Assembly (NCBI GenBank): GCA_033584155.1 | Contig: CP138355.1 | Coordinates: 4,287,826-4,351,825 of the forward strand | Direction of reading: 5' to 3' | DNA length: 64,000 bases | Source of the DNA: Candidatus Electrothrix scaldis | GTDB lineage: Bacteria; Desulfobacterota; Desulfobulbia; Desulfobulbales; Desulfobulbaceae | Notes under the pieces: model-generated | What the model was told of the DNA's origin: nothing | Databases searched by the model: none | Seen by the model: the letters and a program-made list of their open reading frames with translations, nothing else | In this document: positions 1 to 64,000 of the stretch, in pieces | Layout of the letters: every line of letters starts with the position of its first letter | Position numbering within the stretch: position 1 is the stretch's first letter | Program-made: the position numbers and the translations under genes

Positions 1-719
1 ATCACAAAACCATTATTCAAAGTTCTGCCGCGCATAAAAGCCAACGGTGCAATTTCAATAACACCTCGTTCAACAAGCTCAGCAACCTTTTCCGTACCCA
101 TCATATCATTGAGGGCATCAGTCAATGGCCGGAGATAAGGATCAATCTTTTGCGCCATGTCCCCAGGAAGAAAACCCAATTTCTCTCCAGCTTCTACAGC
201 CGGACGTGTCAGAATAATACGCTGAACCCGCTCTGAGGCCAAAGCAGAAACTGCCATAGCCACAGCCAAATAGGTTTTACCGGTTCCAGCTGGTCCGATA
301 CCAAAGACGATATCGTTCTTCCGGATCAACTCAATATAGTTTTTCTGATGAACACTTTTTGGAGAAATGATCCTTTTCTGGGCCGTAATACAGACCTTAT
401 CAAGAAAGATCTCCGCCAGAGAAGCGGACGGTGATGACTCAAGGATTTTAATACCAAAGGCAATATCCTGACTAAAGACAGGATAACCTTTACGTACGAG
501 ATCATACAGTTGCGACAGCAGGGAGGTGGCCAAATCCACAGCATGTGCCCTGCCACTGATGCTCAGGATATTGCCTCTGTCACAAATTTGAACCTGAACA
601 GCCTGCTCAATAGTATGCAGATTATGATTATGCACACCGAACAGAACCTGTGCAACGGCATAGTCGTCAAATTCCAGGCTCTGCTCGGATTCTCCAGTAA
701 GTTTTTGGCAAGTACGCAA
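1..719 (-). CDS. PhoH family ATPase, C-terminus cut by window edge
   Basis: PhoH-like cytoplasmic P-loop ATPase; the family is linked to RNA metabolism and often sits near ybeY. Translating the minus strand shows a KH-like N-terminal segment (VLFGVHNHNLHTIEQAVQI) and then the Walker A motif GIGPAGTGKT, followed by the family-typical stretch RPAVEAGEKLGFLPGDM and FMRGRTLNNGF. The Walker B LDEAQN expected next lies beyond position 1, so the gene is partial. The frame opens after a TAG at 732-734. There is no in-frame ATG upstream of the conserved region, so I take the TTG at 717-719 as start, without a clear ribosome binding site. It follows the DsbA-like gene by about 20 bases on the same strand. 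Identification is firm, the start is not. Confidence 0.85.
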   Translation of the reverse strand, partial: MRTCQKLTGESEQSLEFDDYAVAQVLFGVHNHNLHTIEQAVQVQICDRGNILSISGRAHAVDLATSLLSQLYDLVRKGYPVFSQDIAFGIKILESSPSASLAEIFLDKVCITAQKRIISPKSVHQKNYIELIRKNDIVFGIGPAGTGKTYLAVAMAVSALASERVQRIILTRPAVEAGEKLGFLPGDMAQKIDPYLRPLTDALNDMMGTEKVAELVERGVIEIAPLAFMRGRTLNNGFV

Positions 720-740
720 CGGTCTAGGATACTATCAGAT

Positions 741-1598
741 TTACTTCGCAGCTAATTCCTGATCAATCATATCCTGGAGGACATTAGCTCCCCGACCTTT
801 AACCTGGCGACCGTTGATAAACAGGGTAGGAGTTCCACCGACACCGGCTTTACCCGCATCAGCCATATCTTTTTTCAGCTTTGCATTGGTATCGGCACTG
901 GCAAGGTCCTTTTTAAATTTTTCCATATCCAGGCCAATGTCCTTTGCTGCCTGCTCAATGCTTTCCTTGTTCAGCTTTTTCGAGACAGCAAAAAGTGCAT
1001 CATGCATCTGCCAGAATTTACCCTGCTCATGAGCAGCAATCGCGGCAAGAGCAGCAGGCTTGGCTTGTTTATGCATCTGAAGCGGAAGATGCTTAAACAC
1101 GATCTTCAGATTATCAGGATTCTCCTTCAGGATTCCCTCCAGCAACGGTTGCACCTTGCTGCAAAACGGACATTGGAAATCTGAAAAAACCACCAAGGTA
1201 ACAGGCGCATCTGCTTTACCAAGGAAAGGTGAGCCCGTTGTATCGATATCCTGAGCAAAGGAAATATCCAGCGCCGTATACTTCTTATTACTATCAACCA
1301 GGAAAAGCATCTCTCCACGAGGAGCGATATCAATGGCAACGGTTTCTTTGGCAACAGGAACAGCCCCCTGCTCTACTCCGTCAGCAGAAGAGTAGATATG
1401 CACCTTGCTGTCATCACCCAAAACAAAAACCAGCCTATTATCTAAAGACTGCGCAAAATCAATCGGTTTCACATTCATCTGCCATGTTGCCAGCGGGGAG
1501 GTGAAGAGGGTCGCGCTGGACTTCGCTGGTGCATCCTGGGCCAGGGCCTGGCCTGACGACATGAGCAGTAGCGCACATAAGGTTAATGTCTTTTTCAT
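741..1598 (-). CDS. DsbA-family thioredoxin-fold protein with N-terminal repeat module
   Basis: Predicted exported thiol-disulfide oxidoreductase of 285 aa. A signal peptide (MKKTLTLCALLLMSSGQALA) is followed by about 90 residues resembling beta-propeller blades (FVLGDDSKVHIYSS, VAIDIAPRGEMLFLVDS), then a DsbA/DsbC-like thioredoxin domain with the active site FQCPFC (Cys143 and Cys146) and the cis-proline motif GGTPTLF. I chose the ATG at 1598 because a GGAG lies six bases upstream; an upstream in-frame ATG at 1631 lacks this and would spoil the signal peptide. The N-terminal module is shared with the protein at 1746-2366, so the fusion probably adds a ligand or partner-binding part to the redox domain. 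Substrate unknown. Confidence 0.85.
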   Translation of the reverse strand: MKKTLTLCALLLMSSGQALAQDAPAKSSATLFTSPLATWQMNVKPIDFAQSLDNRLVFVLGDDSKVHIYSSADGVEQGAVPVAKETVAIDIAPRGEMLFLVDSNKKYTALDISFAQDIDTTGSPFLGKADAPVTLVVFSDFQCPFCSKVQPLLEGILKENPDNLKIVFKHLPLQMHKQAKPAALAAIAAHEQGKFWQMHDALFAVSKKLNKESIEQAAKDIGLDMEKFKKDLASADTNAKLKKDMADAGKAGVGGTPTLFINGRQVKGRGANVLQDMIDQELAAK

Positions 1599-1745
1599 TT
1601 TTTCTCCTTTTATTTTGGATTTTTCAAGCAATTAGGCCTGGTTCATCCTGTCCGACATAGTGACCTTTCAGCTCATCGCTTCTATTGGACAGACATTGGT
1701 GGAATATACCCATCGAAAAAATATTATGCAAGAAAGGCTATGCAA

Positions 1746-2366
1746 TCAGCGTAAAGAAAACTGCACAGACTTAAAGGTCGCGCTACGACCAAGAAAGGAC
1801 AGCGTCCTTTTTCGCGAAGGAACTGTGAGAGCAACGACATCAGAGGAAACAGGAATAACCTTTTGCTGTACACCGGCCAGAGTATAAACATGCACTTTGC
1901 TATCGTTTTCAAGAACAAAGGCATATTTTTTATCAAAGGATTGGGCTATATCAAGGGGGCGGGCCTCAGTTTTCCAGGTATGTTTCACTGAATAATCTGA
2001 GATAGAATCATCTTTTTTTCTATAAACGATTTCTATGGCAGAATAGGTCTTATCACTTCCAATAAGGTAAAGCATACCGCCTCGCGGGGCAATGTCAATG
2101 GCAACAGTATTCGGGGAGACATCAATAATACCAAGACGATTACCATTATACGAATTGGCATAGACCCGGACCTTATTATCCTCTTCCAGGATAAATATTT
2201 TCTTCTTATCAAAAGAAACCGCAAAATCACGCGGAACAGAAGTTAGGTTCCAATCTTTCTTTTTCGACCAATCAATAATCTTGCTCACATTCTCTGCGTA
2301 TGCCATTGCTGGCACTTGAAAGAAAAGCACCAATAAAACAAAGAGTAATAGTCCATTTTTAGTCAT
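1746..2366 (-). CDS. Secreted propeller-like repeat protein, paralogue of the DsbA N-terminal module
   Basis: A 206-aa protein with a signal peptide (LLLFVLLVLFFQVPAMAYA) and no thioredoxin domain. It carries two to three copies of a blade-like repeat: FILEEDNKVRVYANS, VAIDIAPRGGMLYLIGSDK and FVLENDSKVHVYTLAG. These match the N-terminal half of the DsbA-like protein encoded just downstream nearly word for word (VAIDIAPRG is identical). It ends in a short basic tail. The pair probably arose by duplication of a module that was fused to a redox domain in one copy. It is likely periplasmic; I do not recognise a named family, and the propeller interpretation is from repeat pattern only. Confidence 0.7.
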   Translation of the reverse strand: MTKNGLLLFVLLVLFFQVPAMAYAENVSKIIDWSKKKDWNLTSVPRDFAVSFDKKKIFILEEDNKVRVYANSYNGNRLGIIDVSPNTVAIDIAPRGGMLYLIGSDKTYSAIEIVYRKKDDSISDYSVKHTWKTEARPLDIAQSFDKKYAFVLENDSKVHVYTLAGVQQKVIPVSSDVVALTVPSRKRTLSFLGRSATFKSVQFSLR

Positions 2367-2663
2367 CTTTAATTCAAAGCAAGAAGAGATTAAAATAAAA
2401 AGCCAAGTTCATCTGCGCCATAATAACCTCTACGAAACAGATACCCTTACCCTAAAGGCAAGCAGAGGTTGAAGTTACCATCACCAGGCAAGATCCTGAC
2501 AACAGCACATATATTTTTATAAGCTCTAATTATACACCTCTTTGTGGCATTACGTCAAGCCAAGCAAGAGCCTTTCCCGAACGTCTTCCCCTCTTTTCTC
2601 AAAATCTTTGCTTAAAAAATATGAGCAATTAGACTTCATTGTTCTTTTTTGTTCAACCGTCCC
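2367..2663. other. Intergenic region without visible gene
   Basis: About 300 bases between the divergent repeat-protein gene and the tRNA-Leu promoter. It is AT-rich and I see no open frame of convincing quality, no tRNA and no strong hairpin. It should hold the promoter of the minus-strand gene pair. Confidence 0.5.
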
Positions 2664-2692
2664 TTGACGAAGAGCTTTGTATTGATTATTAC
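2664..2692 (+). promoter_or_regulatory. Sigma-70-type promoter of tRNA-Leu
   Basis: TTGACG at 2664-2669 and TATTAC at 2687-2692 are separated by exactly 17 bases; the tRNA begins 16 bases after the -10 box. The same -35 sequence precedes the tRNA-Val and tRNA-Pro genes in this window. Confidence 0.75.
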
Positions 2693-2708
2693 TGTAGGCT
2701 TGATGCGT

Positions 2709-2794
2709 GCGAAAGTGGCGGAATTGGTAGACGCACTGGATTTAGGATCCAGCGCACTCCGTGCGTGGGGGTTCGACTCCCCCCTTTCGCACCA
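2709..2794 (+). tRNA. tRNA-Leu (anticodon UAG)
   Basis: A 7-bp acceptor stem (GCGAAAG with CTTTCGC), anticodon stem CTGGA/TCCAG enclosing TTTAGGA with anticodon TAG, a long variable arm typical of class II tRNAs, a TTCGACT T-loop, and an encoded ACCA end. Confidence 0.96.
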
Positions 2795-2927
2795 TTTTTT
2801 CTCCTTAAATAAAGCAAAGGCAAGAACGTTTTGGTAACCTACAAAGCCAATCATATAGCGAGATTCTTGCTCTGGATAAAATAAATCTGCCCCAAGCAGG
2901 CAACTTGGATAAAAGGAACTTGAGTCG

Positions 2928-4265
2928 ATGGATGTTGCGATTGAAGAAGTAAGCGAGCTGGCCCGAAAGGTAACTGTTACCCTGCCTGCTGAGGACGTGG
3001 CAAAAGAGCTCGATAAAAAATACGCCGAGCTGAAAAAAGAAGTAACCCTCAAGGGATTCCGTCGGGGCAAAGCACCGATGTCTATTCTGAAAAAGAACTT
3101 CAAAAGTCGGGTCGAGCCGGAAGTAGCGGAAAAGCTGGTACAAGACACCTATTTCGATGCCATAGAAGAAAAGAAAATAGATGTCATTGTTCACCCTGAA
3201 ATTCAGGAGACCACGTTTGCTGATGACGGTTCCTTTACCTATGTTGCAATGGTCGAAGTCAAACCTGAATTCGAGCTCAATGAGTACAAAGGGCTAGAGA
3301 TTGCGAAGCCAAACACAGAAGTAAGCGATGCCGAGGTGGACAAAAAGATTGAGGAGCTTCGACGCAACAAGGCCGTGCTTCGTTCCGCAGAAGATGATCA
3401 CGAAATTGCTATGGACGACATTGTGACCATTGATTTTCAGGGATTCCACGAAGACAAAGCCCTGAAAGAGGTACGCAATGAGGATTTTTCTGTTGATATG
3501 GGCACAGGGTACCTCGGAGAAGATTTTGAGGAGCGCTTGCTGGGGGTTAAAAAGGGAGGGTCTATACTGTATGAGAGTGACTTCCCAGAAGATTTCCAGA
3601 ACCCTATTATGGCAGGTAAGACCATCGAATTCAAAGTTGATGTCAAAGACATTAAGGTACGGATTAAACCTGAGCTGGATGATGAGTTTGCCAAGGATAT
3701 TGATGAGAAGCACGAGACCTTGGCTGACTTACGAGAGGCAATCGCTACTGACCTGAAAGAAGAAAAAGAGTCAGCTGTTGAAGGCGACCTGAATGATCGC
3801 ATTATGCAGAAGCTGCTTGAGCTGAATAATGATTTCCCGCTTCCGCAGCGAACCGTTGCCTATGAGATTCAGGAAATGATCAAGCAGACCGAGGAAAACC
3901 TCAAGCGAGCTGGTCAGACCCTGGAATCCGCCGGAATCAGCAAAGATAAACTGGTAGAGCATCACCGTGAGACAGCTGAAAAACGTGTCCGAGGCGACTT
4001 TATCCTGAAAAAGGTTGCGGAACTTGAGGAACTCATTCTGACAGAAGAAGATCTGGAGCAGGGGTACAGCCGTATCGCCAACGAATATAATATGACCGTG
4101 GAAAACGTGAAAGGATACTTCAAACGCCGCGAAGAGATCATGCCGTTCATGGCCGAGCTGCTCAACGAAAAGATCCTGAATTTCCTCCGTGATGCGGCAA
4201 ATCTTGTCGAAGAAACCGAGACAGATACCGAAGAAAACGGAGAAGAGGCAACGCAAGACGCATAA
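2928..4265 (+). CDS. tig: Trigger factor
   Basis: Ribosome-associated peptidyl-prolyl isomerase and chaperone that binds nascent chains at the exit tunnel. At 445 aa it has the normal family length. The N-terminal ribosome-binding domain contains GFRRGKAPMSILKK (the conserved G-F-R-x-G-K-x-P signature, around residues 44-57), followed by a FKBP-like domain (DDIVTIDFQGFHEDKAL, near 165-180) and a helical C-terminal chaperone region ending in an acidic tail. The start ATG follows AAGGA. It heads the cluster with clpP, clpX and lon, an order common in many bacteria that couples folding and proteolysis, and is separated from clpP by a terminator-like hairpin. Confidence 0.97.
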   Translation: MDVAIEEVSELARKVTVTLPAEDVAKELDKKYAELKKEVTLKGFRRGKAPMSILKKNFKSRVEPEVAEKLVQDTYFDAIEEKKIDVIVHPEIQETTFADDGSFTYVAMVEVKPEFELNEYKGLEIAKPNTEVSDAEVDKKIEELRRNKAVLRSAEDDHEIAMDDIVTIDFQGFHEDKALKEVRNEDFSVDMGTGYLGEDFEERLLGVKKGGSILYESDFPEDFQNPIMAGKTIEFKVDVKDIKVRIKPELDDEFAKDIDEKHETLADLREAIATDLKEEKESAVEGDLNDRIMQKLLELNNDFPLPQRTVAYEIQEMIKQTEENLKRAGQTLESAGISKDKLVEHHRETAEKRVRGDFILKKVAELEELILTEEDLEQGYSRIANEYNMTVENVKGYFKRREEIMPFMAELLNEKILNFLRDAANLVEETETDTEENGEEATQDA

Positions 4266-4299
4266 AGCTATAACAGGCTTCTTGTTGAGTGCAAGACAG

Positions 4300-4330
4300 C
4301 CGGACAGGATCCCGTTCTGTCCGGTTTTTT
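4300..4330 (+). terminator. Rho-independent terminator after tig
   Basis: CCGGACAG at 4300-4307 pairs with CTGTCCGG at 4317-4324 across a 9-base loop and is followed by six T. It may be a partial terminator, since clpP begins only 20 bases later. Confidence 0.8.
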
Positions 4331-4349
4331 GTTTTGAAGAGGAGAGATT

Positions 4350-4952
4350 ATGAATTTGGTTCCAATGGTTGTTGAACAGAGTCCGCGTGGAGAGCGGGCT
4401 TTTGACATTTATTCGCGCCTTCTGAGGGAACGGATTGTTTTCCTCGGAACACCTGTGAATGATGATATTGCCAGCTTGATCGTGGCCCAACTCCTTTTTC
4501 TTGAGGCCGATGACCCTGAGAAAGATATCACCTTTTACATTAACTCTCCAGGTGGCGTGGTGACTGCTGGCATGGCTATTTATGACACCATGCAGTATAT
4601 CAGCTGCGATGTTGCCACGCTCTGCATGGGACAGGCCGCCTCTATGGGGGCCTTTCTCCTGGCTGCCGGAGCAGAGGGCAAACGCTTTGCCCTTCCCAAT
4701 GCCCGCATCATGATCCATCAGCCCTTGGGCGGTTTTCAGGGACAGGCCACAGATATTGATATCCATGCCAAAGAGATCCTGCGGATGCGGAGCGATTTGA
4801 ACAGACTGTTGTCTCACCATACCGGCAAGCCGGTCAAAAAAATTGAAAAGGACACAGAGCGGGACAATTTCATGAGCGCTGAAGAGGCTGTTAAATACGG
4901 TCTGATTGATAAAGTGCTGGTCCGCCGTGAGGATGCCAAGGAGGATGCGTAA
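4350..4952 (+). CDS. clpP: ATP-dependent Clp protease proteolytic subunit
   Basis: Serine peptidase that forms the two-ring tetradecameric chamber fed by ClpX. It is 200 aa long with the catalytic triad visible: Ser98 in [14 protein letters not shown], His123 in MIHQPLGG and an Asp at about 172 in [11 protein letters not shown]. The oligomerisation and substrate-groove motif [10 protein letters not shown] is present. The start is preceded by GAGGAGAG. Its TAA stop shares one base with the clpX ATG (4950-4954), so translation of the two is likely coupled. Confidence 0.98.
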
Positions 4953-6223
4953 TGAGTGACGAAGTTTCAGGCGACTCTGCCGAGATCTGTACCTGTTCCT
5001 TCTGTGGCCGGCAGCAAGGAGAGGTAAAAAACCTGATCGCCGGTCCAGACGTCTATATCTGTGATAAATGTATAGAGCTTTGTAATGGTATGGTCAAGGA
5101 GCAGAGTGAAGGAGAAGAAAAGGTTGTTGATGCCCCTTCTCCTGCTGTGCTGAAACCCAAGGAAATTCATGCGCATCTGGATGATTATGTCATCGGTCAG
5201 GAATATGCCAAACGGGTTTTGTCCGTGGCCGTGCATAACCATTATAAACGGATAGAATCACGTCCTGGTGGAACCTTTGACGATGTGGAAATTCAGAAAT
5301 CCAACATCATTCTCATTGGCCCGACAGGAAGCGGAAAAACCCTGCTTGCTCAGACCTTGGCTCGCGTTCTCAATGTACCCTTTACCATCGCTGATGCCAC
5401 CACCCTGACAGAGGCTGGTTATGTAGGTGATGATACAGAAAATATCCTGGTTAACCTGCTCCAGGCCGCTGATGATGATATTGAGCGGGCCCAGCACGGG
5501 ATTGTCTATATTGACGAAATCGATAAAATCGCCCGAAAATCCGATTCCGCTTCATTAACCCGCGACGTCTCTGGAGAAGGTGTACAGCAGGCCCTGCTGA
5601 AAATCATTGAAGGCACTATTGCCTCCATTCCCCCTAAGGGTGGTCGCAAACATCCTCAACAGGACCTGACCAAGATAGATACCAGTAATATTCTCTTTAT
5701 TGTTGGCGGTGCCTTTGTCGGTCTGGATAGGGTTATCAAGCGTCGCTCAGGAACTAAGGGCATAGGTTTTGGCGCCAAGATAGCATCAGGACCGGAAAAG
5801 AGCGTCGGTGAATGGCTGTCCGATGTGCAGTCAGAGGACTTACTCAAATTCGGATTAATTCCAGAACTGCTCGGTCGTCTCCCTGTTATCGCTCCGATGA
5901 AAGAGCTGAAAGAGGATGACTTGGTCCGCATCCTGAAAGAACCAAAAAATGCCCTGACCAAACAGTACATGAAGCTGTTTGAACTGGAGGATATCACGCT
6001 TCGCTTTACAGAGGGTGCGCTGAAAGAGGCTGCCCGTAAGGCTATGCTCCGCAACTCTGGAGCCCGTGGCCTCCGTGCGGTCATGGAAGAAGCTATGCTT
6101 GATGTTATGTACGAGCTTCCTTCCGATGAACATGCCGTTGAATGCGTGATTAACGAACAGGTTATCGCCGATGGCGAATACCCTGTTATACTCTATGATA
6201 CTGAAGAAAAGAAAACAGCTTAG
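4952..6223 (+). CDS. clpX: ATP-dependent Clp protease ATP-binding subunit ClpX
   Basis: AAA+ unfoldase that recognises substrates and threads them into ClpP. It is 423 aa long. The N-terminal zinc-binding domain has Cys15, Cys18, Cys37 and Cys40 (CSFCGR and CDKCIELC), the Walker A motif is GPTGSGKT (residues 123-130), the Walker B is [10 protein letters not shown], and the pore loop GYVGDD follows. The ClpP-docking loop region with an IGF motif is seen as GIGFGAKI. It overlaps clpP by one base and is followed by lon after 86 bases. Confidence 0.98.
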
Positions 6224-6241
6224 TCGGATGCTGGAAATAAC

Positions 6242-6264
6242 GGGGAGAAGATCTATTTCTCCCC
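6242..6264 (+). other. Hairpin between clpX and lon
   Basis: GGGGAGAA pairs with TTCTCCCC across a seven-base loop. No T tract follows, so this is more likely an mRNA stability or attenuation element than a true terminator. Confidence 0.5.
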
Positions 6265-6309
6265 TCATGGTATCCCTTTCCTCCCCTTCCTTCCTGATTA
6301 CCTTGAATT

Positions 6310-8712
6310 ATGTTTGATTCTCACGCGAAACGATATCCAGTTATGCCCTTACGGGATGTGGTCATTTTTCCCGGCATGGTTGCCCCATTAGTTGTGGGGC
6401 GAAAGAAATCCGCCCGGGCCCTGGAACACGCCATGAAAGAACGCTCCTTGATTCTGCTGGTCACCCAAAAGGACGCCAGTATAGAAGAGCCCGAGCCGGA
6501 GCATCTCTATAACTGCGGCGTGCTTGCTTCGGTCATGCAACTTCTGCGCTTACCCGATGGCACGATCAAGGCCCTGATCGAAGGAAAACGCAAAGCTCTT
6601 GTTGAGAAATACAGCCAGGATGAGGAATTTTTCTACGCTGATTTACGAGAAGCCGGAGAACTACATACCGACAGTGTGGAACTGCCCGTATACAGTCGCG
6701 AGCTGAAGCAAGTCTTTGAGCGCTATGCCAAAATCGAGAAAAACATCCCGGCTGAGGTGCTGAAGTCGGTTACGGCGCTGGAAAATCCATCCCTACGGGT
6801 TGATTTAATCTGTTCCCACCTCCGCCTTGGCACTGAAGAAAAGCAGGAGATCCTGGAAATACTTGATCTGCCCAATCGTATTCGTCGAGTCCTGGAAATT
6901 CTTTACCGCGAGCTGGAACTGCACGAACTGGAAAAGGACCTTGATATCCGGGTCAAGAAGAAGATGAACGAGAGCCAGCGCCAGTACTATCTCAACGAGA
7001 AGGTCAAAGAGATCCAGAGTGAGATGGGTCAAGGCGGAGATGATCTCGATGAACTCCAGGAGGCGCTCAAGCAAAAAGAGCTCCCTGATCCCGTCCGGGA
7101 AAAAGCAGAACGGGAGCTCAGCAAACTGCGTTCCATGCCGCCCATGTCGGCGGAAACCACGGTGGTGCGCAATTACCTTGAGACCATTATTGACCTCCCC
7201 TGGCTGGAAAAGGACGACGCCAGTATTGACATCGAAGAGGCTGAGGACATCCTCAATCAGGACCATTACGGTCTGAAAAAGCCCAAAGAGCGCATTCTTG
7301 AATATCTTGCTGTCCAAAGCCAGGTGCAAAAGCTCAAAGGACCTATTCTCTGCCTGGTTGGTCCTCCTGGCGTGGGCAAGACCTCTGTTTGTAAATCCAT
7401 TGCCAGGGCGATGAATCGTCAATTTGTCCGCCTCTCTCTGGGTGGTGTGCGGGACGAGGCAGAAATTCGTGGGCACCGCAGAACCTATATAGGCGCTATG
7501 CCCGGTAAGATTATTCATTCCATGCAAAGGGCAGAGGTCATCAACCCGGTTTTCTGCCTTGATGAAGTGGATAAGATGAGCGTTGATTTCCGTGGTGACC
7601 CCTCATCAGCCCTGCTGGAGGTACTCGACCCGGAACAGAACTACGCTTTTAATGATCATTATCTTGATCTTGATTATGATCTGTCTGAGGTATTTTTTAT
7701 TGCGACCGCCAATAATCTGCACGGGATTCCCCTGCCCCTGCAGGACCGCATGGAGATCATCCGTCTGAACGGCTACACTGAAGAGGACAAGCTGGAGATT
7801 GCGGAACGGTTTCTTATTCCCAAGCAGCTTGAGCAGAACGGCTTTGCAGAGGATGATATTGAGCTTGAGAAACAGGCTGTACTGGAGATCATTCGCCGCT
7901 ACACCCGAGAGGCCGGGGTGCGTAGTCTGGAGCGAACCATTGCTGCGGTTTGTCGTAAGGTTGCCCGTGATCGCTTGAAAAAGAAGGAGCTGGCTCGCAA
8001 GTACCAGCTCTCCGATCAATCGATAACGGAATATCTCGGCGTCCCTAAATACCGTTTTGGCCTCGCTGAAACGCAAGATGCTATTGGTTTGGTGACGGGT
8101 CTGGCCTGGACCGAAGTTGGTGGAGAACTACTGCAAATAGAGTCAGTGCTGATGCCAGGGACCGGAAGAATGACCGTGACCGGCAAGCTCGGCGATGTCA
8201 TGCAGGAATCTGCCCAAGCAGCCCTCTCCTATGTTCGTTCCCGCTCCTTGCGTCTGGGGCTGGACGTGGACTTTTATCAGAAATTGGATATCCACGTTCA
8301 TATTCCTGAAGGAGCAATTCCCAAGGACGGGCCATCTGCTGGTATTACCATTGCCACCTCCATTGTCTCGGCCCTTCTGAAATATCCGGTTGACCGTCGC
8401 CTGGCTATGACCGGTGAAATCACCTTGCGCGGCAGGGTCTTGCCTATTGGAGGTTTGACAGAAAAACTCTTAGCCGCCAAGCGAGGCAATATTACTCATA
8501 TTCTTTTGCCAGCCGAAAACAAAAGGGACCTTGAAGAGGTTCCACCTAGAATCCGGGAGAGCCTGGACATCGCCTTTGTCGATCATGTTGACGACGTACT
8601 GACCAGAGCCTTGCTCTTACCTACAGGAGAGCAGCTTTTCAAAGATGTTCCTATGGAAAGTATTCTGAAAAATGTAGCTCTCTCGTCCCATAATACAACG
8701 GTACATCAGTAA
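6310..8712 (+). CDS. lon: Endopeptidase La (Lon protease)
   Basis: Cytoplasmic AAA+ serine protease that removes damaged and regulatory proteins. It is 800 aa long with the LonA plan: N-terminal substrate domain ([19 protein letters not shown]), coiled region ([20 protein letters not shown]), AAA+ module with Walker A GPPGVGKT (residues 351-358) and Walker [11 protein letters not shown], then the peptidase domain with the Ser-Lys dyad, Ser676 in PKDGPSAG and Lys719 in [13 protein letters not shown]. The start ATG lacks an obvious Shine-Dalgarno sequence. It ends the tig-clpP-clpX-lon cluster. Confidence 0.98.
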
Positions 8713-8835
8713 TCGGTAAAATATGGGCAACCTATGAGCAGCAGCGAGGAGAGACAGTGCTACAAAAAAACATCCTGTTTCTTCCTGATTAAAGGTCACT
8801 CTGCATTTTTCACCAGTTTAAATGCATTTTTTATA

Positions 8836-8864
8836 TTGACGCACTTGGTCAAAAATGATATAAA
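8836..8864 (+). promoter_or_regulatory. Sigma-70-type promoter of the tRNA-Val/tRNA-Asp genes
   Basis: TTGACG at 8836-8841 and TATAAA at 8859-8864 with a 17-base spacer; the first tRNA-Val begins 16 bases later. Only the first tRNA pair has such a promoter directly upstream. Confidence 0.8.
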
Positions 8865-8879
8865 GCCTTCACTGATTTG

Positions 8880-8955
8880 GGGCGAATAGCTCAGTTGGGA
8901 GAGCATCGGCCTTACAAGCCGAGGGTCACAGGTTCGAGCCCTGTTTCGCCCACCA
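8880..8955 (+). tRNA. tRNA-Val (anticodon UAC), copy 1
   Basis: Acceptor stem GGGCGAA/TTCGCCC, anticodon loop CTTACAA giving TAC, T-arm ACAGG-TTCGAGC-CCTGT, encoded ACCA end. Confidence 0.96.
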
Positions 8956-8965
8956 AATTACTTAC

Positions 8966-9042
8966 GGGGTCGTAGTTCAGCTGGTTAGAATGCCGGCCTG
9001 TCACGCCGGAGGTCGCGAGTTCGAGTCTCGTCGGCCCCGCCA
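8966..9042 (+). tRNA. tRNA-Asp (anticodon GUC), copy 1
   Basis: Acceptor stem GGGGTCG/CGGCCCC, anticodon GTC in the loop CTGTCAC, TTCGAGT T-loop, encoded GCCA end. Confidence 0.96.
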
Positions 9043-9050
9043 GTAGTTTT

Positions 9051-9086
9051 AGGGAGTTAGTGATTTATCGCTAACTTCCTTTTTTA
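9051..9086 (+). terminator. Terminator between the two tRNA pairs
   Basis: AGGGAGTTAG at 9051-9060 pairs with CTAACTTCCT at 9071-9080 (one G-T pair), followed by a run of T. It should stop transcription from the upstream promoter before the second tRNA pair. Confidence 0.85.
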
Positions 9087-9106
9087 TTTATCGAGATTTT
9101 TATTTG

Positions 9107-9182
9107 GGGCGAATAGCTCAGTTGGGAGAGCATCGGCCTTACAAGCCGAGGGTCACAGGTTCGAGCCCTGTTTCGCCCACCA
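9107..9182 (+). tRNA. tRNA-Val (anticodon UAC), copy 2
   Basis: Identical to the copy at 8880-8955. No promoter of its own is visible between the preceding terminator and this gene. Confidence 0.95.
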
Positions 9183-9192
9183 AATTACTTAC

Positions 9193-9269
9193 GGGGTCGT
9201 AGTTCAGCTGGTTAGAATGCCGGCCTGTCACGCCGGAGGTCGCGAGTTCGAGTCTCGTCGGCCCCGCCA
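9193..9269 (+). tRNA. tRNA-Asp (anticodon GUC), copy 2
   Basis: Identical to the copy at 8966-9042. Confidence 0.95.
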
Positions 9270-9278
9270 GTAGTTTTA

Positions 9279-9314
9279 GGGAGTTAGCGGATTATCCGTT
9301 GACTCCCTTTTTTT
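9279..9314 (+). terminator. Terminator after the second tRNA pair
   Basis: GGGAGTTAGCGG pairs with CCGTTGACTCCC over 12 positions across a five-base loop, followed by seven T. Both arms differ from the first terminator, with pairing kept, so the two have diverged while conserving structure. Confidence 0.9.
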
Positions 9315-9528
9315 ATTGCTGGGCGCCTGTTATTTCTCCCTCTTCCCAAGCACTTCCACCGCTCCACCCTCTTCCTCAGAGAACGGGCAAAGCTGACGCA
9401 CCTCCCACCTTTTCCATTACACTCCTACTCCCTCCTACTCTCCTCACCTAAAATCCTGGAACGCTGGTCAAGGCCCCTTCTACATGCTATAATCAGGATT
9501 GAAAATTATATAACCCTTCTGGTAAGCA

Positions 9529-9864
9529 ATGGAAATTTTAGGCATCCTCTTTATCATTATAGTATTAGCCTTCCGTTTTGCTGATTTACTCAGCTCAGAT
9601 CCCTTTGGGGGTATGATCAAATGGATAATGCGCAAGCTAGGCCTCTATGGTGATGAAAAATACCAGGAAGAAGATGATCATTTTACAGGCTCCTACGCTG
9701 TCGTCTCACGGCCATTCCAGCAGATTGGAGACTCTTTTCAGGGCCATGTCAAACTCAATGGCGTTGAATGGAAAGCCTTATGCAGGTCTAGTCAGTTGTC
9801 AGAGGGAACTCCAGTTATCGTAAAAAATATGTCAAATCTGACGCTGGAAGTCGAGCCGCGATAA
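9529..9864 (+). CDS. NfeD-like small membrane protein
   Basis: A 111-aa protein with one N-terminal membrane segment (LGILFIIIVLAFRFADLL), a basic amphipathic stretch, and a C-terminal OB-fold-like region (GSYAVVSRPFQQIGDSFQG, then EGTPVIVKNMSNLTLEVEP). This matches the plan of short NfeD C-terminal domain proteins, which usually partner with membrane proteases or flotillins. No such partner is adjacent: tRNA genes lie upstream and an ABC ATPase downstream. The ribosome binding site is weak. Assignment rests on the C-terminal pattern only. Confidence 0.6.
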   Translation: MEILGILFIIIVLAFRFADLLSSDPFGGMIKWIMRKLGLYGDEKYQEEDDHFTGSYAVVSRPFQQIGDSFQGHVKLNGVEWKALCRSSQLSEGTPVIVKNMSNLTLEVEPR

Positions 9865-9906
9865 ATAACGAACTCCCTTTACTCATACTCTGCTCATATT
9901 CTGCCC

Positions 9907-10683
9907 ATGAAGACTATCCTTGAAATAAACAACCTGCGGAAAAATTTTGCTGATTTCACGGCAGTGAACGGCATTAGCCTGGAAGCCAAGGCTGGAGAAA
10001 TCTTCGGCTTCCTGGGGCCAAATGGCGCTGGAAAAACCACCACCATCAAGATCCTTGCGGGTCTGCTGCAAGCAGATAGCGGTAGTGTGACCATCAATGG
10101 TAATTCGCTAACCAAACAGCCCCTTCTATGCAAGCAGGATACCGGCTATGTCCCGGATCGTCCCTGGCTCTTTGAGAAACTCACCGGCGGAGAATATCTC
10201 AGGTTCGTGGCCAGCCTCTATAATTTACCAGAGGAGCGCTTCAACTCGGCAGCTCCGAGATATCTTGAGATGTTTGATCTCAGCAAATGGCAGGACCACC
10301 TCATAGAGAGTTACTCCCACGGGATGCGGCAAAAGCTGATAATGACCTCGGTGTTCATGCTCGACCAGCCCCTCCTGATCATTGACGAGCCTATGGTCGG
10401 CCTTGACCCAAAGTCCGCCCGTATCGTCAAAGATCTGTTTAAAAGAAAGGCAGAGGAAGGCCGCACGATTTTTCTCTCCACTCATTCTCTAGAAATCGCG
10501 GAGGAGCTCTGTCACCGCATCGCCATTATTACCAACGGCACCCTGCATGTAATCGGGACAATGGAGGAGCTTCGGAAAAAGGCAGGAAAGGAAGAGCAGG
10601 ATATTGATCTGGAAGAGATATTCCTCCAGCTGACCGGAGCCTGGGAGATGCAGCAGGTTATTGCGGCGTTGAAGAAAGAGTAG
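9907..10683 (+). CDS. ABC transporter ATP-binding protein, no permease adjacent
   Basis: Cytoplasmic ATPase of an ABC-2 type exporter (258 aa). Walker A is GPNGAGKTT (around residues 38-46), the signature motif is the variant YSHGMRQK instead of LSGGQ, Walker B is LLIIDEPMVGLDP and the switch histidine is in STHSLEIAEEL. The YSHGM signature is usual for CcmA/Nod-type ABC-2 exporters. A permease would be expected directly downstream, but the next gene is on the opposite strand, so the partner must lie elsewhere or has been lost. Confidence 0.9.
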   Translation: MKTILEINNLRKNFADFTAVNGISLEAKAGEIFGFLGPNGAGKTTTIKILAGLLQADSGSVTINGNSLTKQPLLCKQDTGYVPDRPWLFEKLTGGEYLRFVASLYNLPEERFNSAAPRYLEMFDLSKWQDHLIESYSHGMRQKLIMTSVFMLDQPLLIIDEPMVGLDPKSARIVKDLFKRKAEEGRTIFLSTHSLEIAEELCHRIAIITNGTLHVIGTMEELRKKAGKEEQDIDLEEIFLQLTGAWEMQQVIAALKKE

Positions 10684-10686
10684 GGA

Positions 10687-10711
10687 TTGTCCTCTGTACA
10701 GTAGAGGACAA
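10687..10711. other. Inverted repeat between convergent genes
   Basis: TTGTCCTCT and AGAGGACAA are perfect 9-bp arms around a seven-base loop. It lies between the convergent ABC ATPase and the next gene and probably ends transcription from one or both sides, although no T tract is present. Confidence 0.55.
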
Positions 10712-10743
10712 AACAACAAGGAACCTATGCACAACACAGCAGA

Positions 10744-11049
10744 CTATGTTGCATCCATTGTCCGAAGCCCAAGCTCGGATAATGGATTAAGGAGCAGGTT
10801 ATATGCGGCCTGATACCCCTCAAAGATAAAGGTAACCCCTTGGACACCGGATTCATAACCGGACAGATTTACTCTCCATGCAGGTGGTTCGAGAATGCGG
10901 ATACCTACTATATTTGAGGACCAATCGGGAAAAGGTGGGACCATTCGGACTCGTCTCCTCTCACCGGCTTCATCAATAAAATGGATGTAATCCTTGGTCA
11001 TCTCGCCAATCTGTCCAGCACTTGGTCCGATACGGACAATCTTTTGCAT
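10744..11049 (-). CDS. Hypothetical protein
   Basis: A 101-aa soluble protein of no family I recognise, starting MQKIVRIGPSAGQIGEMTKDYI and containing a compact mixed-charge core (HFIDEAGERRRVRMVPPFPD). I take the ATG at 11049 because GGAGGAGA lies just upstream. It follows the HU/DUF4469-like gene on the same strand with a 69-base gap, so the two may be co-transcribed. Confidence 0.6.
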   Translation of the reverse strand: MQKIVRIGPSAGQIGEMTKDYIHFIDEAGERRRVRMVPPFPDWSSNIVGIRILEPPAWRVNLSGYESGVQGVTFIFEGYQAAYNLLLNPLSELGLRTMDAT

Positions 11050-11118
11050 TCTCTCCTCCAAATTCGCATGGTCAGCTCCTGACCTCCATTAATATCAGAC
11101 GGCCTTTCTTCCTTGATT

Positions 11119-12195
11119 CTAGGCCACCGCCACATCCAGAATATCCACCAGCCTGCCCTGATAGTCATTGCGGATCATCTCCCAGAGGGCGTCGTACTCA
11201 TTCACGGTAATATTGAGGCTGCTTACAGCCGAGCCCGCAAAACCCGGTATGCTGTACGCCCCGTTCCGGGTCACCGGAACCTTTGTTCCGCTGGCACCCT
11301 TGTCCTTCATATCGATGAGCGAAAAGAGGAGCTGTTCCTCGACAAGATCCTGAATTACCCGGATGCGTAGTCGTTCGTCCGCCGAAACCGTACCACCGAT
11401 GATCACGATGTATGGCACGGCCGCGCTACCTGTGAGAATGCCGGTCTCTGGCGGGTTCGGGTGGCCCAGGCCGGGGACGGCTAGCGGGGTGCGCAGCCTG
11501 CGCTGATAGATGCCGGTACGCGGGGTGCCGTGTTCGGTATAATGGGTGGTCACGCTGATGCTGTACTCGTTGTTCCAGGGGTTGGTTTGGGCCGGGATGT
11601 CCGGCGCCAACAGAATCTCAGAGTTGGAGATAACGCCGAAAGTGTCCTGTTGGGTCTCGCCGCTCTCCGTGCCCTGGATCATGCAGCTGCAATGCGGGTC
11701 TTCCTCATCAAAAAAGAGATTGCTGCCGCTCAGGCGCAGGAGACCGGCCGGGTTGAGCACGTCGGCCAGCTTGAGTTTGGTGTCTTTGGCCGAGTTGATG
11801 TGCGGGAGTTTCTCATTCATGGGCAGGCGTTCCATCTGGGCCTGCGTGCGCAGCCTGCGCATAAAATCACGGGTGCCGCTGATGCTCACCTGCAGCATAT
11901 CCTCATCATCGGGCAGGGGGTCGTCCGGGCTATCCAACCGGCCCTGGGCTGAGACGCGGAAGATAAAGGCATCCGTCAGGGTGACCTGGTTCCCGTTGAT
12001 CATTTGCCCCTGGATCCACTCCATAATCAGCGGGGCGAGCGAGCTCACCAGATCGGCGTTGTAGTTGGGATGCTCAGTGGAGATATCCACGGCCATTTTG
12101 TCATAGCCTGTTATTTCGCGGGGCATGATCTGAATGCGGCAGGAAACGGGTTTGGTGAGTGCGTTGCGTACCGGACGCCAAAGAATAGTAGCCAT
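11119..12195 (-). CDS. Protein with HU-like DNA-binding and DUF4469-like domains
   Basis: A 358-aa protein. The N-terminal ~110 residues (LWRPVRNALTKPVSCRIQI, then NYNADLVSSLAPLIMEWIQ and a QVTLTDAFIFRVSAQGRL strand) resemble the HU-like DNA-binding domain that precedes DUF4469 Ig-like domains in proteins described mainly from Bacteroidetes. The middle part (KLADVLNPAGLLRLSGSNLF and the strand-rich region after it) would be the Ig-like domain, and the C-terminal ~100 residues form a third unnamed part. An array of 23-nt palindromic units lies 135 bases upstream of its start, so the array could be its binding site. The family call is from memory of the pattern. Confidence 0.55.
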   Translation of the reverse strand: MATILWRPVRNALTKPVSCRIQIMPREITGYDKMAVDISTEHPNYNADLVSSLAPLIMEWIQGQMINGNQVTLTDAFIFRVSAQGRLDSPDDPLPDDEDMLQVSISGTRDFMRRLRTQAQMERLPMNEKLPHINSAKDTKLKLADVLNPAGLLRLSGSNLFFDEEDPHCSCMIQGTESGETQQDTFGVISNSEILLAPDIPAQTNPWNNEYSISVTTHYTEHGTPRTGIYQRRLRTPLAVPGLGHPNPPETGILTGSAAVPYIVIIGGTVSADERLRIRVIQDLVEEQLLFSLIDMKDKGASGTKVPVTRNGAYSIPGFAGSAVSSLNITVNEYDALWEMIRNDYQGRLVDILDVAVA

Positions 12196-12329
12196 GAGTA
12201 TTCTCCTGTAATAAAGGTGGGATAAAAGAGGTAGAATAGTGCTTATTCTGGCAAAGTACGGTGATATTATAGAGTTGTCAATAGAAATATGCGTATCTTC
12301 TCAAAATAATGTACAAAAGATGAGTACGG

Positions 12330-12515
12330 GCACAATTATGGCGGTTGTACTCCCGTGCGACCGAAGATTACACTCTAGTACAACGATAGGTTTAACTGGA
12401 GTGTAATGGTGCGTTACACTAGAGTACAACGGTAGATTGCACTAGGGTACGACGGTAAGTTAGACTAGAGTACAATGGTGAGTTGTGCGAGAGTGCAATG
12501 GTGGGTTGTACGGGA
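12330..12515. repeat. Array of eight degenerate 23-nt palindromic units
   Basis: Eight units follow head to tail (12330-12354 with a 2-base insertion, then 12355, 12378, 12401, 12424, 12447, 12470 and 12493, each 23 bases). The consensus is GTRCAA, seven bases YGGTRGR, TTGYAC, then TAGA. The first and third blocks pair, giving a 19-nt palindrome plus 4-nt spacer. Units vary in sequence but many changes keep pairing, for example GTGTAA with TTACAC at 12401 and GTGCAA with TTGTAC at 12493. No leader, cas genes or unique spacers are present. It lies upstream of the HU-like gene. Confidence 0.85.
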
Positions 12516-12736
12516 GTGCTTTTGGGAAGGTTGCGGGGTTGTTTATGAAGAGAGAGCGGAAAAGAAACTCTCTCGGATTCGAGAGTAGTTGATCTGGATA
12601 ACTTTTTGTAATTTTCCTATTGACACAAAAGGCATTCTCCATAACATAGTTAATGTTTATGTTGAAGTTATGGGATATATTCCTACTTACAGTAGAGATC
12701 TCCACTTATTATAAACGAGTCCCCAAAAGGTAAAAA

Positions 12737-13183
12737 ATGTCTGAACGAGAATCAACAAGATATCACAATATTGATTTTATAAAACATGAACTTGGATTTA
12801 CGCAGCTAGGAAATAGTGCAGTATTTAAAAAGGGTGTATCATATCTACTTTCTCCTGCTGTTTCCCAAGGCGAGCATCATAAATTTTGGATTGATATTCG
12901 TGAAGCCAATTTAAACAAACTTGATCCTCAAAAAACCGTATTTCTACCAAGAATTGTTCCAGATTTATTCTTGTGCATACACCTTAATAATCTTAGTTCG
13001 TTGTTACTTCCTGAATTAGGGGAAAGCCGATCACATTCTGGCAACGTTTGGGGTATATACATGAACTTTCAAAAAGCACAAATGAAGATGACTCTGTATT
13101 CAAAACGAGATTCATTAAAAAAAGTTGATACGGAGGTTTTTTCAAAAAAAACAGTTATTGATAAACTCAACAGTATTATATGA
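12737..13183 (+). CDS. Hypothetical protein
   Basis: A 148-aa protein of unknown family. It is richer in A+T than its neighbours and is isolated between the 23-nt array and the convergent ABC exporter operon, which hints at recent acquisition. The sequence has a mixed alpha/beta look (HKFWIDIREANLNKLDP, TVFLPRIVPDLFLCIHLNNL) and no signal peptide or membrane segment. An AAGG precedes the ATG by seven bases. I cannot propose a function. Confidence 0.6.
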   Translation: MSERESTRYHNIDFIKHELGFTQLGNSAVFKKGVSYLLSPAVSQGEHHKFWIDIREANLNKLDPQKTVFLPRIVPDLFLCIHLNNLSSLLLPELGESRSHSGNVWGIYMNFQKAQMKMTLYSKRDSLKKVDTEVFSKKTVIDKLNSII

Positions 13184-13238
13184 ATATAGAGCAGTTCAAA
13201 TAAGGCTTCCTCTCCGCTTGGCACTCTTTGCCTCTAGG

Positions 13239-15104
13239 TCACCCCTCCCCATCCCCCTGCAAATCAAGAGCAATAAGATTCGCATACATCCCCTGCTGAG
13301 CCATCAGCTCCTCATGGCTCCCCTGCTCCACAATCCTTCCCTGGTCCATCACCACAATCCTGTCCGCCCGCCGAACTGTGGAGAGGCGATGGGCAATGAT
13401 AATGGAAGTGCGCCCGGCAAAACTGGCCTCCAAGGCCTGCTCCAGCAGGTTCTCTGCCTCAGTATCCACCGAGGAAGTCGCCTCATCCAGAATAAGCACA
13501 GCTGGCTTACGGCATAAGATACGGGCAAAGGCAAGCAGCTGTTTCTCGCCCGAGGAGAGCTCAAGCCCGCCTTCGCCGATGCGGGTGTCCAATCCCTGAG
13601 GGAGACGGTCAACAAAAGACCCCATGCCAGTTAAAGCCAGTATAGATTCAACATCAATTCGCTCCAGACCCGTTTCCAGACTGATATTCGCCAAGACCGT
13701 ATCCGGTTCAATCAAGACATCCTGCAACACTAGCCCGACTTTCCGCCGCAGGTCTGCTACGGCATAGCTCCGCAGATCATGCCCGTCCAGGAGGATTCGC
13801 CCCTGACTGGGATCATAGAACCTGGCGAGCAGACTAATCAAGGTTGACTTGCCAGCACCGGTGGACCCAACCAGGGCCAGCGTTTCTCCGGCCTTGATCT
13901 GTAAATCAATCTTCCGCAGCACCCCCTGCTCATCTTCCTCCACATCTTTTCCTTCAGCTTGTGCAGGAACAGATCCTCCCTGCCTCTTACTGGCCTCCTC
14001 CTGGTAAGAGAAAGTGACCTGCTCAAAACGAATTTCCCCTTTGACCTCATCAATACATACTGGCTGTTCCGGGGAATGAATAGTGCTCTTTGCGTCAAGA
14101 AGCTGGAAAATACGCTCTGCCGAGGCCAAGGCGGACTGGACAATGGAGTATTTCTGGGAGAGATCACGCATGGGCTGAAAAAACAGCCGCATATAGGAAA
14201 AAAAGGCGACAAACTCACCTATGGTTAGCTGTCGGTGCAGAACCTTAGCACCGCCGTACCAAAGAATCACCACCATTGCAAAGGTGGACAGAAACTCACT
14301 CAGGGGCATAAAAAAACCGAAGAGACGTACCTGGGCCAGGGTGCGTTGCATAAACTCATTATTGAGGACATCAAAGCGATTTCTGCTCCCCATTTCCCGC
14401 CCGTATAGCTGAATCAGACCCACAGCGGAGATGCTCTCCTGAAGGAAAGAGTTCACAACAGCTAACTGACTCCGTACAGCCCGAAACTGCTCTCTTGCCA
14501 GCCGGGAAAAGCCCAAGGTGACCACCAGGGCAAGAGGCAAAAAGAGGGCCATGACAGCAGCAAGGCGGAGATTGATAAAGGCCAGTGCCACCAGGATACC
14601 CAGGAGTTTCAGAAGATCATTCAACAGCGTCACCATCACTGAGGTAAACATCTCGTGCATATTCTGAATATCGTTGGTCAGGCGGGTCACAAGTCGCCCT
14701 ACCGGATGACGGTGAAAGAAGGAGAGATCGAGCCCAAGAAAATGGCCATACAGATCATTGCGCAGGCGATGCATAATGGCCTGCCCGATGTACTCCAGCA
14801 GCATCACCTGAACAAATCCGCCGCCAAAGGCCAGAAGCACGGCGCCGCCATAGATCAGCGCCAAATGGGTTAGGCCAGCAATACGCGCCTCAGCCTCCAG
14901 GTCAGCCACAGCGATGTACTGATCTATGCCCAATTGCATGAGACGCGGTAGAGCCAAGGTAGCGACCGTAATGATAAGAGAGAGGAGAATACTTAACAGG
15001 AGTCCTGCCCTATGAGCGCGACAATAGCTGAGAATGCGCCGCCAGATTCGAAAATCGGAAACCTTGCCGACACTGCCCTCTTCAAAATAACCATAGTTGC
15101 GCAT
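13239..15104 (-). CDS. ABC exporter half-transporter with consensus ATPase catalytic site
   Basis: Inner-membrane half of a heterodimeric type IV ABC exporter (621 aa): about six membrane helices, then an ATPase domain with Walker A GSTGAGKST, the altered signature LSSGEKQ, Walker B VLILDEATSSVD with the catalytic Glu intact, and the H-loop IIAHRLSTVRRAD. A canonical Glu combined with an off-consensus signature complements the partner encoded just upstream. I use the ATG at 15104, whose A is the last base of the partner's TGA; a GTG at 15107 is also possible. Drug or lipid export is typical for the family, but the substrate here is unknown. Confidence 0.93.
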   Translation of the reverse strand: MRNYGYFEEGSVGKVSDFRIWRRILSYCRAHRAGLLLSILLSLIITVATLALPRLMQLGIDQYIAVADLEAEARIAGLTHLALIYGGAVLLAFGGGFVQVMLLEYIGQAIMHRLRNDLYGHFLGLDLSFFHRHPVGRLVTRLTNDIQNMHEMFTSVMVTLLNDLLKLLGILVALAFINLRLAAVMALFLPLALVVTLGFSRLAREQFRAVRSQLAVVNSFLQESISAVGLIQLYGREMGSRNRFDVLNNEFMQRTLAQVRLFGFFMPLSEFLSTFAMVVILWYGGAKVLHRQLTIGEFVAFFSYMRLFFQPMRDLSQKYSIVQSALASAERIFQLLDAKSTIHSPEQPVCIDEVKGEIRFEQVTFSYQEEASKRQGGSVPAQAEGKDVEEDEQGVLRKIDLQIKAGETLALVGSTGAGKSTLISLLARFYDPSQGRILLDGHDLRSYAVADLRRKVGLVLQDVLIEPDTVLANISLETGLERIDVESILALTGMGSFVDRLPQGLDTRIGEGGLELSSGEKQLLAFARILCRKPAVLILDEATSSVDTEAENLLEQALEASFAGRTSIIIAHRLSTVRRADRIVVMDQGRIVEQGSHEELMAQQGMYANLIALDLQGDGEG

Positions 15105-16924
15105 CACGCCCTCCCCTGCTGCTTCCGGGCCATAGCCTGATAAAATGCGTTTTGTCGCAGCAATTTTTCATGATCCTCAATCGCCACTATCCTCCCCTGA
15201 TCAAGAAGCACCACCACATCAGTACCAGAAAGCAATTTCAGGCGATGAGAAACAATGAGCACGATTTTGCCAGCAGCGCGGGCACGAATACCAGCAAAGA
15301 CCTGTTGTTCTGTTTCCACATCCAGGGCTGAGAGGGCATCGTCAATGATGAGGACAGGTCGGTCTGCTAACAGGGCACGGGCAATAGCCAAACGCTGCTT
15401 TTGCCCCCCGGAAAGACGCAGGCCCCGTTCGCCGATTCTGGTTTGATACCCCTTTTCCATCGCCAGGATCTCTGTATGCAGTCCAGCCAGTTCAGCAACC
15501 GCCTCAATCTCCTTTTGTGGGGCATGCGGGACCGCGAGGCTGATATTCTCCGCCAAAGTAGCGGAGAAAAGGACCGGGTTCTGGCTCACATAGCTAATCT
15601 GTCCCCGGACCAATGTCGGGGCAAGGCAATTTACATCCTGATCAGCAAAGAGAATCATATCGTCCGACACCGGGTACTGCCTGGTCAGCAAACGGCAGAG
15701 GGTGGATTTTCCAGAGCCTGTTCTGCCTGCAATGCCCAGGATGCCCGGTTCCAGCTCCAGATTCACCCCAGTCAGTGTAGGAGACTTGGCTCCTGCATAT
15801 GAAAATTCCAGCTTTTGCAGAGTAATCAACGGTTCCAGAGCAAAGCGCTCTGTAAAATCTTTTCCTGCTATCTCGGTTTGCTCAGACACCTGCAAACTGC
15901 CCTCAAGCTGAGACTGCGCTGCCAGCAAACGATGGATGCGGGCAAGGGAGGTAAAACCACGCTGGGCGATATTGGTCACCCAGCCCACAGCCATCATGGG
16001 CCAAATCAGCATATAGAGATAATGGACAAAGGCGACAAAGCCCCCCAGAGTTATCGCTTCAGCAATGACCAGCTTGCCACCATAATAGAGGATCAGCATC
16101 ATCCCCAGATTGCCCACTAAAACAGATATAGGGAAAAGGAGCCCCTGGACCACCGCCACCTTAATATTTGCAGCAACATATTGCTCTCCCAGTTCTGCAA
16201 AGGCCTTTTTCTGCTGCTGCTCCCGGGTATAGCCCTTGATCAGGCGGATAGCGACCATACTGTTGCGGGCGAATTCCGTAATCAGACCAAAGGAATGCTG
16301 TACCTGGTCAAAGCGAACATGGAGCTTACCGGAGAGAAACCAGGCACTGATCCCCAGAAGGGGTAAGGGGAGAATCGCCATCAGGGTCAGGAAGGGATTG
16401 ATGGAAACCATCAAAGCCAAAGCGGCCACAGAGATCACCAGGGCATCGGCGGCCGCAACCATCCCCATACCTGTAGCCATCTGCACGGCATTGAGATCAT
16501 TAGACGCATGAGCCATGATATCCCCAGGTGGGTGCTTATCAAAAAAGGCTCTGTCCATATCAAGGACATGGGAAAATAAACGAGCACGCAGCATGGCCTC
16601 CAGACGCCGGGAGAATCCTATAATCAACACTCTCCAGGCAAAACGGAGGGCCAAAATACAGAGAGCTGTGAGCAGAAGAAAACCACCTATCTGGAGAAGA
16701 GCGCTGGTACTTGCGGTGCCGTCTTTCAGGATATCAACAGCCTTTTTCAAATACAGGGGAATGGTCAGCTGTAAAAAATCCACAACCAGCAAGGCAAGAA
16801 AACCAAGCAGGAGCCGATAACGGTAGCGGGCGAAAAACGGTTTAAGAAGGGCGAGAAGAATCGCCAGAGAGGGTTTACCTGGTTCGGAGGACTGGTCTGA
16901 AGGGTCTGCTTCTTGTGAAGTCAT
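15104..16924 (-). CDS. ABC exporter half-transporter with degenerate ATPase catalytic site
   Basis: The 606-aa partner of the next protein in the operon. It has a transmembrane domain of about six helices, Walker A GRTGSGKST, a consensus LSGGQKQR signature and Walker B VLIIDDALSALD, in which Asp replaces the catalytic Glu. This is the usual degenerate half of MdlAB/YheIH/TmrAB-type heterodimers. It starts at an ATGA overlap with the J-domain gene and ends at a TGATG overlap with its partner, so the three genes are translationally coupled. Confidence 0.93.
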   Translation of the reverse strand: MTSQEADPSDQSSEPGKPSLAILLALLKPFFARYRYRLLLGFLALLVVDFLQLTIPLYLKKAVDILKDGTASTSALLQIGGFLLLTALCILALRFAWRVLIIGFSRRLEAMLRARLFSHVLDMDRAFFDKHPPGDIMAHASNDLNAVQMATGMGMVAAADALVISVAALALMVSINPFLTLMAILPLPLLGISAWFLSGKLHVRFDQVQHSFGLITEFARNSMVAIRLIKGYTREQQQKKAFAELGEQYVAANIKVAVVQGLLFPISVLVGNLGMMLILYYGGKLVIAEAITLGGFVAFVHYLYMLIWPMMAVGWVTNIAQRGFTSLARIHRLLAAQSQLEGSLQVSEQTEIAGKDFTERFALEPLITLQKLEFSYAGAKSPTLTGVNLELEPGILGIAGRTGSGKSTLCRLLTRQYPVSDDMILFADQDVNCLAPTLVRGQISYVSQNPVLFSATLAENISLAVPHAPQKEIEAVAELAGLHTEILAMEKGYQTRIGERGLRLSGGQKQRLAIARALLADRPVLIIDDALSALDVETEQQVFAGIRARAAGKIVLIVSHRLKLLSGTDVVVLLDQGRIVAIEDHEKLLRQNAFYQAMARKQQGRA

Positions 16925-17967
16925 GAGTCAACCTTGTTGCGCAACACTTCATTATAGGCGGTGCTGAGAGCGACAAACTCCTCATGCTCTCCCCCTTTAT
17001 CCGGGTGCAGCTCATGCGCCTTTTTACGATACAAGCGGGTAAGATCTGCCTTGCTCATGGCATCCAGCTCGGCTTGGCTTACCCCCAAAATACTGGCTGC
17101 TTCTTTTGCCGCCATGTGGGGCTGACGCGGTTTCTCTCCTCCTGCCTGCTGGCCGCCACCTCCACCATAAGCATAAGCATAAGGGCCTCGGGTAAAGCCC
17201 GAACCTACTCCGGCCTGCGGAAAGGAAAAATCAAAAAACATGGCCACGTAGCGAACCAGAGAGGGAGGCAGCTTATCCTCTCTCTCAAAGCCCTGCCAAA
17301 ACAGCGGTTCCTGATCCAATCGACAAAGCTCTTGCAGAAAATACCTGTCAAGCTCATCGCTGTTCAGGGCATAGGGCATTGCCCGGGCAAAGGCACTATT
17401 CCTAAAAAAGCGCTGAAGATCAAAGATGGTAAAGATATAGGACTTATATTCCTCAGGTGGCAGGTCCTGTTCCCGTTCCAGTATAAGCTGCTCAAGCTCA
17501 TCACGGGATTTATGCTGAAGAATGCGGAATAATGCAGGAGAGCGATCCAGACCCCGCTGGTCCACCTGACCAAAGCGGAGATAATGAATCCTTCTTCTGT
17601 CAAAGACATGGGTCGTGGCAAGAAGAGCCTGTCGTTCCTCTTTTCCCAGAGGCTTCCAGTTCCTTCCCTGATCTCCGCCAGAAAATACAGCAAAAGACTC
17701 AAGCCGGGCCCGAATTTCTGGAGCGAGAAAAGGGTAGAAGAGGGCCTCCACGGTATCGTAATCAACAGTTCCTCCGACAACCTCCTGTAAGCGCTCAATA
17801 ATCAGCTCATCAATATAAAAAGATGCTCCTCCAGGATAAACGATATACTGCCCCGGATCCTCACCCAACGCAAGCAGATCCCGATGCCGATATATCCCCT
17901 CTTCAAGAAAGGATTCCCGTAAGAGATAATACACCCGGTTATCACGGAATATGCGAGCGAGATACAT
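16921..17967 (-). CDS. Protein with C-terminal J domain
   Basis: A 348-aa cytoplasmic protein whose last ~65 residues form a DnaJ domain (EAASILGVSQAELDAMSKAD, then YRKKAHELHPDKGG with the essential HPD). The first ~270 residues match no family I know and contain a glycine/tyrosine-rich linker (AYAYGGGGGQQAGGE) before the J domain. The J domain at the C-terminus is the djlA-like orientation. It would recruit and stimulate DnaK for a client bound by the N-terminal part. It sits between a receiver protein and the ABC exporter genes, with ATGA overlap to the latter. Confidence 0.85.
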   Translation of the reverse strand: MYLARIFRDNRVYYLLRESFLEEGIYRHRDLLALGEDPGQYIVYPGGASFYIDELIIERLQEVVGGTVDYDTVEALFYPFLAPEIRARLESFAVFSGGDQGRNWKPLGKEERQALLATTHVFDRRRIHYLRFGQVDQRGLDRSPALFRILQHKSRDELEQLILEREQDLPPEEYKSYIFTIFDLQRFFRNSAFARAMPYALNSDELDRYFLQELCRLDQEPLFWQGFEREDKLPPSLVRYVAMFFDFSFPQAGVGSGFTRGPYAYAYGGGGGQQAGGEKPRQPHMAAKEAASILGVSQAELDAMSKADLTRLYRKKAHELHPDKGGEHEEFVALSTAYNEVLRNKVDS

Positions 17968-17986
17968 GGCCTGAAAGGAACGCAGG

Positions 17987-18358
17987 CTATGCTATATTGA
18001 GTAGCCTTTTCACTGCATTAATCAAATCATCAATGGGAAAGGGTTTGGCAAAGGCCTCATCTGCGCCCAGTTCCTTGGCAGCGGGCAGATAGGTTTCCGG
18101 CCCGATACGCCCTCCCCCGGAGATAGCAATAATCTTGATATCAGGATGATTCCTTCGAAGGAAGGTGATGGTCTCCATTCCCTCCTGCTCCGGCATAATC
18201 AGGTCTGTGATGACGAGATCATAATGAGCTTCTTCAAACAAACGCAAACCCTTTCTCCCGTCCGATGCCACGTCCGCCTCAAATCCGGCATATTCCATAG
18301 CCCGGCAGAGCAGGTTACGCATTTGTTCATCATCATCTATAATCAGTATTTTTCGCAT
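17987..18358 (-). CDS. Single-domain response regulator
   Basis: A CheY-like receiver domain of 123 aa with no output domain. The acidic pocket is IIDDDEQ, the phosphoacceptor is Asp52 in DLVITDLIMPEQEG, Thr/Ser is in IIAISGGGR and the conserved lysine is Lys105 in EAFAKPF. It lies 19 bases upstream of the J-domain gene on the same strand and is probably the first gene of that operon. No histidine kinase is adjacent. Confidence 0.93.
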   Translation of the reverse strand: MRKILIIDDDEQMRNLLCRAMEYAGFEADVASDGRKGLRLFEEAHYDLVITDLIMPEQEGMETITFLRRNHPDIKIIAISGGGRIGPETYLPAAKELGADEAFAKPFPIDDLINAVKRLLNIA

Positions 18359-18445
18359 AAAGAATATACCTCAATAAAAATCAGCTCACCGCCTCTAACT
18401 TGTCTGTAGCTCCTTCCCCCCGTACCAATTATACTATACAACGCT

Positions 18446-20788
18446 TTAAGAAAAAAACTGATCACGAAAAATCCTTTCGCGAAAAAAACTGATCAACTCT
18501 TCCCGTCTGCGCAGAATCCTGACCTGCTCAGGAATCAAATCAGAAAGAATGTTCTTCATAACAGACATTTTATATTCCACATTGGATACAAAACGATTAT
18601 CAAGATACCAGGCAAAGACGAGGCCAAAAAGAAGGCCAGGCGGTGTAAAGCCCTCTTCGCCGTTGACCAATCTGGTATAGCAGTGCCTTTCTCCTTCTAC
18701 CGGCCGCATCCGACTGAGTTGCAAATAGGTGTCCAACTCTTCAGGCGATAAAAAGCACTTAAGTTCCTGCCGTGTTCTTGTTACCAGGCGATAGAGCCTG
18801 CCCACCTGCCGCTCCTGGACAAAGACATCTTCCATGCCTTTTTCCTGGCAATAATTCCCCAACAAGGACTGGCCCAAAGCGATCAGCAGAGCTGCTTCCA
18901 GGCGCTCGGGAGCGTCGTTTTGATCCTGGCGGATCTTAATACAACTATCCTCTGGATCGTAAAAGGAAAAAACATTATCCCATTGTTGGCAGCGCTTCCA
19001 GGAGCTGGTCTCCACCAAACAAATTCCTCGCAGATATTGCAGATGATCAGGATGGATGTCAGGATGCCGCCAAAGGATCTCAAGAACAGCAGCTGCGATA
19101 TTCTGTCGTAAAGAAGAGGCCATATTTTCCGGCAGATCAGAATCAAGGGTGAGATATCGGAACTCCAACCCCTCTATGGCACGGGCAATCCGCTCATAGC
19201 GCATGCAGGGAATCAGCTTATCCGGGGCAATCCGTACTGAAAACTCCGGGCCGCGCAGGCTCACCTCGGCAGGAGCAGGCAAGGCCAGATAGCCGCTTTC
19301 CCGCAAGCCCCACAAGCTGCGAACAACAAGGGCCAGGGCATTGGGGTCATGCTGGATAACCCGCTGCCGCTGGAGAAGATTCCGGGAAAAAATACAGGCC
19401 CGGACCGGCTCAAAACCCAGCTCGCGGACCTTATCGCTATCAACGTAAATAGGCTCCTTCTTCTCCAGGATATAATTCTGCAAAACAGAACCAGGAATAT
19501 CTGCCAGGTCCAGGGTGAGGACATGGGAAAACAAGCCTTGAATGCCACCGGAGATATTATGCCCATAGGCACGAATGAGATCCGAGGCGTAAAAACGCTT
19601 TTCCGGGGCCTCCCTAGTGGCGTCAGTTTCTCCTTTCTGGACCCAAATATTGGCGACCAGGAGCTTCAGGGCCTTCTCATTCTGTCGGATCAGATCAGCA
19701 ACCCCAGGCACCTGCAAGATAGGGATAATAGAGGAATACAGGCTACCTGGGGCCAGGATGATAATATCCGCCTCAGCAATAGACTGACTCACCGCCTCAG
19801 GCAAAAGCGGTTCATCAGCAAAACGCACCATCGTCCGTTCCACCGGATAGCCCCGCCGAGCCTCACCGGCCTTGCGCTCACCGGTTACCAATACACCATT
19901 TGCGTAAAGCAGTTGCAATTGCGAGGGAGTGGCGGTGCAGGGGAGTACCGCCCTTGAGCCTGCGCCCACAGCCTGAGCCAGGTCCGCTAAGCCATCCATA
20001 ATCGCGGTCTGGATACGCTTTTGGTTTGCTGCCAATTCCGCTGTCCTGAAAAAGGCAGGCAATTTCCCGTAAACCGCAGCAGCCAGCAGAAGATTACCGA
20101 GACATTGGGGACGCCGCAGGGCAGCTGCCATCCGTTCATCTGCCAGCAGACGCTGGACCAAATCAACAAGGTAGTCAGCCAAGGGACGAGGAAACATTTC
20201 CGGCCTTACCCCACTCTCAGCCCATAACTGAGCCGCCGATTCAGGAGGCGTATTAAAACGAAAATTGAAGAAACCATGTAGAGCAGCCGCTGTATCCAGA
20301 GCTGCTGCATCATCCAGCTGGTATTGCTCCTTCAGATTTGCACTGCGGATAGAGGCTAGCAGAACATGGCGCAGATCCCCTAAACCGATCAGCGGGAAAT
20401 CCTTGAGCATTTCCCCGGTTGATCCTCCGTCGTCAGTCACACAGACAATGGAGTGCAAACGGGGGAAGACCTCTTTTAGACCGGTGAAAGGAGCCTCCTT
20501 CCAATCTGCACGCCGAGAGTCTCCACCGACCACGTTAGACAGACCGGTTCCACCACCCAACACGACCACCCGCACGTTCTCCACGTTCACGTGTCCAAGA
20601 CCGGCAGCCAAACGACGCCAGTCTTCCTGAGTACAGCCAGGAACATCATGGGGTGGGGCTTCGCCAAGAGCAAAGGCAAGAACCCGTTCTGCCAGCGTCC
20701 CCTTGCCCATAAAATCAAGGGGGGAAAAGACCTTTTTTGTTACCCCGGCTAAGAGCTCGCCTAAAGGAATATGTGTACCGTTTTCCAC
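18446..20788 (-). CDS. Long CofD/YvcK-like protein
   Basis: A 780-aa protein with a CofD/YvcK fold: VVVLGGGTGLSNVVGG (around residue 75), then VCVTDDGGSTGEMLKDFPL and GLGDLRHVLLAS, all typical of the family that binds nucleotide-sugar or F420-precursor ligands. Ordinary YvcK is about 320 aa; here ~70 residues precede and over 300 residues follow the core, the latter of unknown fold. The long form recalls the CofD-like member of the so-called GAK system of Desulfobacterota and relatives, but none of its usual partners is visible nearby. The first codon is GTG. Confidence 0.8.
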   Translation of the reverse strand: MENGTHIPLGELLAGVTKKVFSPLDFMGKGTLAERVLAFALGEAPPHDVPGCTQEDWRRLAAGLGHVNVENVRVVVLGGGTGLSNVVGGDSRRADWKEAPFTGLKEVFPRLHSIVCVTDDGGSTGEMLKDFPLIGLGDLRHVLLASIRSANLKEQYQLDDAAALDTAAALHGFFNFRFNTPPESAAQLWAESGVRPEMFPRPLADYLVDLVQRLLADERMAAALRRPQCLGNLLLAAAVYGKLPAFFRTAELAANQKRIQTAIMDGLADLAQAVGAGSRAVLPCTATPSQLQLLYANGVLVTGERKAGEARRGYPVERTMVRFADEPLLPEAVSQSIAEADIIILAPGSLYSSIIPILQVPGVADLIRQNEKALKLLVANIWVQKGETDATREAPEKRFYASDLIRAYGHNISGGIQGLFSHVLTLDLADIPGSVLQNYILEKKEPIYVDSDKVRELGFEPVRACIFSRNLLQRQRVIQHDPNALALVVRSLWGLRESGYLALPAPAEVSLRGPEFSVRIAPDKLIPCMRYERIARAIEGLEFRYLTLDSDLPENMASSLRQNIAAAVLEILWRHPDIHPDHLQYLRGICLVETSSWKRCQQWDNVFSFYDPEDSCIKIRQDQNDAPERLEAALLIALGQSLLGNYCQEKGMEDVFVQERQVGRLYRLVTRTRQELKCFLSPEELDTYLQLSRMRPVEGERHCYTRLVNGEEGFTPPGLLFGLVFAWYLDNRFVSNVEYKMSVMKNILSDLIPEQVRILRRREELISFFRERIFRDQFFS

Positions 20789-20817
20789 CTGAAACCCTGT
20801 TTATCCCTTTCTTCTTT

Positions 20818-21744
20818 TTACAGCCCAGTGGCCTGCATTTGCTTGGATACGGTCTCCACAGAATCCTGGAGAGCGCTTTTTTCCTCGTCGGTCAAGGCGA
20901 ATTCCAGGATGCGCTCAACCCCCTTTTCTCCCAGCACAACCGGAACACCAAGGAAGTAGCCGGAGATTCCAAATTCTCCCTCAAGATAGGCCGCACAGGG
21001 AAGAACCCGCTTGCTGTCTTTGAGTACCGCCTCAGCCATCTCAATAGCAGCCAAACCAGGGGTATAGAAGGCGCTACCGGTCTTCAGGTGATTGACAATC
21101 TCAATGCCACCCAGCTGGGTGCGCTCAACGATTTCTGCAATCTTCTCTTCAGAAAGCAGATCGGTGATCGGTACTCCAGCCACATTGGCCAGACGCACCA
21201 TCGGCAGCATCTTATCACCGTGAATTCCCATGACCAGGGCATTGACATCTGCCGGGGCCACGCCAAGGGCCTCAGCAAGGAAGGTCCGATAACGGGCAGA
21301 ATCAAGCACACCAGCCATACCGATGATTCGGCTTTTATCCAGGCCAGTAACCTTGAAAGCGGTATGAACCATTGCATCAATGGGGTTGGTGACCACGATC
21401 ATGAAGCAATTCGGTGAATGCTTGACCGCCTCTTCAGCGCAGGACTTGACAATGGCCACATTCTTTGCCAGCAAATCGTCACGGGACATCCCCGGTTTTC
21501 GGGCCAGTCCAGCCGTGATAATCACCACATCGGAGTTGGCAGAATCTGCATAGTCATTGGTGCCGGTGACGGTACCTGCATAAGAATCCAGCGGACCGGA
21601 TTGCCAGAGATCCAAGGCCTTGCCCTGAGGGATACCCTCCATGACGTCCAGCAAGACGATATCACCCAAATTACGGGTCAGCGCCCAATGAGCTGCTGTT
21701 GCTCCAACGTTCCCCGCCCCGATTATCGTAATTTTTTTCTTCAT
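20818..21744 (-). CDS. mdh: Malate dehydrogenase
   Basis: NAD-dependent oxidation of malate to oxaloacetate; the protein is 308 aa and of the lactate-dehydrogenase-like MDH type. The Rossmann motif is IIGAGNVGATAA, the substrate arginines are in GLARKPGMSRDDLL, VVTNPIDAMVH carries the conserved Asn, and the catalytic His is in GIHGDKMLP. I choose the ATG at 21744 (MKKKITIIGAG) because AAAGGA lies upstream and upstream in-frame codons read through a REP-type palindrome. It is downstream of kdsB on the same strand. Confidence 0.96.
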   Translation of the reverse strand: MKKKITIIGAGNVGATAAHWALTRNLGDIVLLDVMEGIPQGKALDLWQSGPLDSYAGTVTGTNDYADSANSDVVIITAGLARKPGMSRDDLLAKNVAIVKSCAEEAVKHSPNCFMIVVTNPIDAMVHTAFKVTGLDKSRIIGMAGVLDSARYRTFLAEALGVAPADVNALVMGIHGDKMLPMVRLANVAGVPITDLLSEEKIAEIVERTQLGGIEIVNHLKTGSAFYTPGLAAIEMAEAVLKDSKRVLPCAAYLEGEFGISGYFLGVPVVLGEKGVERILEFALTDEEKSALQDSVETVSKQMQATGL

Positions 21745-21770
21745 GATTTTTTTCCTTTTATAATTAGGGT

Positions 21771-21800
21771 GTAGAGGCACGGCATGCCGTGTGCCCCTAC
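21771..21800. repeat. REP-like palindrome
   Basis: A near-perfect palindrome of 30 bases, beginning GTAGAGGCACGGC and ending with its complement, with CATG at the centre. It sits between kdsB and mdh. The GTAGGGGC-type ends recur in the elements at 24298, 26155 and 40746. Confidence 0.7.
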
Positions 21801-21806
21801 TTTGCA

Positions 21807-22562
21807 TCATTTCCGCATCATCTCTTCCACCCGCTGCGCATCTTTCGGCGTGTCCACCTCGATGGAATCATGCTCAGTCAGGACCACCCGAACCCGGTAG
21901 CCGTATTCCAGGGCACGAAGCTGTTCCAGCTTCTCAAAACGCTCCCACTCGCCTTCGGGCAGAGCCACAAAGGTCAGAAGAAAGCCCTTACGATAGGCAT
22001 AAAAGCCAAGATGTTTATAATAGGTCGGCTGGGTTTTCTCTTCCGGATTACGCTGAAAAGGAACCGGTGAGCGGGAAAAATAAAGGGCGTTCTTGTCGCA
22101 ATCAAAGACAGTCTTCACATGATTGGGATCTGTGATCTCTTCCGGCCTGATAATCTTATAGATCAAGGTTGACATGGGCAGCGCCGGGTCCTCCAGCAGA
22201 GGGCCAGCCACCTGCTCAATGACTTCAGGCGGAAACAGGGGCTGATCCCCCTGGATATTCACTACCACACTATGCTCTTCAATCTGGAGCCGTTCAGCAG
22301 CCTCGGCCAAGCGGTCCGTACCTGAAACATGGTCAGGGCGAGTCATAACCACCTCTCCACCAAAACCGGTCACCACCTCAGCTATTCGCTCATCATCCGT
22401 TGCCACCACAACACGAGAAAGCAATTTGGACTGCTGAGCCCGCTCAACCACATGCTGAATCATGGGCTTACCAGCAATCAAAGCCAGTGGTTTTCCTTCA
22501 AAACGGTTGGAATGGTAGCGAGCCGGAATAATAGCCACCACCTTAGCCGGTGTTTCGTTCAT
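21807..22562 (-). CDS. kdsB: 3-deoxy-manno-octulosonate cytidylyltransferase
   Basis: Activates KDO as CMP-KDO for lipopolysaccharide core synthesis, which implies a Gram-negative envelope. It is 251 aa long with the N-terminal nucleotide-binding motif AIIPARYHSNRFEGKPL, VVATDDERIAEV, VNIQGDQPLF (metal-binding Asp) and EEHDSIEVDTPKDAQ-like end (TEHDSIEVDTPKDA). I choose the ATG at 22562, after AGGATAG; the extra upstream residues of the longer frame are not conserved in the family. Confidence 0.95.
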   Translation of the reverse strand: MNETPAKVVAIIPARYHSNRFEGKPLALIAGKPMIQHVVERAQQSKLLSRVVVATDDERIAEVVTGFGGEVVMTRPDHVSGTDRLAEAAERLQIEEHSVVVNIQGDQPLFPPEVIEQVAGPLLEDPALPMSTLIYKIIRPEEITDPNHVKTVFDCDKNALYFSRSPVPFQRNPEEKTQPTYYKHLGFYAYRKGFLLTFVALPEGEWERFEKLEQLRALEYGYRVRVVLTEHDSIEVDTPKDAQRVEEMMRK

Positions 22563-22791
22563 TATCACACTATCCTGAAAAGGCAAAAATATTCTATTGA
22601 CCTGAGACAGGCCGGAAGACACATCTCTGTTCTCACCGCTGGTTCGACCCGGTACTGAAAAAAGAGCTCATCTTTTCAGCAGAAAACCGATCTATGCAGA
22701 AAAACTTACCTATGATACATTGCACGCAGTGAAATATCAACGGGCAAACCACGGAAAGCTGAAGACGATGCAAAAAGGGAGCAGATTTTTT

Positions 22792-22890
22792 TTAAGGGCA
22801 GGCATCCCGGTGATGGGCGCAGATGGTGATGAAATAGACCCCGCTCTGTACATAATCGTACCCGCACAGGCGGCTGCCTTGATTGTAGCC
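22792..22890 (-). pseudogene. RAYT (REP-associated tyrosine transposase) N-terminal remnant
   Basis: Minus-strand translation gives SRLCGYDYVQSGVYFITIC followed by AHHRDACP and a stop. This is the conserved start of REP-associated Y1 transposases (RLxGYDYxxxGxYFITIC). The HUH motif and catalytic tyrosine are missing. It abuts the truncated yafQ copy, so its arrival may have cut that gene. Confidence 0.7.
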
Positions 22891-22918
22891 GACTGGGTGG
22901 CAGGAGAGGGGGGGGGAG

Positions 22919-23127
22919 GATACTGGAGAATCCAATCCGGTTCGATATGGCAGTCACGGGAATGCCTCCAGTTTCCGGTCAGGGCATGATCCCTGTGTCT
23001 CGGCTCAAGCGGTTGATCTTTTGCCAGAAGGGTGACAATCCCGCTTGAGTTTATTCAAATCCTTTCCCCGTTTGGCGATTCGCTTCAGATCTCTTAAAAA
23101 CTGGCGTGTCTGAGATACCTTTCTCAT
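22919..23127 (-). pseudogene. YafQ-type toxin pseudogene
   Basis: Minus-strand translation begins MRKVSQTRQFLRDLKRIAKR with GKDLNKLKR, then one extra G in a run near 23030 shifts the frame. The other frame continues IVTLLAKDQPLEPRHRDHAL, TGNWRHSRDCHIEPDWIL, which is textbook YafQ including the catalytic-region histidines. The end is lost where G-rich sequence joins the RAYT remnant. YafQ cleaves ribosome-bound mRNA. The frameshift plus truncation make it non-functional. Confidence 0.85.
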
Positions 23128-23347
23128 GACGGCCAGATATCAAACATCTCATCAAGACTGTCAACCCCCTCCACTTCCTCGCCCCGCTGGCTCTTTTCCA
23201 GAGTTTCGACAGTACGTTACCCAGGCAGATTTGGCGATAGAATATGCGTATTGCCTCGGTGGGAGTCAGTCCGAGTTTTCGGAGAACCTTTTCGGCTTTT
23301 TCTTTGGTTTCCGGCTCAATGCGAGCATGTATTGTTGCGGTTTTCAT
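23124..23347 (-). pseudogene. DinJ/RelB-type antitoxin, internally deleted and frameshifted
   Basis: The first part is a clean ribbon-helix-helix antitoxin start (MKTATIHARIEPETKEKAEK, LGLTPTEAIRIFYRQICLGN). The expected continuation (a proline-rich linker) is missing, and the C-terminal part TVETLEKSQRGEEVEGVDSL, DEMFDIWPS is found in another frame and ends with TGA in an ATGA overlap with yafQ. So a deletion with frameshift broke the antitoxin too. Both genes of the pair are decayed, consistent with joint loss. Confidence 0.8.
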
Positions 23348-23519
23348 AGCAACCATATTGCTAGCACGTATGCAACACGCAGGCAAGATTATATCGCACG
23401 TCCCCTATTTTCCCCGCCTGCATGCGGGGCGTGTCAAGAGGATTGCCGAACAGACATTCCCGCCCCTACATCGTTATGCGCCACAGGTTATCGGGGCAGG
23501 TATTATCCAGATATGTGAA

Positions 23520-23930
23520 TCAGGAAAGAGCAATCTTAAACTTCTTTCTGCCCTTGATACGATAGATGGTAAAATCTCTGTCTATGGTTGCCACAGTGTC
23601 GAGACCGAGTTGTTCCGCAAGATAAACAAGACATGAATCGGCAAAGTCCATGGGTAAATCCTGGTATTTTGCTGTCAGCTCTTTAATCCGACCAAAATCG
23701 GTATTATCGATACTCTGTATTTCGACAGCTCCTCTGTGTATCCATTCCAGAAAATCCAACTGGGCCTGTCTGCTGAAATCCAGCATATGCAGTGTCTCCG
23801 TCACAGATGCCAAGGTGGTGATCAGCGGAGTTCTGTTTGTACGGATAAAATCGACCGCAGCCTGATGATACCTATCCGAGGCATCGAACAGGGCGATCAT
23901 CGGCCCTGAATCCATCAGGATTTTTTTCAT
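23520..23930 (-). CDS. PIN-domain toxin (VapC-like)
   Basis: A 136-aa PIN-domain ribonuclease toxin. The acidic residues of the active site are visible: Asp7 in ILMDSGPMIALFD, Glu in ASVTETLHML, Asp in MDFADSCLVYLAE and Asp in ATIDRDF. It starts inside the antitoxin stop (ATGA overlap), so its translation depends on that of the antitoxin. VapC toxins usually cut initiator tRNA or the sarcin-ricin loop; the target here cannot be told. Confidence 0.9.
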   Translation of the reverse strand: MKKILMDSGPMIALFDASDRYHQAAVDFIRTNRTPLITTLASVTETLHMLDFSRQAQLDFLEWIHRGAVEIQSIDNTDFGRIKELTAKYQDLPMDFADSCLVYLAEQLGLDTVATIDRDFTIYRIKGRKKFKIALS

Positions 23931-24169
23931 TTTCTCTTAGCCCGGACTTTGTCCTTTACCAGTTCTTTTCGTCGGGCGGACAGGTCATCACGACCGCTGG
24001 CCTGTTTACCGAAAAGGTCTTGGCCTGCATCCCAGGCGTTCTGTGGTTTGAGTCTGGCGATGTAATCGAGAATACTCCGGCGAACCAGTTCGGACTTTGT
24101 CAAACCGAGATTTTTTGCTGTGCTTTTGAGTAACTGTTCTAAATTCTGATCAATTCTTAAGGTAATCAT
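23927..24169 (-). CDS. Ribbon-helix-helix antitoxin of the adjacent PIN toxin
   Basis: An 80-aa DNA-binding antitoxin: MITLRIDQNLEQLLKSTAKN gives the strand and first helix of an RHH fold, followed by LTKSELVRRSILDYIARL. The basic C-terminal tail would wrap the toxin. GGAGG precedes the ATG at 24169 by eight bases. Autoregulation is likely through the palindrome over its -10 box (24183-24201). Confidence 0.85.
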   Translation of the reverse strand: MITLRIDQNLEQLLKSTAKNLGLTKSELVRRSILDYIARLKPQNAWDAGQDLFGKQASGRDDLSARRKELVKDKVRAKRK

Positions 24170-24182
24170 ATATCTTGCCTCC

Positions 24183-24220
24183 GTATTACGGATTGTAATA
24201 CATAGAGAGGTGAATTGCAA
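24183..24220 (-). promoter_or_regulatory. Promoter and operator of the RHH/PIN pair
   Basis: On the minus strand TTGCAA (24215-24220) and TACAAT (24192-24197) are 17 bases apart. GTATTAC and GTAATAC form a perfect 7-bp inverted repeat (24183-24201) that covers the -10 box, a typical place for an antitoxin operator. Confidence 0.75.
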
Positions 24221-24297
24221 GGGTAGATGGATGGGGCGATCATGATATTAACGACATCCTGTGGTTCCGTCGTTATTCAGGAGGGGCAATGGGGTGA

Positions 24298-24519
24298 GTA
24301 AGGGCGGTTCGCGAACCGCCCCTACGGCCTACCGTCAGGGCCTGCATTGAAAAGATGCGCTGTGTCCCTCAGGGATGGTTTTTCCTCCCGCCGCATCGAC
24401 AGAACGGCATTGCGTGGTATGCCCCCAGCCATGTAGGTCTTGATTGAGTACTACGAAATCAGACAATCCGGGGAAAGAACCGTCTGCTTTCGTTGCTCTC
24501 AAGCTGACCTACCCGGCTA
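24298..24519. repeat. Island repeat, copy A
   Basis: A composite element: a GGGCGGTTC/GAACCGCCC palindrome, a ~110-base conserved middle (starting GCCTGCATTGAAAAGATGCG), and an 80-bp palindrome at 24433-24512 whose arms begin GTAGGTC and end GACCTAC. Four further copies lie at 26155, 28009, 28769 and 29845, all in the same orientation and each between toxin-antitoxin loci. No open frame in it is credible. Confidence 0.85.
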
Positions 24520-24540
24520 TTGATCCCAGGAGAGGTGCTC

Positions 24541-24930
24541 TCAATCCCAAACAACCTCAATACCTTCAACGCCAGCAAACTTGCTGTCGCTGGAAATAAT
24601 CCTGATGCCGAGCCATTTTGCCGCAGCAAGAATAAGCCTGTCGTGCAGTTCGTAAAAATCAATGCGTTCCGCAACTCGTAAAATATCGGGATTCAGGTTT
24701 ACAACAGTATATTGCGGCTAAGATTCTATCTGATCCAGTGTTTCCGACAGGTTAATTTTAATCCTGTTTTTCTCGGCAAGGCACATCACTTCCATCAAAC
24801 TGATGACGGAAATCACAAATTCATGTTCATTTTCCCCGACAGTATCCAGCAGGCGGGCGGCCTTTTTTCCAATTTTACCGCTGTCTGTAAAATGCCGGAC
24901 AAGAGCGACTGTATCAAGCAGATACCGCAT
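24541..24930 (-). pseudogene. PIN-domain toxin gene interrupted by an amber codon
   Basis: One continuous frame encodes MRYLLDTVALVRHFTDSG to LDQIES, then TAG at 24718-24720, then PQYTVVNLNPDILRVAER, LHDRLILAAAKWLGIRIISS and DSKFAGVEGIEVVWD. Joined, they form a complete ~129-residue PIN toxin with first Asp in LLDT, Glu in LMEV and Asp residues in LHDRLI and SSDSKF. A single in-frame nonsense codon splits it; there is no frameshift. The antitoxin next to it is intact. The start ATG lies one base after the antitoxin stop. Suppression of the amber codon cannot be excluded. Confidence 0.8.
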
Positions 24931-24931
24931 A

Positions 24932-25180
24932 TCAGAATTTTCTCTCAAGGATGGAGTTTCCCAGATGCCGCCTTGCCTTTTTCAGTTCGGCATCCAGGTC
25001 GATGATCTTTTCAAACCCTTTATCCTTCCAGATGCCTTTCAGGCTGGAGTTGCTTTGTGTCGGTTTATCCGGCTCGGCCACAAATGTATCAATATACTGC
25101 TTGATTTTATCAAGACTGCTGATAGGGACGCGGGACAGGGCGTTGACGATTTCTATTTTTTTTATGGCTGTTGTATTCAT
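24932..25180 (-). CDS. Antitoxin of the amber-interrupted PIN toxin
   Basis: An 82-aa protein (MNTTAIKKIEIVNALSRVPI, then LDKIKQYIDTFVAEP and a charged C-terminal part KKARRHLGNSILERKF), similar in plan to small antitoxins encoded before PIN toxins. It remains intact although its toxin is split. An AGGAT precedes the ATG. The family is not clear to me. Confidence 0.65.
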   Translation of the reverse strand: MNTTAIKKIEIVNALSRVPISSLDKIKQYIDTFVAEPDKPTQSNSSLKGIWKDKGFEKIIDLDAELKKARRHLGNSILERKF

Positions 25181-25216
25181 TTGAGGATCCTGATGTTTTT
25201 TTCGAGATATGCTCTA

Positions 25217-25245
25217 AGAATAGATGGATACCGGAAAAATGTCAA
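25217..25245 (-). promoter_or_regulatory. Promoter of the antitoxin at 24932-25180
   Basis: On the minus strand TTGACA (25240-25245) and TATTCT (25217-25222) with 17 bases between. Confidence 0.65.
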
Positions 25246-25266
25246 ATCATCCCCGCATGACGAAAA

Positions 25267-25355
25267 AGGAAAAAGGGGACAGATTTATTTTTTAAATATA
25301 CTCAACTCTCTGGGTCACCAATTTGTAAAAAAAATAAATCTGTCCTTTTTTTCCT
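25267..25355. repeat. REPIN-like inverted repeat
   Basis: Two 27-bp arms (25267-25293 and 25329-25355) containing GGGGACAGATTTATTTTTT and its complement are inverted with two mismatches around a 35-base spacer. Similar AAATCTG-type sequence sits beside the RAYT remnant at 22.78 kb. Such A/T-flanked palindromes are typical RAYT substrates. Confidence 0.75.
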
Positions 25356-25358
25356 AGG

Positions 25359-25399
25359 CTACGCATAATCATACCCGCGCAGGCGGATAGAACGGCGGC
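25359..25399 (-). pseudogene. Short RAYT N-terminal remnant
   Basis: Minus-strand translation gives RRSIRLRGYDYA and a stop, the conserved start of RAYT transposases, directly beside the inverted repeat at 25267-25355. A third fragment, RLYGYNYTQPG, is readable at 26361-26393 next to repeat copy B. Confidence 0.55.
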
Positions 25400-25402
25400 A
25401 AG

Positions 25403-25732
25403 TTACGCCGGTACCGGGACGCAGAAACCGGAGTCGCTCATTGGTCGGATTTCCCTTTGTATCTTTGCCTCCGAAGCATCTTCTGCCACATCCAGTTCAA
25501 AATCCATTTGCAGACCGAGCCAGAACTGCGGAGACATATCAAAATACCTGGCCAGTCGCAGGGCCGTATCCGCACTGACTCCTCTTCTACCCAGTACAAT
25601 CTCATTGATTCGTCTTGCCGGAACGTGCAGTGCCAAGGCCAGTTTATTCTGGCTCAGACCCAGCGGTTTTAAAAATTCTTCCTGCAGCACCTCGCCTGGA
25701 TGCAGGGGTGCCATTTTCTTTTTTCCCATCAT
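25403..25732 (-). CDS. higA: HigA-type antitoxin
   Basis: A 109-aa helix-turn-helix antitoxin of the HigA group: HPGEVLQEEFLKPLGLSQNK, ARRINEIVLGRRGVSADTAL and YFDMSPQFWLGLQMDFEL are all signature segments. It follows its toxin with the stop and start sharing one base (TAATG), the inverted order usual for HigBA. Confidence 0.93.
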   Translation of the reverse strand: MMGKKKMAPLHPGEVLQEEFLKPLGLSQNKLALALHVPARRINEIVLGRRGVSADTALRLARYFDMSPQFWLGLQMDFELDVAEDASEAKIQREIRPMSDSGFCVPVPA

Positions 25733-26019
25733 TACCCCCTGTGATAGTCTATAATTTCCACATCAAGCGCATCTCCATCCGCCCAGGTAAAGCAAATTCT
25801 CCACTGATCGTTGATACGGATTGAGTATTGTCCTGCCCGTTCTCCTTTCAACTTTTCGAGACGGTTGGCGGGCGGAATACGCAGATCGTTGATGTTCTGG
25901 GACCTGTTTATCATGCGCAGTTTTCTGAACGCAGCTCTCTGAATATCATTCGGTATTTTCTTGGAATGAAACCGGTTGAATATTTTTTCTGTTGCGTTGT
26001 TTTTAAATGATCGTATCAT
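25732..26019 (-). CDS. higB: HigB-type mRNA interferase toxin
   Basis: A 95-aa RelE-superfamily toxin. MIRSFKNNATEKIFNRFHSK matches the standard HigB start, and LEKLKGERAGQYSIRINDQW with RICFTW and the final VEIIDYHRG are the catalytic-core segments. I choose the ATG at 26019, twelve codons inside the longest frame, because it matches the family. This ATG has no Shine-Dalgarno and lies just eight bases after a good -10 box, which suggests a leaderless transcript. Confidence 0.9.
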   Translation of the reverse strand: MIRSFKNNATEKIFNRFHSKKIPNDIQRAAFRKLRMINRSQNINDLRIPPANRLEKLKGERAGQYSIRINDQWRICFTWADGDALDVEIIDYHRG

Positions 26020-26026
26020 ACAATTT

Positions 26027-26055
26027 ATAATACGTCGGATAACGTTTAACGTCAA
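26027..26055 (-). promoter_or_regulatory. Promoter of higBA, predicting a leaderless mRNA
   Basis: On the minus strand TTGACG (26050-26055) and TATTAT (26027-26032) are 17 bases apart, and the higB ATG begins 8 bases after the -10 box. Transcription should therefore start at or within a few bases of the start codon. Confidence 0.7.
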
Positions 26056-26154
26056 CGGTTAAAGAGAAAGAGCGGATGGAACGACGGCGGTGGATGGCGG
26101 GATTGTATTTCATAGGTTATTCGATATGCCGTGGTGGTGCAAAGGCGTTTGCGT

Positions 26155-26368
26155 GTAAGGGCGGTTCGCGAACCGCCCCTCCCATCAGGGCCTGCATTGA
26201 AAAGATGCGCTGTGTCCCTCTGGGATGTTTTTTCCTCCCGCCGCATCGACAGAAAGGCATTGCGTGGTATGCCTCCAGCCATGTAGGTCTGCTTGAGTAC
26301 AACGAAATCAGACAATCCGAGCAAAGAACCGTCTGCTTTCGTTGTACTCAAGCTGACCTACCCGGCTG
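26155..26368. repeat. Island repeat, copy B
   Basis: Full-length copy with the GGGCGGTTC/GAACCGCCC palindrome, the conserved middle and the 80-bp palindrome (26283-26361). The bases just beyond it (to 26393) read RLYGYNYTQPG on the minus strand, a RAYT N-terminal signature. Confidence 0.85.
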
Positions 26369-26418
26369 AGTATAATTATACCCATACAGACGAAAAGGCA
26401 AGCGGATAAGCAAACAGG

Positions 26419-26447
26419 TTGCCGTTTATCGTACGGCACGATACAAT
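26419..26447 (+). promoter_or_regulatory. Promoter and operator of a Phd-like/PIN pair
   Basis: TTGCCG (26419-26424) and TACAAT (26442-26447) are 17 bases apart. TATCGT and ACGATA form an inverted repeat (26427-26443) inside the spacer, a likely antitoxin operator. Confidence 0.65.
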
Positions 26448-26481
26448 ATAACCGTACGTAACGATATCCGAGGAGGCAAAA

Positions 26482-26712
26482 ATGGCAATTACCGTATCAG
26501 CCCTGCGGGGCAATATCTACAGATTACTTGACAGAATCCTTGAGTCAGGGAAGCCTTTGGAAATAAAAAGAAAAGGCAAACGGCTACAGATCATCCCGAA
26601 AGAGCCAGGCTCCAAGCTGTCCCGACTCACAAAGCATGCCTGCATACAAGGCAACCCTGAAAGTATAGTGCATTCAGACTGGTCTGATGAGTGGAAAAGT
26701 GATTTACCTTGA
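26482..26712 (+). CDS. Phd/YefM-like antitoxin
   Basis: A 76-aa antitoxin: MAITVSALRGNIYRLLDRIL, then ESGKPLEIKRKGKRLQIIP resembles the DNA-binding half of Phd/YefM proteins, and the acidic tryptophan-rich tail (SDWSDEWKSDLP) would bind the toxin. The ATG follows GAGGAGGC. It overlaps the toxin gene by 26 bases. Confidence 0.8.
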   Translation: MAITVSALRGNIYRLLDRILESGKPLEIKRKGKRLQIIPKEPGSKLSRLTKHACIQGNPESIVHSDWSDEWKSDLP

Positions 26713-27097
26713 TACTCATATCGTTGTTTGGCTGTACAGCGGTGACCTGCACCTTTTCTCTGAAAAAGCCTGCCAACTCATAGAAGAAAACGACCTGCTT
26801 GTTTCCCCTCTTGTCCTGCTTGAACTCCAATATCTTTTTGAGATTAAACGAATAACGGTTGAACCAACCATTATTTTTGATTCGCTGGCAGAGAGTATAG
26901 GGCTGGAAAAATGTCGTGCTTCTTTTGCACGGGTGATAGCGGAAGCTATGCGGATCTCATGGACGAGAAACCCTTTTGACAGGATCATTACCGCTACGGC
27001 AATGATTCATCAGGCTCCTTTACTGACCAAGGATGAGGTGATTAGAAGGGAGTATGAGGGAGCGTTAAAAATGGGGTACGTCCCCTATTATTCCTAA
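26687..27097 (+). CDS. PIN-domain toxin
   Basis: A 136-aa PIN ribonuclease: first Asp in VIYLDTHIVVWLYSGD, Glu in SPLVLLELQYLFE, then NPFDRIITATAMIHQAPLLT with the third Asp and LTKDEVIRR with the last one. The LDTH-x-VVW start is typical of the PIN subfamily paired with Phd-like antitoxins. It overlaps the antitoxin gene. Confidence 0.9.
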   Translation: MSGKVIYLDTHIVVWLYSGDLHLFSEKACQLIEENDLLVSPLVLLELQYLFEIKRITVEPTIIFDSLAESIGLEKCRASFARVIAEAMRISWTRNPFDRIITATAMIHQAPLLTKDEVIRREYEGALKMGYVPYYS

Positions 27098-27223
27098 GAC
27101 CTGCTCGCCCTGCCCTTTAAAAATCACATGATCTATTACCGTTGCCAATCTGCACAAGTGGAGATTGTGAGAGTGTTGCACGGTTCCAGGGATATGGGGA
27201 GTATTTTTAATCAGTCGCCCCTC

Positions 27224-27277
27224 TTGACTTCACATAAAACAAAAGATACTATTAGGTCATAAAGACCATAATGACCT
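27224..27277 (+). promoter_or_regulatory. Promoter and operator of the second Phd/VapC pair
   Basis: TTGACT (27224-27229) and TACTAT (27247-27252) have a 17-base spacer. AGGTCAT (27254-27260) and ATGACCT (27271-27277) are perfect inverted arms directly at the expected transcription start. Confidence 0.75.
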
Positions 27278-27296
27278 TGATTAAGGAGGGCATATC

Positions 27297-27575
27297 ATGA
27301 CCACAATATCAGTTGCGACCGCAAAAAGCCGTTTTTCAGAACTCATAGCCAAGAGCGGCTATGCCCGTGAACGTTTTATTATCACCAGACGAAACAAGCC
27401 GGTCGCTGCCCTGGTCAGTCTGGAAGACCTCAAGATTATTGAACAGCACGAAGAACGTCAGGGGCTTGCTTCCGTTATCGGGAAATGGAAAGGTTTTGAA
27501 GAAGTAGAGGAGCAGATCAGCGACCTGCCCAGCCTGCGGAAGGATTCAGGCACTCGGAAAAATGTTTCTCTTTGA
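27297..27575 (+). CDS. Phd/YefM-type antitoxin
   Basis: A 92-aa antitoxin: ISVATAKSRFSELIAKSG, then FIITRRNKPVAALVSLEDLK is the canonical Phd/YefM N-terminal domain. The C-terminal part is the toxin-binding tail. AAGGAGGG precedes the ATG. It overlaps the toxin gene by 14 bases, and the upstream palindrome suggests autoregulation. Confidence 0.9.
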   Translation: MTTISVATAKSRFSELIAKSGYARERFIITRRNKPVAALVSLEDLKIIEQHEERQGLASVIGKWKGFEEVEEQISDLPSLRKDSGTRKNVSL

Positions 27576-27969
27576 TACGGACGTTATCACCAATATCCTG
27601 AAGAAGAAACCTTCACAGGCGTTGCTCGGAAAACTCAGCAACCTTCCGAAGAATCAGCAGTATATCTCAACAATTACTGTTTCCGAGATAGTCTACGGAG
27701 CATTTAAAAGCAATCGCCCAGAATATCACCTGAACAATCTGGAAAATATTTTACTGCCCGCTGTGAATGTGGTCGGTTTTGATACCAAGGCAGCCGCTGT
27801 TTGCGGTCAGCTTCGGGCTGAACTGGAGCAGAAAGGACAGCCTCTTGACCTTGCCGACCTTGAAATAGCCTCAATCGCTATTGCCGGAGATTTTACCCTT
27901 GTGACCGGGAATACCCGGCATTTCGGGAGGATTGAGGGGTTGAGGGTGGAAAATTGGTTGAAGGGGTGA
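27562..27969 (+). CDS. vapC: VapC-type PIN-domain toxin
   Basis: A 135-aa toxin with all PIN residues: Asp5 in FLFDTDVITNILKKKP, Glu in TVSEIVYGAF, Asp in PLDLADLEIASIAI and a final VTGNTRHFGRI segment, the classical VapC ending. It is translationally coupled to the antitoxin. Confidence 0.92.
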   Translation: MFLFDTDVITNILKKKPSQALLGKLSNLPKNQQYISTITVSEIVYGAFKSNRPEYHLNNLENILLPAVNVVGFDTKAAAVCGQLRAELEQKGQPLDLADLEIASIAIAGDFTLVTGNTRHFGRIEGLRVENWLKG

Positions 27970-28008
27970 TTGACAAAATCAATCGAGTCTGACCCCATTG
28001 ATCACATT

Positions 28009-28176
28009 AAGATGCGCTGTGTCCCTCCGGGATGGTTTTTCCTCCCGCCGCATCGGCAGAAAGGCATTGCGTGGTATGCGTCCAGTCATGTAGGTCTTGA
28101 TTGAGTACAACGAAATCAGACAATATGGGCAAAGAACCGTCTGCTTTCGTTGCACTCAAGCGGTTCTACCCGGCTA
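28009..28176. repeat. Island repeat, copy C
   Basis: Lacks the GC-rich 5' palindrome but has the conserved middle and the 80-bp palindrome (28090-28169), whose right arm ends GGTTCTAC instead of GACCTAC. It separates the VapC pair from BrnTA. Confidence 0.8.
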
Positions 28177-28203
28177 TTTCCCCGGCTCAAACGCAGCAGG
28201 ATG

Positions 28204-28425
28204 CTACCTCACCGCCTTAGCGGGAATCCGACTTGCTTCCAAAAGCAGGCGTAAAACCTTGTTCACCGCCTCATCTGTCGGAAATGCCTGCGCCACGTCA
28301 GGATCAAGCACAACGACATTCCGCCCGGCACGACGCTCAGGGGCATAACGGCCTTTGGGCATTATCTGCATCTTCGAAAGATCGTATTCATCCCGCAACT
28401 CATAATCATCATTTGCTTTCTTCAT
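28204..28425 (-). CDS. brnA: BrnA-type antitoxin
   Basis: A 73-aa antitoxin following its toxin, the BrnTA order. DEYDLSKMQIMPKGRYAPE is typical of the BrnA N-terminus, and NVVVLDPDVAQAFPTDEAVN with LRLLLEASR forms the ribbon-helix-helix DNA-binding part. I choose the ATG at 28425, which overlaps brnT by 17 bases; the longer frame only adds residues from within brnT. Confidence 0.85.
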   Translation of the reverse strand: MKKANDDYELRDEYDLSKMQIMPKGRYAPERRAGRNVVVLDPDVAQAFPTDEAVNKVLRLLLEASRIPAKAVR

Positions 28426-28690
28426 AGAATCTTCGTTCTCTTTTTGTCGCTTTTCTGGCACTGATAATACGGATAGTACCTTGCCGGTCGGTATGAGCTA
28501 TCAGGAGCAACCTTCCTGTTCCTGATAGTCCAAGGGTAATATAGCGTTCTTCATCAACAGAGTGTTCTTCGTCCAGAACAGTGATAAACAACGGGTCATC
28601 AAATACCGTTCCGGCTTCCTCAAAACTGATACCGTGCTTGTCAAGGTTACGGTCGGCTTTGTCAGGATTCCATTCAAACCTTGCCTTCAT
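28409..28690 (-). CDS. brnT: BrnT-type ribonuclease toxin
   Basis: A 93-aa toxin: FEWNPDKADRNLDKHGISFE, then AGTVFDDPLFITVLDEEH, ERYITLGLSGTGRLLLIAHT and IRIISARKATKRERRFYEE are all hallmarks of BrnT, a RelE-like ribonuclease. It has a good promoter and the Shine-Dalgarno AAGGAAG. Confidence 0.93.
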   Translation of the reverse strand: MKARFEWNPDKADRNLDKHGISFEEAGTVFDDPLFITVLDEEHSVDEERYITLGLSGTGRLLLIAHTDRQGTIRIISARKATKRERRFYEESK

Positions 28691-28722
28691 TCTTCCTTTT
28701 TCTGCAATATGGATATAGGTTC

Positions 28723-28752
28723 AGTATAGCAAATTTGTAAAAAATGGTGCAA
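28723..28752 (-). promoter_or_regulatory. Promoter of brnTA
   Basis: On the minus strand TTGCAC (28747-28752) and TATACT (28723-28728) have an 18-base spacer. Confidence 0.6.
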
Positions 28753-28768
28753 TCCCTTTTTCCTATGT

Positions 28769-28960
28769 GTAGGGACACGGCCTGCATTAAAAAGATGCGC
28801 TGTGTCCCTCTGGGATGGTTTTTCCTCCCGCCGCAGCGACAGAATGGCATTGCGTGGTATGCGTCCAGGCACGTAGGTCTTGATTGAGTACAACGAAATC
28901 AGACAATCCGGGCAAAGAACCGTCTGCTTTCGCTGCACTCAAGCGGACCTACCCGGCTAC
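28769..28960. repeat. Island repeat, copy D
   Basis: Begins with GTAGGGACAC, which pairs with GTGTCCCT about 30 bases on, a different 5' hairpin from copies A and B. The middle and the 80-bp palindrome (28873-28952) are well conserved. Confidence 0.85.
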
Positions 28961-29009
28961 AATGCAACACAAGGAAAATGGCTCTGATCTTTCCCGATCC
29001 GGGGATGTA

Positions 29010-29243
29010 TTATACTGCGATATCTCCCCGTTCCCGTCCGCTCCGGACAATATCAACAATCTCTTCTGTTGAAACACGGGCTTTTATTGAGGGAATATCC
29101 AAAGGGGAAGAGGTATTTTTTTCAGGAACCAAGGAATACGTCCGCCCGTCTTTTCTTCGGATGAGAACTTTTCCCGTATATTGTGCCCGATCAAGAACAG
29201 TGGAAAGCTTCTGCCGGGCTTCCGAATAGGTGAAGATATCCAT
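29010..29243 (-). CDS. Phd/YefM-like antitoxin encoded after its toxin
   Basis: A 77-aa antitoxin: MDIFTYSEARQKLSTVLDRA, then KVLIRRKDGRTYSLVPEK is Phd/YefM-like, followed by a toxin-binding tail. It starts one base after the toxin stop. Having the toxin first is unusual for a PIN-domain pair. Confidence 0.82.
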   Translation of the reverse strand: MDIFTYSEARQKLSTVLDRAQYTGKVLIRRKDGRTYSLVPEKNTSSPLDIPSIKARVSTEEIVDIVRSGRERGDIAV

Positions 29244-29244
29244 C

Positions 29245-29637
29245 TTATACCTCCAGTATTGATATGTTAAGCTGCTGTGCCGTGTTCTTTAACTTTGCAT
29301 CCAATGTCAGCAGCGGTGCTTTCATTCTCAACGCACAATCCAAAAAATAGGCGTCGTATGCATACATATTGGTCTGTTTAGATATGGAAACGGCATTTAC
29401 AAAATCAGGCTCAATATAACGAATTGGAACATCTTGAAAAATTTTAAGACCTTCCTTGGCTTCCTTAAGGGTCAACCGGTTTCTTTTAAACATCGCTGAA
29501 AAGGCATTTCCAATTTCCCAAGGAATGGAACCAGGGCCGACAAGTGTGTTTCCTCTGGTTAATTCAATAATCCTCATTCGTTCAGGCTCATCTGTAATAA
29601 CGGCGATCAATGCGCAAGTATCAACTACGATATCCAT
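29245..29637 (-). CDS. PIN-domain toxin encoded before its antitoxin
   Basis: A 130-aa PIN protein: first Asp in IVVDTCALIAVITDEPE, Glu in SIPWEIGNAFSAMFKR, then YAYDAYFLDCALRMKAPLLT and LDAKL with the remaining Asp residues. It has a promoter directly upstream and no antitoxin gene between promoter and toxin, so control must act after transcription or through the downstream gene. Confidence 0.9.
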   Translation of the reverse strand: MDIVVDTCALIAVITDEPERMRIIELTRGNTLVGPGSIPWEIGNAFSAMFKRNRLTLKEAKEGLKIFQDVPIRYIEPDFVNAVSISKQTNMYAYDAYFLDCALRMKAPLLTLDAKLKNTAQQLNISILEV

Positions 29638-29662
29638 CTTCCCCTCTGATATATTCTTTTTC

Positions 29663-29695
29663 TACAATTGTACAACAGAAGAGGGAGCATTACAA
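29663..29695 (-). promoter_or_regulatory. Promoter and palindrome before the toxin-first PIN pair
   Basis: On the minus strand TTGTAA (29690-29695) and TACAAT (29667-29672) have a 17-base spacer. TACAATTGTA (29663-29672) is a perfect palindrome that contains the -10 box. Confidence 0.65.
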
Positions 29696-29844
29696 GTGCA
29701 GTGAGACGCAAAGTGTGCCAAAATGAAGGAGCTTGTGAGATTCGGAAGGACTTGAACTTTCGCCCCCCATTGCCCGCCATGCAGGGGTGATTGGGCGGTT
29801 TGGGACCGAATTTCACACCATCCACACCTGATGGCCGTAGCCAT

Positions 29845-29924
29845 GTAGGGCTTGATTGCGTACAACGAAATCAGACAATCCGGGCAAAGAGCCGTCTGCT
29901 TTCGTTGCACTCAAGCGGACCTAC
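29845..29924. repeat. Island repeat, copy E (palindrome only)
   Basis: Only the 80-bp palindrome is present, between the last PIN pair and the 3' end of the Rhs gene. The arms begin GTAGGGC and end GACCTAC. This minimal copy suggests that the palindrome is a unit by itself. The stretch 29696-29844 around it holds nothing I recognise. Confidence 0.8.
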
Positions 29925-29954
29925 TCGGCTACCCGGCTATAATGCCAGCATATT

Positions 29955-32900
29955 TCAGTTGCATGTATCCTTTACATCAATGAGCGTTCCATATGGAGAT
30001 CGCAGCACATCATGAAAATAATTTATTTTGTTGTTGGTCATACGTGTACAACCGTGAGAACAAAGCAAATAGGGAATGCGAGTACTATTGTCATTAGGTG
30101 GTGGCCAGCCAGTAAATAAAGTTTTCCCATAAAAAATGTTTTCCTTCCTCGGTACCGGCAAATCTTTTAAATAAGAAAAAGTTCCATGTATTCCTCTCGC
30201 CGTTTTATTGCCATCCTCATATAATGGCAAATACCAGTCACCAAATTCTGGTCTGCCTTCTTTTTTTTCCCATTTACCCGCTGTATAGTGTCCAGCAGGT
30301 GTACCACACCAAGAACTCCCTCCGTAATTACATCCACCATTCTCAATGGTTTTTTCATCAAATGTGTTACATCCTGTTGCTACCTCTGTCTGAAATACAA
30401 CGGAACTGTTTCCATTTCTTGTTTCATTATAGTATAGCATACCTGTATCTTTACAGATCAGTATTCCGTTATTAAGCTGATCCAATATTTTTTTCTCCTC
30501 ATTGTATTGAGAGAATAATTTTTCATAATTTGCTATATGGCGATTGTACATTGCTTTACGCCACTCCAAACGTTCTTGAAGAGCACTATACTCTTCCTCA
30601 TTAACACCACGAAAATAATTTATAATTTTAAAAGAAGTATAATCTTCACTGTATATATCAAATTCATTTTCTGCTTCCCGATATTGATTGTAACTACGCA
30701 CCATCCAATACTCGGCATCTTTTAGCTCCTCGGAGCTAATAAATCCCAAAATATCATATGATGTTATAGGCCTATTGTAAAGATAAGAAAACCGATGCAA
30801 CGTCCCCGGCTCACTCAGCCGCCCCCGATAAGAATCCTGCCCCATCCAAACCCCGGTCTCCGGCTCATAATGCCGCGCCCCGAACCAAACCAGCCCGGTA
30901 TTCTCATCAAACTCCTTACCGGTCAGGGTGTAGTGGTTATGCGGATCAGTAAAATTACCGTTCTCCGGCAGCACAGCCCCGTAGGGATCATAGCGATAGT
31001 TATGGTGCGAGTTGCCGTTATGCTTGGTCAGGCCGACCACATCTCCCTTATTATTGTAGTGATACCAGTACATCTGCCCCTGGGTGCCGCCCTTGTACTG
31101 GTGCATCAGGGCAAGGTGATTGCCCGCGCCCCGGTAATAATCCGTGCGCTGGCCGTTGAGCATATCGTATTCCGCCACCGGATCAAGCCCGTCAAACACG
31201 TACTCATCCCGTTTATCCACCCCGTTGCCGCCCTGTTTGGGATCGTAATGCTGGACCAGTCTGCGGCCGCCGCCGTCGTATTCCAGGGTGGTGAAGGCCC
31301 GGTCGATACGATGGGCTGCTTCTTTCTTGCTTCCGCCGACGATCTGGTAATCCTGGGCCAGGACCAGGCGGTTTTCCGGGTCATAGCTGTAATCCACCCC
31401 GTACTGCGGGCCGTTGCGGTCGATCAGCTGCCGGTTGATCCGGTTGCCGTTGGCATCAAAGCGGTACTCATAGGCAAAATCATCGTTCTTCTTATCCGCC
31501 GCATTTTCCATAGCCAGCATCTGGTTGGCCGCGTTATATTCATACGAGCGATAGAAGCCGTCAAACGGGGTATTGGTCTGGAGATCGTCATTGCTTTCCC
31601 AGCTCAGGCGGTTGCCCACAGGGTCATAGCTATAGGCTGTTTCCACCATGCCGCCGTTGTTCTTGATCGGTGACATGTTCATGTAGGAAAGCCGATGGAG
31701 GCCGTCATACTCGTAGGTTTCTGTAACCACTGAGGGCTTGCGCCAGCCGTATTCCTTGATGGCCTCGGTGATATGGCCGACCTCATTATAGGTGTAGCGG
31801 AACCCGCTGTTGGTCTTGCCGCCGTTGGTGACCTGACGGTTGATTCGTTCCAGGGTCCGGTAGACCTTATCGTAGGCCACCGTGGTTTCGGTCTGATTGG
31901 GATTAACGATCTGGGTCAGATTGCCCACCAGATCGCGGCTGTATTCAATGGCCTGCCCTGCGGGATCGGTCATCGTTTTCAACCAATTATTGGGGCTGTA
32001 CGCATAGCCGACCTGATTGCCGTCCGGGTAGGTGATGCCGGTGCGGTTGGAGGCCGCATCGTACTGATAGCCCAGCACCCGCTCAAAGGGATCATTCTGC
32101 TCCGTGACCCGGTTCAGGGGATCAAAGGCCCAGGAGGTCTCGCCCAGTGTATCGCTCATCCCGATCCGGTTATTATTGGCATCATACTGATAGGCCACAG
32201 TGCTTGCGTCGGCATAGCTGATCTGCTCCAGCATATCATCAGGATAAAAACTGTACTCGGTCAGGTCGCCCTTGGCATCCCTGCGGCTGATCCGGTTGCG
32301 GTTGCCGTCATAAGCGTATTCCCAGACCTGATGCAGCGGATCAATCTCTTTGATCAGTTTGCCCACCCCGTTATGCTCGAACAGGGTTTCTGCCCCGTTG
32401 GCATTGACAATCCCGGTGAGCAGGCCCCGGCGGTCATAGCTGTAGGCGGTGAGCACATTGACATCATTGCCCGGATCAAGGCCGGGACGGTAATTCTCAT
32501 GGACCCGGTTGAGGCGATAGACCCCGTCAAACTCGTACAGGGTCACGGTGTCATCCGCTTCGATTAATTTGGTGCGATTACCCACCAGATCATAAGCATA
32601 GCCGGTGGTTTCGTTTTCCGCATTGGTGACCGCGATCAGCCGATCCAGCTCATCCACGCTGTAGCTGGTTGCATTGCCTTCAGCATCTGTGACCTTGAGC
32701 AGGTTATTGACCTTGTCGTACTCGAAACGGGTGGTTCCGCCTTCAAAATCGATCATCTCGCTGCGGCGATGGCCCGCATCATAGCGGATTTCCGCCTGAT
32801 GATTAAGCGGGTTGGTGACAAAACGGAGATTGCCTGCCAGATCATACTCGAATTTGCTGCTGACATTGGTCTGCTGATCAGGAGCAACAGCAGGCTGGTA

Positions 32901-35900
32901 ATTCCTGACCACCTCGCTGCGGCGGTCCAGTTCATTATAGGCAAAGGAGGTGATGGTTCCCATCGGGTCCGTAACCTGGGTCAGCTTGCTGTTGCCATTA
33001 TAGGCCAGGGTTCTGGTATGCGCTTCCGGGTTGGTGACGGACTGGAGGCGGTTGGTCGGCGTATAGGCATAGCTGGTCTGATAGCCGCGCGGATTGAGCA
33101 CGGAGAGCAGGTTACCCATAGGATCATAGGAGTATTCCCATTCATAACCTTCTGCATCCTGCTTTGTCCGAAGCCGGTTCTGGAGATCATATTCAGCCCT
33201 GAACTCGTATCCTTCCGGGTCAGTGACCGAGAGCCGGTTGCCCAGCAAGTCGTATGTGAAAGCAGTGGTAACATTGGTATCCGCATCTTCTCCCGCACCG
33301 GGCAGGTAGTTGCGGGTTATGGTCAGGGGACGCCCCAAAGCGTCGTAGTCCACATGCTTGACCCGATTTTCCGGGTCCGTGGCATCGGTGATCCGGCCCA
33401 GGGCGTTGTATTCAAAGCCCTGATGATAACCCAGCGGGCCGCTGACATCGGTGACCCGGAGCATGTTATCGTAGGTATAGCTCCACTCCCGACCTTCGGC
33501 ATCGGTCCGGGCAATGCGCTCGTTCATCAGGCCGTAGGCAAAGGAGGTGGTGAAACCGAGCTGGTTGGTCACCGCAGCAATGCTGTCCGAGGCAGTCCAG
33601 GCGTACTTAATCGCCCCGCCGTTGGGATCAAGGGAGGTGATCAGGTTATTGTCAGCATCGTACTCATAGCCGATATGAAAGCCCAAGGGGCCGTCCACGG
33701 CAATGAGATTGGAGTTGTTATCGTAGGTGTAGGAGTAGGAATTACCCAGCGGCTTGGTCTTGCCAACGATCCGGCCCAAGTCGTCATGGTTGAAGGCGGT
33801 GGACGCACCTTCCGGGTTGGTGACGCTGATCAGATCGCCTTCGGTATCATAGACATTGGTGGTGGTGTTGCCCCGCAGATCGGTCATCTCCAGGGGCAGA
33901 CCGTGAGCATCGTAGGTTATAGAGCCGCAGTCACCCAAAGGCAGACAGAAGGCGGTCAGGTTGCCGTTGTCGTCGTAATCAAAGGTGAAGCTCCGTTCGC
34001 GGCTGTCATCTACTTTTTCAGTGGTTGCGGTAACCAGATTACGGAGACTATACTCCCATTCCTTATGCAGTCCCAGCGGACCGTCCACAGTCAGGCGGTT
34101 GCCCCTATCATCGTAGGTCCAGGACCATTGGGAACCGGCCTGATTTTTATGTCCGGTGCGGTTCAGATTTTCATCGTATGTATATTCTTCCGCCGTGCCG
34201 TCAGGATAGTCGGTACGGACAAGACGCAGATCCTCGTCATAATGGTAGACATGGGCATTGCCATAGGAGTCAGTCACTGTGGTCTGGCCGTCCGCATAGC
34301 TGTAGCTGTACATCTCGCTCTCACCAACAGTCTGTTCATTGACCCGGTATTCGTCATCGTAGCTGTTCCGGACAACAGAGTGTCCCTCGGCTGAAATGAT
34401 TCCGGTCATTTGCCCCAGATCGTCATAGCGGTATTCGGTCCGGTTACCTCGGCCATCGATAAAGGCGGTGAGCATGTCGTCCGTATACTCATAACGCAGG
34501 GTGATATCTTCCGGCAGACGGGCCTCTGTGATGCGTCCCTCTCCATTGACGGCAAATTCGACCCGGCGACCGGCGGTGTTTTCCACCGCAGCCAGCTTGT
34601 CGCCATCATAGATGAGGTTGATCCGATTATCGTTGCGGTCAACCAAGGCAATCAAGCGACCCTCACGGTCGAAACGCTTGCTCTCCATCGCGCATTGGCA
34701 GTCTGTATCCCGCAGGACGAACTCGTCTCCTTCCTTGGTGATGACGTTAAAATTACCCGGTGTGTCCGAGATATAGCGGTCGCCTGTTTTCTTGAAATTG
34801 GCTGTATGTCCGTCGGCATAGAGAATCTGCACGCCCTCAAAGGCAGGGGCCATATCGATCTCCAGCAGGTACTGTCCCAGCTCCGAGGTCCAGCCTTTGC
34901 CGAAGTACTGGGGCGGTTCCGCCACAACCTCGTCGGAGCCATCCGGGAAATAGCGGCGTTTGGAGGCCGGAGTCCAGAGCACGGCCTGAGAGTTGTAGGT
35001 TCGTTGCAGCCGAATTGTGCTGTCGCCGGGTCCGGCTACTGCCGCATCGGTCTCCTGCTGGATGAAATTGCCGATGGCCGTATTGACCGGATCACCGATG
35101 AATCCTACCCAGCCGCCGCAGGAGTTCGTTTTACAATGTGACCCTAAAAGGTCGGAACGGGTAGTATTATAAAAATATTCGAGAAAAGCATCCTGGTCGC
35201 ACCCACCGACAACCTCAATCGTATTGGTACTGTCGGCCTTATCAGCCTCATTGCCGCCATTATAATTGCCGTTTGAGCCGCTCTCCAGCTTGGATTCATT
35301 ATCGTTGGTCAGCAAGGACGGATCGTCAGAAACATTCTCCACATCCGCACTGACCACCGCTTTGCCGTTGCCCAGACTAACATGATCCACGGAATTGATT
35401 GCCGGGGCCGGGGCAACACAGGGGACAGTACCGCTTCCTACTTTGGCATAAAGTCGTCCGTAGCCGGGAGCGATGCTGTCCGGCAAGTAGGGCAGTATTT
35501 CGTTATCACAGGTGATAATATCAAAAAAGATATAGTATACACCCGACCCTGGAGGCTCAAAATGGAAGTTTGCTGTCACCTGAGCGGTTCCACCATTAGG
35601 AGCCAAAGAAAAAGTATCATAGGTGCCGGTGACGGATGCCGAGACCGGAATATAGGCCGTACCTACTTTCTGATAGACCTCCGGGTTGCCGAGAGTAAAG
35701 TTCTCCATCGGACAGCTGGTGTTGTTGACCAAACCCCAGGTCTGTACAAAATCCGGGCCTACTCCGCTGGCTGGTGTCTCATATTGCGGGCCTGCATAGA
35801 GAGGTTCACGTTCGGAGCATTCCCAACATGCAGAAGGAGGATCATCGTCATCATCACCGCCGTCATCTTCTTCCGACACTGTAAATTGAAATACCGAAGA

Positions 35901-37472
35901 CCATTGGCCGGAAGCATCGTCCCGAACCTTCCAGTAATAGGTTTTGTCGAACTCTACCGTCAAATCCGACCCGACCGGATATGTCACATCACTTAACGTC
36001 ACAGTCTGACAGCTGCTATCGCAGGATGTATTCGAACCATCGTCGTTCAGTCCACTGAACGCACTGTCTTCACTTAGGACAACGCGATAGACCGTTGCTC
36101 CGTCAACAGACGTCCATTTCAATGTCGGAGTGGTGGTGTCTATGGTTGCGTTGTTTGAAGGGGAAAGCAGGGTGGTGGGTTGTGCAGGAGTAACAGTCCC
36201 CTGCACCTCAAAAATTTCATATAACTGTTCGCCAATAATATCTAACACATTGCCTTCAGAATCGACAATATTGAATCGTACCTTAAATTTTCCCTCGTTC
36301 TGAGGAGCAGCAAGCATGGTTGCGTAAATAAGCCCATTCTCCCCCTTTGATAAGCCGAACTCAGGGTTTGTGTTACTGAAACTGCCCCCTACACCTTCAT
36401 CAAACCCAGCACCAACAGTGTCATAATAAGCAAAAACTAGACGATAGTCCAAGGCATCACAATTGGAAACATCTACCCGCCAACCGAAGGTCGCTGATTC
36501 GCCTGGTTGGAGTACACCCGGTGATGCTGGCTGGGCACCGTCTTGATCAAACATAATTTCTGGGCAATACACCGTCTCACTGCTCATAACAGCAACCTCC
36601 CTGCTATCAGCCGCTATATTGGAGTCAACTGCATCCTCAGTAGAAGCAAAAACAACAGAAGCTACAACCTCCTTACTTTGCACCTCATCAGCAGTAGTTC
36701 CAGCCTCCTCAGTAACCGCAACGTCAGCGGAAACAGTGGTTGAAGAGGTGAACCCAACGGAGTCGGCAACATCCGAGGAAGAAGTTTCAGTTCCTCCATT
36801 GTCGGTCTCAGCAGTGGAGCTTGTTGTACTGACTCTATTCCTTACGACCCGCCGTGAAGCGGTGGTTTCATCCGTACCCTCTGCATCTGCCGCCTCTTCT
36901 TCAACCTCAATCCCATAATCTGCTACAACCTCCTCAACCACCCTCATTAAAACTTGGGCGGTCTCAGGAGTTACAGAATCTTCCTGATAGTCCGCATACA
37001 GATCAATATCATCGGGCAAGGAATAACGAGAGCGAACGGCGGTTTCAGCATCTGCCAGGCTATTCCCCTGATACACCTTATCCTGTACTGCGGTGGAAAC
37101 GGGAGAGACAAAGTTATACTTTCCCGCTGGTGCTGAGAGTTTAACCGCTTTTTTGGGGGTATTACTGGAGGGGGAAGCCGATTCAACAACGATAGGGAAG
37201 TTACTGGAGCTTTCGGCGGGAAGAGTTATTGTATAGGTGCCGTCAGAGTTTGCTTGAGCGGATGGCTCGTTTGAATCACACTGACCATTTCCCGAGGTAT
37301 CAAGACAGGCTTTTGTACCTGCTGAAAAACTCTGATCTATTTGCCCTGTCAATTCAATTTTTACATCATCACTGGAACAGCCAGTAAGAATGAGTAAAAA
37401 AAGAAGAGGCGAAATAAATAATGAAGAAAGGGAAAAACCGAGAGACCGAGTGCAAGAAGATAGACGGAACAT
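29955..37472 (-). CDS. Giant Rhs/YD-repeat lipoprotein with C-terminal L,D-transpeptidase-like domain
   Basis: A 2505-aa exported protein. A signal peptide with lipobox LTGC (Cys32, followed by SS) predicts outer-membrane lipidation. Next come an acidic low-complexity region, a fibronectin-like domain (LLSPSNNATIDTTTPTLKW), the DUF6531-like GDPVNTAIGNFIQQETDA, then roughly 1,350 residues of YD repeats (YDDLGRI, YDNLLR-like) closing with the Rhs core GLVWFGARHYEPETGVWMGQD. After YDILGF about 265 residues form a variable tip: TPAGHYTAGK, GIHGT and CSHGCTRM match the catalytic motif of YkuD L,D-transpeptidases. AAGGAA precedes the ATG. No immunity gene is recognisable downstream. Confidence 0.88.
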   Translation of the reverse strand: MFRLSSCTRSLGFSLSSLFISPLLFLLILTGCSSDDVKIELTGQIDQSFSAGTKACLDTSGNGQCDSNEPSAQANSDGTYTITLPAESSSNFPIVVESASPSSNTPKKAVKLSAPAGKYNFVSPVSTAVQDKVYQGNSLADAETAVRSRYSLPDDIDLYADYQEDSVTPETAQVLMRVVEEVVADYGIEVEEEAADAEGTDETTASRRVVRNRVSTTSSTAETDNGGTETSSSDVADSVGFTSSTTVSADVAVTEEAGTTADEVQSKEVVASVVFASTEDAVDSNIAADSREVAVMSSETVYCPEIMFDQDGAQPASPGVLQPGESATFGWRVDVSNCDALDYRLVFAYYDTVGAGFDEGVGGSFSNTNPEFGLSKGENGLIYATMLAAPQNEGKFKVRFNIVDSEGNVLDIIGEQLYEIFEVQGTVTPAQPTTLLSPSNNATIDTTTPTLKWTSVDGATVYRVVLSEDSAFSGLNDDGSNTSCDSSCQTVTLSDVTYPVGSDLTVEFDKTYYWKVRDDASGQWSSVFQFTVSEEDDGGDDDDDPPSACWECSEREPLYAGPQYETPASGVGPDFVQTWGLVNNTSCPMENFTLGNPEVYQKVGTAYIPVSASVTGTYDTFSLAPNGGTAQVTANFHFEPPGSGVYYIFFDIITCDNEILPYLPDSIAPGYGRLYAKVGSGTVPCVAPAPAINSVDHVSLGNGKAVVSADVENVSDDPSLLTNDNESKLESGSNGNYNGGNEADKADSTNTIEVVGGCDQDAFLEYFYNTTRSDLLGSHCKTNSCGGWVGFIGDPVNTAIGNFIQQETDAAVAGPGDSTIRLQRTYNSQAVLWTPASKRRYFPDGSDEVVAEPPQYFGKGWTSELGQYLLEIDMAPAFEGVQILYADGHTANFKKTGDRYISDTPGNFNVITKEGDEFVLRDTDCQCAMESKRFDREGRLIALVDRNDNRINLIYDGDKLAAVENTAGRRVEFAVNGEGRITEARLPEDITLRYEYTDDMLTAFIDGRGNRTEYRYDDLGQMTGIISAEGHSVVRNSYDDEYRVNEQTVGESEMYSYSYADGQTTVTDSYGNAHVYHYDEDLRLVRTDYPDGTAEEYTYDENLNRTGHKNQAGSQWSWTYDDRGNRLTVDGPLGLHKEWEYSLRNLVTATTEKVDDSRERSFTFDYDDNGNLTAFCLPLGDCGSITYDAHGLPLEMTDLRGNTTTNVYDTEGDLISVTNPEGASTAFNHDDLGRIVGKTKPLGNSYSYTYDNNSNLIAVDGPLGFHIGYEYDADNNLITSLDPNGGAIKYAWTASDSIAAVTNQLGFTTSFAYGLMNERIARTDAEGREWSYTYDNMLRVTDVSGPLGYHQGFEYNALGRITDATDPENRVKHVDYDALGRPLTITRNYLPGAGEDADTNVTTAFTYDLLGNRLSVTDPEGYEFRAEYDLQNRLRTKQDAEGYEWEYSYDPMGNLLSVLNPRGYQTSYAYTPTNRLQSVTNPEAHTRTLAYNGNSKLTQVTDPMGTITSFAYNELDRRSEVVRNYQPAVAPDQQTNVSSKFEYDLAGNLRFVTNPLNHQAEIRYDAGHRRSEMIDFEGGTTRFEYDKVNNLLKVTDAEGNATSYSVDELDRLIAVTNAENETTGYAYDLVGNRTKLIEADDTVTLYEFDGVYRLNRVHENYRPGLDPGNDVNVLTAYSYDRRGLLTGIVNANGAETLFEHNGVGKLIKEIDPLHQVWEYAYDGNRNRISRRDAKGDLTEYSFYPDDMLEQISYADASTVAYQYDANNNRIGMSDTLGETSWAFDPLNRVTEQNDPFERVLGYQYDAASNRTGITYPDGNQVGYAYSPNNWLKTMTDPAGQAIEYSRDLVGNLTQIVNPNQTETTVAYDKVYRTLERINRQVTNGGKTNSGFRYTYNEVGHITEAIKEYGWRKPSVVTETYEYDGLHRLSYMNMSPIKNNGGMVETAYSYDPVGNRLSWESNDDLQTNTPFDGFYRSYEYNAANQMLAMENAADKKNDDFAYEYRFDANGNRINRQLIDRNGPQYGVDYSYDPENRLVLAQDYQIVGGSKKEAAHRIDRAFTTLEYDGGGRRLVQHYDPKQGGNGVDKRDEYVFDGLDPVAEYDMLNGQRTDYYRGAGNHLALMHQYKGGTQGQMYWYHYNNKGDVVGLTKHNGNSHHNYRYDPYGAVLPENGNFTDPHNHYTLTGKEFDENTGLVWFGARHYEPETGVWMGQDSYRGRLSEPGTLHRFSYLYNRPITSYDILGFISSEELKDAEYWMVRSYNQYREAENEFDIYSEDYTSFKIINYFRGVNEEEYSALQERLEWRKAMYNRHIANYEKLFSQYNEEKKILDQLNNGILICKDTGMLYYNETRNGNSSVVFQTEVATGCNTFDEKTIENGGCNYGGSSWCGTPAGHYTAGKWEKKEGRPEFGDWYLPLYEDGNKTARGIHGTFSYLKDLPVPRKENIFYGKTLFTGWPPPNDNSTRIPYLLCSHGCTRMTNNKINYFHDVLRSPYGTLIDVKDTCN

Positions 37473-37588
37473 TGTTTATTCCTTAAAAAACGAAGAGAAA
37501 AATAAATCAGTGGCCTTCTGCATAAGATAAGCAGGGACAAAAAGAGCAAAATATAGCGCAGAAGACTACAGCAATATCAACAGAAAAC
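37473..37588. other. rhs upstream region left of the IS insertion
   Basis: About 120 bases remain between the rhs start and the target duplication of the IS element. I see no convincing promoter pair; the IS insertion may have separated rhs from its original promoter. Confidence 0.4.
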
Positions 37589-37593
37589 AATAA

Positions 37594-39460
37594 AAGGGTG
37601 TTGAAAAGTACCCCAGCATAGAGCAATTTCAGTTGTCCGAGATGCCCAATAAGCATTTTTTTTCGTTTATCAGTGTTGCTGCAGCTTGATGTCGAACACT
37701 TTCCAGGCGGATTTTAGCCTTTTTCAAACCACTATGGGCAAAGACTCTGTTTTTTGGACAAGCCGACTGTCAGGAACAGCAAAAATGAGCAAACGGGTAT
37801 TGTTGGGTGCTGCAATAATTTACATTGTTTCTTTGATCTTTCTGTTATGCTGCCATTTTGAAGAGCGGCAGTTGCGGTGACTTTTTAGCAGGTTCTTTTT
37901 TTGCGGGTTCCTGCCATTTTTAACAATAACAAAGAGATGCTGCTGAACGTACATCGAACTGTGATTGCGGACTGACCGCGAACCCGAACGGTTTCAAGAC
38001 CGGTTTGATGCTTTAACAGATTGAAAGGCCGTTCACAGTTCTTGCGAATATCATGCGCCTCCCGTATCTGCTCGACATGGTAAGGTATTCGCTGGAAAAA
38101 GCCTCTGTCTAATGATATGCTTCGACATTGAGGGCAGCTTCCTTTAAGAAGGCATTCACCTGTATTTGCTGCGCATTTATACTCGTGATGATCTTCGTCA
38201 ACGCCCGCATACTCCATAGGAACAGAACATTCGTTATGGCAGAAAACCGTGCCATTGGCGGTATCAACATTGTCCGGTGTAGATACTGTGGAACAGGGTG
38301 GGGTTGTCACGTATATACCTGTTTTGCCGTGCAATGATCCGTCATTGTCATGATAGGCAGTATCGGCGGTGACCAGTTTCACCTCAACGCCCATAGCCTG
38401 CGCCACATCAACCAAAAGCGAAAGAAAATGGCTGTCATGGTGATTTGCCGGTGCAAGCAGGGAGATAATCGGAAAACTATGACCGGTTTCAGTATCAATC
38501 GCGGTTAACGTATGCAGACGATAGCCGACTACGTATACAGATTTGTCACGCTTGTTGCGTCGTTTTCCACAGTCGCTATCGAGATCACTGTAAATACGTA
38601 TGTTTTGGCCATTGATATTTAGTGAAGCCAAGGGGATTTTACATTCATTGGCCAGTTCGGTAGAGTCCACTCCGTGCAGAATATGGTCACCAAGCATCCC
38701 GGACTGCAAAAAATGGTGCAAAATATACACCGTAATATTAATTTGTTGGACAAATGTAAGGGAATGACGGAATTTGCTGAGCTGAGTATGGTCAATAATT
38801 GCTTTTTCACGCAATGACAATCCGATAAAGGCGCGGTTCTGTTTGCGGTCAAGGCCGAGGTATTCTTTATCACAGAATTTTCGGTAGCTTATTTCTGGAT
38901 ACTTGATCGTCTTGAGCAGTTCGGCACGAAACATGTTGTGAGGAAATAAGTCCCGCATAGCAGGACTATAGCCCTCATAAGCTAACAGGCGATTGATAAT
39001 TTCGTTGTCAAGCAGCTGGTCGATAAACCGGAGTTCTTCATCTTTGATATATTTGGCGAAACGACTTTTTCCGCAAAGCTTCATGATATTGTTATTTTTT
39101 GATTCATTGACAATATCAGCCATCTGGTCAAGGCTGATAATGCCTTTTGTCTGAACCTGTTGCTCCACGCCGAGCAGCTCATCCGACGAGGCTGAAATCT
39201 CCTGTTTAAAATCATACTCGCCTGCGACCTGCGCAAGAACTTTTCGAGAGATTTCTTTTTTGGTTTTTCGATTCAGACGGTTCCAATTGGGATAGTTTTT
39301 CTTGAGCTCTTTTTGTACGATACGTTTGATATTTTTATTATGCATAACACTTGAAATGAGCAAGCGATTTAATATTATTGAATTTTTTTTATTATACAGG
39401 CTTTTTTTAGCTTAAGCAACTGTTTTTGTGCAATATTGAGATGATCTTTTCAACACCCTT
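37594..39460 (-). mobile_element. IS1182-like insertion sequence with 5-bp target duplication
   Basis: Terminal inverted repeats AAGGGTGTTGAAAAG (37594-37608) and its complement (39446-39460) match perfectly over 15 bases and are flanked by the direct repeat AATAA (37589-37593 and 39461-39465). The 1867-bp element carries one transposase gene and about 290 bases of non-coding sequence at its left end. Perfect ends and target duplication suggest a recent insertion. Confidence 0.9.
37885..39345 (-). CDS. DDE transposase, IS1182-like
   Basis: A 486-aa transposase with catalytic Asp in HGVDSTELANE, Asp in LVTADTAYHDND and Glu in DIRKNCERPFNLLKHQTG. A cysteine-rich segment (YKCAANTGECLLKGSCPQC) lies before the last motif, as in IS1182-family enzymes. 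I use the ATG at 39345 (MHNKNIKR); a TTG six codons upstream is also possible. The frame is intact, so the element may still move. Confidence 0.9.
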   Translation of the reverse strand: MHNKNIKRIVQKELKKNYPNWNRLNRKTKKEISRKVLAQVAGEYDFKQEISASSDELLGVEQQVQTKGIISLDQMADIVNESKNNNIMKLCGKSRFAKYIKDEELRFIDQLLDNEIINRLLAYEGYSPAMRDLFPHNMFRAELLKTIKYPEISYRKFCDKEYLGLDRKQNRAFIGLSLREKAIIDHTQLSKFRHSLTFVQQINITVYILHHFLQSGMLGDHILHGVDSTELANECKIPLASLNINGQNIRIYSDLDSDCGKRRNKRDKSVYVVGYRLHTLTAIDTETGHSFPIISLLAPANHHDSHFLSLLVDVAQAMGVEVKLVTADTAYHDNDGSLHGKTGIYVTTPPCSTVSTPDNVDTANGTVFCHNECSVPMEYAGVDEDHHEYKCAANTGECLLKGSCPQCRSISLDRGFFQRIPYHVEQIREAHDIRKNCERPFNLLKHQTGLETVRVRGQSAITVRCTFSSISLLLLKMAGTRKKRTC

Positions 39461-39465
39461 AATAA

Positions 39466-39738
39466 GGAAAAAATGGGGATATAATAAGAAGACACCTTTC
39501 CCCCTTCATGCAGAAATTTCTTACTGCCCCAAGAAAAAAAAATATACTGAATCCTCCCATAACGCCTCTAGCATGCTTATTCTTTCCCAAAAAGTCTCCA
39601 AAAAAACGGCTTCAGGTCAGCATGCGAATCACTTGCAAAGAAATGTTTGAAAAGAATTCCTGATTATGGGATGATAGAAGAAATTTACTCATAGCAGAAT
39701 ACACCTACTCATATGTAGTTTAAATTGCGAAACTTCAA
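39466..39738. other. Intergenic region without visible gene
   Basis: AT-rich sequence right of the IS. I see no gene or RNA. Its left part would originally have adjoined the rhs upstream region. Confidence 0.4.
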
Positions 39739-40065
39739 ATGCCTCAACAAAAAAAAAACGCCCCAGCCACGCCAAAAGCACCGGCCAAACATTTTACCTT
39801 TCACCTCACCCTGAGCGGTGTCGCGGGGATAACTCTGGCTGCCTTTTGTCTCTTCCTCTGGATGTTCTTTCTGGGAATGTGGGCAGGCAAGACTATTATA
39901 TCGCCCTGCCCCTCTGCGCTTGTAGAAGAGCAAGCATATCAACAGCCTCCAACACCTGGGACTCTCGATCTTTCTCCTGATGAGCACACAGCAATCTGTG
40001 TTCAACCCAGAGAGCGCAAGAAACGTATTTCTCCTCAAGTCCCCTCTCTGTATCAAGGGCCATAG
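39739..40065 (+). CDS. Small hypothetical membrane protein
   Basis: A 108-aa protein with a basic proline/alanine-rich N-terminus, one membrane segment (GVAGITLAAFCLFLWMFFLG, then MWAG) and a hydrophilic C-terminal tail. The segment resembles the N-terminal anchor of SPOR-domain proteins, but no SPOR domain follows. There is no clear ribosome binding site. It may be a truncated or simply short protein. Confidence 0.5.
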   Translation: MPQQKKNAPATPKAPAKHFTFHLTLSGVAGITLAAFCLFLWMFFLGMWAGKTIISPCPSALVEEQAYQQPPTPGTLDLSPDEHTAICVQPRERKKRISPQVPSLYQGP

Positions 40066-40236
40066 CTACTCCAGACCCAAAAGACACATCGTAATGATAT
40101 AAAAAGAAAAAAATATGCCTCCTTGACCAAAAGCAACGAAAGGGGTACTTTGATAAAATTTTGAATATTTCGCCAGACCATAAAAATACATTCTCTTGCT
40201 CTGTTAAGAGAAGGAGGTTCCTCGGGACTTTATATA

Positions 40237-40749
40237 ATGATAGCGCATACAACAGCTTGTACATGTAAAACCGCAACGGGCCAAAGAAACCTTCCGATTC
40301 GTCCGGCCCGGATGAGCGATGTCAAAGAGATACATAGCCTCTTACAGCGTTTTGCTGCCAAGGGCCTGCTCTTAGGGCGCTCTATCAGTTCGCTCTATGA
40401 TCAATTACGTGATTTTGTTGTTTTTGACGATAACGGTATCCAGGGCGTTTGCTCGCTTCACATCTGCTGGGAGAATCTGGCTGAGATACGCTCACTGGCT
40501 GTTGCCGAACAATATCACGGCAAAGGGATAGGTCGACAACTGGTATATTCCTGTCTTGACGAAGCAAGGAGCCTTGAGATTGCTCAGGTCTTCACTTTGA
40601 CATATCAGGCTGCTTTTTTTAACAAACTTAATTTTCATCCTATAGAAAAAAACGACCTGCCCCATAAAATATGGAGCGATTGCCTCCAATGCCCAAAATT
40701 TCCCGACTGTGATGAAGAAGCACTGATCTGGACAGCAGAAAAAAAGTAG
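40237..40749 (+). CDS. GNAT acetyltransferase, short ArgA-type
   Basis: A 170-aa N-acetyltransferase. The coenzyme A-binding segment is RSLAVAEQYHGKGIGRQLV, followed by IAQVFTLTYQAAFFNKLNF and a C-terminal cysteine pattern DCLQCPKFPDCDEEAL. This cysteine-ended form is common in sulfate reducers and is often annotated as a short N-acetylglutamate synthase for arginine biosynthesis. An AGGAGG lies 19 bases before the ATG, farther than usual, so the start is less certain. Confidence 0.82.
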   Translation: MIAHTTACTCKTATGQRNLPIRPARMSDVKEIHSLLQRFAAKGLLLGRSISSLYDQLRDFVVFDDNGIQGVCSLHICWENLAEIRSLAVAEQYHGKGIGRQLVYSCLDEARSLEIAQVFTLTYQAAFFNKLNFHPIEKNDLPHKIWSDCLQCPKFPDCDEEALIWTAEKK

Positions 40750-40851
40750 GGGCAAGGGCAGGTCCCTGGGCCTGCCCGCCTAACCAGCCATCGGCCAACC
40801 CGATATAACGGGATGTTCAGGGCAAACATAGGGATTCGCCCCTCCCCCTAC
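40746..40851. repeat. MITE/REP-like element with GTAGGGGC ends
   Basis: A 106-base element starts with GTAGGGGC inside the GNAT stop region and ends with CCCCCTAC. It contains a GGGCAGG/CCTGCCC hairpin and a CCCG/CGGG hairpin. It lies between the GNAT gene and secA. Confidence 0.65.
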
Positions 40852-40935
40852 ATACACTAAGAACACGGGTCATCCTCATTGACCTGAAAAAAGAAGAGAA
40901 AGAGAACCGCCTGGTTCTGCTTGCGGAGAGAGAGA

Positions 40936-43494
40936 ATGATAGGCAAAGCGTTAACTAAAGTATTCGGCAGCAAGAATGATCGTGAGATCAAGGTATTGCG
41001 CAAGATAGTCGCTCAGATCAATGCGCTGGAATCCTCGATAGAGCCGCTCAGCGACATACAGCTCCAGGAGAAAACCACGGAGTTCAAAAAGCGTTATGCG
41101 GACGGAGAAACTCTGGACGAACTTCTGCCCGAGGCCTTTGCCGTCTGCCGTGAGGCAGCCAAGCGAGTCCTGGGTGAACGGCATTACGATGTCCAGCTTA
41201 TCGGCGGTATCGTCCTCCATCAGGGCAAGATCTCGGAAATGAAAACCGGTGAGGGGAAGACCCTGACCTCTACCTCTCCGGTCTACCTTAATGCCCTGAG
41301 CGGGAAAGGTGTCCATGTAGTCACGGTCAATGACTATCTGGCAAGCCGTGACGTAGAATGGATGGGTAAGCTCTACCATTTTCTCGGTCTGACCACCGGG
41401 GCTATTGTCCACGACATGGACGATACTGCCCGCAGAGAGGCTTATGCCGCAGATGTCACCTATGGAACCAACAACGAGTTCGGCTTTGATTATCTCCGTG
41501 ATAATATGAAGTTCAGTGTCGAAGATTTCTGTCAGCGCGGTTTTAATTTCGCCATCGTCGATGAGGTGGACTCCATCCTGATTGATGAGGCCCGAACCCC
41601 ACTGATCATCTCCGGTCCGGCAGATATGTCCACAGATCTGTATATCAAGGTGGACCGGATCATGAAAAACTTCAAAGAGGATGAACATTACACCAAGGAT
41701 GAAAAAGCCCGTCAGGTACTACTCACCGACGAAGGCGTTATACTCGCTGAAGAACTCCTCGAAGTAGACAACCTCTATGATCCCGGCAATATCAACCAAC
41801 TGCATCATGTAAATCAGGCACTCAAGGCCCATGTCCTGTTTAAGCGGGATGTGGATTATATCGTTAAAAACGGCGAAGTTATCATTGTTGACGAGTTCAC
41901 CGGTCGAACGATGGAGGGACGACGCTACTCCGATGGCCTGCACCAGGCCTTAGAGGCCAAGGAAGGGGTAAAAATTGAGAAGGAAAACCAGACCCTGGCT
42001 TCCATCACCTTCCAGAACTATTTCCGTATGTACGATAAGCTGGCTGGCATGACCGGTACAGCAGACACAGAGGCCCCTGAATTTAAAAAGATCTACGACC
42101 TGGATGTTGTTATTATCCCCACCAACAGGGATATGGCACGCAAGGATTATGCAGATGTTATCTACAAAAATCAGGCTGCCAAGTATAGGGCTATTACCCG
42201 TGAGATCAAAGACCTGCACAAAAAAGGCCAGCCCGTGCTGGTAGGTACGATCTCTATTGATGTCTCGGAAAAAATCTCCAAGATGCTCCAAAAAGAGCGC
42301 ATTCCCCATGAGGTTCTGAACGCCAAACACCATGAACGTGAGGCGGAAATTATTGCCGAGGCTGGTCAGCAGGGCAAAATCACCATTGCCACCAATATGG
42401 CTGGTCGAGGTACGGACATTAAACTGGGCGAAGGTGTACGCGAACTGGGTGGTCTGCACATCCTCGGTACCAGTCGTCATGAATCCCGCCGTATTGATAA
42501 CCAGCTGCGCGGTCGTTCCGGTCGCCAGGGAGATCCCGGTTCTTCTCGTTTTTTCCTTTCCCTGGAAGATGACCTCCTGCGCATCTTCGGCTCAGGAAAG
42601 CTCAGTACCATCATGGACAAACTGGGCATGGAAGAAGACGAGCCCATTGAACACAGCATGATCTCTAAGGCCATCGAGAATGCCCAGCGCAAGGTGGAAG
42701 GCCACAACTTTGATATCCGTAAGCATCTGCTGGAATATGACGATGTCATGAACAAGCAGCGTGAAGTCATCTACAGCCAACGCCGCAAAGTTCTGGAGAG
42801 TGAGGATGTCCAGGAAACTATTAAGGACATGATGCAGGATTTGGTCGAAGGTATTGTCGCTGAAACTGCCCAGGGCCGGAAACATCCTGAGGAGTGGGAA
42901 TGGGATGCCCTCAATGATCGGGTGGAAGAACTGTTCAATATCAAACCCGGTTGGATGGATCTGGATCCTGCTGAAGCGACTGCCGAGTCCTTACAGGAAA
43001 AATTACAGGCAGCGGTTGAACAAGCCTATGCAGCCCAAGATGAACGTAACCGAGCCGAACAGATGCGCCAGATTGAGCGTATGATTCTTCTTCAGATGGT
43101 GGATACCCTGTGGAAGGAGCATCTGCTCAACATGGATCACCTGAAAGAGGGTATTGGTCTTCGCGGCTATGGACAAAAAAACCCGCTGGATGAGTACAAG
43201 AAAGAGGGGTATGACCTCTTTCAGTCTATGATTGGTACTGTCCAGGAGCAGACTGTCACCACAGTAATGCATATCCGAATTCTCCAAAGCGAGGAAGTGG
43301 ATCGTTTTGAAGAGGAGCAGCGCCGCAAGCAGGAAGAAGAGCTGGAGCAAGCAAGACTTTCTGCAAGTGCCTCTTCCTCCGGCGACGAAGGCCCCAAGAC
43401 AGTCCGTCGGGACGAAGAAAAGGTCGGCAGAAACGCGCCCTGTCCCTGCGGTTCCGGGCAGAAATATAAGAAATGCTGCGGAAGACTGAGCTAA
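40936..43494 (+). CDS. secA: Protein translocase subunit SecA
   Basis: The ATPase motor of Sec protein export (852 aa). [20 protein letters not shown], then [12 protein letters not shown] (Walker A) and the [19 protein letters not shown] segment (Walker B region) are all present, as are the second ATPase domain ([17 protein letters not shown]) and the C-terminal zinc motif [15 protein letters not shown] use the ATG at 40936 after GGAGAGAG; a TTG at 40921 is in frame. A hairpin follows the stop. Confidence 0.98.
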
Positions 43495-43499
43495 ACGAA

Positions 43500-43524
43500 A
43501 AAGAGAGGGGCCTCCCTCTCTTTT
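43500..43524 (+). terminator. Hairpin after secA
   Basis: AGAGAGG and CCTCTCT-type arms with four T after them lie between secA and the closely following yraN. It is a weak or attenuating terminator. Confidence 0.55.
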
Positions 43525-43528
43525 CATA

Positions 43529-43888
43529 ATGAAAGCCACAGATCCGAGAAAAACCACCGGTCGTGCTGGTGAGGATGCTGCTGTCCGGTATCTGGAGAAG
43601 ATGGGCTACACCATCCTGGAGCGTAATTATCGCCTACGGATAGGTGAAGTTGACATCATTGCCCGAGATAAAGAGTATCTGGTCTTTATTGAGGTGAAGA
43701 CTCGCCGGAGCAAAACCTTTGGCAGCCCCTTTGATGCCGTGGACAACCGCAAGCAGCAACAAATCATCCAAGTTGCTTCGGCCTATGTTCGGGGAAAGGA
43801 GGTTCCTGTTCGTTTTGATGTGGTTGCTGTGCATCTGAGCGGGCAGGATATTCGTGTGGAGGTTCTGAAGAACGCCTTTTCCTGTTGA
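43529..43888 (+). CDS. yraN: YraN family (UPF0102) nuclease-like protein
   Basis: A 119-aa protein of the YraN/UPF0102 family, with a restriction-endonuclease-like fold. GRAGEDAAVRYLEKMGYTIL and ERNYRLRIGEVDIIARDKEY precede VFIEVKTRRS, giving the D-x(n)-E-x-K active-site pattern of such nucleases. Its cellular role is not settled. It is probably co-transcribed with secA. Confidence 0.92.
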   Translation: MKATDPRKTTGRAGEDAAVRYLEKMGYTILERNYRLRIGEVDIIARDKEYLVFIEVKTRRSKTFGSPFDAVDNRKQQQIIQVASAYVRGKEVPVRFDVVAVHLSGQDIRVEVLKNAFSC

Positions 43889-43927
43889 CACGCCGGAGAG
43901 AACCTCCAACAGAAGAAGCTCATCTCC

Positions 43928-44428
43928 TTAATGGGCAGGTGGGTAGTATGCCTTCTTCTCCTGGTCTTCCGGGAGGTTTTCGCCTTTATCCTCTGCCAGT
44001 ACTTGCCGCAATGAGTGCAATTCTATATCAGAAGTCTTGAATACAACAAGATCCTCTTCCATCTCAAAAATATTACTATCGAGAAACTCCTTCCCCAGCA
44101 TAACCGGATTAACCGCCTTACTGTACAATGCAGCCTGGAGAAAAAAGAAACTATCCAGTTTCATAGAAAAAAACTCAATAGCCACCCCATGATCGGTAAT
44201 TCTGGCAATATAGCCAACAGCCTGAACAGCATCTTCCTCAAAAAGAAAGGACTGCTTGAGACTGATCACACAGATATCGCCGATTAACTGCTCAAATTCC
44301 CCCTCAATAAATAATCCGCTCAAACTGACATTATCAACAAAGCGTTTGTACTCTGCCACGCCAAAATCAAGCCGGGCCGCCCATTGCATGTTAATTCGTG
44401 AAAACCTGCGCCTATCCCTCTCATCCAT
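43928..44428 (-). CDS. PilZ domain protein
   Basis: A 166-aa protein. The c-di-GMP-binding signature is visible as RRRFSRINMQWAARL (RxxxR part) and DNVSLSGLFIEG (D-x-S-x-S-G part). A C-terminal ~60-residue tail has no known domain. I choose the ATG at 44428, preceded by GAGGTGG; the longer frame starts in an unlikely leader. It is convergent with yraN. Confidence 0.85.
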   Translation of the reverse strand: MDERDRRRFSRINMQWAARLDFGVAEYKRFVDNVSLSGLFIEGEFEQLIGDICVISLKQSFLFEEDAVQAVGYIARITDHGVAIEFFSMKLDSFFFLQAALYSKAVNPVMLGKEFLDSNIFEMEEDLVVFKTSDIELHSLRQVLAEDKGENLPEDQEKKAYYPPAH

Positions 44429-44707
44429 AACAACCACCTCGTATTTTCTTGGTCCACCACCCCCCCTTAAAGAAAATGTTCTATTTGTCAGGATCGTACT
44501 GAAGAGAAACATTATCATCATCCATTAGACAGTACTTCAGACATGCATGTCAAGGTGCTTCCCAGGTGCGATGAAAAGTGCGTTTTCAAGGCGTCCCCGG
44601 TGCCTGTCTGCCCATGCTTCTATTAACAGCCCCTTGGGCCTGACACAGATCAACAGGCATCTTCGGCATGCACACGAAACCGTGCAATTGTGACATATCT
44701 GACCCTG

Positions 44708-44868
44708 GTCAGGATCAGACGCTGACACTCGTCAGGATCGAACGCTGACACTCGTCAGGATCGAACGCTGACACTCGTCAGGATCGAACGCTGACACTCG
44801 TCAGGATCAGACGCTGACACTCGTCAGGATCGAACGCTGACACTCGTCAGGATCGAACGCTGACACTC
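44708..44868. repeat. Array of seven 23-nt palindromic units
   Basis: Seven head-to-tail 23-base units begin at 44708, 44731, 44754, 44777, 44800, 44823 and 44846, with decayed partial units on both sides (about 44698-44888). Each reads GTCAG, nine bases GATCGAACG (CAGACG variant in units 1 and 5), CTGAC, ACTC. The two 5-base blocks pair, giving a 19-nt palindrome plus 4-nt spacer. Units are nearly identical, unlike the diverged array at 12.3 kb. There are no unique spacers and no cas genes. Confidence 0.92.
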
Positions 44869-45040
44869 GTCAGGATTGGACGATGAGTATACTGAGGAGT
44901 TGATCGTGCGGATGGATATTGGAATAGGTATTGGGATAATAGAGATGCACTGCTAAGGAAACCACATTTTTCATCGCACCAGTGTTTCCCTTCTCTCGTT
45001 GCCCAGTGCATGGAGATTCTCCTTAACTCCAGATAATTCC

Positions 45041-45069
45041 TTGACAAAAACAACAACTCTCTTTAGGAT
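45041..45069 (+). promoter_or_regulatory. Promoter of pdxA-tmk
   Basis: TTGACA (45041-45046) and TAGGAT (45064-45069) have a 17-base spacer, 80 bases before pdxA. The remainder of the 44429-45149 gap holds only the 23-nt array and no gene. Confidence 0.7.
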
Positions 45070-45149
45070 GGCTTTTGATAACTACTCTCCGTAAAGTAGG
45101 TATTTCTCGCAGCTCACCATCCATTCAACTTACATGATAACAGAATGTT

Positions 45150-46181
45150 ATGAAACCTATTGCTGTGACTATGGGATGTCCTGTCGGGGTTGGGCCGGAG
45201 ATCCTTCTTCATTTCTTTGAGACCCTTGAGAGCAAGACTGCATTTCCGCCTGTGGTGCTGGGGGATTATGCCGTACTTTCGCGCACAGCAGAGCAGCTTC
45301 GCCTCCAGGTGGAACCTGTTCACTGGGACCTGGGAAATACTATTCAACCAGGAACCGTGCCGGTCATGCCGCTTTCACAACTGGACGCAAACACACTTCT
45401 GTGGGGGAAACCAACGCAGGAGACCTCAATTGCGATGGCAGACTATATACGCGCAGCTGTCCACCATACCCAGCGGGGGGATTTCGCGGCTATGGTCACC
45501 TGCCCCATCTCCAAAAAAGCGCTGAATAATGCAGGCGTCCATTTTCCGGGACACACGGAAATGCTGGCCCATCTTACCGACACTGGCCATTACCGTATGA
45601 TGCTGGCTGGCTCCCGCTTACGGGTGGTCCTGGTGACCATTCACGAACCCCTGGCTAAGATTTCTGAGCTCTTAACCATCTCGGGAATTCAGGATTGTAT
45701 CAGGATGACAGCCAGGTCCCTGCGAAAAGACTTTTCCATCAACTCCCCCAGGATAGCAGTAGCGGCCCTGAATCCACACGCAGGTGAACAGGGTATGTTC
45801 GGGCGGGAGGAAATAGAGTTGATCCAACCGGCGCTGGACCGGTATGATTCCCAGGATTGCCCGGCAGAGCTCAGCGGTCCCTGGCCACCAGACACTATAT
45901 TTTACAGAGCTGCCAACGGAGAATTTGATGCAGTGGTTTGTATGTACCACGATCAGGGCTTGATCCCCTTTAAGCTGCTCCATTTTCAGGATGGGGTAAA
46001 TGTCACTTTGGGCCTGCCCATAGTCCGCACCTCAGTGGACCACGGCACAGCCTATGATATTGCAGGTCAGGGAATAGCAGATCCGAGCAGCTTACGGGCA
46101 GCTTGGCGTATGGCAGCGGAAATCGCCAAAAATAGAACAGGAGTACACAGGCATGGAAAGCGGTATGCTGGTTGCCTTTGA
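45150..46181 (+). CDS. pdxA: 4-hydroxythreonine-4-phosphate dehydrogenase
   Basis: NAD-dependent enzyme of the DXP-dependent pyridoxal 5'-phosphate pathway (343 aa). AVTMGCPVGVGPEILL is the family start; the metal-binding histidines are in VHFPGHTEMLA, NPHAGEQGMFG and CMYHDQGLIPFK, and DHGTAYDIAGQG is conserved near the end. A strong Shine-Dalgarno is lacking. The gene overlaps tmk by 29 bases. Confidence 0.96.
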   Translation: MKPIAVTMGCPVGVGPEILLHFFETLESKTAFPPVVLGDYAVLSRTAEQLRLQVEPVHWDLGNTIQPGTVPVMPLSQLDANTLLWGKPTQETSIAMADYIRAAVHHTQRGDFAAMVTCPISKKALNNAGVHFPGHTEMLAHLTDTGHYRMMLAGSRLRVVLVTIHEPLAKISELLTISGIQDCIRMTARSLRKDFSINSPRIAVAALNPHAGEQGMFGREEIELIQPALDRYDSQDCPAELSGPWPPDTIFYRAANGEFDAVVCMYHDQGLIPFKLLHFQDGVNVTLGLPIVRTSVDHGTAYDIAGQGIADPSSLRAAWRMAAEIAKNRTGVHRHGKRYAGCL

Positions 46182-46749
46182 GGGAATTGACGGAACCGGA
46201 AAATCAACCCAGTTGCAGGGCTTGGCCACGTTTCTCAGGGAACAGGGCTTCCCGGTGATAACCACCTACGAACCCACAGACAGCAGATACGGTCGCAAAA
46301 TAAGGGAATTATATAAAGATAGGAGTAGCTGCACCCTGGAGGAGGAACTCCGGCTCTTTATTGAGGACCGCCGCCTTCATGTGGATGAACTGATCAAGCC
46401 GGGCTTGGCTGCCGGAAATATCATCCTGACGGATCGATATTATTATTCCACAGCAGCCTACCAAGGAGCCGCAGGGATGGACCCCAGCGATATCTTTGCC
46501 CGCAACAGTTTTGCTCCGATGCCAAATTTGGTCCTTCTTCTGACTATGGACCCGGAAATTTCCATTGCCCGTATCCAGGAAGGACGTGGTGAAGAGCTTA
46601 ATGATTTTGAACAGCTGGACCAACTTCGCAAGGTTGCAGATCATTTTGCCTCCTTTACGGATCCCTGCATAGTCCGCATTGATGCGGCCCAAGCACCGGA
46701 TCAGGTCCAGGAGGATATTCGCAAGACCGTGCAGAAACGACTTCTCTGA
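46153..46749 (+). CDS. tmk: Thymidylate kinase
   Basis: Phosphorylates dTMP to dTDP (198 aa). The P-loop is FEGIDGTGKST (around residues 9-19), the DRY-type motif is LTDRYYYSTAAYQGA, and the LID region is ARIQEGRGEELNDFE. The ATG at 46153, after AGGAG, overlaps the end of pdxA, so the genes are coupled. An ATG at codon 5 is an alternative. Confidence 0.96.
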   Translation: MESGMLVAFEGIDGTGKSTQLQGLATFLREQGFPVITTYEPTDSRYGRKIRELYKDRSSCTLEEELRLFIEDRRLHVDELIKPGLAAGNIILTDRYYYSTAAYQGAAGMDPSDIFARNSFAPMPNLVLLLTMDPEISIARIQEGRGEELNDFEQLDQLRKVADHFASFTDPCIVRIDAAQAPDQVQEDIRKTVQKRLL

Positions 46750-46764
46750 GGTCTTCCATCCTGC

Positions 46765-47181
46765 TTATTCGCCGATTATCTTGACCAGCACCCGCTTTCT
46801 GCGTCGTCCATCAAATTCGCCGTAAAAGATCTGTTCCCAGGTGCCGAAATGAAGTTTACCTTCGGTGACAGCCACAACCACCTCACGCCCCATAACCTGT
46901 CGTTTCATATGAGCATCAGCATTATCCTCATAGCCATTGTGGCGATACTGAGAAACCGGGGCATGGGGAGCTAGTTTTTCCAGCCAAACCTCGTAGTCAT
47001 GATGGAGGCCGGACTCATCATCATTGATAAAGACCGAGGCCGTAATATGCATAGCATTGACCAAACAAAGCCCTTCCTGAATACCTGATTCTGCCAGACA
47101 GGCCTCCACATCAGGGGTGATATTGATGAATTCCCGACGGGTTTTAACCTCAAACCAAAGTTCTTTATGATAACTCTTCAT
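46765..47181 (-). CDS. yjbQ: YjbQ family (UPF0047) protein
   Basis: A 138-aa protein of the YjbQ/UPF0047 family, linked to weak secondary thiamine-phosphate synthase activity. [20 protein letters not shown] carries the typical histidine and acidic residues, and [18 protein letters not shown] with [16 protein letters not shown] complete the family signature. I choose the ATG at 47181 (MKSYHKEL); an in-frame ATG eight codons upstream is possible. It is convergent with tmk. Confidence 0.9.
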
Positions 47182-47406
47182 CTTATTATGCTCTCTTTTT
47201 TTCAAAAAATTATTTGATGGATCAACTCGTATGCCCTAGGCAATAACGTAAAAATTGAAAAAAATCAACAGAGCCCTCTCCCTCAACCTATTTTGCTCTT
47301 GACCAGACCCCGGCATTAGGTTACAGACATGCCCTACATGTAACAAACTGTTTTGAAATAAAAATATACATAATTACCATTCTCACATAACACAAGGAGC
47401 CCTTCT

Positions 47407-47859
47407 ATGAATCTCATGTGCCCTGTATCCTTCAAGCAGATCAATGAAAAGGCCGTACGGGTCAACGCAGCCCTGGCATTCCTCTCTATCCTGCTTTTTT
47501 TGTTGACTCCCTGGAAATGGATTATCCTGATTGTCGGGGTAGATTTTTTTATCCGTGGCTTTCTCAACCCTCAGTACAGCCTGTTTGCCAATATCAGCAA
47601 GGGTATTCTCAGTATCCTCGCAATCAAACCGGTCATGGTCGATGCTTGTCCCAAAATTTTTGCAGCAAAAATAGGTTTTCTCTTCTGCTGCCTGCTCACA
47701 GCCTCGTGGATATTTGCTCTGGAGCGCACTGCCCTGATCGCCGGAGCAATCTTTATGACCTGCGCAGCCTTGGAGGCTCTATTCCGTTTTTGCGTGGCCT
47801 GCCAAATTTACCCACTGATTTACAGTGCAAAAAGCATGAAGGCGGAGCAAAAAAGATAG
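47407..47859 (+). CDS. DUF4395 membrane protein
   Basis: A 150-aa integral membrane protein with four predicted helices. MNLMCPVSFKQINEKAVRVN matches the CPxxxxxxNExxxR start of the DUF4395 family, and FFIRGFLNPQYSLFANISKG follows it. Two further cysteines are in ALFRFCVACQIYP. Function unknown; some members sit near redox or thioredoxin genes, which is not the case here. AAGGAG precedes the ATG. Confidence 0.85.
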   Translation: MNLMCPVSFKQINEKAVRVNAALAFLSILLFLLTPWKWIILIVGVDFFIRGFLNPQYSLFANISKGILSILAIKPVMVDACPKIFAAKIGFLFCCLLTASWIFALERTALIAGAIFMTCAALEALFRFCVACQIYPLIYSAKSMKAEQKR

Positions 47860-47928
47860 GAGTTTTCCTAAAAAATACACTGGACAGCTCTGAGGGGTAT
47901 TACATTCACTCAATCCTGCGGAAAAGAG

Positions 47929-47957
47929 TTGACGCACCTCATCTGAAATGGTAAATA
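47929..47957 (+). promoter_or_regulatory. Promoter of tRNA-Pro
   Basis: TTGACG (47929-47934) and TAAATA (47952-47957) have a 17-base spacer, matching the other tRNA promoters in the window. Confidence 0.7.
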
Positions 47958-47981
47958 GACGCTGTAAGAAAAAGACGATAT

Positions 47982-48058
47982 CGGAACGTAGCGCAGCCTG
48001 GTAGCGCACCTGAATGGGGTTCAGGGGGTCGGAGGTTCAAATCCTCTCGTTCCGACCA
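47982..48058 (+). tRNA. tRNA-Pro (anticodon GGG)
   Basis: Acceptor stem CGGAACG/CGTTCCG, anticodon stem CCTGA/TCAGG around ATGGGGT with anticodon GGG, T-loop TTCAAAT, encoded ACCA. Confidence 0.96.
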
Positions 48059-48066
48059 GTAATATG

Positions 48067-48100
48067 AAGGAGTTAGACGGAAACGTTTAACTCCTTTTTT
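48067..48100 (+). terminator. Terminator of tRNA-Pro
   Basis: AAGGAGTTAGACG pairs with CGTTTAACTCCTT around GAAA, followed by six T. Confidence 0.9.
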
Positions 48101-48178
48101 GTTGCAAAGTGATTGCAAAAACATCCTGCCTCCGCACACGGCCTGCCTTTTAAAAATTCTACCGATTGAGCCGCTTCT

Positions 48179-48460
48179 CTACAGCACAACCAATATCTCT
48201 TCTGACTCGCAAGCCTTTATATAAAAATCACATGTGCGGCATATCGCGATATGCTCATCAAAAGATTTTGCCTCTTCCCCTCTGCAAGAAAACGCACCAT
48301 GAAAAACCCAACAGCAACGTCCTCCGTTTATCCCACTATGAATACCGTCTAACTCATTATGAGTTGAGACAGGACATACTCCGAGTTCAGAGGAATTTAT
48401 TCCCCCAGGTTCCCGACCGCAATTCTTAAATTCCCAACAATTGATTTCAGCATCTTGCAT
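48179..48460 (-). CDS. Two-CW domain cysteine-rich protein
   Basis: A 93-aa protein with the pattern CWEFKNCGREPGG, LGVCPVST, GGRCCWVFHGAFSCRG and CRTCDFYIKA. This cysteine/tryptophan module is known both as free small proteins and as the sensory or C-terminal part of signalling proteins in Desulfobacterota. Eight or more cysteines suggest metal or cluster binding. It stands alone between tRNA-Pro and an IS element. Confidence 0.75.
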   Translation of the reverse strand: MQDAEINCWEFKNCGREPGGINSSELGVCPVSTHNELDGIHSGINGGRCCWVFHGAFSCRGEEAKSFDEHIAICRTCDFYIKACESEEILVVL

Positions 48461-48569
48461 GATAGGGTATCACAAAGCAATAATCACAACGAACATATTC
48501 TCAGGGCCATAAACAAGGGAAGGCAGCTGAGAACTACATCCACACATCTCAGCCGCCTTCTATATAATA

Positions 48570-50243
48570 CCTAAATCCTGCAATTAGTTGAAAGGGTATC
48601 GTAAAAATAGTATAATCCTCAATATGTTAAAGGTAAAATTACTACAGAAGAGGGTCACTATTTTTATGAAGTCTAAACAGAATAAACGATCTGCCCGAGT
48701 CTCGCCCAAAAAAATACAAATTAATAAAGGAGCAAAAGGGGTTACAGCACAGGCAGGCTTGATTCCTGCCGTAAAGTTCCTGCAAAAACATAATGTTGGC
48801 CAGCTTATCCAGGAAACTTTAGAACATCAACGCGGAGCCACCGCCACTTATGATGCAGTTGATATAATATTTCTCCCTTTGATAGCTATTATCGGCGGAG
48901 CTCGTTCTATCAGCAATATTGCAACAGTCTGGGCAGATAGCGTACTTTGCCGGATAGCAGGATGGCGGTTAATCCCGGACGAAACAACCTTTGGCCGCCT
49001 TTTTCGAACATTCAGCTATCGTCATATCAATAACCTGGAAGTTCTTAATCATCGGTTGCGTGCTCGCATGTGGCGTAAGGGATTGCGATCCGGGAAAAGT
49101 AAAGTCGGTGCAGCCCACTGTCTGGTTGTTGATGTGGATTCCACAGAAAAGACGGTATACGGTTCTCAGCAAGGAGCGGCCAAAGGGTTTAATCCACATA
49201 AACGCGGTGCAAAATCGTATCATCCTCTGCTTGCATTTTGCGCTGAAAGCAAAGAGATATTGCAAGGGTGGCTTCGATGCGGCAATGCCTATACAAGTAA
49301 TGGTATTGTCGAGTTTACCAAGCAACTTCTGGCACACCTTCCCAATGGAACCCGGATTTTGTTCAGGGGCGACAGCGGTTTTTTTGTTGGTGCCCTGCTT
49401 GATCTTTTGGATCAGTATGGTCATAGTTACCTGATCAAGGTTAAGCTCAAGGGGCTGGTCACCCTTCTGTCCAAACAATCCTGGGAGCCGGTCCCCGGGC
49501 AGGCCGGTTGGGAACAATGTATCTTTTTTCATAAATGTACGACCTGGTCTTCGACCCGACTCTTTGTTGCGGTCCGCAGAGAGAAACCGGCTGACCCGGC
49601 AAAACCAGCGACCCTGTTTGAGATGAAGGAGTTCGATTACTTCTGTTATGTGGTCAGTGAGATTGCTGATCCATGGCAGGTCCACAAACGATACGGCCAA
49701 CGAGCAACTTGTGAAACCTGGATTGAGGAAGCAAAAAACCAGACTGCGTTGGTACATATCAAGACAGAAGATTTCTGGGCAAATAGTGTGTTGTTTCAAA
49801 CTGCTATTCTGGCATACAACACGATACGATGGATGGCTTTATTGAGCGGTAATGCTGTATTACGTCGCTGGGAGCCAGGTACAATTCGTACATTTCTCGT
49901 TCGGGTGGCTGGGAAGTATACTACTGGTGGACGGCAGCAAAAGCTATTTGTTCCCGAACGAATGCTGTATTCCACTCAGTGGGATGACTGGGTGGCGGTG
50001 GGGCTGTACTGACCAGCACTACTACCTCTTTTTTTGAAATATTTTTTTCCATCAACAGGATTAGTGCGTCTTGTGGGGCAAAATATTCTACTTGATCAGC
50101 CTTAAAGAGGCATCTGCTTATCTGGAAACAGCACTTTTCGGTGTTTTTTACTATCAACTGATAACTATTTTCAGAATTTTTGGTTTTCTACAACACCAAA
50201 TGGTTAGTCATTTGAGCCAAAAAGATCAATTGCAGGATTTAGG
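48570..50243 (+). mobile_element. IS1380-family insertion sequence with 5-bp target duplication
   Basis: Perfect 16-bp terminal inverted repeats CCTAAATCCTGCAATT (48570-48585) and the complement (50228-50243) are flanked by the direct repeat TAATA (48565-48569 and 50244-50248). The element is 1674 bp with one transposase gene. Ends beginning with CC and a 4-5-bp duplication are typical of IS1380. Confidence 0.95.
48666..50012 (+). CDS. IS1380-family DDE transposase
   Basis: A 448-aa transposase. The catalytic residues are Asp in LVVDVDSTEKTVYG, Asp in ILFRGDSGFFVGALLD and Glu in ATCETWIEEAKNQT, the spacing and wording of IS1380 enzymes. The GAKSYHPLLAFCAES segment is also typical. I use the ATG at 48666 (MKSKQNKR). 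The reading frame is intact. Confidence 0.95.
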   Translation: MKSKQNKRSARVSPKKIQINKGAKGVTAQAGLIPAVKFLQKHNVGQLIQETLEHQRGATATYDAVDIIFLPLIAIIGGARSISNIATVWADSVLCRIAGWRLIPDETTFGRLFRTFSYRHINNLEVLNHRLRARMWRKGLRSGKSKVGAAHCLVVDVDSTEKTVYGSQQGAAKGFNPHKRGAKSYHPLLAFCAESKEILQGWLRCGNAYTSNGIVEFTKQLLAHLPNGTRILFRGDSGFFVGALLDLLDQYGHSYLIKVKLKGLVTLLSKQSWEPVPGQAGWEQCIFFHKCTTWSSTRLFVAVRREKPADPAKPATLFEMKEFDYFCYVVSEIADPWQVHKRYGQRATCETWIEEAKNQTALVHIKTEDFWANSVLFQTAILAYNTIRWMALLSGNAVLRRWEPGTIRTFLVRVAGKYTTGGRQQKLFVPERMLYSTQWDDWVAVGLY

Positions 50244-50248
50244 TAATA

Positions 50249-51016
50249 AAACCAACTCTCATATTTTAACAATGCATTAACAGTGCCATTATCCTCACTT
50301 CGAGTAATATAAATCAATTTTTATCTACTCGCTGATAAAAATTGGGAAGTTATACCAAACAATATTAATGCTTATTCCCAAGCGATATAAAACAATGAAA
50401 AATCATGGGGAATAATTACCTACTAACAAATACAATATGGGAAAATATCACTCAACAAAGAACAAGAAAGATACGATACTAAGCTCTCCCTCTTGATCCC
50501 AAACAGCACGGACTGGCGGCAAATTACAACGACTAAAGGGAACCAGGAATCATACTTTATCTGCTGCAAAATAGTTCGGTCTTGTATGAAATCAGGGCAG
50601 CAGGGAGAACCCTCAGCTCATCCCTTCCTCAATGGAAAAGATTCGTCTGCAACTGGGAACAATGGCACCCCATGTTGAAAAAAATCGTCAGCTTTGATTT
50701 TCATTTTATGGATCCCAATGACGCCTATGTCTTCGCCCCACTCTTAGACGGCACAGCAGAAAAAGACAGTGCCATACGACAGGTATTATATGACGACTAA
50801 GCTTATTGGAAGGAGTGGAAAACGCAGCAAGGAAATGCCCCGCCTTGCCGGGCATTATTAGTCTACTCTTGTTAAATTGACGTGAGACAATGAGAGGCAA
50901 ACGAGCTAGCAACCAAGCAATACAGGTTGGATAAAAAAAGGTATCCAACCTGTGCAGAAAAAGCTATAATAGAATAATATTCCGTAAAAATTTATCAATC
51001 ATACTGAGGTTATTCT
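50249..51016. other. Gene-poor region with a possible decayed gene
   Basis: Between the IS and amrB. Two overlapping frames (about 50490-50590, TDWRQITTTKGNQESYFIC; then 50545-50800, LQNSSVLYEIRAAGRTLSSS to IRQVLYDD) run in the same direction and look like one small gene broken by a frameshift. I know no homologous family, and the start is unclear. Otherwise AT-rich and empty. Confidence 0.35.
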
Positions 51017-51817
51017 ATGCTGCGTCAACCCGCAGTTGCTGACAGATTTTACAATGGTACCCCGACCGGACTCCATCATGCTCTGAGCAACCTGATCCCT
51101 GCCAAATCAGACAAGATCACAGCCAAGGCTGTACTTGCTCCCCATGCGGGTTATGTCTACTCAGGAGGGGTAGCAGGTGAGACCTTTTCCCAAATCAATA
51201 TACCTGAAACCGTAATTCTTTTAGGGCCAAATCATCACGGTCATGGTATGCCTCTTGCTGTAGGGACTCAAGACTGGGAAATGCCTTTGGGACAGGTGCC
51301 TCTGGCACAAGAGCTAGCTCAAAACCTCCTCAGCTCCTCAGCTCTGTTCACGGCGGACGATAAAGCCCATCGAGACGAACATTCCCTGGAGGTACAGATT
51401 CCCTTTCTTCAGTATTTGCAAAAGGATCTCCAGATACTGCCAATAGTGGCTTCCTGGCTTTCACTTCGGCAATGCCATGAGGCGGCCACTGAGCTTGCCC
51501 GAGCGCTCCGTTCTCTCAAACGCCCTGCCCTGCTGGTCGCCAGTACAGATATGACCCATTATCTCTCCCGGTCCCAGGCATCGGAGCAGGACCACCTTGC
51601 CCTGGAACATATCCTGAAGCTTGATGCGGATGGCCTCTATGACACGGTATGCTCCCGCCGGATTTCCATGTGCGGCATCATTTCCACCACTATTGCCTTG
51701 CTCACCGTGGTCGCATTAGGGGCTGAGCAGGCTGAGCTTGTCCGGTACACTGACTCCGGGGAAGTCAGCGGGGATACCGAGCAGGTCGTGGGCTATGCCG
51801 GGGTGGTTATTCGCTGA
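51017..51817 (+). CDS. amrB: AmmeMemoRadiSam system protein B (MEMO1 family)
   Basis: A 266-aa MEMO-like protein. AVADRFYNGTP, then APHAGYVYSGGVAGET, LLGPNHHGHGMP, RDEHSLEVQIPFLQYL and ASTDMTHYLSR include the conserved His and Asp residues of the putative metal site, with a cysteine in ISMCGI near the end. The AMMECR1 and radical SAM partners of the AmmeMemoRadiSam system are not next to it here. Its biochemical role is not established. TGAGG precedes the ATG. Confidence 0.93.
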   Translation: MLRQPAVADRFYNGTPTGLHHALSNLIPAKSDKITAKAVLAPHAGYVYSGGVAGETFSQINIPETVILLGPNHHGHGMPLAVGTQDWEMPLGQVPLAQELAQNLLSSSALFTADDKAHRDEHSLEVQIPFLQYLQKDLQILPIVASWLSLRQCHEAATELARALRSLKRPALLVASTDMTHYLSRSQASEQDHLALEHILKLDADGLYDTVCSRRISMCGIISTTIALLTVVALGAEQAELVRYTDSGEVSGDTEQVVGYAGVVIR

Positions 51818-51840
51818 AAGATAAAAGCGCAAAAAAAAAC

Positions 51841-52386
51841 TCACCTTCCATCCCGCACCAGCCGAACCGCAATCGAACCACCGCTGGAACTGATATTCAC
51901 GTTACGTTTATTATTACCTGCTTTCCCTTCCAGGAAGGATACAGTCCAACTATATGCCGAGTATCCCTCATAGCAAGGAGATGCCGACCAAACAGACACA
52001 ATGAGCGTATTGGGAAAACGATTCAGGTTGATCGCAGGGTTATAACACTGCTCTTCCACAAGAGAAAGCAACTCTTTAACATTCGGCAATCGCCAATCCG
52101 TATACCCCGCGACACCGCCACCAATGTTGACGGCTCCCGGACGCTGCAGGGCCTGCTGCCAAGTGAATGAACTTGGAGAACCATTTTCGCAATTATCGCC
52201 TGCAACTCCTTCCAGGCACTTTTTCCACATCAGGCCGGTTTTAAAATCAGTTACCGTGCCGTCTCTGTTATCGATAAACTGGCTATCCGGCGTGGAAGCC
52301 TGGATAACATCTGGTTTACAGGTCTGTTCACCATGAACAGTTGCTGCGGAGAACACGCAACAAAGCATCAGAAAAAATATTCTCAT
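51841..52386 (-). CDS. Secreted DUF1566 (Lcl-type C-terminal) protein
   Basis: A 181-aa exported protein with signal peptide (MRIFFLMLCCVFSAATVHG) and one DUF1566 domain: FIDNRDGTVTDFKTGLMWKK, YTDWRLPNVKELLSLVEEQ and VWSASPCYEGYSAYSWTVSF to IAVRLVRDG. The domain has a C-type-lectin/FGE-like fold and often mediates surface binding. The last ~50 residues are the part that varies in related proteins. It lies just downstream of a second DUF1566 gene on the same strand. Confidence 0.85.
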   Translation of the reverse strand: MRIFFLMLCCVFSAATVHGEQTCKPDVIQASTPDSQFIDNRDGTVTDFKTGLMWKKCLEGVAGDNCENGSPSSFTWQQALQRPGAVNIGGGVAGYTDWRLPNVKELLSLVEEQCYNPAINLNRFPNTLIVSVWSASPCYEGYSAYSWTVSFLEGKAGNNKRNVNISSSGGSIAVRLVRDGR

Positions 52387-52431
52387 AGTCTATCACTCCT
52401 ATCTGAAGGAAAAAGAAGATCATAGAAAAAA

Positions 52432-53289
52432 TCACTGTCCGCCTCGAACAAGTCGCACTGCGTAACTTGAGCTACGATAGTTATCATACGACGATAAGCC
52501 GTTGGCAAAAGAAACGCACCAAGTGTAGTTTATATTGTATGCATAGGGAGAGCTTGACCAGAAAAACGAATTCACGGCATGAACAAAAAAATCCGTATCA
52601 AGAGTGAAACTATAATGATCGTAAATAACAATACTTTCCAGTTCCGTTCGGGTTGGCACCCGCCAATCCGAAGCACCGCACCATCCTGCAGCATTCACAC
52701 GATTTACATAATCCTGTGTGTTGCAGTAGGTTGCAGGATCTCCGCTGTCATAACCATAACAGCTATTTCCACTCTGCTGCGCATACCCCACGAATCCTCC
52801 GTTATTTGTTGAATCTGTATTATACCAGGTATATTCATCGTCTTTATCATGCAGCCCACTGTCATCCGTCTTCACCTCCCAGGTCAGACCGGTGACATTA
52901 TCCTTTACACAAGCCCAAGATGTAGTCGTGTAATCCGCATTCTGATTAGCCAAGGCCTGACCATTGCTCGCCAACTTGGTAAAGCTGAACCCGGCATGAC
53001 CATCACCGCCATCATCATTCACATCCTTCCCATAAGAACAATCCTGAGCTGCAGCCACATTGTCACCATCCGGTGCTGTGGAAGAAAGGCAGGTTGCATT
53101 ATTTCCAGAAGCATAATTCCCGCTCCAGGTAATACCTGTGTCGTTTAAAGGCTGCCAACCTATTTTCTTTCCTGACAAAATCGGTGGCACCATCAAAAGA
53201 AGGTCATAGGAATAAGCCACCTTTATAAGGCCACAGACCACGATGCACCACAGAACAGCTATTGAAAAAACAGGTCGTTTTTTTTTCAT
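52432..53289 (-). CDS. Secreted DUF1566 protein with aromatic/Asn-rich variable end
   Basis: A 285-aa exported protein with signal peptide (SIAVLWCIVVCGLIKVAYS). A DUF1566 domain is seen in WACVKDNVTGLTWEVKTDD, WCGASDWRVPTRTELESIV and the end FFWSSSPYAYNINYTWCVSF, then YDNYRSSSYAVRLVRGGQ. The end is rich in Tyr, Asn and Ser, codons starting with A or T, which is how variable regions of diversity-generating retroelement targets look. No reverse transcriptase or template repeat is visible in this window. It precedes the second DUF1566 gene by 45 bases. Confidence 0.85.
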   Translation of the reverse strand: MKKKRPVFSIAVLWCIVVCGLIKVAYSYDLLLMVPPILSGKKIGWQPLNDTGITWSGNYASGNNATCLSSTAPDGDNVAAAQDCSYGKDVNDDGGDGHAGFSFTKLASNGQALANQNADYTTTSWACVKDNVTGLTWEVKTDDSGLHDKDDEYTWYNTDSTNNGGFVGYAQQSGNSCYGYDSGDPATYCNTQDYVNRVNAAGWCGASDWRVPTRTELESIVIYDHYSFTLDTDFFVHAVNSFFWSSSPYAYNINYTWCVSFANGLSSYDNYRSSSYAVRLVRGGQ

Positions 53290-53352
53290 TTTTTCCTCCG
53301 GTAGAAATTTTGCATTCTTCTCCTGCTGGCCTTGCCAAGCCTTTATAATCTC

Positions 53353-55596
53353 TCAGGAATAATCCCCTCGGGCAAGCACCTCCCTGGGTTTGGAGCCGTC
53401 AGAAGGACCGACCACCCCATCCCGTTCCATCATCTCGATCATCCGGGCGGCCCGGTTATACCCTACCCGCAGTCGTCGCTGCACCATAGAGATAGAGGCT
53501 TGGCCAGTTTCTGTGACTACAGCAACTGCCTCGTCATATTTTTCATCGTATTCTGCTTCCCCGTCCTCACTGCCTGTCGGTTCGTCCTCCACCATCTGAA
53601 GCACGCTTTCATCATACTCTGCGGCACCTTGTTCTTTCAGAAAGGCAATGATCCGCTCGGTCTCCTCTTCAGAAATAAATGCCCCGTGGATACGCTTTAA
53701 CTTCGCTGCCCCTGGCGGAAGAAAGAGCATGTCACCAAGCCCAAGGAGATGTTCAGCCCCGGAACTATCCAGAATGGTTCTTGAATCCACCTTGGAAGAA
53801 ACTTTAAAAGAAATCCTGGTAGGAAAGTTTGCCTTAATCAAACCGGTGAGCACGTCTACCGAAGGACGCTGAGTCGCCAGAATGATATGCATACCAGCGG
53901 CCCGAGCCATCTGGGCCAAACGGGCGATAGAGGTTTCCACATCCTTTGAAGCCACCATCATCAAATCCGCCAACTCATCGACAATAATGACGATGTAGGG
54001 CAGCTTTTCTGTGGCGATTTCATTATAGGAGGTAAAGGATTTAACCCTGTGTTCCTCCAATAAACGATAGCGCCGTTCCATCTCACGCACAGCCCATATC
54101 AGGGCTCGACTCGCCATTTTCGGCTCAACCACCACCGGATGGAGGAGATGAGGGATCCCCTCGTAGACAGAAAGCTCAATTCTTTTCGGATCAATCATGA
54201 GCAGGCGAACCATGTCCGGGGTCGCCTTATAGAGGATAGAGCAGATAAAGGCATTAATAGCGACAGATTTACCGGCACCTGTGGCACCGGCAATGAGCAG
54301 ATGGGGCATTTTGGCCAAATCTGCTACAGCCGGTTTACCAATAACATCATACCCTAAGGCTACTGTCAGGAAGGAGGCGGAACGGCGATAGGCGTTGCTC
54401 AATAAAATATCGCGAAAGAACACCGTCCTTCGTTCCGGGTTAGGAATTTCAATACCGATGGCCGCCTTCCCAGGAATGGACCCCACCACCCTAACCCGGT
54501 CCACCTTAAGAACCATTGCCAAGTCATCAGCCAGATTCACCACCTTATTAATTTTCACCCCGGCAGCCGGGGAAAATTCGTAGGTCGTAACCACCGGACC
54601 TGGGGACACCCCGACAACCTCTCCCTGGACTGAAAAATCCAGGAGTTTGGCAACCAGCTTTTCACTGACCTTATAATAATGCTGTCGGTCAACTTCCAGA
54701 TCTCCCTGAGTATTCTTTTCAAGCAGAGAAATTGGCGGCGGCTGAAATATCCCTGCTCGCCCTGAAGAGGGTTTTATTGCTGAGGAAGTGTTATCCGACC
54801 CCATCACCGTCTCACGCCTGACCGGCTCATGGACAGTTGGTCCCTTTTGCGAGTTCGCCGGGCCTGCTTCTGCTATCCTTGTCTCTTTCTTTTCGCTTCG
54901 CGGCTCCAGCAGCGCTGTAAACGGCTTATTGATCTTTAAAGGAGCCGGTCGTTCAGCCAATCGTTTCTGCCGTTCTTCCTTCCAGGTAATGAGTTTATCT
55001 CCTGTCCACTCCTTACTAGCCACGACCTTTTCTATCACCAGAGGAGTCTGTTCCCAAAACCACAGCGCCGAAGCCAGAGGAGAAAAACGGATTGAGGCCA
55101 TGAGGGAATAGATCAGAGCAAGAACCAGGATAAGGACGGAGCCGACCACTCCCAAGGCCCCTTCCAAAGCACTACGCAGCAGATCGCCCAAATAACCACC
55201 AGGCAGAATAAATTCTGCCGGAAAGAAAATCTGTTCAGCCCCGGCAAGCAAACCGGAAGCGGCAAGAAGGGTTCCGGTGCCACCGGCAATGATATAGGGA
55301 AGACGATCCAGGGTTGCCGAAACAGTAAAGACAGCAACAGCTACATAGAAAAGAAGGAGGACAGGGAAAAAAGAAATCACCCCGACAAAGGAAAAGAGGT
55401 AAAAGGCGGTATAGAACCCAACGCCTCCGCACCAATTGCCTTCTGCCGTAGGTAAGATGGCCTGTGCGGCAAAGATGGGTAAGACATAGCTGACCAAACT
55501 AAGAAAAAGGAAAATGCCAAGAAAAAGGCAGGATATTGCTATTATCTCCTGATATATTTTTTTTTCATCCGCTGCAAGACGGGGTATAGATGCCAT
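53353..55596 (-). CDS. ftsK: DNA translocase FtsK
   Basis: Septum-anchored motor that moves chromosome ends during division (747 aa). Four membrane helices lie within the first ~170 residues, followed by a short linker, then the motor with Walker A GATGAGKSVAIN and Walker B IVIIVDELADLMM, and the C-terminal gamma winged helix (ISMVQRRLRVGYNRAARMIE) that reads KOPS-like sites. The linker is short (~130 aa), as in SpoIIIE. Confidence 0.96.
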   Translation of the reverse strand: MASIPRLAADEKKIYQEIIAISCLFLGIFLFLSLVSYVLPIFAAQAILPTAEGNWCGGVGFYTAFYLFSFVGVISFFPVLLLFYVAVAVFTVSATLDRLPYIIAGGTGTLLAASGLLAGAEQIFFPAEFILPGGYLGDLLRSALEGALGVVGSVLILVLALIYSLMASIRFSPLASALWFWEQTPLVIEKVVASKEWTGDKLITWKEERQKRLAERPAPLKINKPFTALLEPRSEKKETRIAEAGPANSQKGPTVHEPVRRETVMGSDNTSSAIKPSSGRAGIFQPPPISLLEKNTQGDLEVDRQHYYKVSEKLVAKLLDFSVQGEVVGVSPGPVVTTYEFSPAAGVKINKVVNLADDLAMVLKVDRVRVVGSIPGKAAIGIEIPNPERRTVFFRDILLSNAYRRSASFLTVALGYDVIGKPAVADLAKMPHLLIAGATGAGKSVAINAFICSILYKATPDMVRLLMIDPKRIELSVYEGIPHLLHPVVVEPKMASRALIWAVREMERRYRLLEEHRVKSFTSYNEIATEKLPYIVIIVDELADLMMVASKDVETSIARLAQMARAAGMHIILATQRPSVDVLTGLIKANFPTRISFKVSSKVDSRTILDSSGAEHLLGLGDMLFLPPGAAKLKRIHGAFISEEETERIIAFLKEQGAAEYDESVLQMVEDEPTGSEDGEAEYDEKYDEAVAVVTETGQASISMVQRRLRVGYNRAARMIEMMERDGVVGPSDGSKPREVLARGDYS

Positions 55597-55758
55597 GAAC
55601 TACTTCTCAATGTTGTGCAAATATCTTTATATGAAAGGAGTCGGTGATTTCTCGAATCATAGCTCCACTTTCATGCTTTGTTGCCTCAGCCCAAGGGGGT
55701 GAGATGTGTTGACATGAAAGTCATCAATAAAACCGGCTAAGCTGACCTTCACGTTTTG

Positions 55759-56919
55759 TTACTCACTCTTGACCACTTTAATATCTTTGTACATAGGCTC
55801 TGCTGCTGCGAGTATTTGCCATGCCGGATTAAATTTAATGCGCTGAGCAACTTTCAGGTTCAGGGCAATTGACTCGTCTCTGGGGTTTTGAAAAATCTGG
55901 ATTATTTCCCCTGGAGGAACTCCATGAAAAATTTGTGCCATAACCTTGGCTTGAAACATCCCTACATCGGCGTAATCTGGTCTGTTCATGCTCATCAAAG
56001 CACCATACTCTACCTCCCAATCGCCTGTTTGAGATAAGGTAGGAATATGATATTCCCAAAAAGGCTTGATCAAGCCCTGCATATCCTCGGGTTGAATCCC
56101 GAGGTGGGAGGTCATATACATCGCATCTATTTTTGGTGCCAATATTTCATGACATTCAGCAACCCGCTGCAGTACATCCGGTCTATCAGAAGGAATTACG
56201 CATGGCTCCAAGGAAAATTCTAATTTCCTGGCAACCTCTTTCGCATCATCTATGGCAGCAAAAGCCCTTCCCTCTGGGCTATCCACATAAACAATACCCA
56301 GGGTATGAAATTTAAAGGTTCGATGAAAAAGCTCCAGCTGATCCTTATAGCGATTGGGTTCAACCAAGGCATGAATATGCTGGCGCCCGGAAAATTCTAT
56401 TCCCTGAACGATCTTTGATTCAATGGGATTGCTGGCATTCATCACTATGGTCGCTGTATGATGGAGATCATTAGCAAGATCCTCACCAGCATAGGTGCCC
56501 ATAGCAATCATCAAATCCAGGTCATGCACTGTATTCAGGCGCTCTATGGCTACACGCTTATTCCTGGCTCTCAACTCTTCATCGTGAAGTCCACTCCAAT
56601 AGGCATCATCGACAAACTCAATATACTCACTCTGGACATTGGAGGATATCCATTTCCAGAGATATAAGGTGGAAGAATTTTTGGGAATAAAAATAGGCTG
56701 TACCCAATCTAATTCAATAAGTCCTTTGACAACTGCCCGCAGATAATCGGCATATTCATCTTTTTCGTTTCCTTCCAAATAACCGATACGCCATTTTTTC
56801 CCCTGCTTACTTACAGGTCCTGTATGATCCTCCGCATGCAGGGCAGTACCTCCCCCCCACAGGATGGTAATAAACAGAAAGGACAGAACCAATGCCATCA
56901 CAACATGAGCCCTTCTCAT
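55759..56919 (-). CDS. ABC-type substrate-binding protein (TrpX/YtlA-like)
   Basis: A 386-aa periplasmic protein with signal peptide (MALVLSFLFITILWGGGTAL). KWRIGYLEGNEKDEYADYLR, then LDLMIAMGTYAGEDLANDL, ATIVMNASNPIESKIVQGIE and TLGIVYVDSPEGRAF follow the ABC_sub_bind pattern of periplasmic binding proteins. No ABC permease is nearby. It is the last gene behind the HAMP-SpoIIE phosphatase (stop codon overlaps a possible TTG start of a longer form), so it may act as a ligand sensor subunit for that phosphatase rather than in transport. I use the ATG at 56919. Confidence 0.8.
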   Translation of the reverse strand: MRRAHVVMALVLSFLFITILWGGGTALHAEDHTGPVSKQGKKWRIGYLEGNEKDEYADYLRAVVKGLIELDWVQPIFIPKNSSTLYLWKWISSNVQSEYIEFVDDAYWSGLHDEELRARNKRVAIERLNTVHDLDLMIAMGTYAGEDLANDLHHTATIVMNASNPIESKIVQGIEFSGRQHIHALVEPNRYKDQLELFHRTFKFHTLGIVYVDSPEGRAFAAIDDAKEVARKLEFSLEPCVIPSDRPDVLQRVAECHEILAPKIDAMYMTSHLGIQPEDMQGLIKPFWEYHIPTLSQTGDWEVEYGALMSMNRPDYADVGMFQAKVMAQIFHGVPPGEIIQIFQNPRDESIALNLKVAQRIKFNPAWQILAAAEPMYKDIKVVKSE

Positions 56920-56978
56920 ACCCGTTCCCCCTGTAAAGGAAATTCTTACTGAATCCCTTATTGCCCAGATCATATTCA

Positions 56979-59126
56979 TCAACTTACTGCCTCATCACGG
57001 GCTTCCTCATTCTTTTCGTCAAGTTGAGGATTCCATCGCACCATCATCACAGCTATATCATCAGACTGGAGAGTCTGGCCTGCATGCGCCCTCACCTCAT
57101 GGAGGATACCCTCAACAGTTTCTTTACAGCTTGTCTCCTGTGTATCCTGCATGCGAGTGAACTCTTCAAGTAGTCGTGCATCACCAAAGAGCTGATCCTC
57201 TGCATTCATGGCCTCGGTAACGCCATCAGTGCAGAGAAAAATACTCCCTCCCGGCTTCAATTGCATGCTGATGTCCTTATAGACCAGACCAGGAATCACT
57301 CCAACGATAGGTCCACTGAGTTGTTTGTGAAAGGAAGGCGGGCTATCAGATTCTGTAAAAATGGGTGGTACATGCCCACCATTCGCATAACAAATCATCC
57401 CTGTTTTTACATGCAGGATACCGATAAACAAGGTAACAAAGGTGGCGTTTGGGTTATCCTGATAAAGCATCCCGTTGAGCTGCGTCATGATATCAGCCGG
57501 TGAAAAGGCTTTTTGACTGGAGGCTATATTCTTAATAAGCTTTTTCGCCGTCACCATGAACAGGGCCGCAGGCACCCCTTTACCAGCGACATCGCCGACG
57601 GTGATACAGAGATGTTCCTCATCAAGAAAATAAAAATCATATAAATCTCCGCCTACTTCCCGTGCCGGAATAAGATCTGCGTAAATTTCTATTTCCTTAC
57701 ATTCCGGCTCAAAGGTAAAACAGGTCGGCAGGCTGCCTAATTGAATTTCCCTGGCAACATTCAGCTCGCTCTCCATCCGTTCATTGGCCGCAGTTGTCAC
57801 CAAAAGTTGTTGAATATTTTCCGCAAGACGATTGACCATAAACCGGAAGGTCTCTGCGAGCTTCCCAATTTCATTATGATCTGTCACCGGAAGATTGTCT
57901 GTCAGCTCGGAATGGTCAGCTCCGGTGAAATCATGACTGGTTATCAACTTAATTTTCCGCGCCAGCAATTCCAGTGGATTGGTCAGCTTGGTTATAAGAA
58001 AGATGCATACTGCCAAGTTGAGCAAAAATATTCCGGCAATAAGGCCAAACTGGCGACGAAGAACCCTATTCACCGGGGCTCTAAGCTCATCTTTAGGAAG
58101 GACAATGGCAATATACCAATCAAATCCTTCAAAATAACGAACAGTCACTTCGAATTGCACTCCAGCTGAAGAGCTAATGTTCACAATATTCGAAGTGCCT
58201 TGACGGCCCCTATTCTCTGCTCTTTCAATAAATCGATCTATATTGCGTTCCCAAAGATACTGATTTTCTTTATAGAGATAAAAAGCCTTATCTCCCTTAT
58301 GGTCTCCTTTATGCGGATAGCCGAGTATTTCCCTCTCTTTGTTGAAAATAATGAGAAACCCTGATGTGCCAACCTGCTTATCATCTATCACAGATAACAT
58401 CTGACTGATCTTTTGCTGCTCCTCTGCAAAACGGGACTCAAGGTCACTGAAGGCACAGATGATAAATTCACCATTTTTTATCGGCATAAAATAGCCCAAA
58501 AACCTGTGTTCCTCGACCAGTTCACTGTCCTCTGGCTGAAAATGGAACACGGCGAATTCACCTGATAGACTGAGATTCGATGTTGTCAATTTGCGAGCCA
58601 GAGAACGATGATTCAGATCCAGAAATGCATTAATATTCGTCCCATTTTTCACCACTTTTTTAGAAGAAAGAAGAACATCCCCCCCAACACCGTCAATAAT
58701 CATCCACTCCACTTCCTTACTTCGAAGGTCAGAAGCAAACCAATCCGTCAGAATATAGCGCCACTGGACGTCTATCTGACCAATCAATTTTTTATCTACA
58801 TCAGCTTCTTTTTGGCCGGTAATGATATGAATATTTTTTAATGAGGCGAGGTAAAGAGTCTTACTGAGACTGGCCTGGCTTCTCAGGTTATTTTTCAACT
58901 CTCTGATCGTTTCAGCCTTATATGCAATCAGCCTATTATATTCATCACCAATATTACGATCAATAATATTAAAAAGGTTCTGAATAGCCCTGTCCTGAAC
59001 ATTATGAATGGCTTGACTTACATCTCTTTTCGTAAAGTACGAGACACCACCTGCTGTCACCAGCATAACCAGAGTGAAAACCACTAATATCTGAAAGCGA
59101 AAGCTCTTAAACAAGGTAAACCTCAA
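56979..59126 (-). CDS. Membrane sensor phosphatase: dCache-like sensor, HAMP and SpoIIE/PP2C domains
   Basis: A 715-aa protein with an N-terminal membrane helix (FQILVVFTLVMLVTAGGVSY), a ~320-residue periplasmic sensor, a second helix (LIAGIFLLNLAVCIFLITKL), a HAMP domain, and a SpoIIE-type serine phosphatase with its metal sites in AREVGGDLYDFY, VGDVAGKGVPAALFM, LCTDGVTEAMN and SDDIAVMMV. It would dephosphorylate a STAS protein in response to an outside signal. It overlaps the RsbW-like gene by 20 bases. Confidence 0.94.
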   Translation of the reverse strand: MRFTLFKSFRFQILVVFTLVMLVTAGGVSYFTKRDVSQAIHNVQDRAIQNLFNIIDRNIGDEYNRLIAYKAETIRELKNNLRSQASLSKTLYLASLKNIHIITGQKEADVDKKLIGQIDVQWRYILTDWFASDLRSKEVEWMIIDGVGGDVLLSSKKVVKNGTNINAFLDLNHRSLARKLTTSNLSLSGEFAVFHFQPEDSELVEEHRFLGYFMPIKNGEFIICAFSDLESRFAEEQQKISQMLSVIDDKQVGTSGFLIIFNKEREILGYPHKGDHKGDKAFYLYKENQYLWERNIDRFIERAENRGRQGTSNIVNISSSAGVQFEVTVRYFEGFDWYIAIVLPKDELRAPVNRVLRRQFGLIAGIFLLNLAVCIFLITKLTNPLELLARKIKLITSHDFTGADHSELTDNLPVTDHNEIGKLAETFRFMVNRLAENIQQLLVTTAANERMESELNVAREIQLGSLPTCFTFEPECKEIEIYADLIPAREVGGDLYDFYFLDEEHLCITVGDVAGKGVPAALFMVTAKKLIKNIASSQKAFSPADIMTQLNGMLYQDNPNATFVTLFIGILHVKTGMICYANGGHVPPIFTESDSPPSFHKQLSGPIVGVIPGLVYKDISMQLKPGGSIFLCTDGVTEAMNAEDQLFGDARLLEEFTRMQDTQETSCKETVEGILHEVRAHAGQTLQSDDIAVMMVRWNPQLDEKNEEARDEAVS

Positions 59127-59538
59127 AGCGATTCACATTAAAGCCGTTCATATACTCATACTCGTACTTATCCACCCCGGTAATGGCGAGATAGATTCCA
59201 AGTCCGCCGATAGCCCTTTCTTCAACAGAAAGCGAGACAGTCTCCTGGCCCTTTTCCAGCTTGCTTCGTGGGTCAAAAGGCACTCCTTGATCCCGTACCT
59301 GAATACTCAAGGAATCCGTCTTAAACTCCGCATCAATATATATTTTTCCGGTTTGCTGCTCTCTGTCTTGATAGGCATAGGAAATAATATTGGTGGCGAT
59401 TTCATCAACAGATAATTGCAATTTATAAATTTTCTTTTTCTCTAAAGATGTATGGGCGGCTGCCGCTGAAACATACGCACGGATCTCATCTAACACGTCC
59501 AAAGAGGCAGAAAATACTTTCTCTCCAAAAAACGACAT
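59107..59538 (-). CDS. RsbW/SpoIIAB-like serine kinase (anti-sigma type)
   Basis: A 143-aa GHKL ATPase. The N-box is QLSVDEIATNIISYAY, the G1 motif DQGVPFDP and the G2 motif ERAIGGLGIYLA. Such kinases phosphorylate STAS antagonists and hold a target protein. It sits between a STAS gene and the SpoIIE phosphatase, forming a complete partner-switching set. No sigma factor is in the window. Confidence 0.93.
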   Translation of the reverse strand: MSFFGEKVFSASLDVLDEIRAYVSAAAAHTSLEKKKIYKLQLSVDEIATNIISYAYQDREQQTGKIYIDAEFKTDSLSIQVRDQGVPFDPRSKLEKGQETVSLSVEERAIGGLGIYLAITGVDKYEYEYMNGFNVNRFEVYLV

Positions 59539-59596
59539 GGTAACGACCTGATTGCAAAAAAGGAAAAGGAGGGGAAGCCCCCTCCCTAGCGAAAGA

Positions 59597-59938
59597 TCAC
59601 ACTTTTTCTATCTCAGCAGGATCATAGATATCACGTATAACTACACTATGATTCAGGCCTGTCATTTCAAGGGTCTCTATCACCTGGGTCTGCGCCCCGA
59701 TCACATAAATATCAACAGTAGCACCCATTTTTTGTTTGGCAAAAATTAAGGTGCGCAGCCCTGCACTGGCCATAAAGGTTAACCCTTCCATCAGCAAAAC
59801 AATACGCTGTGCCTTATGACCAGCTGCCTCCTCTATGCGTTTCTGGAAATCGTCCGCTGTTCCGGCGTCGAGCTTGCCCTTCAACTGAATCTTAGCGACG
59901 CCACCTGCTGTCATTTCCAACATTGCTTCCAGACTCAT
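59597..59938 (-). CDS. STAS-domain anti-sigma antagonist
   Basis: A 113-aa single STAS domain. The phosphorylatable serine is most likely Ser58 in LTFMASAGLRTLIFA. It lies between glgX and the kinase gene and is the obvious substrate of both the kinase and the SpoIIE phosphatase. Confidence 0.92.
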   Translation of the reverse strand: MSLEAMLEMTAGGVAKIQLKGKLDAGTADDFQKRIEEAAGHKAQRIVLLMEGLTFMASAGLRTLIFAKQKMGATVDIYVIGAQTQVIETLEMTGLNHSVVIRDIYDPAEIEKV

Positions 59939-59965
59939 AATACTCCTCCTGTATTTTTTTAAAGA

Positions 59966-62152
59966 TTACTTTTTCCTTCCCAACAGGATAGCGACAGAGC
60001 GCCCACCAACCAACATCGATTGCTGATTATCAAGTATCCTTTCCTGTCCTGGTGGAAAAATATCTTCCGGGCTGGGCATGCTGGTATTGACTGATAAAAG
60101 CCATTGATATTCAGGAGGAAGCATGGGCATATCAAATGGCAGGGCATCCCAATGCATATTCATTGCCACATAGATAAAATCATCCTCATCATATCCCTCT
60201 TTGACATAGCTGCCATTCAACATAAAGGCAATAACATTACCGTTCCAATCTGCATGCCAAGCCTGGGTCCCATGCCAGGTTATATCGGCGTAGCCAGTTC
60301 CCTTCCAGTCCTGATTGCGGAGATGACAACCATTACGCAGAATAGGATGTGCATGGCGAAGTGCTATAATATGTTTGAAAAAGCGAAAAAGATCGTAATT
60401 CTTTTCCACCAACGTCCAATCCAGCCAGTTCAATTCGTTATCATGGCAATAGGTGTTGTTATTGCCATATTTTGTGCAGCCAACCTCATCCCCCTGCAGT
60501 ATCATGGGAACGCCCTGACTGACCATGAGCATGGAAACCGCGTTTTTGATCTGGCGTCTGCGGAGTGCATTGATTGCCGGATCCTCGGTTTCTCCCTCCC
60601 AGCCACAATTCCAAGAGTTATTATCATTGGCCCCATCCCGATTATCTTCCAGGTTGGCACTATTATGTTTGTTATTATAGCTCACCGTGTCGTACAGGGT
60701 GAATCCGTCATGACAGGTAATAAAGTTAATAGATGCCGTAGCACCACGCCCTCTATAGAGATTAGGTGATCCCTGGATAATCTGGCTCATGGCCCCGGCC
60801 ATCCCGCAATCTCCTTTGAGAAAACGGCGATAGGTATCACGGCTCTTGCCATTCCACTCTGCCCAACGACCATAGGCTGGAAAGGAACCAACCTGATAGA
60901 GCCCGCCAGCATCCCAGGCCTCGGCAATCAGCTTACATTTACCCAGCACCGGATCAAAGGCCAAGGCCTCAAGCAAGGGCGGGTTTGCCATAGGCGCGCC
61001 AAAGGGGTCACGACTGAGAATAGAGGCCAGATCAAAACGGAAGCCATCAATATGATACTCAGCAACCCAAAAACGCAGGGCATCCAGGACCATGTTCCGA
61101 ACTATGGGGTTATTGCAATTGAGGGTGTTCCCTGTCCCGCTGAAATTATAATAATATCCTTCCGGGGTCAGCATATAATAGGTCGGATTATCGATGCCGC
61201 AATAGGAGATAATCGGCCCATACTCATTGCCCTCAGCTGTATGATTAAAAACGACATCAAGAATCACCTCTATATCGTTCCTGTGCAGCTCTTTAATCAT
61301 CGTCTTTAATTCATCCGCCACCATAGTACCGTCGCCAACCCTGCCGGTGGCAGCAAAGCCCGCCTTGGGAGCAAAAAAACCAACTGTGGAATAGCCCCAG
61401 TAGTTCATCTTAACCCATTTCCCACTTGCTTCGTCGTACTTGGAATGCTCAAATTCATCAAACTCAAAGATCGGCATCAATTCGATACAATTAATCCCCA
61501 GTTCTTTGAGATAGGGTATTTTCTCTCGTAACCCGGTAAAGGTCCCGGCCATACTTGATTTAATACCCGACGAGGCATGACGGGTAAATCCACGCACATG
61601 AGCCTCATAAATAACCAGATCTTCTATGGGAAGTTCTGGAGGTCTATCCCCTTCCCAGTCAAAGTCATCAAAAACTATCCTGGAACGATGCTGATAAGGA
61701 TCGCTCTTATCTGGCACGACGCCCCATGCGTCGCGGCCACCAATGGATTTGGCATAGGGGTCCATCAGGATTTGAGAAGGATCAAAACGATAGATACCTG
61801 GTTCGCCGTGCCTGGCTCGTGGATAGGATGAGCCGTCCATCCGGTAACCGTATTCTATGTTCTCGTGATCCAGATCAAGGATGGTCATAGTGAAAACCTT
61901 GCCAATTCGAAAATCTGCCCATTCCGGTTCATTGGTTCCTACCTTGCTGAACATCCCCCGAAAGGGAATAACAGCATAGGGCTCAGGAGCGCCTTTTTCA
62001 AAGAGCAGCAGAACACAATAATCCGCATGATGGGAAAAAATGGAAAAATTAACTCCGCCGGGCACCAAAGTTGCTCCAAAGGGATAGGGCTTACCTGGAC
62101 GTATCTTATGCCCTTTGAAGAGGTGGGTAGGATGTGCATCTATTCTTTCCAT
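59966..62152 (-). CDS. glgX: Glycogen debranching enzyme
   Basis: A 728-aa GH13 isoamylase-type enzyme that hydrolyses alpha-1,6 branches of glycogen. An N-terminal carbohydrate-binding part (PYPFGATLVPGGVNFSIFSH) precedes the catalytic barrel with nucleophile Asp374 in DGFRFDLAS, acid/base Glu411 in LIAEAWDAGG and Asp482 in CHDGFTLYDTVSYNNKHN. It is enclosed by two STAS genes on the same strand, 27 bases from the one downstream and 4 from the one upstream, an arrangement I do not know from other organisms. Confidence 0.94.
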   Translation of the reverse strand: MERIDAHPTHLFKGHKIRPGKPYPFGATLVPGGVNFSIFSHHADYCVLLLFEKGAPEPYAVIPFRGMFSKVGTNEPEWADFRIGKVFTMTILDLDHENIEYGYRMDGSSYPRARHGEPGIYRFDPSQILMDPYAKSIGGRDAWGVVPDKSDPYQHRSRIVFDDFDWEGDRPPELPIEDLVIYEAHVRGFTRHASSGIKSSMAGTFTGLREKIPYLKELGINCIELMPIFEFDEFEHSKYDEASGKWVKMNYWGYSTVGFFAPKAGFAATGRVGDGTMVADELKTMIKELHRNDIEVILDVVFNHTAEGNEYGPIISYCGIDNPTYYMLTPEGYYYNFSGTGNTLNCNNPIVRNMVLDALRFWVAEYHIDGFRFDLASILSRDPFGAPMANPPLLEALAFDPVLGKCKLIAEAWDAGGLYQVGSFPAYGRWAEWNGKSRDTYRRFLKGDCGMAGAMSQIIQGSPNLYRGRGATASINFITCHDGFTLYDTVSYNNKHNSANLEDNRDGANDNNSWNCGWEGETEDPAINALRRRQIKNAVSMLMVSQGVPMILQGDEVGCTKYGNNNTYCHDNELNWLDWTLVEKNYDLFRFFKHIIALRHAHPILRNGCHLRNQDWKGTGYADITWHGTQAWHADWNGNVIAFMLNGSYVKEGYDEDDFIYVAMNMHWDALPFDMPMLPPEYQWLLSVNTSMPSPEDIFPPGQERILDNQQSMLVGGRSVAILLGRKK

Positions 62153-62156
62153 GATC

Positions 62157-62495
62157 TTATTTTAGTTCCTCCAAGCCGGATTCAAGGCTATCAAACACCC
62201 GAAAAAATGTTAAAAAGCCTGTAGCCTCCATATTATCCCGTATCATTTCGGATAGACCAGACAGAGCCACCGCCACACTTTTTTCCTGTGTCGTCCGGTG
62301 GGTAACCAACAGAGCCCGGAGTCCGGCACTTGAGAGGAAATCGACTTCACGAAGATCAATCAGGAGAGTTTTTGCCTCCTCTATCGTCTGGAGAACTTTT
62401 TCCTGAAACGCAGGAGCGGTCTTCCCATCAATAAATCCTTTCACTTCAACCACGCTTATATTGTCAACCAATCTGCTTACGATATCCATGTCCAT
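62157..62495 (-). CDS. STAS-domain protein upstream of glgX
   Basis: A 112-aa STAS protein (SVVEVKGFIDGKTAPAFQEK, LLIDLREVDFLSSAGLRALL). The phosphoacceptor serine lies in SSAGLR. It is distinct from the STAS protein at 59597 (about 30 percent alike by eye). I choose the ATG at 62495, preceded by AAGGAGAG. Its stop is four bases from the glgX start, so the two are translated together. Confidence 0.9.
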   Translation of the reverse strand: MDMDIVSRLVDNISVVEVKGFIDGKTAPAFQEKVLQTIEEAKTLLIDLREVDFLSSAGLRALLVTHRTTQEKSVAVALSGLSEMIRDNMEATGFLTFFRVFDSLESGLEELK

Positions 62496-62623
62496 TATGC
62501 TCTCCTTCTCTTCAGGTAAACTCCTATCCCTCCCATCCAGGGACGGACAACACAATATGAAAGAAGATACTTTCATATAAAAACAAGATCCGATCATGTA
62601 ATAATTTGGAACGGATAAGGAAA

Positions 62624-63265
62624 TTATTGATTTTCAGCAGCTGCGAGACGCAGCAAGGCATTGACTGCGGCAACAGCAACAGGTGTACCTCCTTTTCGCC
62701 CCAAGGAAGTAATATAAGGGTATGATTTACTAGCTAACAACGCCTTAGATTCCAGAGCATTCACAAAGCCCACAGGCACACCGATAACGAGGTCCGGGGT
62801 GAAGGTTCCCTGCTCAATCAGATCCATGACCTTGAGTAAGGCTGTTGGTGCGTTTCCCACAGCCACGATGCCGATATTGTCGTTGATGGCTCGCTCCACA
62901 GCGGCCTCGGAGCGGGTCATAGTGCCATTACCAGCTTGATCCACAGTCTCTGCTTCAGCAACCCGGCAAATAACTTTACCGCCAAATTTCTTCAGTAAGG
63001 CTTTTGAGATACCACTGGCTGCCATATTCACATCAACGAGAATATTCTTTCCTCCTCGCAGTGCCATCAGAGCAGCCTTGATCGCCTCAGGATGAAAACG
63101 CATATTGTCAGCAAAAGAAAAATCTCCTGTGGCATGGATACAGCGCCGCACCACCGCAAACTCCTCTTCAGTAAAATCCGTAGGCCCAAGCTCGGACTCA
63201 ATAATACGAAAGCTCTCAGCCTCAATCTCCAACGGCCCTATTTTTTGTATTTCCGGCAATCCCAT
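62624..63265 (-). CDS. cbiC: Precorrin-8X methylmutase
   Basis: Moves a methyl group from C-11 to C-12 in corrin (cobalamin) biosynthesis; 213 aa. The catalytic histidine is His44 in RRCIHATGDFSFADNM. DVNMAASGISKALLKKFGG, AVGNAPTALLKVMDL and GVPVGFVNALESKALL are family signatures. No other cobalamin gene is adjacent; its placement within a signalling run is unexplained. Confidence 0.95.
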   Translation of the reverse strand: MGLPEIQKIGPLEIEAESFRIIESELGPTDFTEEEFAVVRRCIHATGDFSFADNMRFHPEAIKAALMALRGGKNILVDVNMAASGISKALLKKFGGKVICRVAEAETVDQAGNGTMTRSEAAVERAINDNIGIVAVGNAPTALLKVMDLIEQGTFTPDLVIGVPVGFVNALESKALLASKSYPYITSLGRKGGTPVAVAAVNALLRLAAAENQ

Positions 63266-63304
63266 AATCTCTTTATATTTTATATCAATGAGATAAACTC
63301 ATAT

Positions 63305-63916
63305 TTACACCAACCTCTCCTCTCTTTCTTCTTCTTTCAGCTGGCTCATTGCCTTCTTGTAACAGGAAGGACAGACCCCATGACTGAACATAGCCTCAGA
63401 GTGTTCGGCAATATACTCTTCCACCTGCTGCCAATACCCTTCATCATTACGAATTTGCTTACAATAGGAGCAAATCGGTAAAATACCGGTCAACGTTTTG
63501 ATCTCCTCAAGTGCCGCCTCCAGCTCTTTTTCCCGCTTCCGCAAGGTGATATGGGTATTTATACGGGCAAGGACCTCAACCTGATGAAAAGGTTTTGTAA
63601 TATAATCAACCCCTCCAGCAGAAAAACCGGTCATCTTATCGCCCACGGTGTCCAAGGCTGTCATAAAAATGACTGGTATTGCGGCCAGATCCTTATCCTC
63701 CTTCATTTTTTTGCATATTTCAAACCCATTCATACCGGGCATCATGACATCCAATAAAACGAGGTCTGGCTGAATCTTCGGTAAAACTTCTAAGGCTCGC
63801 TGTCCGCTATCCACCATATATACCCGATAGTCATGCTCCTGCAAAAAAGAGAGCAAAACTTTAAGGTTAGCAGGTCGATCATCGACTACGAGTATTGCAT
63901 CTTGATTTCCTGACAT
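63305..63916 (-). CDS. Response regulator with C-terminal cysteine motif
   Basis: A 203-aa protein. The receiver domain has the acidic pair in VVDDRPANLKVLL, phosphoacceptor Asp56 in DLVLLDVMMPGMNG and Lys108 in YITKPF. A coiled helix (ITLRKREKELEAALEEIKTL) leads to a C-terminal module CSYCKQIRNDEGYWQ, then HSEAMFSHGVCPSCYKK, with two CxxC pairs that look metal-binding. This tail is frequent on receiver and PAS proteins in Desulfobacterota. No kinase is seen in the window. The 84 bases upstream hold no further gene. Confidence 0.92.
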   Translation of the reverse strand: MSGNQDAILVVDDRPANLKVLLSFLQEHDYRVYMVDSGQRALEVLPKIQPDLVLLDVMMPGMNGFEICKKMKEDKDLAAIPVIFMTALDTVGDKMTGFSAGGVDYITKPFHQVEVLARINTHITLRKREKELEAALEEIKTLTGILPICSYCKQIRNDEGYWQQVEEYIAEHSEAMFSHGVCPSCYKKAMSQLKEEEREERLV

Positions 63917-64000
63917 AACTTCTTGCTGCGGCTCGCCGCGATAAAATTCAACAGCCCTGTGAACTGAAACTCATCAAAATATTTTTTCAAATAACTACAA

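Follow-up and report, generated by a model that had tools for sequence, protein, structure and literature searches.

At one locus of Candidatus Electrothrix scaldis, glgX, a gene for a predicted glycogen debranching enzyme, lies amid genes for an RsbW-like serine kinase, STAS proteins and a SpoIIE phosphatase, which raises the question of whether such a partner switch acts on the enzyme itself, on a sigma factor or on neither. A sequence-only reading of the window, i.e., the whole stretch of 64,000 nucleotides that was analysed, had proposed that partner switching controls glycogen breakdown directly. The gene set is not new and matches the icfG cluster of Synechocystis, which that reading did not name; what is new is its reach, as the genes of the icfG-type set recur together in nine or ten bacterial phyla.

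Organisation of the locus

All eight open reading frames were recovered where the sequence-only reading had placed them, on the minus strand, and the order, strand and short gaps or overlaps it described were borne out, with matching Pfam domains (Table 1; Response_reg at 102 bits for the receiver gene product). By coordinate, the gaps are 39 bases between the receiver gene and cbiC, 4 between STAS1 and glgX, 27 between glgX and STAS2, 58 between STAS2 and the kinase gene, and 162 between the gene of the solute-binding protein and ftsK, while the kinase and phosphatase genes overlap by 20 bases and the phosphatase and solute-binding protein genes by 4 bases. The gap between cbiC and STAS1 is 26 bases, the open reading frame listed for STAS1 reaching 62597, or 128 if STAS1 starts at the ATG at 62495, a start that fits the relatives and has AAGGAGAG ahead of it. 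The same-strand run stands, but its supposed beginning at the receiver gene does not, as four further genes on that strand, encoding a hybrid kinase, a receiver, a kinase and a solute-binding protein, lie upstream beyond the end of the window.

Table 1. Features of the glgX locus, by position in the window.
Feature	Position	Strand	Remarks
cbiC	62624..63265	-	Pfam CbiC 248 bits; within block, outside recurring module
STAS1	62157..62495	-	Anti-anti-sigma-type STAS protein; Pfam STAS 72 bits
GlgX, icfG-type clade	59966..62152	-	Type-specific N-terminal RIDxxPT-like segment; D374/E411/D482
STAS2	59597..59938	-	Second, distinct STAS subfamily; Pfam STAS 59.5 bits
Possible attenuator (hairpin with T-rich tail) in the STAS2-kinase gap	59556..59587	-	
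RsbW/SpoIIAB-like serine kinase	59107..59538	-	HATPase_c_2 78 bits
dCache-HAMP-SpoIIE (PPM) phosphatase, putative sensor input	56979..59126	-	dCache_2, HAMP and SpoIIE (150 bits)
ABC_sub_bind-type solute-binding protein, possible co-sensor	55759..56982	-	PF04392 47 bits
Block missing from congeners G303 and G299, approximate extent	55542..63351	.	blastn alignment ends

A single uninterrupted transcript is not assured, because of the stable hairpin with its T-rich tail between STAS2 and the kinase gene, where folding of a 51-nt stretch yields -19.4 kcal/mol (z -2.67, equalled by 2 of 200 shuffles). Promoter-like sites stood at shuffle level (19 vs. 16.0, sd 3.9), terminator-like rows numbered 16 vs. 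8.3 in shuffles (sd 3.0), eight of the 16 being one hairpin, and the 19.9-kb region gave no Rfam match at gathering scores. A TAG lying in the glgX frame is a frequent end of STAS1 and was considered as a read-through signal, which was rejected because the TAG merges with a Shine-Dalgarno-like sequence in several loci (read by eye); translational coupling of STAS1 and glgX appears likelier than read-through.

Boundaries of the module

Two congeners, G303 and G299, lack a block whose edges, set by where blastn alignments end, fall within the terminal parts of ftsK and the receiver gene. Both retain the upstream set, including the receiver gene, which there directly adjoins ftsK, and the receiver is therefore not part of the module. 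Neither the receiver nor cbiC, both counted in the sequence-only reading as parts of the system, could be kept as components of the switch, since the receiver set persists in the congeners lacking the block and cbiC occurs in 0 of 80 related loci, i.e., the best 80 of 515 relatives, a choice by which these loci lean toward the icfG-type clade. Receiver-domain matches are found in four of the 80 (L019, L032, L044 and L067), none adjoining STAS1; cbiC is the sole copy found in the source genome and is 60% identical to that of G303.

The base composition of the block is not distinct (GC 0.453 vs. 0.463 upstream and 0.51 in ftsK), and no repeat among those listed (20 of 30 direct families) is prominent at its ends. 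With the GC unremarkable, the case for acquisition depends on two congeners having an empty site and on the distribution across the genus, most of which lacks an icfG-type GlgX. The block may have been acquired, or else lost in the other congeners.

Components of the switch

A complete set of kinase, antagonist and phosphatase around glgX is confirmed by genes, domains and conserved residues. The two STAS proteins are indeed different, as STAS1 (37 rows) and STAS2 (38 rows) form two subfamilies on opposite sides of a branch with support 100. The Ser that we take, from SpoIIAA/RsbV, to be the phosphosite is invariant in both, i.e., in 75/75 rows of STAS1 and, as Ser58, in 72/72 rows of STAS2. 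In the kinase, E46, N50, D83, G111, G112 and G114 are invariant (64/64 rows), and it scores 53, 47 and 30 bits against RsbW and spIIAB models whose cut-offs are 145, 155 and 135. The phosphatase carries the motifs GGDLYDF, GDVAGKG, CTDG and SDD, which are presumably catalytic. The kinase and STAS families, the phosphosite Ser and the catalytic residues are those of RsbV/RsbW/RsbU and SpoIIAA/SpoIIAB. Regarding the solute-binding protein, a PF04392 protein also adjoins the phosphatase gene in L022, with a weak PF04392 match in L049.

The debranching enzyme and its neighbours

In Pfam, GlgX matches alpha-amylase (91 bits) and CBM_48; it scores 629 bits against TIGR02100, slightly below the cut-off of 640.9, and its best match among solved structures is plant isoamylase 1. 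In a tree including 23 of the 43 ordinary GlgX rows, it falls within a single clade (support 100) of 84 rows from nine or ten phyla, near-copies included (L022/L106 and L049/L107 are identical pairs); 45 rows are cyanobacterial and share this clade with the window GlgX, Slr1857 itself being outside the row set. D374, E411 and D482, the presumed catalytic residues, are present in 84/84 rows of the clade; a strict RIDxxPT motif close to the N-terminus is carried by 73 of the 84, vs. 0 of 43 ordinary rows. Among phmmer matches in the loci, no GlgX is fused to another module protein.

For the linkage counts, a locus needed 1.5 kb or more of flanking sequence, which of the 80 was available upstream in 77, downstream in 73 and on both sides in 72. 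A STAS gene adjoins the icfG-type glgX in 70 of the 72, and on both sides in 61, vs. 0 of 43 ordinary glgX loci (flanks about 1.5 kb), and the linkage is therefore not chance; looser phmmer counts give 73/77 and 65/73. Of the loci whose sequence extends 1.5 kb upstream as well as 6 kb downstream (63/80), 54 have the kinase, 51 the phosphatase and 39 all five genes. Among 98 cyanobacterial genomes drawn separately, nine have an icfG-type GlgX (one being the centre genome, already known), with STAS1 upstream in 9/9 and STAS2 downstream in 7/9; these matches lie in open frames of 702-737 aa, two containing one stop inside the match. Conservation among relatives, to which the sequence-only reading had tied its proposal, is thus found as a glgX-STAS linkage recurring in nine or ten phyla; most of the genus lacks the type, yet across the loci where it does occur it is nearly always STAS-linked.

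In nine loci with one STAS gene within 1.5 kb of glgX, STAS1 is kept in seven and STAS2 in two; five of the seven (L014, L017, L023, L028 and L031) form one Nostoc clade, and the seven perhaps represent three independent events. STAS2 is retained instead of STAS1 in L061 and L076, L062 has no STAS1 within 4 kb upstream and one elsewhere in the genome, and L024 keeps the N-terminal motif, yet no STAS gene adjoins its glgX and just one divergent STAS-kinase pair is seen in its genome. In three genomes (L153, L155 and L156), a separated half keeps STAS2, kinase and phosphatase together. Across 25 loci outside cyanobacteria, L008 and L009 coming from one genome, distance correlation is strongest for STAS2-RsbW (0.73) and GlgX-STAS1 (0.72), a measure that reflects shared history, not contact.

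Other neighbours recur as well, with a family typed as 2-epimerase in 71/80 loci, a usual though not universal icfG-type member, DJ-1/PfpI in 50/80 and glyoxalase in 20/80, each family being identified from one or two representatives. Such metabolic and stress enzymes are compatible with a plain metabolic operon, where switch, epimerase and glgX would be co-transcribed for one carbon response with no protein contact of GlgX. This appears unlikely, considering that switch and glgX stay together in the source genome, in which no PF07221 match at E 0.001, and so no slr1855-type 2-epimerase, was found, and that none of the switch genes flanks its ordinary glgX (L089). STAS1 sits between glgX and the epimerase-like gene in most loci drawn out, and could instead be the partner of the epimerase-like protein, drifting in the window cluster where the epimerase is missing; the long branch of the window STAS1 (1.12 vs. 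0.41 for STAS2) fits with this. Such a partnership is nonetheless most improbable, the window STAS1 retaining the invariant SSAGLR motif and L038 and L053, with no epimerase-like gene in view, retaining STAS1-glgX.

Output of the switch

The icfG cluster (slr1852-slr1862 of PCC 6803), compared here through the literature and other cyanobacterial loci, Slr1857 and its neighbours being outside the sequence set, likewise comprises two STAS proteins, an RsbW-like kinase, a PPM phosphatase and an isoamylase/GlgX. It differs from the window cluster by its slr1855-type epimerase and by the reversed order of slr1860/slr1861, the kinase gene preceding the phosphatase gene in the window, where the phosphatase bears dCache-HAMP and the locus additionally holds cbiC and the gene of a solute-binding protein. 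In the excerpted account of Synechocystis, the kinase phosphorylates both STAS proteins, the phosphatase acts on STAS1, and the kinase, Slr1861, is an anti-sigma factor binding and controlling SigC (PMC12329169).

Accordingly, the main rival to direct control is that, as reported for Synechocystis, the switch would govern a sigma factor, with glgX as a co-transcribed passenger or target gene. The target would here be one of two RpoD-like proteins, one possibly of group 2, which together with one RpoH-like protein make up the three PF04542 sigma-70 proteins of the genome. No sigma factor is linked at the locus, as the sequence-only reading had it; no sigma gene was found in the 80 loci with three sigma queries, by which distant types could be missed, and no SigB/F/ECF-type sigma was found in the source genome, unlike the RsbVWU/sigma-B switch with its dedicated SigB/F-type sigma. 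Moreover, Ssr1600, whose gene lies elsewhere, is the antagonist demonstrated for SigC, and the same excerpts give the targets of Slr1856 and Slr1859 as unknown (PMC12329169). A sigma output alone also gives no reason why one GlgX clade accompanies the switch across phyla. We regard this rival as plausible, if somewhat doubtful.

The reading we put first, while giving it less than even confidence, is that of an icfG-type partner-switching module whose STAS1 output would directly control GlgX. The Cache-HAMP phosphatase, perhaps together with the solute-binding protein, would sense an external solute and strip phosphate from the STAS proteins, which the RsbW-like kinase would restore. STAS1 would be the output subunit, binding the icfG-type GlgX in one phosphorylation state, perhaps at its extra N-terminal segment, with debranching switched on or off, while STAS2 would mainly be the partner of the kinase; a sigma-factor output is possible in addition. 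Direct control is supported by the STAS linkage of icfG-type as opposed to ordinary glgX, the prevalent retention of STAS1, the separated halves in which STAS2 stays with kinase and phosphatase, the STAS2-RsbW and GlgX-STAS1 correlations and the type-specific RIDxxPT, as well as by the lack of a SigB/F/ECF-type sigma among those found in the genome. A precedent is Pseudomonas aeruginosa SiaC, which binds and activates the enzyme SiaD (PMC8457831). As far as the excerpted source goes, SiaABCD resembles the proposed switch in that a small switch protein within a phosphorylation pathway acts on an enzyme, there a diguanylate cyclase and here GlgX; the window phosphatase matches SiaA weakly (66 bits, cut-off 700).

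Direct control is weakened by the control of SigC by the Synechocystis kinase and by the excerpted report that deletion of slr1856, the STAS gene adjoining slr1857, leaves growth unaffected, while that of slr1859 affects it (PMC11619594). It is further weakened by the STAS1-only loci being mostly one Nostoc clade, by the exceptions L061, L062, L076 and L024, and by the epimerase-like gene adjoining STAS1 in most loci, whose product could be its partner. AlphaFold2 models from ten rows were too poor for a contact to be read, both for GlgX alone (mean pLDDT 45, pTM 0.39) and for the STAS1-GlgX read-through chain (54 and 0.53).

Significance

The recurrence across phyla suggests, though it does not prove, a switch acting on the debranching enzyme itself. 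In its broadest form, which we hold as doubtful, a dedicated STAS protein would bind a dedicated GlgX clade at the N-terminal segment throughout the nine or ten phyla, solute sensing would set debranching without transcription, and the SigC link would be a second, added output. In the excerpted literature, the icfG cluster is discussed for one cyanobacterium, its debranching gene being left as an observation. That the icfG-type GlgX is rarely found without an adjoining STAS gene in nine or ten phyla, non-phototrophs included, makes STAS control of a glycogen enzyme directly testable. If true, partner switching would extend from transcription into central metabolism, and this would suggest why genomes like the source genome keep two GlgX proteins.

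Block content and expression signals

The eight genes that the sequence-only reading had placed in one operon all lie on the minus strand where it located them, each assignment being matched by Pfam and NCBIfam, with the phosphatase comprising a dCache sensor, a HAMP and a SpoIIE-type domain (Pfam). In alignments of related loci, the phosphosite serine is kept in 75/75 rows of STAS1 (upstream of glgX) and 72/72 rows of STAS2 (a distinct subfamily, downstream), E46, N50, D83 and three glycines of the RsbW-like kinase, as expected of an RsbW/SpoIIAB enzyme, in 64/64, and the catalytic residues D374, E411 and D482 of GlgX in 84/84. Given this conservation, both the partner switch and GlgX look functional.

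Short gaps and overlaps favour co-transcription. In the 58-base gap separating the STAS2 and kinase genes, a hairpin with a T-rich tail (-19.4 kcal/mol for a 51-nt stretch, 2/200 shuffles being equally stable) may attenuate transcription and so hold the kinase below the level of STAS1, GlgX and STAS2. STAS1 often ends in a TAG in the glgX frame (L008, L020, L022, L052, L080 and other loci), which in several loci continues into a Shine-Dalgarno-like sequence, an overlap that suggests STAS1-glgX translational coupling.

Coordinates of features in the window, in related loci (L) and in the window genome (G000)
Feature	Position	Strand	Remark
Hairpin and T-rich tail	window 59556-59587	minus	STAS2 to kinase gene
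cbiC	window 62624-63265	minus	inside the block; sole copy found in the window genome
Solute-binding protein, histidine kinase, receiver, hybrid kinase, receiver	L104 13131-19485, past the window end		next to the block, on its upstream side
One open frame matching both phosphatase and RsbW-like kinase	L157 2-1531		apparent fusion; genome of L045, Omnitrophota
Second, divergent STAS-RsbW-PPM-STAS set	L056 1477-4589		upstream of main cluster; Omnitrophota
Second, divergent STAS-RsbW-PPM-STAS set	L065 1344-4594		upstream of main cluster; Omnitrophota
ABC_sub_bind joined to Mem_trans domain	L022 7956-9974		adjoins phosphatase gene
Another STAS gene near a protein with a HATPase_c_2 match	G000:C1 1269545-1271541 (L001, L098)		protein tail resembles, by eye, a cyclic-nucleotide-binding domain

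The GlgX clade and its linkage to switch genes

Besides the window GlgX (627 bits), the genome encodes a second GlgX of ordinary type (L089, 691 bits). Across the phylum, 59 of 297 genomes gave a GlgX match at 1e-50, falling into two classes, i.e., G022 and G060 at 69-71% identity (plus the window's own) and the remaining rows at 50% or less. From 515 relatives, the best 80 were used. In the GlgX tree, a quick build with some long branches, the 84 window-type rows form one side of a branch (support 100) vs 23 ordinary rows, and are labelled Cyanobacteriota (45), Chloroflexota (11), Pseudomonadota (6), Omnitrophota (5), Bacteroidota (3), 'Deltaproteobacteria' given as Myxococcota (3), Deinococcota (2), Planctomycetota, Kiritimatiellota and Thermodesulfobacteriota (1 each), unlabelled (5) and the window (1). 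Since G022 and G060, both put in the window's phylum by genome taxonomy, supply rows identical to two of the three 'Myxococcota' ones, the clade counts nine or ten phyla. With support 100, the window GlgX clusters with Trueperaceae and with metagenome bins of gamma- and alphaproteobacteria, bins that may be chimeric, the window genome itself being one contig; L038 and L136, from the window's own taxonomic order, do not group with it.

Among these best 80 of 515 relatives, glgX has a STAS gene on its own strand no more than 1.5 kb upstream in 72/77 loci and downstream in 64/73, on both sides in 61/72 and on neither in L024 and L078; four further window-type loci from the phylum and genus surveys (L106, L107, L135, L136) also have both. 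At ordinary glgX loci of the phylum, STAS, kinase and phosphatase were found in 0/43 (flanks around 1.5 kb or, in some cases, less). In a separate cyanobacterial draw, the clade occurs in 9/98 genomes (the centre genome being one of the nine), with STAS1 upstream in 9/9 and STAS2 downstream in 7/9. Within the best 80, the kinase is present in 54/63 loci, the phosphatase in 51/63 and the full five-gene set in 39/63, some of the absences being only apparent, as L045 (Omnitrophota) carries the kinase domain within the phosphatase frame. As to the gene order, whose conservation in relatives the sequence-only reading had proposed to check, STAS-GlgX-STAS-RsbW-PPM (PPM, the SpoIIE-type phosphatase), as in the window, is the most frequent (25/63), and at least one STAS adjoins glgX in 70/72. 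Neighbour families among the 80 loci, each typed on one or two members, are epimerase-like (71), DJ-1/PfpI (50) and glyoxalase (20), with their order drawn out for 31 loci; PF07221 (epimerase) had no match in the window genome.

Limits of the block within the genus

The run of genes extends beyond the window end, with a hybrid histidine kinase gene overlapping the receiver gene and, before that, a receiver, a histidine kinase and a solute-binding protein. The congeners G303 and G299 share this upstream set and ftsK with the window genome, at about 73% and 78% DNA identity; there the set adjoins ftsK, the alignments ending at window 55541 and restarting at 63352, with neither alignable DNA nor an open frame matching any block protein in between. 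As such, the receiver, counted in the operon by the earlier reading, belongs to the upstream set, leaving a block of about 7.8 kb (cbiC, STAS1, glgX, STAS2, kinase, phosphatase and SBP). The block is present at 98% identity in the near-identical genome G301, and among eight genomes of the genus (G302 being 69% complete) the window GlgX type occurs in only the window genome (G000) and G301. Gain in the window lineage is the simplest reading, the alternative being loss in the other congeners; base composition of block and surroundings decides neither. The single cbiC of G303 lies elsewhere in its genome and is 60% identical to that of the window (cf. 86% for ftsK), while none was found in G299.

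Output of the switch

In nine loci a single STAS remains within 1.5 kb of glgX, namely STAS1 in L014, L017, L019, L023, L028, L031 and L032, and STAS2 in L061 and L076. Five of the STAS1-keeping loci (L014, L017, L023, L028 and L031) fall into a single Nostoc clade of the GlgX tree, so the seven perhaps trace back to three events. The genome of L019 also has a full cluster (L018), L019 being its second copy. The STAS2, kinase and phosphatase genes sit together on the opposite strand of the same locus in L017 and L028, and are also clustered in the genomes of L014, L031 and L032 (L156, L155 and L153, respectively). L062, cut downstream by a contig end, has no STAS1 upstream of glgX but one elsewhere in the genome. 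Distance correlations (25 rows) are 0.72 for GlgX-STAS1, 0.59 for GlgX-STAS2 and 0.50 for GlgX-RsbW, none of these three reached in 2000 permutations each, and 0.63 for STAS1-STAS2, 0.62 for STAS1-RsbW and 0.73 for STAS2-RsbW. The balance tips towards STAS1 on the output side and STAS2 on that of the kinase, but shared ancestry lifts all of these values.

An N-terminal RIDxxPT motif (strict) occurs in 73/84 window-type GlgX rows vs 0/43 ordinary ones, and alignments with plant isoamylase 1 (9xvi) and 2wsk (E. coli GlgX) start only at GlgX residues 17 and 18. This segment is a candidate docking site. In its favour, the motif is lost in L078, a locus without switch neighbours; against it, L024 keeps the motif without an adjoining STAS, although its genome retains a divergent STAS-kinase pair.

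The leading mechanism, a tentative one, is that STAS1 controls GlgX directly. Enzyme activation through binding of a small switch protein is demonstrated elsewhere (PMC8457831). Among open-access papers listed for switch and GlgX/isoamylase topics together, none was seen to propose a STAS-GlgX contact. Output through a sigma factor is the main rival, only slightly less probable. An account of the Synechocystis PCC 6803 icfG cluster, the closest known system, reports Slr1861 as an anti-SigC factor that is also a kinase of Ssr1600, Slr1856 and Slr1859, IcfG removing phosphate from Slr1856, not from Slr1859 (PMC12329169). Three PF04542 proteins, a pair of RpoD-like ones and one RpoH-like, are encoded in the window genome (96.7% complete), none with a SigB/F/G or ECF model as best match; a member of the RpoD-like pair may belong to group 2, as SigC does, so that the switch may have a sigma output. 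With these three as queries, the 80 loci yielded no sigma gene, though distant types could escape. Of the genome's eleven HATPase_c_2 matches, that of the window kinase scores far above the rest (77 bits vs 30 for the next) and is alone in lying in a short open frame.

In Synechocystis, the slr1852-1862 operon includes the epimerase Slr1855, the anti-sigma factor antagonist Slr1856, a variously named GlgX and IcfG (PMC8670252), the cluster members listed elsewhere being Slr1861, Slr1856, Slr1859, IcfG and the isoamylase slr1857 (PMC12329169). Growth suffers when slr1859 is deleted but not when slr1856 is (PMC11619594), which counts against STAS1 being the only key component. The window module is ordinary in kind, its gene set being the same as that of icfG, but unusual in its wide reach, its missing epimerase, its sensor phosphatase and the presence or absence of the block between congeners.
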